NCBI RefSeq assembly: GCF_000337195.1
Contig: NZ_AOID01000012.1
Span: 274 to 34,173, forward strand
Origin: Natrinema versiforme JCM 10478
GTDB taxonomy: Archaea; Halobacteriota; Halobacteria; Halobacteriales; Natrialbaceae
Direction of reading: 5' to 3'
DNA: 33,900 bases
Part shown: positions 1 through 33,900 of the stretch, piece by piece
Numbering within the stretch: position 1 is the stretch's first letter
How the letters are laid out: every line of letters begins with the position of its first letter
Position numbers and translations under genes: made by a program
Notes under the pieces: generated by a model
The model's input: only the letters and a program-made list of their open reading frames with translations
What the model was told of the DNA's origin: nothing
Databases searched by the model: none

Positions 1-516
1 GTCGCTACACCCACTGAGGCGGTCGATTTTTGGCATAGAGCACCACAAAATCGTGCCGCCTCACTTTTCACGCTTAACGAAACAGCACCCATCTACTGGG
101 AGTCAAACGTATTCGGGCTGGTTACGGGCTCGGTCATCCATAATGGTCATCTCGACTTTGGCGGAAGTGTCGATAACCAGTATGAATACGGCGTGACGGC
201 AATCGAGAGTCCGAATCTCAGCGATGGTACTGAAGGCGTCACAGTCAGCTACGATGATACGGTCACTCGCTCTGCACCACCGGGCAACAATCCGGCTCCG
301 CTGTTTGCACTTAACGGACGCGGAAGACTCAAACTCAAACTTCGTCGACAAATTAGTTCGCAGGGAAACCTCCGTGGAGAGTACAGCCACAACTGGAGTG
401 TCGGCGGGAAGTCGTGGGACCCGTCCAACATCAGTCTGAACATCGGAACACCTGTTTCGTACGACCTCCCGACCTTGGCCGATAATTGGGTGTTGGACGA
501 TAAACAGGACATCTAA
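1..516 (+). CDS. Unrecognised protein, C-terminal part (5' end outside window)
   Basis: This reading frame is open from the first base of the window to the TAA at 514-516, so at least 171 residues of a longer gene are present. An internal GTG at 193 could be mistaken for a start, but the frame continues upstream of it in the same style. The sequence alternates hydrophobic and polar residues with many Gly, Asn, Ser and Thr, which suggests a beta-rich domain such as one in a secreted or structural protein. It is much less acidic and more AT-rich than the genes further right, which suggests an accessory or transferred gene. I recognise no family motif, and no function is assigned. Confidence 0.6.
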   Translation, partial: VATPTEAVDFWHRAPQNRAASLFTLNETAPIYWESNVFGLVTGSVIHNGHLDFGGSVDNQYEYGVTAIESPNLSDGTEGVTVSYDDTVTRSAPPGNNPAPLFALNGRGRLKLKLRRQISSQGNLRGEYSHNWSVGGKSWDPSNISLNIGTPVSYDLPTLADNWVLDDKQDI

Positions 517-619
517 ACCAATTGAAACTGTTCTCTAGTAGTGCACAGGTCTGTCAGATAATCCTTGTAGTATTCGTCTATTTCTCCAATTATCCGTCAT
601 TCCAGCTATCCTCATGTTG

Positions 620-680
620 AATCTGAATAGATGACACTCATTACCTGTGTATAATAACCTAGAGGCATAAATCTGAATAG
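620..680 (+). repeat. 11-bp direct repeat AATCTGAATAG, two copies
   Basis: AATCTGAATAG occurs at 620-630 and again at 670-680, exactly 50 bases apart, in the AT-rich gap between the partial gene and the winged-helix gene. The right copy directly abuts the presumed TATA box of the winged-helix gene, so a regulator-binding role is possible. Chance recurrence in AT-rich DNA is the alternative. Confidence 0.4.
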
Positions 681-681
681 G

Positions 682-693
682 AAATATTATTAT
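682..693 (+). promoter_or_regulatory. TATA box of the winged-helix gene
   Basis: AAATATTATTAT lies about 26-37 bases before the ATG at 719. This is the usual distance for a leaderless haloarchaeal transcript. Confidence 0.5.
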
Positions 694-718
694 CCTGTAT
701 TCGGAATGGGGAGACAGG

Positions 719-988
719 ATGAGTGCTTCAGAGTCGCTTCGACAGGAGACCGGCGAGCGGGGAACGTGGGACGACGTGCGCGAGTTGCCGCCGAGCGCGA
801 AGCTCGTCGCGAAGGTCCTCGAGTACAACGACACGATGACGCAACAACAGATCGCCGACGAGACGCTCCTGCCCTCCCGGACCGTGCGGTACGCGCTCAA
901 CCGACTCGACGAGGAGAACGTCATCGATTCGCGCTTTTCGTTCTCCGATGCCCGCAAGCGCCTGTACAGCCTCGATATCGAGTCGTAA
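719..988 (+). CDS. Winged-helix (MarR-like) transcriptional regulator
   Basis: This 89-residue protein is little more than a single winged helix-turn-helix. A helix around residues 25-38 leads into the HTH QQQIADETLLPSRTVRYALN (about 41-60), followed by a wing at about 66-86. The pattern (a helix starting TMTQQQIADET, then SRTVRYAL as recognition helix) matches small archaeal MarR/TrmB-like wHTH proteins. It probably binds DNA without a ligand domain. It sits 146 bases upstream of mre11 in the same direction, but mre11 has its own TATA-like CTTTAG at 1105-1110, so co-transcription is uncertain. The ATG at 719 fits the TATA spacing. Target genes are unknown. Confidence 0.8.
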   Translation: MSASESLRQETGERGTWDDVRELPPSAKLVAKVLEYNDTMTQQQIADETLLPSRTVRYALNRLDEENVIDSRFSFSDARKRLYSLDIES

Positions 989-1134
989 CTGGCGTCCGTC
1001 GCTATCGGTTTCGGCCGTTCTCGCTTCGGTTTTCTCGTTGTGGTAGCGGCCATCTCGAGTTCGCCCGAACTGTCTCTTTTACTTTCGCCTCGGTCACGGA
1101 ACCCCTTTAGGGCGGGCTCGCCAACGACTGGCCA

Positions 1135-2565
1135 ATGACGCGGGTACTACACACGGGCGATACCCACCTCGGGTACCAGCAGTACAATTCGCCCGAGCGA
1201 CGACAGGACTTCCTCGAGGCGTTCCGGACCGTCGTCGAGGACGCGGTCGCGGATGATGTCGACGCGGTGGTCCACGCCGGTGACCTCTTTCATGACCGCC
1301 GGCCCGGACTGGTCGACCTGCAGGGAACCGTCGACATCCTCCGAGTTCTCGCAGACGCCGACATCCCCTTTCTCGCCGTCGTCGGTAACCACGAGTCGAA
1401 ACGCGACGCCCAGTGGCTCGATCTCTTTGCGGATCTCGGACTCGCGACCCGGCTCGGTGCCGAGCCGGTCGTTGTCGACGACGTTGCCCTCTACGGACTG
1501 GACTTCGTCCCCCGCTCTCGCCGGGACGATCTGACCTACGATTTCGACCCCGTTCCGGGCGAGGTGGCGTACGCAACCCTGGTGAGCCACGGCCTCTTCG
1601 AACCCTTCGCGCACGCGGACTGGGACACCGAGACGGTCCTCGAGGAGTCCACGGTCGATTTCGACGCCGTGTTGCTGGGGGACAACCACAAACCGGACAC
1701 TGCGGAGGTCCTCGATACGTGGGTCACCTACTGCGGGTCGACCGAGCGCGCGAGCGCCAGCGAGCGCGAGGACCGGGGCTACAACCTCGTCGATTTCGCG
1801 GACGACGAGGTCGCGATCAGCCGCCGGGGCCTCTCCTCGACCCGCGAGTTCGTCTTCGTCGACGCCGACCTCGCGGAGGGCGAAGGCGTCGACCGAGTAC
1901 AGGAACGCGTCCGCCAGCACGACCTCGAGGACGCGGTCGTCATCGTCACCGTCGAGGGCGAGGGCCGCCCCATCGCGCCGGCCGCGGTCGAGCAACTCGC
2001 GATCGACCGCGGGGCGCTCGTCGCCCGCGTCAACGATCGCCGCGACCTGCCGGACGAAGACGAGGACGTGTCGGTGAGCTTCGCGAACCCGGACGACGCC
2101 GTCCGCGAACGGGTGCGCGAGATGGGGCTCAGCAACGCCGCACTCGAGATCGACGAAACCGTCCGGAGCGGCGACCTCGCCGATTCGAACGTCCGCGAAT
2201 CCGTCGAACGGCGGGTTCGCGACCTGCTCGAGGACGACGAGTCGTCGTTCGAGCCCGCGCCGGAGCGGGAACCGGGCGACGAGGACGTGACGACGGTCGC
2301 CGATCAGCTCGCGGGCGAGAGCGGGACGGCAGACGCGGCAGCAGCCGAGTCAGCCGGCTCGGCAGCCGCGGATAGTGACGCCGATACGGCGGCTGCGGCG
2401 AACGGAGGCGAGATCGAGGGCGAGACGGCTGCCGACACGGACGACAGCGCGACCGCCGACACCGGCAACGCCGCAACCGGCGACGGCGACACTGACGCCG
2501 ATACCGACGAAACTACTGATGCCGATGCCGACGCCGACACCGCGTCGCTGGGTGATTTCGCGTGA
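1135..2565 (+). CDS. mre11: DNA double-strand break repair nuclease Mre11
   Basis: Mre11 is the Mn-dependent 3'-5' exonuclease/endonuclease that works with Rad50 in processing double-strand breaks. All phosphoesterase motifs are visible: GDTHLG at residues 8-13, GDLFHD near 49-54, GNHE near 83-86, a conserved HGLFEPFAH stretch near 153, and GDNHKP near 182. The catalytic domain ends by about residue 330. The last roughly 110 residues are a low-complexity Ala/Asp/Thr tail ending in SLGDFA, which resembles a PCNA-interacting peptide. A TATA-like CTTTAG at 1105-1110 suits the ATG at 1135. The TGA overlaps the GTG start of rad50 by four bases, so the two proteins are translationally coupled. Confidence 0.97.
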
Positions 2566-5249
2566 AAGTCGACCGCGTTCGGCTGCTGAACTTCAAGTGC
2601 TACGGCGACGCGGACCTCACACTCGAGCACGGAGTCACCGTCGTCCACGGCGTCAACGGCAGCGGGAAGTCGACGCTGCTCGAGGCGGTCTTCTTCGCGC
2701 TCTACGGCTCGAAAGCACTGGACGACCGCACGTTAGACGACGTGATCACGACCGGCGAGGAGGAGGCCGAGGTCGAACTCTGGTTCACCCACGACAACCG
2801 CGAGTATCACGTCGAGCGTCGACTCAAACTGCGCGGCGACCGCGCGACCACGACGAAGTGCGTCCTCGAGACCCCGACCGAGACGATCGAAGGAGCGCGC
2901 GACGTGCGCCGGGAGGTGACCGAACTCCTGCGGATGGACGCCGAGGCGTTCGTCAACTGCGCATACGTCCGGCAGGGCGAGGTCAACAAGCTCATTCACG
3001 CCTCGCCGAGCGACCGGCAGGACATGATCGACGACCTGCTCCAACTGGGCGCGCTCGAGGACTACCGCGAGCGGGCCAGCGAGGCCCGACTCGGCGTCAA
3101 AACGGTGCTCGACGGCCAGCGTGAGGTTCTCGAGGACGTCCGCAATCAGGTCGAGCAGAAAGAAGCGAAGGACCTCCACGAGCGGCTGAACAGCCTCGAG
3201 TCCCGCCGCGCCGACGTTGCGGAGAAGATCGAGCATTACGAAACCCAACGCGAGCAGGCCCAAGAGACACTCGAGACGGCAGAGGACGTCCTCGAGCGCC
3301 ACGCGGAGACTCGCGAGGAAATCGAGACGCTCGAGGAAGAGATCGAGGAGCTTCGATCGAAGATCTCCGAGACCGAACGCAAGCGCGAGAACGCGAAAGA
3401 CGAGATTAGTCGGATCCGCGACCGGCGCGAGGAACTCGCGGACGAACGCGCCGAGTTGCTCGCGGAGACCGACATCGAGGCCACAGATCCCGACGAGGAA
3501 GTGGTCGAGGAACGAATCGCCGCCTTCGAGGCCCGCGACGAGGAACTCCGCGACGACCTCGAGGACGTTCGCGTGACGATCACGGAAGGAACCAACGAGA
3601 TCGAACGCCTTCGGTCCGAGGCCGACGACCTCGAGGAACGGGCCGAGACGGCTCGCGAAGAGGCCGACGAACTCGATGCGCAACTCGAGGCCGACGAGGA
3701 AACGATCGCGGAGCGCGAGTCGAAACTCGAGGACCTCGACGAGCAGATCACGGACGCGCGGGCGACGTTCGACGACGCGTCGATCGCCTTCGGCGAGGCC
3801 GACTCACAGCTTGCGGAACTCGAGGCTGAACGCGAGGAGGTCGTCTCGGAAATCAACGATCTCACCGCCGACATTCGAACCGCCGAGACCGCCATCGAGG
3901 AGGGCGAACGACTGCTCGAGGAGGGCAAGTGTCCCGAGTGCGGCCAACCGGTCGAGGACTCGCCCCACGTCGACGTGCTCGATGAACGGCGGGACGAACT
4001 CGCCGACCTCGAGGCCGAGCGCGAGGAACTCAAGGACCAGCGCGACGAGATCGGCGAGCGGATCGACCGCGCCGAGGACCTGCGGGAGGTCGAGCGGACG
4101 GTCGACCGACTCGAGGAGAACCGCGACAACATCGAGCAACTGCTCGCGGAGAAACGCGAAGCGTTGGCGGACCGGCGAGACCAGCGCGAACAACGCCGGG
4201 ACGACGCCGACGAGTACGAAACCGAGGCCGACGAAAAGCGAGCGGCGGCAGCGGAACGCGAAGCGGCTGTCGACGACGCGCGGGCCGAACTCGGGGAGAT
4301 CAACACCGAACGCAGCGAGATCAAGGAGACCCTCGAGTCCCTCGAACGCGTCTCGGAAATCGCCGACGAACGGGCGAGCCTCGAGAGCGAGATCGAGACC
4401 CGTCGCGAGCGACGGCAGGACTGGGAGACGATGAACGACGAGCGCCGGGAGGGGCTCTCCGAAAAGCGCGACCGCAAGCGCGACCTCGAGTCGGAGTTCG
4501 ACGAGGAGCGGGTCGAAACCGCACGCGAGGACAAGCAAAACGCCGAGGGATATCTCGAGCAGGTCGACGACAAACTCGCGGAACTCGAGGAGCAACGCAA
4601 CGGCGTCCAGAACGCGATCGGTGCCGTCGAGAACGAACTCGAGGAACTCGAGCGCCTCCGCGAGCGCCGCGAGCGCCTCGAGGACCGGTGTGAACGCCTC
4701 GAATCGCTGTACGACGAGGCCGAGACGCTCCAGACGACCTACGGGGAGTTGCGGGCGGAACTGCGCCAGCGCAACGTCGAGACCCTCGAACGGCTGCTCA
4801 ACGAGACGTTCGATTTGGTCTACCAGAACGACTCCTACGCGGCGATCGATCTCGACGGCGACTACCGGCTGACGGTCTATCAGAAGGACGGCGAAGCGCT
4901 CGAGCCCGAACAGCTCTCCGGCGGCGAGCGGGCGCTGTTCAACCTCAGCCTACGGTGTGCGATCTATCGGCTGCTCGCCGAGGGCGTAGAGGGAACCGCG
5001 CCGATGCCGCCGCTGATCTTAGACGAGCCGACGGTCTTCCTCGATTCGGGCCACGTCACCCAACTCGTCTCGTTGATCGAATCGATGCGCAACGACTTCG
5101 GCGTCGAACAGATCGTCGTCGTCAGCCACGACGAGGAACTGGTCGGCGCGGCCGACTCGCTCGTCCGCGTCGAAAAAGACGCCACGTCAAACCGCTCGCG
5201 ACTCGAGCGCGGCGAGCCGCCGGAAGCGGAACTGCTCGCCTCGGATTAA
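2562..5249 (+). CDS. rad50: DNA double-strand break repair ATPase Rad50
   Basis: Rad50 is the SMC-like ATPase partner of Mre11. The 895-residue protein has the expected order. Walker [10 protein letters not shown] is at 30-38 and a Q-loop region (YVRQGEVNK) near 141. Long heptad-rich coiled coils flank the zinc hook CPEC at 457-460, almost exactly mid-protein. The ABC signature [14 protein letters not shown] begins near 785, and Walker [12 protein letters not shown] near 818. The start is GTG at 2562, inside the mre11 stop (GTGA overlap). No in-frame ATG lies close enough to include the N-terminal strand [14 protein letters not shown]. The coiled coil is very acidic, as expected for a halophile. 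Nothing is truncated. Confidence 0.97.
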
Positions 5250-5287
5250 ACCGACTCTGCGCTGCTTTCGGTTCGGCCGCCTCGCTC

Positions 5288-5749
5288 TCAGGAGTCCGTC
5301 GCTGCCGTCTCGTCCGTCGCCTCGAGGCTCGGCCGAATCGTCTCGAGTGCGGTCTCGCAGTCCTCCGTGAGCCGGTAGCCGCGCTCGCCCGCAATCTCCG
5401 TCTCCTCGAGCAGGCCCGCGGCCGAGAGCACTGTCAGCCGGCCGTGGAGGTCGCTCTCGCAGAAGTCGTAGCCGTCGAGCAGGGTCCGCACACCGAGCGG
5501 GCCGCGCTCTGCGAGTTCGACCAACAGGCCGAGCGTCTCCTCGTCGTGGACGTTGGTCAGCAGCGTCAGGATCGGGTCGCCCACGCTTCGAGCGGCCGTC
5601 TCGAGGGGGGATTCCTCGTCGACGACCTCGAGGCGATCGTTCTGAATGTAACACTCGTTGCCGTTTTCGGGATCGCGAACGAGACTCGCGCTGTCCGATC
5701 GCTTGAGAAGGAGGTATCGTCTGCCGGTGTCGTCCTGAACGGATTTCAT
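5288..5749 (-). CDS. Winged-helix domain protein, haloarchaeal conserved (DUF7346-like)
   Basis: This protein has 153 residues. The frame extends upstream to 5929 with Arg-rich shadow sequence, so I place the start at the ATG 5747-5749, where the acidic sequence MKSVQDDTGRRYLLLKRSD begins and overlaps the upstream gene's stop (ATGA). Residues 1-45 look like a small beta domain (RRYLLLKRSD, then ECYIQNDRLEVVD). Residues 55-145 are helical with ETLGLLVELAERGPLGVRTL and LHGRLTVLSAAGLLEET, typical of an ArsR-type winged helix. It is the last gene of a minus-strand cluster convergent with rad50. The family name is from memory and not verified; DNA binding is inferred from fold only. Confidence 0.75.
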   Translation of the reverse strand: MKSVQDDTGRRYLLLKRSDSASLVRDPENGNECYIQNDRLEVVDEESPLETAARSVGDPILTLLTNVHDEETLGLLVELAERGPLGVRTLLDGYDFCESDLHGRLTVLSAAGLLEETEIAGERGYRLTEDCETALETIRPSLEATDETAATDS

Positions 5750-6252
5750 GAATGAGTCGGGTCGTCTGCTGTGTTCGATTCGTCCGCCGGGGCCGGTTCG
5801 ATCGCGGTCTCGGATTCGTCGGTCGGCTCCGAGTCGGTCGGCGGGTCCGTCTCGAAGGCGGTGTGTTGGTACTGCCAATATCGCCGAGCGGCGAACCCGC
5901 TCAACACGAGTCCGATGACGAGCAGCCACCCGCCCGTCGTCGTGTCGCCTTCGAAGAGCAAGAACAGAACGCCGAGCGCGAGAGCCAACAGCGCGCCGTT
6001 GATCACGATGATGAGCACCCAGAACGCCTCGAGGAGGTCGTTCGGGGCCTCGGTTTCGTCGGTTGTCACTGCCGGCACGTCGACCGAGTTCGGGGACGAC
6101 TCCTCGTCGGCCTCGGCGGCGAGGTCCTCCGTGTCGACGCTCGGAATCGTCAGCGAATCGTCGTCCGGATCTTCGAAGGCGTCCTCGGGATCGTCGTAGG
6201 GATCGTCGGGCTCCCAGTCCTCGGACTCGTCTTCGAACGGGTCGAACACCAC
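5746..6252 (-). CDS. Acidic two-helix membrane protein (DUF7322-like)
   Basis: The protein has 168 residues. The N-terminal 70 are extremely acidic (DPFEDESEDWEPDDPYDDPEDA) and probably disordered in the cytoplasm. Two hydrophobic segments follow: about 74-98 (LLEAFWVLIIVINGALLALA and onward) and about 106-121 (GGWLLVIGLVLSGFAA). A second acidic tail closes the protein. Its stop overlaps the start of the downstream wHTH gene (ATGA), so the two are co-translated. That pairing suggests a membrane protein and DNA-binding protein acting together, but this is inference. The family name is a recollection, and no catalytic motif is visible. Confidence 0.75.
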   Translation of the reverse strand: MVFDPFEDESEDWEPDDPYDDPEDAFEDPDDDSLTIPSVDTEDLAAEADEESSPNSVDVPAVTTDETEAPNDLLEAFWVLIIVINGALLALALGVLFLLFEGDTTTGGWLLVIGLVLSGFAARRYWQYQHTAFETDPPTDSEPTDESETAIEPAPADESNTADDPTHS

Positions 6253-6301
6253 GTTCGGCGGAAGGGAGACCGACAGGAAAAGTGTTCGCGTTTCGACGGC
6301 G

Positions 6302-6487
6302 TTAGGCTAACTCCGCGAGCGTGAGCGTCTGGGAGGTCTCCACCCACGCGAGCGGGTTCTCGGCGTCATAGAAGACCACGCCGTCCTCGGTCTCGTAGGA
6401 CTCGATCGTTGCGGTCCCCGCGGGCTCGCTACTCGGTTCGCTCGAATCCGTCGCGTCGTCGTTCACATGGGTGGACACATCGATCAC
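6302..6487 (-). CDS. Small haloarchaeal conserved protein (DUF7331-like)
   Basis: This is a 61-residue protein ending in ENPLAWVETSQTLTLAELA. The central phrase ESYETEDGVVFYDAENPLAW looks like a conserved core; the N-terminus is Ser/Asp-rich and probably disordered. Start codons are GTG only: 6487 (MIDVSTHVND) or 6478 (MSTHVND). A TATA element at 6511-6519 would give a leaderless transcript beginning close to 6487, which favours the longer form. It stands 49 bases upstream of the membrane-protein gene in the same direction and may head the three-gene unit. Function is unknown. Confidence 0.7.
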   Translation of the reverse strand: MIDVSTHVNDDATDSSEPSSEPAGTATIESYETEDGVVFYDAENPLAWVETSQTLTLAELA

Positions 6488-6510
6488 CTGATCCCGTGCT
6501 ATGTGTTACC

Positions 6511-6519
6511 AAGTTATAT
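6511..6519 (-). promoter_or_regulatory. TATA box of the minus-strand small-protein cluster
   Basis: Read on the minus strand, CATATAACTT is centred about 28 bases upstream of the GTG at 6487. It supports the longer start of that gene. Confidence 0.5.
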
Positions 6520-6662
6520 GTCTTGTTGCTCCCGCAAGCCGTCGGGGCCGGATGACGTATCACATTAAATATGAACGATCGGCGGAACCCGCGTCCCAGT
6601 ACCGTCGATCAGGGCGGGTGACGGCAGTGTGGAACCGATCACGCAGGCGGGGATTGCAGGGG

Positions 6663-6669
6663 TTTTTAT
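6663..6669 (+). promoter_or_regulatory. TATA box of polB
   Basis: TTTTTAT lies 25-31 bases before the polB ATG, consistent with a leaderless transcript. A second AT-rich stretch (ATTAAATATG, about 6565-6574) lies further upstream and might be an alternative promoter. Confidence 0.55.
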
Positions 6670-6693
6670 CCGCCGACTGCGAATCTCGGTATC

Positions 6694-9432
6694 ATGACTG
6701 AGGCGGGCCAGACCGGACTCGCGGCGTTCGGCGGCGACTCCGACGAGAGCGACGACCGGCCGGCGGAAGAGGCGGTTGCCGTCGCCGGCAACGGCGGATC
6801 AAACGCCGCGGAAGTGATCGATGTCGTCGAGGAGACGCTGCCCGAGCCCGAGGGCGAACTCGAGCTCGCGGTGATGCAAGTCGACTACACGATCGCCGGC
6901 TACGGCGACGAGGAGCGACCAATCATGCACGTCTTCGGGCGCACGCCCGAGGGCGAACTCGAGCACGTACAGGTGGTCGGGTTCAAACCGTATTTCTACG
7001 CGCCGACGGATTCCCTCGAGCGGCCGCCCGAGGAGCAGTACGACCGACTGACGGGGAGCCGAGAGGTCGGCGAAGACGGCGAGCCCTACGAGAGCATCCG
7101 CGGCGAGAAACTCACCAAGATCTTCGGCCAGACGCCGCGGGACGTCGGGCAGGTGCGTGACGACTTCGAGCACTACGAGGCCGACATCCTGTTCCCGAAC
7201 CGGTTCCTGATCGACAAGGACATCCGCAGCGGGCTTCGCGTGCCGGAGCGACGCGCCGAGGACGACTCGCTCGTCGTCCCCCACGACGAGGTCGAATCGG
7301 CCGCTGTCGACGTCGATCCCCGGGTCAACACGTTCGACATCGAGGTCGACGACCGCCACGGCTTCCCCGAGGACGGCGAGGAACCGATCGTCTGTCTCAC
7401 CAGCCACGACTCCTACCGCGACGAGTACATCATGTGGCTCTACGAGGCCCCGATCGGCGACGGCGAGATTCCCTCCGAGATCGAGGACTACGATCCCATC
7501 GAGGGCGATATCGAGCACGAAGTCCGTAGCTTCGATGAGGAGGAAGCCATGCTCGAGGCCTTCATCGAGTACATCGACACGACGGATCCCGACATCCTCA
7601 CGGGCTGGAACTTCGAGGACTTCGACGCGCCGTATTTCCTCGATCGGCTCGAGGAACTCGCGGGACCCCACCACGAGTACGACCTCTCGATCGACCAACT
7701 CTCCCGGGTCGACGAGGTCTGGCGGAGCAACTGGGGCGGCCCCGACATCAAGGGCCGCATCGTCTTCGACCTGCTGTATGCCTACCAACGGATGGTCTTC
7801 TCCGAACTGGACTCCTACCGGCTCGACGCCGTCGGCGAGGCGGAGCTCGGCGTCGGCAAGGAACGCTACGCCGGGGACATCGGTGACCTCTGGGAGGGCG
7901 ATCCGACGCAGTTGCTCGCGTACAACCTCCGGGACGTGGAGCTGTGTGTCGAACTCGATCGGCAACAGGAGATCGTTCCCTTCTGGGACGAGGTGCGCTC
8001 GTTCGTCGGCTGTAAGTTAGAGGACGCGCCGACGCCGGGCGATGCGGTCGACATGTACGTCCTCCACGAGGCCCACGGCCGGTTCGCGCTCCCCTCGAAG
8101 GGCCAACAGGAGGCCGGCGAGGAGTACGAGGGCGGCGCGGTGTTCGAGCCGATCACGGGCGTCAAGGAGAACGTCACCGTGCTGGACCTGAAATCGCTGT
8201 ACCCGATGTGTATGACGACGGTCAACGCCTCGCCCGAGACGAAGGTCGATCCCGACGAGTACGACGGGGAGACGTATATCGCGCCGACCGAACCCGAGCC
8301 GATCCACTTCCGCAAGGAACCCGACGGCGTCATGCGGGAGATGATTACCGAACTGCTCGCCGAGCGCGAGGAGAAGAAGGAACTGCGAAACGAACACGAA
8401 CCCGGAAGCCTCGAGTACGAGCAGTACGACCGACAGCAAGGAGCTGTCAAGGTTATTATGAATTCGCTATACGGAGTGTCAGGGTGGGAACAATTCCGTC
8501 TATATGACAAAGAAGCAGCATCCGCAATCACCGCTACTGGTCGCGAAGTGATCGAATTTACCGATTCAGCCGCAAACGATCTTAATTATCAAGTCACGTA
8601 TGGAGATACCGACAGCGTCATGCTCGAGCTCGGTCCCGACGTTCCGAAAGAAGATGCCCTCGAGCAGTCCTTCGAGATCGAGGAGTACATCAACGGCCGT
8701 TACGACGACTTCGCACAGGAGGACTTAAACGCCGAGGAACACCGCTTCCAGATCGAGTTCGAGAAGCTCTACCGGCGGTTCTTCCAGGCGGGCAAGAAGA
8801 AACGCTACGCGGGCCACATCACCTGGAAGGAAGGCAAAGACGTCGACGACGTCGACATCGTCGGCTTCGAGTACCAGCGCTCGGACATCGCCCCGATCAC
8901 CAAGGAGGTCCAACACCGGGTCATCGAGATGATCGTCCGCGAGGGCGACGTCGAGGGCGCAAAGGAGTACGTCAACGGCGTCATCGAAGACGTCCGCGAG
9001 GGGGATATCTCGCTCGAGGACATCGCGATCCCGGGCGGAATCGGCAAGCGACTGGACAACTACGACACCGACACGGCACAGGTCAGGGGCGCGAAGTACG
9101 CCAACCTGCTGCTCGGAACCAACTTCCAACGCGGGAGCAAGCCGAAGCGGCTTTACCTCGACCGGATCGATCCGTCGTTCTTCGAACGACTCGAAGCGGA
9201 AGACGGGTTTGACGCCCGCACGGACCCGCTCTACGGCGCGTTCAAGCGCGATCCCGACGTTATCTGCTTCGAGTACGAAGACCAGATCCCCGAGGAGTTC
9301 GAGGTCGACTACGACAAGATGCTCGAGAAGACGCTGCAGGGGCCGATCGAGCGGATCCTCGAGGCACTGGGAATTTCGTGGGAAGAAGTGAAAAGCGGGC
9401 AAGAGCAGACAGGGTTGGACTCCTATATGTAA
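6694..9432 (+). CDS. polB: Family B replicative DNA polymerase (intein-free)
   Basis: This 912-residue polymerase has a 3'-5' proofreading exonuclease. Exo I FDIEVD has D215 and E217, Exo II NFEDFD is at 306-311, and Exo III YNLRD is at 410-414. Polymerase motif A DLKSLYP is at 498-504, motif B KVIMNSLYG at 586-594, motif C YGDTDS at 636-641, and KKKRYAG near 708. The protein is intact and has no intein, although motifs B and C are classical intein insertion points in haloarchaeal PolB. Codons 582-638 have conspicuously low GC3 (see separate feature). QTGLAAF near the N-terminus (6-12) and QTGLDSYM at the C-terminus both resemble PCNA-binding peptides. It has its own promoter. Confidence 0.97.
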   Translation: MTEAGQTGLAAFGGDSDESDDRPAEEAVAVAGNGGSNAAEVIDVVEETLPEPEGELELAVMQVDYTIAGYGDEERPIMHVFGRTPEGELEHVQVVGFKPYFYAPTDSLERPPEEQYDRLTGSREVGEDGEPYESIRGEKLTKIFGQTPRDVGQVRDDFEHYEADILFPNRFLIDKDIRSGLRVPERRAEDDSLVVPHDEVESAAVDVDPRVNTFDIEVDDRHGFPEDGEEPIVCLTSHDSYRDEYIMWLYEAPIGDGEIPSEIEDYDPIEGDIEHEVRSFDEEEAMLEAFIEYIDTTDPDILTGWNFEDFDAPYFLDRLEELAGPHHEYDLSIDQLSRVDEVWRSNWGGPDIKGRIVFDLLYAYQRMVFSELDSYRLDAVGEAELGVGKERYAGDIGDLWEGDPTQLLAYNLRDVELCVELDRQQEIVPFWDEVRSFVGCKLEDAPTPGDAVDMYVLHEAHGRFALPSKGQQEAGEEYEGGAVFEPITGVKENVTVLDLKSLYPMCMTTVNASPETKVDPDEYDGETYIAPTEPEPIHFRKEPDGVMREMITELLAEREEKKELRNEHEPGSLEYEQYDRQQGAVKVIMNSLYGVSGWEQFRLYDKEAASAITATGREVIEFTDSAANDLNYQVTYGDTDSVMLELGPDVPKEDALEQSFEIEEYINGRYDDFAQEDLNAEEHRFQIEFEKLYRRFFQAGKKKRYAGHITWKEGKDVDDVDIVGFEYQRSDIAPITKEVQHRVIEMIVREGDVEGAKEYVNGVIEDVREGDISLEDIAIPGGIGKRLDNYDTDTAQVRGAKYANLLLGTNFQRGSKPKRLYLDRIDPSFFERLEAEDGFDARTDPLYGAFKRDPDVICFEYEDQIPEEFEVDYDKMLEKTLQGPIERILEALGISWEEVKSGQEQTGLDSYM
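8437..8607 (+). other. Low-GC3 patch in polB spanning the motif B and motif C intein sites
   Basis: From CAA at 8437 to GAT at 8605-8607 I count 21 of 57 codons ending in G or C. The surrounding polB codons are overwhelmingly G/C-ending. The patch codes for perfectly conserved polymerase sequence from just before KVIMNSLYG to YGDTDS. Only synonymous choice looks foreign (ATT, AAT, CTA, TAT, GCA, GAA, GAT, TTT). The interval coincides with the segment between two well-known intein integration motifs. Local gene conversion accompanying intein gain and loss is a natural but unproven explanation. Confidence 0.8.
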
Positions 9433-9614
9433 CGCGCGGAGCCGCCGAGTCCCGCCCGTCGCCTTCTATCGCTGACACTCCGACGAGTTACACTGCCGTC
9501 TTCGGAGGCCAGACCGGCCGCTCGATCCGTTCCCACAGCCCGCCGATTTCACCGGTGAACGAGGGTCCGTATGGCGGTATTCCTCCTCCTACCCAAAGGC
9601 TGGTTTTCGAATAG

Positions 9615-9626
9615 AAAAATTATTTT
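9615..9626 (+). promoter_or_regulatory. Probable TATA element of the suf operon
   Basis: AAAAATTATTTT is the strongest AT-rich element upstream of sufC. It would place transcription start near 9645-9655, inside the palindrome at 9641-9656, and leave a leader of about 50 bases. A weaker alternative lies closer to sufC near 9680. Confidence 0.45.
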
Positions 9627-9640
9627 GCGAATGTGAGACT

Positions 9641-9656
9641 GTATCCAATTGGATAC
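9641..9656. promoter_or_regulatory. Perfect 16-bp palindrome, candidate suf operator
   Basis: GTATCCAATTGGATAC is a perfect palindrome 48 bases upstream of the sufC ATG. It lies where the transcript from the TATA element at 9615-9626 would begin. This is the position and symmetry expected for a dimeric repressor. It is not the DtxR-type TTAGG/CCTAA pattern. The cognate protein is unknown. Confidence 0.55.
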
Positions 9657-9703
9657 GAAACCGTTATCAGTCATACGACCCACCTTTTGGATGAGCGAAT
9701 ACT

Positions 9704-10615
9704 ATGGCACGTCTCGAACTAAACAACCTGCACGCGGAAGTAGCGGAGGGCGACGAGAAGATCCTCGAGGGCGTCAACCTCGAGGTTCGGTCGGGCGAGA
9801 TCCACGCCCTGATGGGACCGAACGGGTCCGGGAAGTCAACGACCGCGAAGGTCATCGCCGGCCACCCAGCCTACGAGGTCACCGACGGTGAAGTTCTGCT
9901 TCACCTCGAGGACGAGGAGTTCGGCGAAGACATCGAGATCGACGAGGACCAGCGCACGTGGAACCTGCTGGACCTCGAGCCCAACGAGCGCGCCGCGCTC
10001 GGCATCTTCCTCGGCTTCCAGTATCCGGCCGAGATCGAGGGCGTCACGATGACGAACTTCCTCCGCACGGCGCTCAACGCCAAGATCGAAGAGCGCGAGG
10101 AGCTCTTCGAAGACGAGGACGGTGAGGCTGACGCCGAGGAGGACGACGAAGGCTTCGAGAACTCGCCGATGGAGGGAGACGTCGACGAGGGCGAAGTCGG
10201 CGTCGCCGAGTTCCAGCAGATCCTCCAGGAGAAGATGGAGCAACTGGACATGGACGAGAAGTTCGCCCAGCGCTACCTCAACGCCGGCTTCTCCGGCGGG
10301 GAGAAAAAGCAAAACGAAGTGCTGCAGGCCGCCATCCTCGAGCCCTCGGTCGCCGTTCTCGACGAGATCGACTCCGGGCTCGACATCGACCGACTACAGG
10401 ATGTCTCGAGCGGGATCAACGCGCTGCGCGACGAGCAGGGCACCGGGATCCTCCAGATCACCCACTACCAGCGCATCCTCGACTACGTCGAGCCCGATCA
10501 CGTCCACGTGATGCTCGACGGCCAGATCGCCAAGAGCGGCGGGCCGGAGCTCGCCGAGAAACTCGAGGACAAGGGGTACGATTGGGTCCGCGAAGAGGTC
10601 TACGGCACCGCGTAA
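9704..10615 (+). CDS. sufC: Fe-S cluster assembly ATPase SufC
   Basis: SufC is the ABC-type ATPase that drives the SufBCD scaffold in Fe-S cluster assembly in the cytoplasm. In this 303-residue protein Walker A GPNGSGKST is at 38-46, signature FSGGEKKQNE begins at 196, Walker B with D-loop (VAVLDEIDSGLDID) is near 218, and the switch His is in ITHYQRIL. The SufC-specific SGGEKKQNE distinguishes it from transporter ATPases. An acidic insert of about 35 residues (EDEDGEADAEEDDEG region, roughly 130-165) is an expected halophilic elaboration. It is the first gene of the operon; sufB follows after 59 bases. No sufS or sufE/U is nearby. Confidence 0.96.
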   Translation: MARLELNNLHAEVAEGDEKILEGVNLEVRSGEIHALMGPNGSGKSTTAKVIAGHPAYEVTDGEVLLHLEDEEFGEDIEIDEDQRTWNLLDLEPNERAALGIFLGFQYPAEIEGVTMTNFLRTALNAKIEEREELFEDEDGEADAEEDDEGFENSPMEGDVDEGEVGVAEFQQILQEKMEQLDMDEKFAQRYLNAGFSGGEKKQNEVLQAAILEPSVAVLDEIDSGLDIDRLQDVSSGINALRDEQGTGILQITHYQRILDYVEPDHVHVMLDGQIAKSGGPELAEKLEDKGYDWVREEVYGTA

Positions 10616-10674
10616 CCGGATTCGACTAGAACAACCGTAATAACGCTACAGCCGTAAACACAACTACATCAATC

Positions 10675-12105
10675 ATGAGTTCAGATCAAGACCACCTACA
10701 AGAGACAGACACCGAGGCCCGATTCGAGTTCAAGAAAGAGGAGAACTCCGCGGTCCGATCCGGCAAAGGCCTGACCGAAGAGGTCATTCGAATGATCTCC
10801 GACGACAAGGACGAGCCCGACTGGATGCTCGAGCGGCGTCTCCGCGCCCTCGAGCAGTATCACAACATGCCGATGCCGTCCGACTGGCCCGGCATGCCCG
10901 ACCTCTCCGAACTGGACGTCGAAGAAATCATTCCCTACATCCGACCGGACGTCGACAAGCGCGAAGGCGTCGACGACTGGACGGAGCTGCCCGACGAGAT
11001 TCAGGACACGTTCGACAAGCTCGGCATCCCGGAAGCGGAGAAGAACGCCCTCTCGGGCGTCGGTGCCCAGTACGAGTCCGAGGTCGTCTACCAGAACATG
11101 CAAGAGCAGTGGGAGGAGAAAGGCGTCATCTTCTGTAACATGGATGAGGCCGTCCGCGAACATCCCGAGCTCGTCAAAGAGCACTTCATGACGACCTGCG
11201 TGCCGCCAAGCGACAACAAGTTCGCCGCGCTGCACGGGGCCGTCTGGTCCGGCGGGTCGTTCGTCTACGTGCCGGAAGACGTCACCGTCGAGATGCCGGT
11301 GCAGGCCTATTTCCGGATGAACTCCGAGGGGATGGGCCAGTTCGAGCACACGCTCATCATCGCCGAGGAGGGCTCGGAGGTCCACTACATTGAGGGCTGT
11401 TCGGCCCCGAAGTACGGGACCCACAACCTCCACAGCGGAGGAGTGGAAGTCTTCGTCGGCGAAGACGCTCACGTCCAGTACTCGACCGTCCAGAACTGGT
11501 CGAAGAACACGTTCAACCTGAACACCAAGCGTGCCATCTGCGAAGAGAACGGCACGATGGAGTGGGTCTCGGGCAGCATGGGCTCGAAAGTGACCATGCT
11601 CTACCCGTGTACGATCCTCAAGGGTCGCGGCTCGACTGACACCCACATCACCATCGCCCTGGCGGGCGAAGGCCAGGACATCGACACCGGCGCGAAGGTC
11701 TACCACAACGCGCCCGAGACGAGTTCGACCATCGAATCCAAGTCGATCTCCAAGGACGGCGGCCGCACCAACTACCGCGGCCTCGTCCACATCGCCGACG
11801 GTGCCGAGAACGCAAGCACCGCCGTCGAGTGCGACGCGCTGATGTTCGACAACGAGTCCACGTCGGACACCATGCCGTACATGGAGATCGAGGAGTCGAA
11901 GGTCGACGTCGCACACGAGGCGACCGTCGGCAAGATCGGCGACGAGGACATCTTCTACCTCCAGTCGCGCGGACTGGACGACGACGACGCCAAGAAGATG
12001 ATCGTCGCCGGCTTCATCGAGCCGATCACGGAGGAACTGCCCATCGAGTACGCGGTCGAACTCAACCGCCTCATCGAACTCGAGATGGAGGGGAGCCTCG
12101 GATAA
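10675..12105 (+). CDS. sufB: Fe-S cluster scaffold protein SufB
   Basis: SufB is the main scaffold subunit of SufBCD, on which the nascent cluster is built with SufD. The 476-residue protein shows the family core: VSGSMGSKVTMLYPCTILKGR near 300, the TNYRGLVHI segment near 365, VECDALMF with C386, and AHEATVGKI with H414-E415. The last two correspond to the Cys and Glu needed for cluster assembly in bacterial SufB. The C-terminus FYLQSRGLDDDDAKKMIVAGFI is the standard interface with SufC. It is separated from sufD by a single base (TAA T ATG), which implies translational coupling and fixed stoichiometry. Nothing is missing. Confidence 0.97.
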   Translation: MSSDQDHLQETDTEARFEFKKEENSAVRSGKGLTEEVIRMISDDKDEPDWMLERRLRALEQYHNMPMPSDWPGMPDLSELDVEEIIPYIRPDVDKREGVDDWTELPDEIQDTFDKLGIPEAEKNALSGVGAQYESEVVYQNMQEQWEEKGVIFCNMDEAVREHPELVKEHFMTTCVPPSDNKFAALHGAVWSGGSFVYVPEDVTVEMPVQAYFRMNSEGMGQFEHTLIIAEEGSEVHYIEGCSAPKYGTHNLHSGGVEVFVGEDAHVQYSTVQNWSKNTFNLNTKRAICEENGTMEWVSGSMGSKVTMLYPCTILKGRGSTDTHITIALAGEGQDIDTGAKVYHNAPETSSTIESKSISKDGGRTNYRGLVHIADGAENASTAVECDALMFDNESTSDTMPYMEIEESKVDVAHEATVGKIGDEDIFYLQSRGLDDDDAKKMIVAGFIEPITEELPIEYAVELNRLIELEMEGSLG

Positions 12106-12106
12106 T

Positions 12107-13378
12107 ATGAGCGCAGGAACACAGGTACACGCCAATCTGACCGAAGAACAGGTACGCGAAATCAGCGGGGACCTCGGCGAGCCCGACTGGCTCACGGAGA
12201 CCCGACTCGAGGCCCTCGCGGCCCTCGAGGAGCTCGAGATGCCGGATGTCATCCGGACGCCGGGTCGAGACTGGACGAACCTCCACGAACTCGACTTCGA
12301 GTCGCTGGTGGACCCGCTGAACGCGGCCGAGAACAAGGACCAGGTCGGTCCCGACGAGGCCGACGTGCTCTCGTGGACCGAGGCCGTCGACGAGCACGAG
12401 GAGCTCCTCAAGGAGCACTTCGGTAGCATCGTCGATCCCCAGGAGAACTACCTGACGGCGCTCTCGACGGCGCTGTTTAGCACCGGAACGGTCATCTACG
12501 TCCCCGAAGGCGTCGACGCCGAGGACGTCGCCATCCGGACCGAGCAGAACTCCCGCTCGCTGTTCAACTACACGCTCGTCGTCACCGAGGAATCGTCCTC
12601 GGTCACGATCCTCGAGCGCCAGTCGACCGGCGAAGACAGCGAGGCGCGTAGCGCCTCGAGCAGTGCGAGCGGCGATGAGCCGCGAGCGGCCGACGAGCAG
12701 TACTACAGCGGCATCGTCGAGGTCGCCGCCGGCGAGAACAGCTACGTCCAGTACGGCAGCCTCCAGAACCTCTCGGAGGAGGCCTACAATTTCACCGTCA
12801 AGCGCGGCGTCACCGACACCTACGCCACGATCGACTGGATCGAGGGCAACCTCGGGACCCAGCTGACCAAGACCGAGGTCTCGACGGAGCTTCGCGGCGA
12901 CTCCTCGGAGACCCAGATCGTCGGGGCCTTCTACGGCCACAACGACCAGCACTTCGACCTCGACGCGAAGGTCTGGCATCGTGCGGAGCACACGACCGCC
13001 GACCTCGTCACCCGCGGCGTCACCGACGACATCGCCCGCTCGGTCTACGAGGGCGTCCAGGACGTCGGCTCCGACGCGTGGGACACCAGCTCCTACCAGC
13101 GCGAGAACACGCTGATGCTCAGCGACGAGAGCGAGGCCGACGCCTCCCCGAAGCTGATCATCAACAACCACGACACCGAGGCCAGCCACTCCGCGACGGT
13201 CGGCCAGATCGACAAGGAGGACCTGTTCTATATGACCTCTCGCGGTGTCGACCCGCGGGCCGCACGGAACATGCTCGTCGAGGGCTTCTTCGTGCCCGTC
13301 CTCGAGGAAGTCGACGTCGACGAACTCCGCGACGATCTCACGGAACTGATCGGCGCTCGACTCCGCCAGCGCGACTAA
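12107..13378 (+). CDS. sufD: Fe-S cluster assembly protein SufD
   Basis: SufD is a SufB paralogue that completes the SufB-SufC2-SufD complex. Of its 423 residues, the first 100 are the variable helical domain. The beta-helix core follows, with GTVIYVPEGVDAEDVAIR near 125 and QYGSLQNLSEEAYNFTVKRG near 210. The C-terminal NNHDTEASHSATVGQIDKED carries the conserved His of SufD (ASHSA), and FYMTSRGVDPRAARNMLVEG completes the SufC-binding end. Codons about 178-196 encode an Ala/Ser/Arg-rich insert ([17 protein letters not shown]) with strong DNA palindromes, which I consider an inserted element (separate feature). sufD lies one base after sufB. Confidence 0.95.
   Translation: MSAGTQVHANLTEEQVREISGDLGEPDWLTETRLEALAALEELEMPDVIRTPGRDWTNLHELDFESLVDPLNAAENKDQVGPDEADVLSWTEAVDEHEELLKEHFGSIVDPQENYLTALSTALFSTGTVIYVPEGVDAEDVAIRTEQNSRSLFNYTLVVTEESSSVTILERQSTGEDSEARSASSSASGDEPRAADEQYYSGIVEVAAGENSYVQYGSLQNLSEEAYNFTVKRGVTDTYATIDWIEGNLGTQLTKTEVSTELRGDSSETQIVGAFYGHNDQHFDLDAKVWHRAEHTTADLVTRGVTDDIARSVYEGVQDVGSDAWDTSSYQRENTLMLSDESEADASPKLIINNHDTEASHSATVGQIDKEDLFYMTSRGVDPRAARNMLVEGFFVPVLEEVDVDELRDDLTELIGARLRQRD
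12640..12690 (+). repeat. Palindromic in-frame insert within sufD
   Basis: Three short stem-loops lie back to back. CGAGGCGC (12640-12647) pairs with GCGCCTCG (12651-12658). GCGGC (12669-12673) pairs with GCCGC (12679-12683). The same GCCGC can also pair with GCGGC (12686-12690). The encoded peptide [16 protein letters not shown] interrupts a core beta strand region between LERQSTGE and DEQYYSGIVEV. It reads like a loop insertion tolerated by the fold, comparable in principle to protein-coding palindromic repeats known elsewhere. Confidence 0.55.
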
Positions 13379-13479
13379 CCGCTGTCGCCGCTGTCGAATC
13401 CGATTTTAAGCGCCGTTTCTCGCGTTTTCGCTGTCCGTGCTCCGAGACGACTAAGTAACAGCGGCTCTCTTGTGGTGAT

Positions 13480-13974
13480 ATGAGTCTGGGACAGCGTGTC
13501 TCGAGCGACCACCAGCTGACCCGATTGCTACAGATCGGGGTCGTGCTGGAGGAACTCGTCGAGTCACGCGCCGCCCACCACATCGACTCGCTCCCGCCGG
13601 CGGAGCGAGCGGAGTTCGACGAGGAGGTGGAAGAGTTGCTCGCGGAGGCCGCCGCGGAGTCGGCCGAGCACCGCGAGCGACTCGAGGCGCTGATCGACGA
13701 TCTCGAGGCCGAAACGGTCGGATACGAGGAAATCAATGCACTGGTCGACGCCCAGTACGGGCCGCCAGAGGACACGGACGGAGTCCTCTACGATCAGTTG
13801 GCGAACGAGGAGACGGCCTACAAGTTCTACGACGACCTGATCGAGGCGATCGAGGCCTCCGATTCGGAGTTCGCCGTCGATCGCGACCGACTGCTCGAGA
13901 CCCTCTCTGCTATCCGCGAGGAGGAAAAAGAGGGCGTCGAGGAAGTGACCGAGATCATGGAGCACAGAGCATGA
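13480..13974 (+). CDS. Ferritin-like helical protein
   Basis: This is a 164-residue, almost wholly helical acidic protein. Four helices can be drawn: about 10-34 (LLQIGVVLEELVESRAAHH), 44-74 (EEVEELLAEAAAESAEHRER), 106-128 (NEETAYKFYDDLIEAIEAS) and 133-164 (ending REEEKEGVEEVTEIMEHRA). Glu/His pairs such as ESAEH and EIMEHR, plus EETAYKFY, resemble diiron ligands of the rubrerythrin/ferritin-like superfamily, though not every canonical ligand can be matched. Iron storage or redox protection is an inference supported by its place between suf genes and a DtxR-like regulator. Its TGA overlaps the ATG of the next small ORF. Confidence 0.7.
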   Translation: MSLGQRVSSDHQLTRLLQIGVVLEELVESRAAHHIDSLPPAERAEFDEEVEELLAEAAAESAEHRERLEALIDDLEAETVGYEEINALVDAQYGPPEDTDGVLYDQLANEETAYKFYDDLIEAIEASDSEFAVDRDRLLETLSAIREEEKEGVEEVTEIMEHRA

Positions 13975-14108
13975 TCGGGGCGACGGCCACCGCGGCGGCC
14001 GCGGCCGTCGACGGCGGTGCAGTCGAGACGCGCACCGATTCCCGGGTTCGGGTACTCCGGCGAGGGACCGACGCGGCACGCGACGCGACCGACGGAGGGA
14101 CGCTATGA
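13971..14108 (+). CDS. Candidate 45-codon small ORF linking ferritin-like gene and sirR
   Basis: ATG at 13971 overlaps the TGA of the ferritin-like gene (ATGA). The frame runs 45 codons to a TGA at 14106-14108, which overlaps the ATG of the DtxR-like gene (again ATGA). Without it the two flanking genes would be 130 bases apart; with it the three form one coupled chain. The peptide begins MIGATATAAAAAVDGG and then becomes Arg/Asp-rich (RVRVLRRGTDAARDATDGG). Its arginine content is unusual for a haloarchaeal protein. It could instead be a G+C-driven chance frame that merely carries ribosomes between genes. No function is assigned. Confidence 0.4.
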   Translation: MIGATATAAAAAVDGGAVETRTDSRVRVLRRGTDAARDATDGGTL

Positions 14109-14539
14109 ACACCGCAGATCAATATCTCAAGGCGATCTATCTGGCGCAACGAATCGAGGACGGTCCCGCATCGACCGGCACGCTCGCGGACTTACTCGAG
14201 GTGAGCCCGGCGAGCGTCAACGAGATGATCGGGAAACTCGAGGACCGCGAACTCGTCGACCACGAGAAGTACAAGGGTGCCAGCCTGACCGACGAGGGGC
14301 TCGAGCGCGCCCACAACGCACTGCAGACCTACTGTATCATCGAGCGGTTCCTCGCCAACGTCCTCGAAGTCGAGGAGTTCCGCGACGAGGCTCGCGCACT
14401 CGAGAGCGTCATCGACGACACGGTCGCCGAACGGCTGGATACGATCATCGACCGTCCAGACCAGTGTCCCGACTGTTTCGACGCCGAGCAGGACTGCTGT
14501 GAACTGCTCGAACTCGAGGCCAGCGGCCGCGCGGACTGA
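14105..14539 (+). CDS. sirR: DtxR/SirR-like transcriptional regulator with Cys-rich C-terminus
   Basis: The 144-residue protein has the DtxR/MntR N-terminal winged helix: YLKAIYLAQRI (7-17), HTH TGTLADLLEVSPASVNEMIGK (24-44), and GASLTDEGLERA (58-69). The dimerisation/metal domain follows. The usual ligand-bearing phrases (RHRLxE, HDEAxxxEH) read YCIIER (76-81) and RDEARALES (93-101), so most canonical His/Cys ligands appear to be lost. The family's CPHGxPIP-like end is replaced by CPDCFDAEQDCC (C121, C124, C131, C132), plus C77. Thiol, zinc or Fe-S sensing is therefore plausible but unproven. It is the last gene of the ferritin-like unit, downstream of sufCBD. Confidence 0.85.
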   Translation: MNTADQYLKAIYLAQRIEDGPASTGTLADLLEVSPASVNEMIGKLEDRELVDHEKYKGASLTDEGLERAHNALQTYCIIERFLANVLEVEEFRDEARALESVIDDTVAERLDTIIDRPDQCPDCFDAEQDCCELLELEASGRAD

Positions 14540-14620
14540 TACGGTTTGCTGTAACGATTTATCGGCGCGACCGCAGGCCGAATCACGTTCGCGCCGGAAA
14601 TGACTTACAGCAGACCGTAT
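14539..14620. repeat. 82-bp nested palindrome between convergent genes
   Basis: The outer arms TACGGTTTGCTGTAA (14540-14554) and TTACAGCAGACCGTA (14605-14619) match with one G-T wobble and are extended by A/T at the ends. The inner arms CGGCGCGA (14563-14570) and TCGCGCCG (14589-14596) match perfectly with an 18-base loop. The spacers are symmetrical (8 and 8 bases) and contain ATTT/AAAT. It fills nearly the whole gap between sirR and the minus-strand phospholipase D-like gene. It could act as a bidirectional terminator or be a dispersed palindromic element. Confidence 0.7.
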
Positions 14621-14625
14621 GACGC

Positions 14626-16455
14626 TTACTTTTCGTTTCCGGACCCCGGCTCGACCGGATCGATGTCCCCGACTTCGGGACGGTCGCCGAATCGAATGTA
14701 GCGACGCCCGATGAGCGCGGCGGCCGCGAGGGCGACGGCGACCGCCACGGCCAGCCCGACCGGGAACGACCACGAGTCGCCCGACCAGTCGGCGTCGAAC
14801 ACGTCGGCGTAGTAGCCCGCAACTTCGTCCCCGTGAAGCGCGACGAGCACTTCGCGGTTGTTCTCGAGCGAGTTCCCATTCCAGTTCGCGCTCCCGACGA
14901 CCGCGATTTCGCGGTCGATCACGACGCCCTTAGCGTGGATCTTCTCGAACCGGTCGGTGTCCTCGACGAGGCGGACCTCGAGCGGGATGTCTTCCTGCTC
15001 GGCGACCCGCTCGAGGTCGGCCGCCAGCGCCTCGTTCTCGTCGGCGTTGTACCACGTCGATCCGAGCAGGATCCGGACATCGACGCCGCGGCGGGCCGCC
15101 GCGAGCGTCTCCTCGAGCACCGAGACGTCGGCGGCGATACTGGGCTGGATGACGAGGATTTCGTCGTCAGCGCCGGCCAGCAGTTCCTGCAACCGCCGGT
15201 CGGCGTTGTCCGGCGCGAGCAGGAGTTCGGCCGACTCGACGGGGATCGTCGCCGCCTCGTGATTCGTCGGGAATTCGGCGCTCGAATCGGTGGCCGCGAA
15301 GTCCTGACTGTCTTCCTCGACGAACGAGGTGGTCGTGCGATAGGTATCGCCGGACACCGTATCCCGACCCTCGAAGTCGGCACGGAAGACGGCCGCGAGG
15401 TCGGCTGCGAGGGTTTCGTCCGCAAGCCGGACGCCCCAGCCGCGGCTGCTCTCGCCGCCGACGCCCGACGGCTTCCAGTTCTCGCTGGTGACCAGCACGC
15501 GGTCGTCGGCGACGGCGTATTTTGGGTGATGGTATCGGTACCGTGCGGCCTCCCCGCCGATGGCTCGCACCTCGACGCCGCCTGCCTCGAGCGTCTCGAT
15601 GACACCCTCGGTCGGTGCCGGGGTTCCGCCGACCGGGCTCGCCTCGAGGAGCACCCTGACGTCGACGCCGCGCTCGGCCGCGGCGACGAGGTCGGCGGCG
15701 ATCGCGTCGGAGGTGACGGTGTAGCCGGCTAGCAGGAGCCGGTCGTCGGCGTTTCGAATCGTTTCTCGCGGGACCTCGGGCTCGTCGGGGAGAACGAACG
15801 CCGTGGCGTCGTCGATCTCGCTGCTCGAGACGGGGAGACAGGTCGCGTCACGCGGCCACCACTGGCCCTGCGTCGGCCGCTCGTCGCCGTCACTGGCGGT
15901 TCGGTACCACTGTTCCGCGGTCGGTGCGCGCTCGTAGGCGACCGAATCGATCGTGGCCGTCGCGTTTCGCAGCCGGAGGTCGTCCCCGTCGGTCGCGAGT
16001 TGGAGATGGCCCTCGAGTTCGAGGACCGGCGCGTCGGTCAGCGTCTGCGTGACGTTCGGAGCCGTGCTCACCGCGACGCGTCCGGAAACCGTCTCGTTCG
16101 GCAGTGTCGCCGTCGTGTGGCCGTCCGTGAGTGTCACGTTCTCGAGGCGGGTTTCGGGCGGCGTCTCGAGGACGACGAACTCGCCGACGTTCCCGTCGGT
16201 CGTGGGGTTCGGATAGAGGCCGGCGATCCGCGGTTCCGTCGGTGCGCTAGCGGTCGAGACGTTCGCATCGCCCGCTCGCGGCGGACAGGCGAGCGCAGTC
16301 GCGTTCGCGGCTGGTTGGGCGGACGCTCGAGCAGTTGCTCGGTCGACTACCGCCGGTTCGGGTTCGGTGGCGATCGCAAACCCCGCCAGTAGCGCGGTCC
16401 CGGCGACGAGTCCACAGACGACTACGGCCGCGACCGCGGCTCGACGGGTGTCCAT
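14626..16455 (-). CDS. Secreted, membrane-anchored phospholipase D-like protein
   Basis: This 609-residue protein belongs to the phospholipase D superfamily (lipases and nucleases). Two HKD active sites are present: HHPKYAVADDRVLVTSENW near residue 307 and HAKGVVIDREIAVVGSANW near 505, each with the trailing Asn, so it should be active. The start at 16455 (MDTRRAAVAAVVVCGLVAG) gives a clean signal peptide; the frame upstream of it is Arg/Pro shadow sequence. Residues about 60-140 (PRIAGLYPNPTTDGNVGEFV) resemble a lamin-tail domain. A C-terminal transmembrane segment (about 563-585, FPVGLAVAVAVALAAAALIG) precedes a basic tail, so the enzyme faces outside while anchored. The substrate, lipid or DNA, cannot be told. 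Confidence 0.88.
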   Translation of the reverse strand: MDTRRAAVAAVVVCGLVAGTALLAGFAIATEPEPAVVDRATARASAQPAANATALACPPRAGDANVSTASAPTEPRIAGLYPNPTTDGNVGEFVVLETPPETRLENVTLTDGHTTATLPNETVSGRVAVSTAPNVTQTLTDAPVLELEGHLQLATDGDDLRLRNATATIDSVAYERAPTAEQWYRTASDGDERPTQGQWWPRDATCLPVSSSEIDDATAFVLPDEPEVPRETIRNADDRLLLAGYTVTSDAIAADLVAAAERGVDVRVLLEASPVGGTPAPTEGVIETLEAGGVEVRAIGGEAARYRYHHPKYAVADDRVLVTSENWKPSGVGGESSRGWGVRLADETLAADLAAVFRADFEGRDTVSGDTYRTTTSFVEEDSQDFAATDSSAEFPTNHEAATIPVESAELLLAPDNADRRLQELLAGADDEILVIQPSIAADVSVLEETLAAARRGVDVRILLGSTWYNADENEALAADLERVAEQEDIPLEVRLVEDTDRFEKIHAKGVVIDREIAVVGSANWNGNSLENNREVLVALHGDEVAGYYADVFDADWSGDSWSFPVGLAVAVAVALAAAALIGRRYIRFGDRPEVGDIDPVEPGSGNEK

Positions 16456-16480
16456 CGCTCCGTCTGGCCCGCCGTTCGTA

Positions 16481-16489
16481 CTTAAATCG
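16481..16489 (-). promoter_or_regulatory. TATA box of the phospholipase D-like gene
   Basis: On the minus strand this reads ATTTAAG, 26-34 bases upstream of the ATG at 16455. That supports both the chosen start and a leaderless transcript. Confidence 0.5.
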
Positions 16490-16528
16490 TCGGAGCGACC
16501 AGAACGGGTCGGCCCGTGACGGTGTGAC

Positions 16529-16535
16529 GTTAAAG
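16529..16535 (+). promoter_or_regulatory. TATA box of the small membrane protein gene
   Basis: GTTAAAG lies 25-31 bases before the ATG at 16560. It forms a divergent promoter pair with the element at 16481-16489. Confidence 0.45.
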
Positions 16536-16559
16536 GGCCCCGTCCGACACTAGTACGCC

Positions 16560-16856
16560 ATGGATCGCGAGACGGTACCACCCTCTCGAGCGGAGGTCGA
16601 AGCGCGAATTCAGCGGGTCGGCCGGTACTCCCGGGCAGTGCGTCTCGGACTGGTGATCATTCTGACCGCGTTTCTGTTGGCCGTCGGTGTCGTCCTCCCC
16701 GCGAACCTCGACAGCCCGTCGCAGGCGGTCGAGGCGATACTCATGCCGCTGACGTTCGTCGGGCTGGGCACCATCCTGTACGGGATCGGGATGCACCTCC
16801 ACCTGATGCATCTGAACCTCGTCCGGCAGTTACAGCCCGAGCGGTCAGACGACTGA
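16560..16856 (+). CDS. Small two-helix membrane protein
   Basis: This 98-residue protein has a basic/acidic N-terminal 25 residues. Two hydrophobic segments follow, at about 29-49 (LGLVIILTAFLLAVGVVLPA) and 59-78 (AILMPLTFVGLGTILYGIGM). A short His-rich juxtamembrane stretch (MHLHLMHLNLV) and a polar tail complete it. The predicted topology places both ends in the cytoplasm. It is transcribed divergently from the phospholipase D-like gene and alone on its strand. No family motif is recognised. The clustered histidines could bind metal or simply cap the helix. Confidence 0.75.
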   Translation: MDRETVPPSRAEVEARIQRVGRYSRAVRLGLVIILTAFLLAVGVVLPANLDSPSQAVEAILMPLTFVGLGTILYGIGMHLHLMHLNLVRQLQPERSDD

Positions 16857-16911
16857 TCGTCGGTTCTCCAGCCGAGCCGTTTCGAACGCGATAAAGGGTC
16901 CGTCGACGCCG

Positions 16912-18267
16912 TCAGGCCGCGGGCTCGAGGTCGGCGTTCTCGGCTTCGGCCTGGACGAGATACGCGCGGTCGTCGTCGTAGTCGGCCACGATCTCGAGGG
17001 CGTCTTGGGTGCCGATCCGGTTGAGCGCCCACGCGGCGCTGGCCCGGACGCGGTCGGAGTCGTCGTCTTCGAGGACGTCCGCGAGCGGGTCGATGGCGCG
17101 GGTATCGCCGATCAGGCCGAGCGCGCGGGCGGCCCAGCTGCGAACGTCGGCCTCGTCGGCGACGAGCTGTTGGGCGATCGGCTCGACAGCGTCCGTGGCC
17201 CCGATCTCGCCGAGCGCGCGGAACGCGGGCTGTTGGAGGTTCGGATTGGAGTCGACGTAATCGACCAGCGTCTCGACGATTTCCTCGGTCTCGACGCCGA
17301 TCTTCCCGAGGATACGCATCGCGGCCTGATCGCGACGGTTCGCCTTCTGGAGCATCGCGTCGATGGCCGGCTCCGCGCTGGAACCCATGCGCTCGAGGGA
17401 CTCCAGACAGTGTTCCTCCATGAAATCGGAGTCGAAGGTATCGAGCGCGAGCAGGATCTGATCGACGTTGCCCTGTTTCTCGTGGACCTTGAGCGCGTGC
17501 CACTCCGGCGGGAAGTCCTTGACGTGGTCGAGCACGTCGTAGTAGCCCTCGCGGCGGAGCTGTTCGCGGATCTCGAGGTCGGTCCATTCGGTCGCGTCGT
17601 CGATATCGCTCTCGAGATCGTCGGTGGCCTCGAGCAGCCCGGCGATCGTTTCGGCGTCGTCGTCGGCGTCGAGGGCGGCGTCCTCGACGGCTGTGGCCGC
17701 GTCGTCGAGGGTCGCGTCCAACTGGTCGGGGACCGTCTCGCCCTCGTTGACCAGCGTGACCGAACTGCCGAGCAGGTCGTTCAGGTCGTCAAGGAAGTCG
17801 TCGACCGCCTCGATCAGTTCGGCGTTGCCCTCCTCGGTCCAGCGGGTTCCCGTGATCGTCCCGCTCGCGCCGTCGATCTCGCCCACGACGTCCTCGCCGT
17901 AGGGACCGCGCTGGTCCTCGAGATCTGACTCGAGATCGGAGAGATCGCTCTCGATCTCGTCGTACTCGTCTTGCAGTTCCTCTTCGGGCGCGGGTTCCTC
18001 GTCTTCCTCCTCGTCCTCGTCGTCGGTCTCGCGCGGTTCCGGCACCTCGACGCTCTCGAGTTCGGTCCGGAAGGAGTCGAGGTCGGCTTCGACGACATCG
18101 AGGTCGTCTTCGGTCTCGGCTGCCTCGAGGTTCGAATCGAGTTCCTCGAGGTCGGCGGCGAGGGCCTCGAGCCGCTCGCGGATGGCCTCGAGGTCGACCG
18201 ACTGTTCCGCCTCGTCCGCTTCCCCTTCGGCGGCCGCGTCGTCACCGGTCGCCTCGTCCTCGCTCAT
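16912..18267 (-). CDS. HEAT-repeat protein with acidic coiled-coil N-terminus
   Basis: The protein has 451 residues and no signal peptide. Residues 25-140 are Glu/Asp-rich heptads (LEAIRERLEALAADLEELDS and SDLESDLEDQRG) likely to form a coiled coil with a disordered acidic spacer. From about 250 to 440, paired helices of HEAT/PBS-lyase type repeat: AFRALGEIGATDAVEPIAQQ, ARALGLIGDTRAIDPLADVL and AAWALNRIGTQDALEIVADY are clear copies. Such proteins act as adaptors in the cytoplasm. No phycobilin lyase role is implied. It lies downstream of pssA in the same direction, with a 66-base gap. The partner is unknown. Confidence 0.85.
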   Translation of the reverse strand: MSEDEATGDDAAAEGEADEAEQSVDLEAIRERLEALAADLEELDSNLEAAETEDDLDVVEADLDSFRTELESVEVPEPRETDDEDEEEDEEPAPEEELQDEYDEIESDLSDLESDLEDQRGPYGEDVVGEIDGASGTITGTRWTEEGNAELIEAVDDFLDDLNDLLGSSVTLVNEGETVPDQLDATLDDAATAVEDAALDADDDAETIAGLLEATDDLESDIDDATEWTDLEIREQLRREGYYDVLDHVKDFPPEWHALKVHEKQGNVDQILLALDTFDSDFMEEHCLESLERMGSSAEPAIDAMLQKANRRDQAAMRILGKIGVETEEIVETLVDYVDSNPNLQQPAFRALGEIGATDAVEPIAQQLVADEADVRSWAARALGLIGDTRAIDPLADVLEDDDSDRVRASAAWALNRIGTQDALEIVADYDDDRAYLVQAEAENADLEPAA

Positions 18268-18333
18268 AGTCCCACCTCGGGACGACGCCGACGCGTGACA
18301 GTGTACATACTCTACGGTCGTGTCAGCACGGCC

Positions 18334-19059
18334 CTAAGCGTTTCCATGCACGTCGACCTCGCCGGTCCGCTCGGCGTCGCCCCAGTAGAGCCACGGGCTG
18401 AGTGCCATGTAGGCGAGTCCGAGCGTCAGGAGGGCGTAGGGAAACGTTCGACCGACGACATTCGGTACGAGGATCGCGAGCGCGTGGACGACGCCCATGA
18501 TCGCGGCGTCTCGAGCCAGCAGGTCGGGGTACTGGATCCGAGAGACCATCAGGTAACAGAACGCGCCGGTGACCGCGAGGACGAGCCACGGTTGGGTCTC
18601 GCCCGCGAGGATGGCCGCGCCCAAAACGGTCGCGGCCAGCGTCGTCTGGACACCTTCGGTGTGACTGCCGGAGATGTCGTAGGCGGTGTACATCCCCAGC
18701 CGAGTCACAGCCATCGCGACGAACAGCGCACAGACCGCGGTCACGACCAGCAGCACGGGGGAGATCGCGTCGAATCCGACCTCGAGGCCGTCGGTGACGA
18801 CGACGAAGGAGAGCACTGCGGGGGCGACGGCGAAGGAGGCGACGTCGGCGAGCGAATCGAGGTACGGGCCGGCGTCGGTGCCGCCGTAGCGGCGCGCGAG
18901 GATGCCGTCGAGGCCGTCCGCGATCGCCGCCAGCAGGATGAGTCGGGCGGCGAGTTCGATGTCGACGACCGCGACGACGACCGCGACGAACCCCAGCGCG
19001 GCGTTTGCGATCGTCACCGCGTCGGCGACACCGAGCCGACCGGCGAACCGGGGAAGCAT
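18334..19059 (-). CDS. pssA: CDP-alcohol phosphatidyltransferase, archaetidylserine synthase
   Basis: This integral membrane enzyme has 241 residues and about 6-8 hydrophobic segments. The CDP-alcohol phosphotransferase signature D-x2-DG-x2-AR-x8-G-x3-D-x3-D is complete: ADGLDGILARR, then DAGPYLDSLAD (about residues 47-72). It would transfer an archaeol phosphate group from CDP-archaeol to serine. Haloarchaeal members of this type (PssA) supply archaetidylserine, precursor of archaetidylethanolamine, the lipid used when archaeosortase ArtA anchors surface proteins such as the S-layer glycoprotein. That role is from the family literature. Substrate choice between serine and another alcohol cannot be proven from sequence. 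Confidence 0.88.
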   Translation of the reverse strand: MLPRFAGRLGVADAVTIANAALGFVAVVVAVVDIELAARLILLAAIADGLDGILARRYGGTDAGPYLDSLADVASFAVAPAVLSFVVVTDGLEVGFDAISPVLLVVTAVCALFVAMAVTRLGMYTAYDISGSHTEGVQTTLAATVLGAAILAGETQPWLVLAVTGAFCYLMVSRIQYPDLLARDAAIMGVVHALAILVPNVVGRTFPYALLTLGLAYMALSPWLYWGDAERTGEVDVHGNA

Positions 19060-19137
19060 ATGCCCGGATTCGACGGGGCGTTACCTTACGTGTTTTCGTT
19101 TCCACGGGATCGCCGCTTTCGAGAACTGAACCGGGGC

Positions 19138-19146
19138 GATTATACC
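19138..19146 (+). promoter_or_regulatory. TATA box of the halocyanin gene
   Basis: GATTATACC lies 23-31 bases before the ATG at 19169, consistent with a leaderless mRNA. Confidence 0.55.
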
Positions 19147-19168
19147 GCGACTCGCCTAACGATCACGT

Positions 19169-19603
19169 ATGCAACGGCGCGTCTATCTCGCCGCCGTCGG
19201 AACCGCCGTGTCGGCCAGTCTTGCGGGGTGTTCGTCCGTCCGCAGTGCGTTCGACGACGAGTCCTGCAGCGGTGAGGACTGTTATATCGGGATGAGTCGC
19301 ACCGAGTTCACTCCCGAGAGCTACGAGGTCTCAGTCGGCGACACGGTCGTCTGGAAGAACACCAGCGAGGCCTATCACACCGTCACGGCCTACGAGAGCA
19401 AGATTCCGGACGAGGCCGAGTACTTCGCGTCGGGCGGCTACGAGAGCCAGTCGGCCGCCTACGACGCGTGGGACGACCACGGCGGCGAACTCGAGACGCG
19501 CGATACGTACGAACACACCTTCGAGGTCCCGGGCACCTACGACTACTTCTGTATCCCCCACGAGCGAGCCCAGATGGTCGGTGAAATCGTCGTTACTGAG
19601 TAA
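19169..19603 (+). CDS. Halocyanin-like blue copper lipoprotein
   Basis: The 144-residue protein starts with a short signal containing an arginine pair (MQRRVYLAAVG) and a lipobox LAGC with Cys21, so it should be a lipid-anchored extracellular protein, possibly Tat-exported. The rest is one plastocyanin-type cupredoxin domain. The type 1 copper ligands are all present: H70 (AYHTV), C128, H131 and M136 in YFCIPHERAQM. It would carry electrons at the outer membrane face, as halocyanins do. Two extra cysteines (C33, C38) near the N-terminus may form a disulphide. It is a single gene with its own promoter. Confidence 0.92.
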   Translation: MQRRVYLAAVGTAVSASLAGCSSVRSAFDDESCSGEDCYIGMSRTEFTPESYEVSVGDTVVWKNTSEAYHTVTAYESKIPDEAEYFASGGYESQSAAYDAWDDHGGELETRDTYEHTFEVPGTYDYFCIPHERAQMVGEIVVTE

Positions 19604-19722
19604 CGGCCCGCCGACGCGCCACTGTCCGGGGCGTCCCGGCACACCCACCGTACCGCACTGTACCTCGAGTCCGGTAGGGCCACGTCACGTTTATCCCCCG
19701 ACGGACGTATGTCATTGCCGTA

Positions 19723-20028
19723 ATGATCGTTATTCACGCAAGCTTTCCGCTCGACCCCGACCGCCGCGACGACGCACTCGAGTTGATCGACGACCTCGTC
19801 GCAGAGTCCCAGACCGAAGACGGCGTGATCGATTACCGGGCCGCGACGGATGTCTCCGACCCGAACCTCGTCCGGTTCTTCGAGCAGTACGAAGACGAGG
19901 CCGCGTTCGCCGAACACGGCCAGAGTGAGCACTTCCAGGAGTTCGCGGCGGCGCTCCCCGACCTCCTCGCCGGCGAACCCGACGTTACCAGATTCGACGT
20001 CGAGTCGGCAGAAGACGTCGAGGTCTGA
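19723..20028 (+). CDS. Putative ABM-domain quinol monooxygenase
   Basis: This 101-residue protein has the dimeric alpha-beta-barrel (ABM) fold. A first strand MIVIHASFPLDP is followed by helix DDALELIDDLVAESQTEDGV, strand DYRAATDVSDPNLVRFFEQY, then EDEAAFAEHGQSEHFQEFAA. The pattern of R/Y plus EQYEDEAAFAEH...SEHF is typical of the YgiN/antibiotic-biosynthesis monooxygenase group, which oxidises quinols without cofactor. The natural substrate is not predictable. A TATA-like GTTTATC at 19689-19695 suits the ATG at 19723. It is convergent with the S3Ae gene and apparently monocistronic. Confidence 0.85.
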   Translation: MIVIHASFPLDPDRRDDALELIDDLVAESQTEDGVIDYRAATDVSDPNLVRFFEQYEDEAAFAEHGQSEHFQEFAAALPDLLAGEPDVTRFDVESAEDVEV

Positions 20029-20173
20029 ACACAGGGCCACCTCACTGCCGAGGGATCAGGTTTCGGACTGTGACTGCGTTCGGAGCCGCGACGCTCTCCG
20101 GTCAGCACGCCATCGAACTGCCGCAAAATATCGAAACGGGTCTCGAGGAACTTCGAACGAATTCGCCGTCGAT

Positions 20174-20815
20174 TCAGTCGCTCGTCGCGATGTCTTCGTC
20201 GTCGACGTCGACCGCGGTCGCTTCCTCTTCGGCGACTTCCTCGGGGTGGGCCTCGAGGGTGGTCTTCTGGATCTCGACGCGTCGCAGCGGGTAGATCGTC
20301 TTGGACTCGCCGTAGATCGCCGAGGAGAGACGCCCCTCGACGACGCTGTCGACGAGTTCCTCGAAGGAGTGCTCCTCGGCGGCCTCTTCGATCATCTGGA
20401 CCATCTGTTCGCGGATGGCCTTCTCCTGGCTCGCGTCGGCCTTTTTCGTCGTGAAGGCGACGGGCTGGATCTGGACGCGGTAGTCGTCCGTCGTGAGGAC
20501 GGTGACGTAGGCCTCGATCTTGGATGCGCCGCGTCGAACGAGCGAGCGCAGGTAGTCCCGCGTCAGCGAGTGTTCGACGAATTCGGTGTAGGCGCTGTCG
20601 CTGCCCACGTCCGTGATCTTGAAGGTGAGCTTCGTGTTGTTCTCGCTTGCGTTGTTGTTGAGTTCGCCGAGCGTCGTCTCGAGCGTTCGGCCGTAGACTT
20701 TCTCCGGTTCGTCAGCGGGGGTTTCGCCGAGTTCCTGGCGGTCGAACTGCTCGGGTGCCAGAACGGTGTACCACCGCTTTTCCTGTTTCGCACGTGAAAC
20801 TGATCGTTCACTCAT
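20174..20815 (-). CDS. rps3ae: 30S ribosomal protein S3Ae (eS1)
   Basis: This 213-residue archaeal/eukaryotic-type small-subunit protein is recognised by KRWYTVLAPEQFDRQELGET near the N-terminus, GRTLETTLGELNNN near 42, FVEHSLTRDYLRSLVRRGASK, and the C-terminal IYGESKTIYPLRRVEIQKT. Its length is normal for the family apart from an acidic tail. Its ATG overlaps the stop of pcc1 (ATGA). It is the last gene of a four-gene minus-strand operon: S15, RecJ-like, Pcc1, S3Ae. Confidence 0.97.
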   Translation of the reverse strand: MSERSVSRAKQEKRWYTVLAPEQFDRQELGETPADEPEKVYGRTLETTLGELNNNASENNTKLTFKITDVGSDSAYTEFVEHSLTRDYLRSLVRRGASKIEAYVTVLTTDDYRVQIQPVAFTTKKADASQEKAIREQMVQMIEEAAEEHSFEELVDSVVEGRLSSAIYGESKTIYPLRRVEIQKTTLEAHPEEVAEEEATAVDVDDEDIATSD

Positions 20816-21144
20816 TGTGTTGTGTCGTGTTCTGAGTCGCTGTCGGTGTCGGACACAGGTCCCGTGTCCGTCGGTTCGTCGCGCTGTCCGGGTCGTCCCT
20901 GCTCGACGATATCGATCGCGACCTCGAGGTTGACGACGTAGTCGTCGACCGTCGCCCGGAGCCCGCTGGTCGTCTCGCGGTCGATCCGCGTGACGACCGC
21001 GGCCGCGTGGTCGTCGTCTCCCGTCGCGTCGCTCCGGTCGCGCTCGACGGTCGTCGTCATCTCGTCGGTGTTATCGGGGCTGAGCGCCCGCGCGAGTACG
21101 TCCGCGTCGTCGTGTTCCGTCCTGATCGTCGCGCGCCGGCTCAT
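20812..21144 (-). CDS. pcc1: KEOPS complex subunit Pcc1
   Basis: Pcc1 is the dimerising subunit of KEOPS, which makes the threonylcarbamoyl-adenosine (t6A) modification at position 37 of ANN-decoding tRNAs. The true start is the ATG at 21142-21144; the longer open frame upstream is Arg-rich shadow sequence. In this 110-residue protein the core is RATIRTEHDDADVLARALSP, then VVTRIDRETTSGLRATVDDY and VVNLEVAIDIVEQ, the usual beta-beta-alpha arrangement. The last 25 residues are a disordered acidic tail. Both ends overlap neighbours by ATGA, so it is tightly coupled to the RecJ-like gene and S3Ae. Confidence 0.9.
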   Translation of the reverse strand: MSRRATIRTEHDDADVLARALSPDNTDEMTTTVERDRSDATGDDDHAAAVVTRIDRETTSGLRATVDDYVVNLEVAIDIVEQGRPGQRDEPTDTGPVSDTDSDSEHDTTQ

Positions 21145-22373
21145 AGCAGGTCCCTCACTGCCGCGATAATCGTCGATTCGTCCACGTCGGGGTCGTATCG
21201 AAGGTAGCCGCGCCGGTGGCCGACGTCGTACTCGACGCCGGTGCCGGTCTCGGAGTTGTCGTCGGCTTCTGGGTCCGGCCCTGTTGCAGTGCCCGCGAGT
21301 TCGCGAGCGACCCCCTCGACGGTCGCGCCGAGGGAGCCGGGCTCGCGAGTCGCGATGGCGGCCTCGCCGTTTCCGACGGCGAGGACGGTCGGTTCCGGTG
21401 ACCGGGCGGCCGCCGCAACCCGTGCGACCGCTTCGACGGGGCCGTCGTCGATTCCGACGACGAAGAGCCCATCGTAGCGACCGGTCGACGCCGACTCGAG
21501 GGCCGCGTGAGCGCGGCGTCCGTACTCGCGCCACGCCTCGAGTGCGGGCTCGCGAACGTCGTGGCCCAGCACGAGCGCCGTCCCCGTTCCGGGGTCGGTT
21601 CGTGCCAGCGCCTCGAGCACGTCGGCGAAGCCGCCGAGCGTCGCGAAGGGGGCCTCGGGCGTGGCGTCGGGCCGCAACGCCCGGCCGATCGTCTCCGCGG
21701 CGGCGTCGGTAGCCTCGTCGGCACCGACGACGTCGAGTGCGACGAGCGAGCCGATCGCGCGGTGATCGTCCGCGTCGAGCGCGTCGGGATCGCCGACATC
21801 GGCGTCCGAAAGCGCCTCGCGGGCCGCGTCGGGATCGCCCGACCACGGGGCGCGAAGGCGCGTCGAGTACGCGAGCCCGTCGATCGGGTCCGCGGTCGGT
21901 ACCGCGACGCCCGGTCGCCGCTCGAGGAGATCGCGTTCGCGCGCGGTCTCGAGGAGCCACTCGCTCTCGCCCGCACCGGGGTCGCCACCACTGGCGACGA
22001 AGCCGGCGAGTGCGAGCACCGGGTCCGGCGTCGCACCGAGTTCGCGGACGAGGTCGACGGCGTCGAGTGCTGCGGGTCGGTCCGTCGCCTCGAGTTCGAG
22101 GACGTGCTCGCCGTCGGCGACCGCGTCGGCGGTGCCGACGACGACCGTCACGTCGCCGTCGTTGGTCGGCGCTCGAGCGCGCTCGGAGCGCTCCGCGACC
22201 GTCCGTCCGACGGTCACCTGAAACGGCGTCTCGCGCTCGGCGAGGGCGCTCGCGAGGAGGCCACTCGCTGCGAGTGCGTCGCCGTCAGCGCGGGCGACGA
22301 TCCGGACGAAGCCGGCGCTCTCGAGTGCGCTCGTGGCGGACACCGGCTCGGCGGATCGACCCTCGGTGGACAT
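21141..22373 (-). CDS. RecJ/DHH-like protein with degenerate active site
   Basis: This 410-residue protein occupies the place taken by RecJ-like genes between S15 and Pcc1 in haloarchaea (from memory). The N-terminal phrase VRIVARADGDALAASGLLAS aligns with RecJ motif I (H-x-D-x-DG-D), but the leading His and first Asp are replaced. No DHH triad is visible where motif III should lie (LELEATDRP). The C-terminal half (GYLRYDPDVDESTIIAAVRDL at the end) resembles the DHHA1-type nucleic-acid-binding part. It is therefore probably a non-catalytic relative, perhaps structural as Cdc45/GAN-type proteins are. The stop overlaps pcc1; S15 lies four bases upstream. Confidence 0.75.
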   Translation of the reverse strand: MSTEGRSAEPVSATSALESAGFVRIVARADGDALAASGLLASALAERETPFQVTVGRTVAERSERARAPTNDGDVTVVVGTADAVADGEHVLELEATDRPAALDAVDLVRELGATPDPVLALAGFVASGGDPGAGESEWLLETARERDLLERRPGVAVPTADPIDGLAYSTRLRAPWSGDPDAAREALSDADVGDPDALDADDHRAIGSLVALDVVGADEATDAAAETIGRALRPDATPEAPFATLGGFADVLEALARTDPGTGTALVLGHDVREPALEAWREYGRRAHAALESASTGRYDGLFVVGIDDGPVEAVARVAAAARSPEPTVLAVGNGEAAIATREPGSLGATVEGVARELAGTATGPDPEADDNSETGTGVEYDVGHRRGYLRYDPDVDESTIIAAVRDLL

Positions 22374-22377
22374 CTAC

Positions 22378-22851
22378 TTATTCGGCGTCTTCGATGAGCT
22401 CTTGGGCGAGCTCGGGCGTATACGTGAAGTCCGGCTCGAGTTCGTCGCCGCGGTAGTAGTCGGCGAGGCGTCGAACCTTCGCTTCGGTGTTCTGCAGGGC
22501 GCGCTTGTTCTGGTGGTCCTGCTGGTTCTCCTGCATGTGTTCGCGCAGGCGCACTGCTCGTTCCATCAGGCTCCAGAGGTCCTCGGGGATGTCCGCTCGC
22601 GCGTCGTTCTCCTCGAGGATCTCGGTGATCTTCTTCCCGGTCGCCAGCTTGACGTCCGGAACGGGCGTGCCGGTGACGCCCTCGTCACGCAGCTTCATCC
22701 CGATCTGACTCGGCTCATGACCCTGCTCTGCTAGTTCGACGACCCGGTCTTCGATGTCTGCTGGGTCGACGTCGCTCCACTCCGGCGGTTCGTCTGCCGA
22801 CGGCTTGTCCGAACCGGACGAGCCGCGACGGCGGGTGTGCATTCGTGCCAT
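22378..22851 (-). CDS. rps15: 30S ribosomal protein S15 (uS15)
   Basis: This is the 157-residue archaeal form, with the extended N-terminal domain: MARMHTRRRGSSGSDKP, then EWSDVDPADIEDRVVELAEQG, then PSQIGMKLRDEGVTGTPVPD. The core S15 fold follows (LMERAVRLREHMQENQQDHQ, RALQNTEAKVRRLADYY). The start at 22851 gives the standard haloarchaeal N-terminus; the open frame upstream is non-coding in character. It is the first gene of the operon with the RecJ-like protein, Pcc1 and S3Ae. The leader upstream contains a strong hairpin (separate feature). Confidence 0.97.
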   Translation of the reverse strand: MARMHTRRRGSSGSDKPSADEPPEWSDVDPADIEDRVVELAEQGHEPSQIGMKLRDEGVTGTPVPDVKLATGKKITEILEENDARADIPEDLWSLMERAVRLREHMQENQQDHQNKRALQNTEAKVRRLADYYRGDELEPDFTYTPELAQELIEDAE

Positions 22852-23218
22852 TGTTGAGGATAGGAATCGCACTGACCGCTCGGGATGCTGTCGAAGACAA
22901 CATCTGGCTCTCGCCGTGCACTTCCGCAATCCCAAGCCACCCCAAAGAGCGGATGGCGCAGTCGGATTTGCGGCCGTGCGCTTCCCACCGGTCCTTCCCT
23001 CGTCGGGGACTAAAGGGTTTCTACATCGCCGGCACCGCCGATTCTCGCTCGAGTACCGATCAGACGACACGTCCCGACGCGAGTGGGCTTCTCGGGAGAG
23101 CCGACCCGATATCCGGCTGCTTACTCTGCTGCTTAGATGACAACTTGTGGAACTGTTCTGTCCGATGAGTGATCGTGCGTTACGTTCATACCGCGGGAGT
23201 CCGAAGTTACGGTACGGA
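22852..23218. other. Divergent intergenic region upstream of S15 and the DUF5793-like gene
   Basis: No convincing gene is found in these 367 bases. Frames running through it lack the acidic composition of the genes here. For the minus strand no TATA lies at leaderless distance from S15. A promoter-like AAACCCTTTAGTC (minus strand, about 23009-23021) would give a leader of roughly 130 bases that includes the hairpin at 22884-22904. The right end holds the promoter of the plus-strand gene at 23219. Confidence 0.5.
22884..22904 (-). promoter_or_regulatory. Hairpin in the presumed S15 leader
   Basis: On the minus strand GATGTTGTC and GACAGCATC pair over nine bases with one G-U pair. The loop is UUC between C and G, forming a UUCG-like cap. 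It sits 33-53 bases upstream of the S15 start codon. It could be a leader regulatory structure, by analogy with S15 autoregulation in bacteria. Confidence 0.45.
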
Positions 23219-23686
23219 ATGAGGCGCGAGCACTTCACGTTAGACGTCACCAATATCGACTGGGTCGAAACCGGCGGTGAACCCGAAAAGCCCGCGGTAT
23301 CGATCGATTTCACCGGCCCGGCGACGATGCTACGCGAGCGCCTCACTGGTCCCGGCGGAGACGTTCTCGAGGCGAGCGAAACCGACGCGGCCCTCCGACT
23401 GCAAGGGCCGCTCGGGGACGATACCACGGGGGTAGTGAGCGTGACCAACCGCGTCACCGGCGAGTTCATTCTCGAACTCAACGAAGACGCCGAGGACGTC
23501 CTCCAGTTCATCCGGGCCGCGCGGGGCTACGGCGAGGACGCCGCCGACGAGGGCCGGTACGAGGTCGAACTCACGCTCGACGGCGAGCCGTTCGTCACCT
23601 ACGACAAACGAACGTTTCTCGTCTACGACGACGAAGGGAGCCTGCTCCGCCAGCACAGCTTGATCCCCAGCGGCGTCGAACTGTAA
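23219..23686 (+). CDS. Haloarchaeal conserved protein (DUF5793-like)
   Basis: The protein has 155 residues. An ATG at 23219 gives the N-terminus MRREHFTLDVTNIDWV, where acidic haloarchaeal composition starts; the 24 codons of open frame before it (MELFCPMSDRALRSY) look non-coding. The sequence is mostly beta (AVSIDFTGPATMLRERLTGP, EVELTLDGEPFVTYDKRTFL) with one helical segment, DAEDVLQFIRAARGYGED. It matches my memory of a family restricted to Halobacteria; no enzyme motif is seen. No membrane segment or signal is present, so it is cytoplasmic. It precedes the ABC ATPase by 105 bases but that gene has its own promoter. Confidence 0.8.
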   Translation: MRREHFTLDVTNIDWVETGGEPEKPAVSIDFTGPATMLRERLTGPGGDVLEASETDAALRLQGPLGDDTTGVVSVTNRVTGEFILELNEDAEDVLQFIRAARGYGEDAADEGRYEVELTLDGEPFVTYDKRTFLVYDDEGSLLRQHSLIPSGVEL

Positions 23687-23731
23687 TCCGCGCGCCGGGG
23701 GATTTCTTACTGACCGGGATCGGACCGGCAG

Positions 23732-23740
23732 CTATAAGTG
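23732..23740 (+). promoter_or_regulatory. TATA box of the ABC ATPase gene
   Basis: CTATAAGTG lies about 55 bases before the ATG at 23792. Transcription would start near 23760, just beyond the palindrome at 23742-23757. Confidence 0.55.
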
Positions 23741-23741
23741 T

Positions 23742-23757
23742 TTTAGGGCCGCCTAAA
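23742..23757. promoter_or_regulatory. DtxR/IdeR-type operator
   Basis: TTTAGG-GCCG-CCTAAA is a 6+4+6 inverted repeat. The half-site TTAGG/CCTAA is the classic recognition element of DtxR-family iron/manganese regulators. It sits between the TATA box and the expected start of transcription, where binding would block polymerase. It is probably bound by a DtxR-family repressor encoded elsewhere or by the SirR-like protein of this window. Confidence 0.7.
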
Positions 23758-23791
23758 GCGAACGTACACCGGCAGACGCCGGAGTTGATTC

Positions 23792-24964
23792 ATGGCGAAC
23801 GGACAGCTACTCACGACGGCGGTCGAGGACGAGCCCCGGGAATCGACGGCCGCGGAGACGGTTCTGGAACTCGACGGTGTCGCGAAACGATTCGGCAGCG
23901 AGGATGTCATCGGCGACCTCTCGCTGTCCGTTCGCGACGGGGAGATCCTGACGCTGCTCGGTCCGTCGGGCTGTGGGAAAACCACGACGCTGCGTCTGAT
24001 CGCCGGCCTCGAGAGACCGAACGCCGGGACGGTCACGCTCCAAGACGAACCCGTCGCCGGCGACGGCCGCTTCGTCCCGCCGGAGGAACGCGGCGTCGGC
24101 GTCGTCTTTCAGGATTTCGCGCTGTTCCCGCATCTGACCGCCCACGAGAACGTCGCCTTCGGTCTGAAAGACTGGGACGAGGCCGAACGCGAGGAGCGCG
24201 TCGACGAACTCCTCGAACTCGTCGGGCTCGCGGACCACGGCGCGGACTATCCGGACGAACTCTCCGGCGGCCAGCAACAGCGGATCGCGCTCGCGCGGTC
24301 GCTGGCTCCCGAACCGGAGATGCTCCTGCTCGACGAACCCTTCTCGAACTTGGACGTCGACCTACGCGTCGAGATGCGCGAGGAGGTCCGCCGAATCATC
24401 AAGGAAACCGGCGTCACCGCCATCTCCGTCACGCACGATCAGGAGGAGGCGCTGTCGATCTCCGACCGGGTGGCCGTGATGAACGACGGCGACATCGAGC
24501 AGATCGACACGCCCCAGCAGGTCTTCCAGCAGCCCGAATCGCGGTTCGTCGCAGGGTTTCTCGGCCACGCCAGTTTCCTCTCGGGCGAGGTCCGCGACGA
24601 TCACGTCGACACCGCGCTCGGCCACGTGCCCCGCGAGGATGTCCACGGTCTGGCCCACCAGTACGACGGCAGCGATGTCGATCTCTTGGTACGCCCGGAC
24701 GACGTGACGGCCTTCCCCACCGACGAATCGGAGGCAGACGGGCGCGTCGTCTACCGGCGGTACCTCGGCCCGACAGTTCTCTACCGCGTGGAACTCGACG
24801 GCGGCGAGACCATCGCTTGCATGCACAACCACTCCGACCGCATCGACCTCGACGAGCGCGTCGGCGTCCGCGTCACCGCAGATCACGAACTGGCGTGGTT
24901 CCCCGCGGACCACCGCGAGGGCGTCGACGCGGAGACGGACGTGACCCCTGCCGGCGCTGACTAA
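23792..24964 (+). CDS. ABC transporter ATP-binding protein, FbpC/PotA type (probably iron uptake)
   Basis: The 390-residue ATPase has Walker A GPSGCGKTT at 57-65, Q-loop VVFQDFALFPH, signature LSGGQQQR near 160, Walker B MLLLDEPFSNLD near 180, and the switch His in SVTHDQEEAL. The C-terminal 110 residues form a TOBE-like domain (LLVRPDDVTAFP, VVYRRYLGPTVLYRVELDGG) as in ferric iron, polyamine or sulphate importers. The first 25 residues are a non-conserved extension; a later start is possible. No permease or binding protein is adjacent, so it is an orphan subunit. The DtxR-type operator in its promoter makes a metal, most likely ferric iron, the best substrate guess. Confidence 0.88.
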   Translation: MANGQLLTTAVEDEPRESTAAETVLELDGVAKRFGSEDVIGDLSLSVRDGEILTLLGPSGCGKTTTLRLIAGLERPNAGTVTLQDEPVAGDGRFVPPEERGVGVVFQDFALFPHLTAHENVAFGLKDWDEAEREERVDELLELVGLADHGADYPDELSGGQQQRIALARSLAPEPEMLLLDEPFSNLDVDLRVEMREEVRRIIKETGVTAISVTHDQEEALSISDRVAVMNDGDIEQIDTPQQVFQQPESRFVAGFLGHASFLSGEVRDDHVDTALGHVPREDVHGLAHQYDGSDVDLLVRPDDVTAFPTDESEADGRVVYRRYLGPTVLYRVELDGGETIACMHNHSDRIDLDERVGVRVTADHELAWFPADHREGVDAETDVTPAGAD

Positions 24965-25063
24965 CCGTCCGGCCCCGCTGCGCTCTCGGCAGAGTCAGTA
25001 TTTCCCCTTCTCTCGCTCCGCCACCGGCCCAGTCCTATCGAATCAACGTTCCGAACAGTCACG

Positions 25064-25071
25064 TTAATATA
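25064..25071 (+). promoter_or_regulatory. TATA box of the DUF998-like gene
   Basis: TTAATATA lies 22-29 bases before the ATG at 25093, typical leaderless spacing. Confidence 0.6.
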
Positions 25072-25092
25072 CAGGGGCCCGCGAGCCAGCGT

Positions 25093-25734
25093 ATGGCAGA
25101 CCGGCGGCACATCGCGACGTACTGCGGGATCGCCAGCCCGATCGTCTCGCTTGGCGCGATCGTTCTCGCGACGATCGTCGCCCCGACCGAGACGTTCACG
25201 TGGCAGGGACGGGCCCTCTCGGATATGGGTCGCTACGGCGCGCCGACGTTCCCGCTGTTCAACGGTGGGCTGATCGCGGGCGGGCTGCTCGGACTCCCGT
25301 TCGGCTGGCGGCTGTGGAGCGCGAGCCGGAACACCCTCGAGCGCCTCGGCACACTGTTGCTCGCGCTCACCGTCGTCGGAATGATCGGTGTCGGCGTCTT
25401 CTTCCTCGAGCACACGGCCGTCTACCTCGAGACGAGCCTGCACGGCCTCGCGGCGCTTACAGTGTTCGGCGTGGCCCCGTTCGCGGCATGGGTCTACGGC
25501 TCCGGGGCGGCGCTTGCCGGGGACGCCCGGCTCGCGGTGGCGTCGTTCTGGCTCGGAAACGTCCATCCCGTCGCCTGGCTGGGGTGGGTGCTGTCGATCG
25601 GCGGCGTCGACACCAACATGTGGTTTGCCGTGCCCGAATTCGTCGCTGCCGTCGCTCTCGGTGGCTGGACCCTACTCCTCGCGGTCACGCTCCGCCATCG
25701 TCCCGACGGCGAACTGGCCGCACCGAACCGTTGA
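25093..25734 (+). CDS. Multipass membrane protein, DUF998-like
   Basis: The 213-residue protein has six hydrophobic segments, at about 10-30, 53-73, 84-104, 115-137, 145-168 and 178-200. The pattern IVSLGAIVLATIVAPTETFT, then LSDMGRYGAP, PLFNGGLIAGGLL, LHGLAALTVFGVAPFAAW is characteristic of the DUF998 family, which has no firmly established role. The conserved short loop (S-D-x-G) after the first helix and the NGG motif at helix 2 fit. It is monocistronic by its own TATA box, ending 68 bases before the UPF0058 gene. Confidence 0.85.
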   Translation: MADRRHIATYCGIASPIVSLGAIVLATIVAPTETFTWQGRALSDMGRYGAPTFPLFNGGLIAGGLLGLPFGWRLWSASRNTLERLGTLLLALTVVGMIGVGVFFLEHTAVYLETSLHGLAALTVFGVAPFAAWVYGSGAALAGDARLAVASFWLGNVHPVAWLGWVLSIGGVDTNMWFAVPEFVAAVALGGWTLLLAVTLRHRPDGELAAPNR

Positions 25735-25802
25735 AAATCCCGGCCGGTTTTGCGACGCTCGGCCACACAACGCTTAAATCGAAACCACTCCTATACGGGG
25801 AT

Positions 25803-26081
25803 ATGCATAAAGACGAACTTCTCGAGCTCCACGAAGAACTCGTCGTTATCATGGAGTACTTCTCGGATCGCGAGGAGGTCGACGAAACCCTGTTCGATCA
25901 CTATCGCCAACTCGATGTGGATCCCTCCCACGTCCACAAATCGAAGAGCGAACACAAACACGCCGTCTTCGTCCTCGGGAACGCGCTGGCGAGTGCCATG
26001 AGCGAAGACGAGTTCTCGAGTGCCGGTCGGATCGGCAAGCGGATGAAGGAACTTGCCGAGGACGCAGAGTCAAAAATATAG
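25803..26081 (+). CDS. UPF0058 family protein
   Basis: This is a 92-residue all-helical acidic protein. The start MHKDELLELHEELVVIMEYF is typical of the UPF0058 family, which is widespread in Euryarchaeota but lacks a known biochemical role. HYRQLDVDPSHVHKSKSEHK and HAVFVLGNALASAM contain several conserved histidines that might bind metal. The longer open frame upstream is a shadow of the DUF998-like gene. A TATA-like CTTAAAT at 25773-25779 fits the ATG at 25803. The stop is followed at once by a small hairpin. Confidence 0.9.
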   Translation: MHKDELLELHEELVVIMEYFSDREEVDETLFDHYRQLDVDPSHVHKSKSEHKHAVFVLGNALASAMSEDEFSSAGRIGKRMKELAEDAESKI

Positions 26082-26083
26082 CC

Positions 26084-26100
26084 CGTTTCTAGGCGAAACG
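26084..26100. repeat. Short hairpin CGTTTC-TAGGC-GAAACG
   Basis: A perfect 6-bp stem with a 5-base loop immediately follows the UPF0058 stop and touches the TATA box (26101-26108) of the next gene. It may serve as a terminator, an operator, or neither. Confidence 0.35.
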
Positions 26101-26108
26101 TATTTAGT
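26101..26108 (+). promoter_or_regulatory. TATA box of the 896-residue protein gene
   Basis: TATTTAGT lies 22-29 bases before the ATG at 26130, consistent with a leaderless transcript. Confidence 0.5.
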
Positions 26109-26129
26109 GTGGTTCTCGCTTGTTGAACT

Positions 26130-28820
26130 ATGGACCCGCGCACGCAAGAGCGCGTCGAGGAGTGGGACTCCCGCCAGTTCAGCGGCGGTTTCGATGGCCT
26201 CTCCGATCTCGCTGACGCTGATTTCTCCGGTGCCGTCTCGGCGGTCGGCACGTGGCTCTTTATGCTCAACGGCCGGATCATCGGCGTCGTCGACGGCGAT
26301 ATCGAGGACTTCGAGACCGCCTCCGGGACACGCTACGAGGCCCCCCATCCGTCGCTGCCGCTACTCTGTGCAATGGAGGAACGCGGCGGCGAGACACGGG
26401 CGAAATACTACACCAACGAGACCCCGCTTCGGGAGGTCGACAACACCCTCCAGAGCGGCTCGTTTACCGGCTATATCGAACTGAGCGAGAACGTACTCAG
26501 CGGCGACTACTACGCCGTCTACTACGGCGGCCGCCGGATGGCCGCCGCCTACATCGGTAACGCCGGGCGGTTGCTCACCGGCGACGAGGCCTTCGAGCGA
26601 GCGGCCGACGAGGTCGGCATCTACGAGGTGACCGATGTCGAAATCGAGGTCACCGACGTTCCGGGAACGGGCGATGCTGGTGTCGGTGACGACGCCACAG
26701 GCGCGGACGAAACCGCCGACGGAGCCGACTCGCGCTCGGAGCCCGTCTCTCCCGCCGATCCGGGCGCGCCCGACTCGGGCGACTCGAGTACCGAGCCGGC
26801 CGCCGAGTCGTCGAGTTCGTCGATCGAACCGATCAACGTCTCGAGTACCGACTCGAGCGGGAGCGCCGACGCGGCCGACCCCGATCCGATCGAAGACGTG
26901 ACCGTCGACGATCCGTCGTCGCTGACGTCGGACATCGATCTCACGGGCGATCCGTCGGGAATCACCGCGACCGACGAGACGCCGGGAGAGTCCGACAGGG
27001 CTTCGGCCGGGATCACCGACGCGGAGCCCGACGCCGGTCCCGCGGCGTCCGAACGCGGAGACGCGGCCGGTTCGCGGACGGACGACTCTCCGGTCACCGA
27101 CTCGCCGGACGGCGACTCCACCGAAACCGGTCCCGATGCCGTCCCTGCGACCGACGATGAGAGCGACGCGTCGTCCCCGACTGCCGACGCCGCCGAGGCG
27201 GTTGCGGCGGTCGACGCGGAGCCAGTCGAGGCCGATCCGGACGATGCGGTTGCCGACCCCGATACCGAGACGGCGGCCGCGAGTCCCGACCTCGCGGAGG
27301 TCGAGGCGGCGGCCGAAGAACTCGAGCGAAACGATATCTCGTGGGTCGACGAGGACGATGAAGGCGCGGCTCACGAGGGACCTGACGGCGACGACACACC
27401 GGATCTGGCGGCCGACGACGGCACCGCGACGGCAGCCGATGCGAGTCCCGAGGAGGAAGACGAGGGCGACCTCGAGGAGCAGTTCGAACGCGAGGAAGCG
27501 TGGCGCGAAACGCGGCGCATTCCCTCGATCGATCCGGACAACAGCGAGGCCGACGAATCGGCGGCCGCGAGCGCGGGCGAGCGTGGTGGGCAGGAGAGCC
27601 GATCGGCGGCTTCGCCCTCGACAGGGGCGGACGCGGGGACCGACCCCGCAACCGCCGCCTCGTCGAACGGCGTCCAGTCCGATTCGCCGACCGCAGAGTC
27701 GACGACCGCTGCCGGGCAGTCCTCCGAGACGCGCGAGCAGCGATCGCGAAGCCAGTCGCGTGGACGGGGATCACAGGAGACTGGACAGTCCCGGTCGGAA
27801 CCGTCCACCTCGACGAGCGAACGGAGCCAGAACCGCGGAGCGAGCGAGGAACAGGAACGGATCGCGGCGCTCACCGAGAAACTCGAGACCCTGCAGGAAC
27901 AGCGCGACGCGCTCGTAGAGAAGGCCGAGGAACTCGAGGCCGAACGCGACCGTCTGCGCTCGGAAAACGACGAACTGTCCTCGACGGTCGACCGGCTCCA
28001 GTCCCGGATCGAGGAACTCGAGACGGAACTGGAACGCGAGCGGGCGCGCACGCAGGATGCCGGGAGCGCGGCGTCCGGCGGGGCCGGTGGCGGTACCCAA
28101 CTCTCGGCCCAGCAGGCGCTTTCGGGAACGAACCTCTTCGTCAGATACGCCTCGAAGAGCCAGCCGACCCTCGAGAAAGCCCACGACGGCGCTGCCGACC
28201 GCAACGACGTCGCGGCGAACCTGCAACTCGAGCACCACACGCAGTTCGACTCGGCCGACACCGTCGTCGACGGCGAACCGTTCGCCGACTTCCTCGCGTC
28301 GTCGATGGAGTACCGATTCGTCGACTGGCTCACCGAGATGCTCCTCTACGAGATCCGCGACACCGGCAACGCGGACGGACTGGGCGACCTCTACGACGCT
28401 ATCCCGCGGATCGACCGGGCCGAACTCGACGCCACCATCTCGCTTGAGGATGACGATACCGAGGACGTTCCCGATCAGGTCACGTTCGATGTCGTCGCGT
28501 TCGACAAGATGGGGAATCCGTTGGTCCTGGTCACGCTCAACGACTCGCGGGAGCCGGCATCGACGGAACTACTCGAGGGTCTCGAGGAAGCCGCCTCCGC
28601 AGTGAAGGCGAATTATCCGGATCTCGCGGCGGCGATCGCCGTCACCTCGAGTTACTTCGAGCCCGGCGCGCTCGAGGTGGCCGAGCGGGCGACCAGCGGC
28701 GGCTTCCTCAGCCGCGGCTCGAAGCTCAGTTACGTCAACCTCTCGCGGAAGGAGGGGTATCACCTCTGTCTGGTCGAGTCGCGCTCCGAAGGGTTCCACA
28801 TGAACGTGCCGGAACTGTAG
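26130..28820 (+). CDS. Large haloarchaeal protein: N-domain, acidic disordered centre, coiled coil, DUF7527-like C-domain
   Basis: The 896-residue protein has no signal or membrane segment. Residues 1-172 form a folded domain (VGTWLFMLNGRIIGVVDGDI, GGETRAKYYTNETPLREVDN, SGDYYAVYYGGRRMAAAYIG). Residues about 173-570 are low complexity, dominated by Asp, Ala, Ser, Thr and Pro. Residues 573-642 are a textbook coiled coil (ALTEKLETLQEQRDALVEKA). Residues 658-896 are a second folded domain (GTNLFVRYASKSQPTLEKAH, VDWLTEMLLYEIRDTGNADG, VTFDVVAFDKMGNPLVLVTL) with a faint resemblance to restriction-endonuclease-like cores. The DUF number is from memory. A cytoskeletal, scaffold or DNA-associated role is possible but unsupported. 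The gene stands alone. Confidence 0.8.
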   Translation: MDPRTQERVEEWDSRQFSGGFDGLSDLADADFSGAVSAVGTWLFMLNGRIIGVVDGDIEDFETASGTRYEAPHPSLPLLCAMEERGGETRAKYYTNETPLREVDNTLQSGSFTGYIELSENVLSGDYYAVYYGGRRMAAAYIGNAGRLLTGDEAFERAADEVGIYEVTDVEIEVTDVPGTGDAGVGDDATGADETADGADSRSEPVSPADPGAPDSGDSSTEPAAESSSSSIEPINVSSTDSSGSADAADPDPIEDVTVDDPSSLTSDIDLTGDPSGITATDETPGESDRASAGITDAEPDAGPAASERGDAAGSRTDDSPVTDSPDGDSTETGPDAVPATDDESDASSPTADAAEAVAAVDAEPVEADPDDAVADPDTETAAASPDLAEVEAAAEELERNDISWVDEDDEGAAHEGPDGDDTPDLAADDGTATAADASPEEEDEGDLEEQFEREEAWRETRRIPSIDPDNSEADESAAASAGERGGQESRSAASPSTGADAGTDPATAASSNGVQSDSPTAESTTAAGQSSETREQRSRSQSRGRGSQETGQSRSEPSTSTSERSQNRGASEEQERIAALTEKLETLQEQRDALVEKAEELEAERDRLRSENDELSSTVDRLQSRIEELETELERERARTQDAGSAASGGAGGGTQLSAQQALSGTNLFVRYASKSQPTLEKAHDGAADRNDVAANLQLEHHTQFDSADTVVDGEPFADFLASSMEYRFVDWLTEMLLYEIRDTGNADGLGDLYDAIPRIDRAELDATISLEDDDTEDVPDQVTFDVVAFDKMGNPLVLVTLNDSREPASTELLEGLEEAASAVKANYPDLAAAIAVTSSYFEPGALEVAERATSGGFLSRGSKLSYVNLSRKEGYHLCLVESRSEGFHMNVPEL

Positions 28821-29075
28821 GCCGTCGCGCTTGCGATTCTCTTCCCGTCTCTGTGTGGCGATGTGCTAACGAGACGATAGCGACTGCCGACCTGTTCGGA
28901 CAGCGCACGTCGCGATCGGGATCGGGGAGCAGCGGCTCGAAGCGATCGACGAGAACAACTGCGATACGCGCGAGCGTGGCGCTAAATCGGCTGGAAAACG
29001 GTGATGAGAAGTTCGGCATGTTCGCGTCGCGCCGGCTGCCGGCCGCGGGGACGACAATCCGAACCGGGCGGAAGA

Positions 29076-29381
29076 CTACCCTTCGATCTCTGCGACGTCT
29101 TCGATCTTCATCCCGTCGAGCTTGTCGACGATGTCGTCGATCTTGCCGTCGAGTTCGTCGACGAACTCGGCGGTGCGCTCGGTCTTGATCGCTCCCTGAC
29201 TCGAGGGCTCGATCAGGTTCTCTTCCTCGAGGACCCGAAGCGAGTAGCGGACCTTGTGGTGGGGGTAACCGGTCTCGTTGGACATTTTGACGATCCCGAT
29301 GGGCTCGTTCTCGATGACCATCTTCAGGACCTGGAGATGACGTTCCAGCATATCGACTTCCTTCTCAAGTCTATCTATCAT
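29076..29381 (-). CDS. Archaeal winged-helix transcriptional regulator
   Basis: The 101-residue protein begins with an amphipathic helix (MIDRLEKEVDMLERHLQVLK), then a winged helix: VIENEPIGIVKMSNETGYPH with recognition helix HHKVRYSLRVLEEENLIEPS and a wing to about 70. A C-terminal helix VDELDGKIDDIVDKLDGMK probably mediates dimerisation. This build is common in euryarchaeal regulators of the phage-repressor-like wHTH type. Its target is unknown. It is convergent with the 896-residue gene (255 bases of gene-free DNA between) and divergent from purA. Confidence 0.85.
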   Translation of the reverse strand: MIDRLEKEVDMLERHLQVLKMVIENEPIGIVKMSNETGYPHHKVRYSLRVLEEENLIEPSSQGAIKTERTAEFVDELDGKIDDIVDKLDGMKIEDVAEIEG

Positions 29382-29407
29382 GGCATTTGTTAACTTGTCT
29401 TTGGACC

Positions 29408-29415
29408 TTTTAAAA
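29408..29415 (-). promoter_or_regulatory. TATA box of the winged-helix gene
   Basis: TTTTAAAA, self-complementary, is centred about 30 bases upstream of the ATG at 29381 on the minus strand. This predicts a leaderless mRNA. Confidence 0.6.
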
Positions 29416-29663
29416 GTTACTCTCGGCGACTGAAATGACTACTCCCAAACCAACACTCGGTCCTGTCAGTAGTTAACGTTTCCGATCCCAGCGGTCCCGG
29501 GGGTCGGGCCTCTGGCGGGTCGTCGGCGACCCGTCGCTGTGTCCGTATCTCGGCCGTTTGCACCGCTAGTATATATACTGGTAGCTATTCCATCGCTCAC
29601 TGTCCGTCCCGCGATTCGTTCGACGAATTGTGCCGAACGACATTCCCGATGACGGCCCCAACA

Positions 29664-29745
29664 ATCGTCGCCACTGAACGTCACTGCACGCCTGATCGCC
29701 GGATGGTATTGCGATCAGTGTGTCAATCGGTTCAGTGGCGACGAT
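29664..29745. repeat. 82-bp nested inverted repeat upstream of purA
   Basis: The outer arms ATCGTCGCCACTGAAC (29664-29679) and GTTCAGTGGCGACGAT (29730-29745) are perfect over 16 bases. The inner arms CTGATCGC (29692-29699) and GCGATCAG (29711-29718) are perfect over 8 bases with an 11-base loop. It lies 107 bases before purA. It might be a cruciform or operator, a folded RNA, or a miniature element with terminal inverted repeats; no flanking target duplication is evident. Confidence 0.75.
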
Positions 29746-29821
29746 AGCCGAATGCGGCGGTTCGGCCGTGCCGTCCGATCGGTCGAGCAGCGACTGCCAC
29801 CCACCCGTATACCGAAATCTG

Positions 29822-29827
29822 TTTATC
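29822..29827 (+). promoter_or_regulatory. TATA box of purA
   Basis: TTTATC lies 26-31 bases before the purA ATG. This makes purA probably leaderless and separates the inverted repeat at 29664-29745 from its mRNA. Confidence 0.5.
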
Positions 29828-29852
29828 GGCCCGGCAAGAATCCGCCGCTGTT

Positions 29853-31217
29853 ATGACCGTCACTATCGTCGGGTCGCAACTCGGCGACGAAGGCAAAGGC
29901 GGCGTCGTCGACCTCTATGGCGACGCTGCTGACGTCGTCGCCCGCTATCAGGGCGGCGACAATGCCGGCCACACCGTCGTCCACGACGGTACCAAGTACA
30001 AGCTGTCGCTCGTCCCGTCCGGAGCCGTCCGCGGCAAGGTCGGCGTCCTCGGGAACGGTTGTGTCGTCAACCCCGAGACGCTGTTCGACGAGATCGATAC
30101 CCTCCGCGAACGCGGCCTCGAGCCGGACGTTCGCGTCGCCGAGCGCGCACACGTTATTCTCCCCTATCACCGCGCGCTCGACGGCATCGAGGAGGAGGAA
30201 AAGGAAGACCTCGCCGCCGGGACGACCAAACGCGGCATCGGGCCGACCTACGAGGACAAGGCCGGCCGCCGCGGCGTCCGCATCGGCGATCTGCTCGACC
30301 CCGATACGCTCCGCGAACGGCTCGAGTACGTCGTCCCACAGAAAAAGGCCCTCGCCGAGGAGGTCTTCGACAAGGAGACCGGCGAGGCGTTCGACATCGA
30401 TCACCTCTACGAGACCTACCGCGAGTACGGCGAGCGCCTCGCCGAGGAAGACATGACCGTCGACTGCGGGACCTTCCTGCAGGACCGGATCGACGCCGGC
30501 GAGAACGTCATGCTCGAGGGCGCACAGGGCACCTCGCTCGACATCGATCACGGTGTCTACCCCTACGTCACCTCCTCGAACCCGACCGCCGGCGGCGCGA
30601 CCGTCGGCACCGGCCTCGGCCCGACCGTTATCGGCGACGGCGAGGTCATCGGCATCGTCAAGGCCTACCTCTCTCGGGTTGGAACCGGCCCGCTGCCGAC
30701 CGAACTCGGCGGTGTCGAGGACCAGACGCCCGATTACGATGCGGACGAGGGCGCGAACGCGGACGAGGAGGAACTCGCGACCTACATCCGCGACGAGGGC
30801 GGGGAGTACGGCACCGTTACCGGTCGGCCGCGGCGGGTCGGCTGGCTCGACATGCCCATGCTGCGCCACGCGGCCCGCGCGAACGGCTTTACCGGACTCG
30901 CAGTCAACCACATCGATGTGCTGTCCGGCCTCGATACGGTCAAAGTCGGGCACAGCTACGAGTTCGACGGCGAGGAGACCTTCACGATGCCCCCGACGAC
31001 CGAGCAGTGGGGCCGCTGTGAGGCCACGTTCAAATCGTTCGACGGCTGGCCCGCAGTCGACTGGGCCGCGGTCGCCGAGGACGGCTACGAGGCCATCCCC
31101 GAGAACGCGCGGACCTATCTCGAGTATATCAGTGACGAACTCGACGCCCCCATCTACGCCGTCGGCGTCGGCCCCGGTCGCGAGGAGACCGTCGTCGTTG
31201 AGAACCCCTACGAGTAA
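29853..31217 (+). CDS. purA: Adenylosuccinate synthetase PurA
   Basis: PurA condenses IMP with aspartate using GTP, the first committed step from IMP to AMP, in the cytoplasm. In this 454-residue protein the P-loop GSQLGDEGKGG is at 7-17 with the catalytic Asp13. DNAGHTVV with the catalytic His follows near 36-43, then TTKRGIGPTYEDKAGR near 128, LEGAQGTSLDIDHGVYPYVT near 222, and TGRPRRVGWLD near 324. Trp of the usual GQWGDEGKGK is Leu here, a common archaeal variation. An acidic insert (YDADEGANADEEE, near 294) is an expected halophilic loop. trm112-like follows after 73 bases. Confidence 0.97.
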   Translation: MTVTIVGSQLGDEGKGGVVDLYGDAADVVARYQGGDNAGHTVVHDGTKYKLSLVPSGAVRGKVGVLGNGCVVNPETLFDEIDTLRERGLEPDVRVAERAHVILPYHRALDGIEEEEKEDLAAGTTKRGIGPTYEDKAGRRGVRIGDLLDPDTLRERLEYVVPQKKALAEEVFDKETGEAFDIDHLYETYREYGERLAEEDMTVDCGTFLQDRIDAGENVMLEGAQGTSLDIDHGVYPYVTSSNPTAGGATVGTGLGPTVIGDGEVIGIVKAYLSRVGTGPLPTELGGVEDQTPDYDADEGANADEEELATYIRDEGGEYGTVTGRPRRVGWLDMPMLRHAARANGFTGLAVNHIDVLSGLDTVKVGHSYEFDGEETFTMPPTTEQWGRCEATFKSFDGWPAVDWAAVAEDGYEAIPENARTYLEYISDELDAPIYAVGVGPGREETVVVENPYE

Positions 31218-31290
31218 CCCGCGAGGGGGCCGTCCGTCTCGCTCGCGGCGTTCCCGAAACCTTTTGCTTCAGGCGGCAAGCCTACGTAGT

Positions 31291-31485
31291 ATGAAGGAGT
31301 CGTTGCTGGACATTCTCTGCTGCCCGCTCGACAAACACGACCTGGAACTCGCAGACGCCGAGTACGACGGCGAGGAAGTCGTCGGCGGCGACCTCGTCTG
31401 TACCGAGTGTGGCGAGGCCTACCCGATCGAAGACGGGATCCCGAACCTCCTGCCGCCGGACATGCGCGAGGAGACGCCGGCCTGA
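31291..31485 (+). CDS. Trm112-like zinc-binding protein
   Basis: The protein has 64 residues. MKESLLDILCCPLDKHDLEL begins the typical Trm112/YcaR fold, and LVCTECGEAYPIEDGIPNLL ends it. Cys10/11 and C37-x2-C40 are placed to hold a zinc ion. Trm112 activates several methyltransferases that modify tRNA, rRNA and release factors; haloarchaeal Trm112 is reported to partner many such enzymes. Which partner it serves here is not evident from the neighbours. It is followed after ten bases by a membrane-protein gene, so the two are probably co-transcribed. Confidence 0.88.
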   Translation: MKESLLDILCCPLDKHDLELADAEYDGEEVVGGDLVCTECGEAYPIEDGIPNLLPPDMREETPA

Positions 31486-31495
31486 CTCCGCGACT

Positions 31496-32086
31496 ATGTC
31501 CGGGACCGAGGTCACCGTCCACGTCAATCGCGGGGCCGCCGACGAACTCGAGGCGGAAAGCGACGCGCTCGAAACCAGCGAGTCGTTTACACTCCTGTTA
31601 CAGGGTCACGAGACGCCCGCGCACGTTCACTGTCGGCTCGGCGGTGACCTCGAACGGATCGCAGCGCTCGGCGAAGCGAACTACTACGTCGAACCGGACG
31701 GCGTCACCGCCGTCCCGGTCACCGTCACCGCCGACGCGCTTGATCGACCCGTCGATGGCCACCTCGAGGTGTTGACCGGCTACGGGTCCGAATCGCTCTC
31801 GGTCGCCGTCACCGTCACCCCCGGCCCGCCGGACGTCGACATCGACGAATCGCTCGCCGAACCCGCCCGCTCGGAGCCCGAACCGACGGCGCTCGAGCGG
31901 ACTATCGGACAGTTCACCGGCGCGAGCGGGCTCGAGCCGGCGACGCTCGTCGTCCTCGCGCTCGGACTGGTCGCGGTCGGGGTCGCGGCGCTGACAGCGG
32001 CGACGATCGGCAGTCCGGTCGCTACGGCCGGGACTGGCGTCGTCGTCATCGGCGTTCTCGTGGCGCTGTTTCTGCTGGTTCAGTAG
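31496..32086 (+). CDS. Membrane-anchored haloarchaeal protein (DUF7524-like)
   Basis: The 196-residue protein starts at the ATG 31496; the upstream open frame is a shadow of the Trm112 gene. Residues 1-115 form a beta-rich domain (TEVTVHVNRGAADELEAESD, LLLQGHETPAHVHCRLGGDL, LEVLTGYGSESLSVAVTVTP) that looks like an Ig-like fold. A Pro/Glu-rich linker follows, then two C-terminal hydrophobic helices at about 146-166 and 173-195. No signal peptide is present, so orientation is uncertain. The family name is a recollection, and no enzyme motif is seen. It lies ten bases downstream of the Trm112-like gene and converges with the lipoprotein gene. Confidence 0.75.
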   Translation: MSGTEVTVHVNRGAADELEAESDALETSESFTLLLQGHETPAHVHCRLGGDLERIAALGEANYYVEPDGVTAVPVTVTADALDRPVDGHLEVLTGYGSESLSVAVTVTPGPPDVDIDESLAEPARSEPEPTALERTIGQFTGASGLEPATLVVLALGLVAVGVAALTAATIGSPVATAGTGVVVIGVLVALFLLVQ

Positions 32087-32108
32087 CGGAGCACACGGGT
32101 CGCGTGGC

Positions 32109-32516
32109 TCACGCGACATCGACGATCGTTCGGTAGCGCCACCCGTCGTACCGGCTCGGCGTTTCGAACGACGTTTCGTGGTCGACCTGCGGGTCGTGCC
32201 CGACGTGGCGGGCGATCAGCTGGATCACCATTCGGAACGCCATCGTGATCCCTTCGCGACCGGGCAGCGAGTCCCAGTTGACGTTCGCTTCGCTGTACGT
32301 TCCCGTTCGGGCCGCTTCGTCGACGATATCCGCCTGGCTGGCGGCCAGTCCCGACGTATCGAAATCGAGCTGCTGCCCTTCCGGCTCGTCGGCTGCATCC
32401 GAGAACGTCAGCGTATAGGTGTAGCCGGTTTCCTCGTCGCCGAGGCTCGAGCAGCCGGCGATCGCCGGTAGCGTCGGTGTCACTGCTGCAGTCACGAGGA
32501 AGTCGCGACGGTACAC
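32109..32516 (-). CDS. Tat-exported lipoprotein of unknown function
   Basis: The protein has 135 residues from a GTG at 32516. This start gives MYRRDFLVTAAVTPTLPAIAGC, a Tat-type signal with twin arginines directly followed by a lipobox (AGC, Cys22), so the upstream open frame is probably not translated. The mature domain alternates strands and helices: GYTYTLTFSDAADEPEGQQL, INWDSLPGR-like segment NVNWDSLPGREG, VIQLIARHVGHDPQVDHETS, RYDGWRYRTIVDVA. It is anchored outside the cell. The family is not recognised. The next gene upstream (DR2241) is 84 bases away in the same direction, and co-transcription is possible. Confidence 0.75.
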   Translation of the reverse strand: MYRRDFLVTAAVTPTLPAIAGCSSLGDEETGYTYTLTFSDAADEPEGQQLDFDTSGLAASQADIVDEAARTGTYSEANVNWDSLPGREGITMAFRMVIQLIARHVGHDPQVDHETSFETPSRYDGWRYRTIVDVA

Positions 32517-32600
32517 GACCGGAGTGTGCGACCGCCGGGATACCAAGATTGTGGCCGTCGACAGTCGGCTGGAGTGTGCCAAAAGCAGGGTCGGCCGGCG

Positions 32601-33752
32601 TCAGTCGTCGACCTGCGTCGCCTCGAGTGCTCCCTCTTCGTCGAATCGCTTGGCTCGGAGGTATCGCGCCCGGTAGCGGTTCGCGCCGTCGTAGACGTCG
32701 GCCTCGCGGATTTCGTCGGTGCGGCCCTCCGCGACGGCGTCGATCAACTCCGTGAGCTGGTTGAGTTCGCTGGTCGTCAACTCGAGTTCGTAGGTGTGTT
32801 CGGTCTCGGACTCGAGGGTCGTCCACTTGCGGGCCGCGGCGACGACGAGCGAGCAGGGCTCGCGACAGGGGAAGGGACCGTCGCCGCCGTCGGCGTCGAG
32901 GTCGTCGCCCTCGTCGTACTGCCACTCCCGTCGGCGGAGACACTGGGAGTCGACACAGCAGGCCTCGGCCATCCACTCGACGGCCTCGCGCGGGAGTTCG
33001 TCGATCACGTCGTAGATCCCCGTCTGTCGCTCGGCGGTCTCGAGCCAGTGATCGACATCGAGGTTGCCGCGCAGTTCGCGGTGCCAGTTGGCGACCGTCG
33101 CGGGGTAGAAGAACTCGACCGTCTCGACGAGGTCCGCGCCCGAGAGGCCGGTAAAAGCCCAGCCGCCGGGCAGCGTCGGCGCGGTCTTCAGCGGCCGGTA
33201 GCGACCGTCCTCGTCGTAGGTCGCGAGTTCCCGCGCCTCTCGCGGGTCGTCGTAGACCTCGAGGTCCGCGATGTCGCTGTCGGCGTCGTCGACGTGCCAC
33301 AGGTCGTAGACGCGCTCGCCGTCGGGGTCGTCGACATCGACGAACCGGGTCGTGATCGATAGCTGGCCCCACTCGCGGTCGATGCCGTCACGGAGCGCGC
33401 GGTAGCGTTCGGGGACTGCGAGCGGCTCGGGGGCGTCCTCGCTCCACGGCCCGGTCGTCGCGTCGGCGTCCGCGGCGTCGGCCAGCGGCGCTCGCTCGCA
33501 CCACCGGAGGAACGCGCGGCGGGCGGTTCCCTCGCCGCCGACCGTCTCCTGCCAGTAGCGCCAGTTCGTGACGTACTCCTCGATCGATTCGAGCGCGCGC
33601 CGGCAGTCGGCCTCGTCGAGGCCCGTCCACTCGTTCGCCGGCGTCTCGAGGGTGTACTCGCCATCCGCTTCCGTAACGTGCAGGCCGTCGAACGCGACGC
33701 CAGCGGACGCGCGTTCGAGCAGCGTCTCGAGGGCGGCCGTCGGTTCCGTCAT
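32601..33752 (-). CDS. DR2241-family protein with cysteine clusters
   Basis: The protein has 383 residues. The N-terminal half is helical with several Trp/Tyr positions (NWRYWQETVGGEGTARRAFL). A middle segment, ADLVETVEFFYPATVANWHR, leads to a cysteine-rich part: EACCVDSQC near 265 and FPCREPC near 295. The C-terminus is LTTSELNQLTELIDAVAEGR. This is the pattern I associate with DR2241 proteins, found beside or fused to CbiX-type chelatases and proposed to bind a 4Fe-4S cluster; the assignment is from memory. Its ATG shares one base with the upstream gene's stop (TGATG). Function is unknown; a link to tetrapyrrole or cobalamin metabolism is inferred from context. Confidence 0.78.
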   Translation of the reverse strand: MTEPTAALETLLERASAGVAFDGLHVTEADGEYTLETPANEWTGLDEADCRRALESIEEYVTNWRYWQETVGGEGTARRAFLRWCERAPLADAADADATTGPWSEDAPEPLAVPERYRALRDGIDREWGQLSITTRFVDVDDPDGERVYDLWHVDDADSDIADLEVYDDPREARELATYDEDGRYRPLKTAPTLPGGWAFTGLSGADLVETVEFFYPATVANWHRELRGNLDVDHWLETAERQTGIYDVIDELPREAVEWMAEACCVDSQCLRRREWQYDEGDDLDADGGDGPFPCREPCSLVVAAARKWTTLESETEHTYELELTTSELNQLTELIDAVAEGRTDEIREADVYDGANRYRARYLRAKRFDEEGALEATQVDD

Positions 33753-33900
33753 CAGTCACCCGCGCCCGCTCCCGCGTTCGGTTCGGGACCGGAATCGGCC
33801 CCGCTCTCCCCGACCGACGCGGCGAGTTCGCGGATCGCCTCGCGGGCGTCGCCGATGTCGGCCCCGGCGTCGGCCGCCCGCTCGAGGACGACGTCGGCCA
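33752..33900 (-). CDS. C-terminus of an upstream coupled gene, possibly CbiX-type chelatase (partial)
   Basis: Reading the minus strand from the window edge, one frame is acidic and haloarchaeal in style: ADVVLERAADAGADIGDARE, then AIRELAASVGESGADSGP, ending GAGAGD and TGA at 33754-33752. The other frame with a nearby stop (33756) is pure Arg/Gly and is rejected. The stop and the ATG of the DR2241 gene form TGATG. The 49 visible residues are a helix and disordered tail without diagnostic motifs. The CbiX/SirB guess rests only on the usual DR2241 neighbourhood. Confidence 0.5.
   Translation of the reverse strand, partial: ADVVLERAADAGADIGDAREAIRELAASVGESGADSGPEPNAGAGAGD

Follow-up and report, generated by a model that had tools for sequence, protein, structure and literature searches.

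The winged helix-turn-helix regulators SufR and IscR are tied to the suf and isc genes and use cysteine-based sensing. In Haloferax volcanii, TroR is reportedly the primary iron regulator (the 2024 TroR study of Martinez Pastor), and it reportedly represses iron uptake and induces iron storage under iron sufficiency. For the streptococcal Mn sensors, which share the DtxR fold, a review (PMC9253540) gives His76, Glu80, Cys123 and His125 as site 1 of MtsR, reports that repression is completely lost in MtsR site-1 mutants, and adds that these four ligands are important in SloR as well; PMC4805248 assigns Glu80, Cys123, His125 and Asp160 to the secondary site of ScaR.

Here, we compared with these systems a DtxR-fold regulator gene of the haloarchaeon Natrinema versiforme JCM 10478, which lies in the 33,900-nucleotide stretch of contig NZ_AOID01000012.1 that we analysed (the window) and is very probably the orthologue of H. 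volcanii troR (HVO_0863). For HVO_0863, PMC6801745 lists flanking primers that yield an amplicon of 1,767 bp. The forward primer, as it is printed there, had an exact match in 3 of 392 haloarchaeal genomes, which belong to one genus, and in these three its site lies between sufD and a ferritin-like gene. The DtxR protein that follows the match is 73.7% identical to that of the window and has the same gene order and all four of the cysteines discussed below, and no second DtxR gene was found within 2.6 kb of the primer in the three genomes. The reverse primer was absent from all 15 genomes of that genus. Moreover, exactly three Fe_dep_repr_C proteins are encoded in the Natrinema genome, as many as have been named in H. 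volcanii (Idr, SirR and TroR). From the primer match, the locus and this count, we infer the identity strongly but do not regard it as proven. Compared with H. volcanii TroR through the three genomes of one genus, the protein agrees in locus, neighbours, sequence and the four cysteines, and no difference was found. A new, undescribed suf regulator was ruled out, because locus and sequence point to TroR. The SirR label of the preliminary description had to be given up: the haloarchaeal SirR-like paralogue with a FeoA domain is encoded elsewhere, on contig C33, with its canonical ligands intact. In several genera (L040, L046, L050, L059, L072, L078 and L095), the canonical FeoA-bearing SirR-like gene shares a locus (up to about 16 kb) with TroR. 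The regulator is therefore already known in kind; what appears to be new is its site, and most notable are the missing canonical site of a regulator reported as primary for iron and a dual-site sister form.

The coordinates of the locus and of the residues discussed are collected in Table 1. According to the preliminary description, sufCBD and a ferritin-like gene precede the regulator gene; this same-strand order was confirmed, and the linkage proved to be widespread. The ferritin-like gene lies directly upstream on the same strand in 112 of 114 TroR loci of at least 8 kb (in the two others, only 17 and 88 bases precede troR before the sequence ends). Among 98 TroR loci with at least 5.5 kb upstream, 85 have a same-strand sufB no more than 7 kb away. 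As close relatives and a few duplicates are among the loci, these counts are not independent. The ferritin-like assignment stood only in part, since the library matches are weak (the best relevant Pfam match is Ferritin_2, E 0.25), but a Glu/His pattern (E25, E28, E60, H64, E110 and E149) is conserved. In genome G072 (L090), troR stops at about residue 51 while the ferritin-like and suf genes are present, which may reflect a real loss, an insertion or an assembly error. Right after troR in the window, at 14539-14620, there is a long, imperfect inverted repeat with the arms TACGGTTTGCTGTAA ... TTACAGCAGACCGTA. As RNA it folds with -43.3 kcal/mol (z -6.7), one more exact copy of its arm occurs elsewhere in the genome, and it is a candidate terminator or small element.

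Table 1. Features of the troR locus of N. versiforme (positions in the window; residue counts refer to 74 unique orthologues).
Feature	Position	Strand	Remarks
Perfect 16-bp palindrome GTATCCAATTGGATAC, candidate operator	9641..9656	.	47 bp before sufC
sufC	9704..10615	+	TIGR01978
sufB	10675..12105	+	TIGR01980
sufD	12107..13378	+	TIGR01981
Ferritin-like gene	13480..13974	+	conserved partner upstream of troR
troR orthologue (very probable), DtxR-fold regulator	14105..14539	+	144 aa, ATG start, without SH3/FeoA domain
Fe_dep_repress winged-helix DNA-binding domain	14108..14281	+	residues 2-59, Pfam
Q6	14120..14122	+	replaces DtxR M10 / MntR D8; Q in 74/74
Fe_dep_repr_C metal-binding/dimerisation domain	14288..14473	+	residues 62-123, Pfam
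Y76	14330..14332	+	replaces DtxR H79 / MntR H77; Y in 74/74
C77	14333..14335	+	invariant, 74/74; Cys in every dual-site relative too
E80	14342..14344	+	kept site-1 ligand (DtxR E83, MtsR Glu80); 73/74
R93-x3-R97-x2-E100-S101	14381..14407	+	replaces H98/C102/E105/H106; only E100 retained, 74/74
CPDC knuckle	14465..14476	+	C121 and C124 invariant; C121 = Cys of ScaR/SloR CPH motif by alignment
C131	14495..14497	+	not conserved, Cys in 40/74
C132	14498..14500	+	invariant, 74/74

The protein belongs to the DtxR fold family by both Pfam domains, Fe_dep_repress (PF01325, E 1.5e-17, 63.9 bits against a cut-off of 26) and Fe_dep_repr_C (PF02742, E 2.8e-12, 46.9 bits against 27), the first of which bears out the DtxR/MntR-like N-terminal winged helix noted previously. 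An AF2 model built on 52 aligned sequences (mean pLDDT 89.5, pTM 0.83) has helices at residues 4-18, 24-31 and 35-47, wing strands at 51-54 and 58-61, and a small hairpin at 125-132. It superposes on the structures of MntR, DtxR, IdeR, ScaR and SloR (Foldseek, VIA-align 2), with Z 15.3 for 8pw0 (rmsd 2.5 over 124 residues) and Z of about 14.5 for the DtxR entries, DtxR being matched at 14.7. TroR resembles DtxR, IdeR and MntR in its winged-helix and dimerisation domains (Z about 14 to 15) and in keeping E83 and E105, but differs from them in the loss of all primary-site ligands except E105, in the lack of an SH3 domain and in the presence of the four cysteines.

Judged by the alignment, both DtxR/MntR metal sites have lost most of their canonical ligands (M10 to Q, H79 to Y, H98 to R, C102 to R and H106 to S). 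The positions follow the ligand numbering of DtxR and MntR, the sequences of which served as yardsticks. The primary-site ligands M10, C102, E105 and H106 read Q, R, E and S, with only E105 kept; the ancillary or site-1 ligands H79, E83 and H98 read Y, E and R, with only E83 kept. The altered motifs RDEARALES (residues 93-101) and YCIIER (76-81) read exactly as had been claimed. Among the 74 unique orthologues aligned, position 93 (DtxR H98) is R in 63, Q in 5 and K in 2, position 97 (DtxR C102, MntR E99) is R in 57, K in 6 and H in 3, and position 101 (DtxR H106, MntR H103) is S in 59, A in 8 and P in 5. This set leaves out L059, the C-terminus of which is out of frame, L090, which ends after about 51 residues, and L069, which is broken by a contig end (the cysteines in its visible part fit the pattern).

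These substitutions allow two explanations that make no use of the cysteines. TroR could be an ordinary Mn- or Fe(II)-activated DtxR protein operating on a degenerate acidic site formed by E80, E95, E100 and D104, with the cysteines incidental. These acidic residues are indeed conserved in 73-74 of the 74 orthologues, but we regard such a site as highly improbable, as all His, Cys and Met ligands of both canonical sites are gone, positions 93 and 97 are mostly Arg, and the cysteines are invariant. Alternatively, R93 and R97 could mimic the bound metal, so that the protein would be constitutively active without a cofactor and controlled by its own level. The frequency of Arg at the two positions (63/74 and 57/74) fits this, as does a short paralogue of the same clade that has also lost the cysteines (L002, L070). 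However, four invariant cysteines would be left unexplained, and TroR was detected in the H. volcanii iron-starvation proteome with no significant change (PMC11349517), so that its level is not obviously the signal; of all the explanations considered, this one seems to us the hardest to believe.

The five cysteines listed in the preliminary description were found, at residues 77, 121, 124, 131 and 132. Four of them lie in the tail after residue 120, where, as had also been stated, the usual CPHGxPIP end is replaced, by CPDCFDAEQDCC at residues 121-132. Five cysteines in 144 residues are more than chance would give, as five neighbouring ORFs together hold 11 in 2278 residues (Poisson P about 8e-4). 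Their conservation is not uniform, however: C77, C121, C124 and C132 are Cys in 74/74 unique orthologues, whereas C131 is Cys in only 40, so the conserved set consists of four cysteines, and a single site made of all five was ruled out. Poor conservation in orthologues, which the preliminary description had named as a refutation, was thus found for C131 alone. A motif test in the named GTDB scan found the four in 80/80 loci, nine of which are dual-site. We conclude from the alignment that in haloarchaeal TroR the usual metal ligands of the family are gone in nearly all cases, and that four invariant cysteines are present instead. In an open-access library without the key papers, searches on DtxR-family Fe-S or cysteine sensing and on haloarchaeal DtxR regulators listed no description of such a site, and a literature search on the DtxR anion site returned nothing usable.

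The idea that this cysteine cluster is new could be kept only in part. The cluster is present and conserved, but in alignments of PDB sequences the CPH of ScaR and SloR falls on C121-P122-D123; C121 is thus the CPH cysteine, a metal ligand in other DtxR proteins, and the cluster is not wholly new. Taken together with the published site-1 ligands, this alignment indicates that two site-1 ligands, C121 and E80, have been inherited. C77 adjoins the position of the lost His76, and C124 and C132 are additions. Compared with MtsR, SloR and ScaR, TroR therefore shares the fold, and its E80 and C121 correspond to their Glu80 and Cys123, but Y76 and D123 take the places of His76 and His125, three extra cysteines are present, the FeoA domain is absent and the second canonical site is lost.

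The CPxC knuckle resembles those of zinc ribbons, and the main rival to a Cys4 sensor is a structural zinc: a permanent Zn(Cys)4 would tie the short C-terminal tail to the dimerisation helix, with iron sensed elsewhere, by weak residual ligands or by a partner such as the ferritin-like protein. This fits the observations nearly as well as a Cys4 sensor does. Apart from the zinc-ribbon-like knuckle, the tail would take the place of the SH3/FeoA domain, which this protein lacks, the AF2 model has its small hairpin at this very place (125-132), and the dual-site form described below has cysteines beside an intact canonical site. Nevertheless, we are doubtful about it, as it leaves TroR, a reported regulator of iron genes, without an evident sensing site, and as C121 and E80 match two of the sensing ligands in MtsR and SloR. 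A thiol redox switch, in which disulfides formed under peroxide or disulfide stress alter DNA binding, is a less likely candidate. CPxC is a plausible redox pair, and in PMC5605881 the sirR deletion of Halobacterium had the strongest peroxide phenotype among the tested mutants, although this sirR may be another paralogue. However, four cysteines that are invariant as a set fit metal binding better than they fit a two-thiol switch, and the neighbours of troR are iron genes and not genes of thiol defence.

We compared DtxR-family proteins of related genomes. Matches at E 1e-5 or better were present in 147 of 149 relatives, the two without a match being about 70% complete. A dual-site form, with the full canonical ligand set and the same four cysteines, occurs at 13 distinct loci (16 rows, in which three represent the same contig taken twice with another start codon); its carriers are Halorutilus (L126), Halorhabdus (L127), Halapricum, Halodesulfurarchaeum (L133), several MAGs and other genomes. 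It shares with TroR the four cysteines, the clade and, in some genomes, the ferritin linkage, but differs in keeping M10, H79, E83, H98, C102 (D in L147), E105 and H106. In Ods02 (L130), the last part of the ferritin-like gene overlaps with the dual-site gene, and a ferritin-like gene is near the dual-site gene on four distinct contigs (seven rows: L061, L062, L064, L065, L126, L129 and L130), which places the dual-site form at the same locus there; at six other loci (L063, L068, L127, L131, L132 and L133), no ferritin-like gene was found near it.

C77 and the CPxC[FY]..C motif occur together in 155 of 191 unique DtxR-family rows, a set that takes in L059 and also L090 (neither motif), with the L069 row also in the input. 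As the motif never occurs without C77 (0 of 191), the cysteines behave as one unit. The exceptions are L059, which has C77 and CPxC without the last Cys, and L067, which has C77 and a different Cys-rich tail; the other 34 rows have neither C77 nor the motif. In a maximum-likelihood tree, TroR, the short Cys-less paralogue and the dual-site form make up one clade together with L067 (97/80), within which TroR and the short paralogue group at 100/98, while the dual-site form is not supported as a unit (65/5) and the root is unsure. Related archaeal proteins outside the haloarchaea carry the canonical site and, lacking C77, mostly end in a CPDG...C(C) or CPHG tail. One such non-haloarchaeal relative (L221, genome G616) has 1 of 6 canonical ligands and a CPKC...CC end, again without C77, possibly an independent ligand loss. 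Genome G159 carries a divergent second TroR copy (L223), about 49% identical, in which the four cysteines are kept.

The dual-site form cuts both ways. Cysteines beside an intact ion site suit a structural origin, whereas their retention where TroR has lost the ion site suits a sensing role, the exception being the short paralogue, which has lost both. On balance, we favour, with a probability of roughly 0.45, a sensing role for the cysteines: a Cys4 iron or Fe-S site, at the place of the former site 1, would let TroR read the iron supply. TroR would have arisen beside the ferritin-like gene from a dual-site ancestor; its canonical sites would have lost their activation by Mn/Fe(II), and a thiolate-rich site would have been kept at the site-1 position. 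This site would bind iron, as mononuclear Fe(Cys)4 or as an Fe-S cluster, and its occupancy would set the dimer or DNA-reading state of the protein, while R93 and R97 may stand in for the missing cations via salt bridges. The iron-uptake and storage genes, and in some lineages the suf genes, would in this way be controlled by iron or Fe-S sufficiency. We put forward more tentatively the strict form of this proposal, in which a Cys4 Fe-S or Fe(Cys)4 centre has replaced Mn/Fe(II) sensing and links uptake, storage and suf to cluster supply, the ancestral dual-site form being still alive in Halorutilus, Halorhabdus and Halodesulfurarchaeum.

The metal site on which the mode of action of the family depends appears to be missing from the protein reported as the primary iron regulator of a model archaeon. 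If the cysteines are the sensor, the DtxR fold would have switched its ligand chemistry within one clade, with an intermediate form still living, and TroR would be an archaeal candidate for the missing SufR/IscR counterpart; if they hold a structural zinc, the signal of TroR would have to be sought elsewhere. SufR and IscR belong to protein families separate from that of TroR. Membership of SufR (TIGR02702, 13.3 bits against a cut-off of 178.8) and of IscR/Rrf2 (PF02082, 16.4 bits against 30) was ruled out for the protein. A profile search found no SufR over the cut-off in this genome, and a single partial Rrf2-type match over the cut-off, which covers the HTH part only.

Two kinds of candidate operators were found. 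The box TTAGGTNNACCTAA is close to the IdeR consensus TTAGGTTAGSCTAACCTAA as given in PMC8464063. With up to one mismatch, it occurs at 14 places in this genome (L226-L239), against 0 for the reversed control. The 10 proteins scanned beside these boxes are two Ferritin (Dps-like) proteins, FecCD, two Peripla_BP_2, an ABC ATPase, a class-III aminotransferase, SIMPL, BPD_transp_1 and Cupin_2. The boxes thus seem to mark an iron regulon, the reader of which could be any of the three DtxR proteins. Among 85 upstream regions of sufC, 8 contain an exact box, which stops only a few bases short of the start codon (11 if one mismatch is allowed; 0 for the reversed pattern); they belong to Haladaptatus, Halorussus and near relatives and to one genome of another family (L050). 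The SufR/IscR-like role at suf that the preliminary description had proposed has only indirect support from a DtxR-type box at the sufC start of these relatives, and no such box was found at suf in this genome. A DtxR-type operator at the ferritin-like/troR pair was rejected, as the box with up to two mismatches occurs in 0/176 ferritin-gene and 0/179 troR upstream regions, both sets including near-duplicate loci. The palindrome before sufC (Table 1) is a single copy in the genome within two mismatches; in relatives, it was found exactly in two and with one mismatch in a third. There is only a thin case that TroR controls suf directly. The short paralogue of the TroR clade is also present in the Natrinema genome itself (L002, C63:81867-82208), as a protein of 118 aa that has lost the canonical ligands and all cysteines, and there is a TTAGGTAGACCTAA box some 110 bp away from the end of its gene, towards a Dps-like gene.
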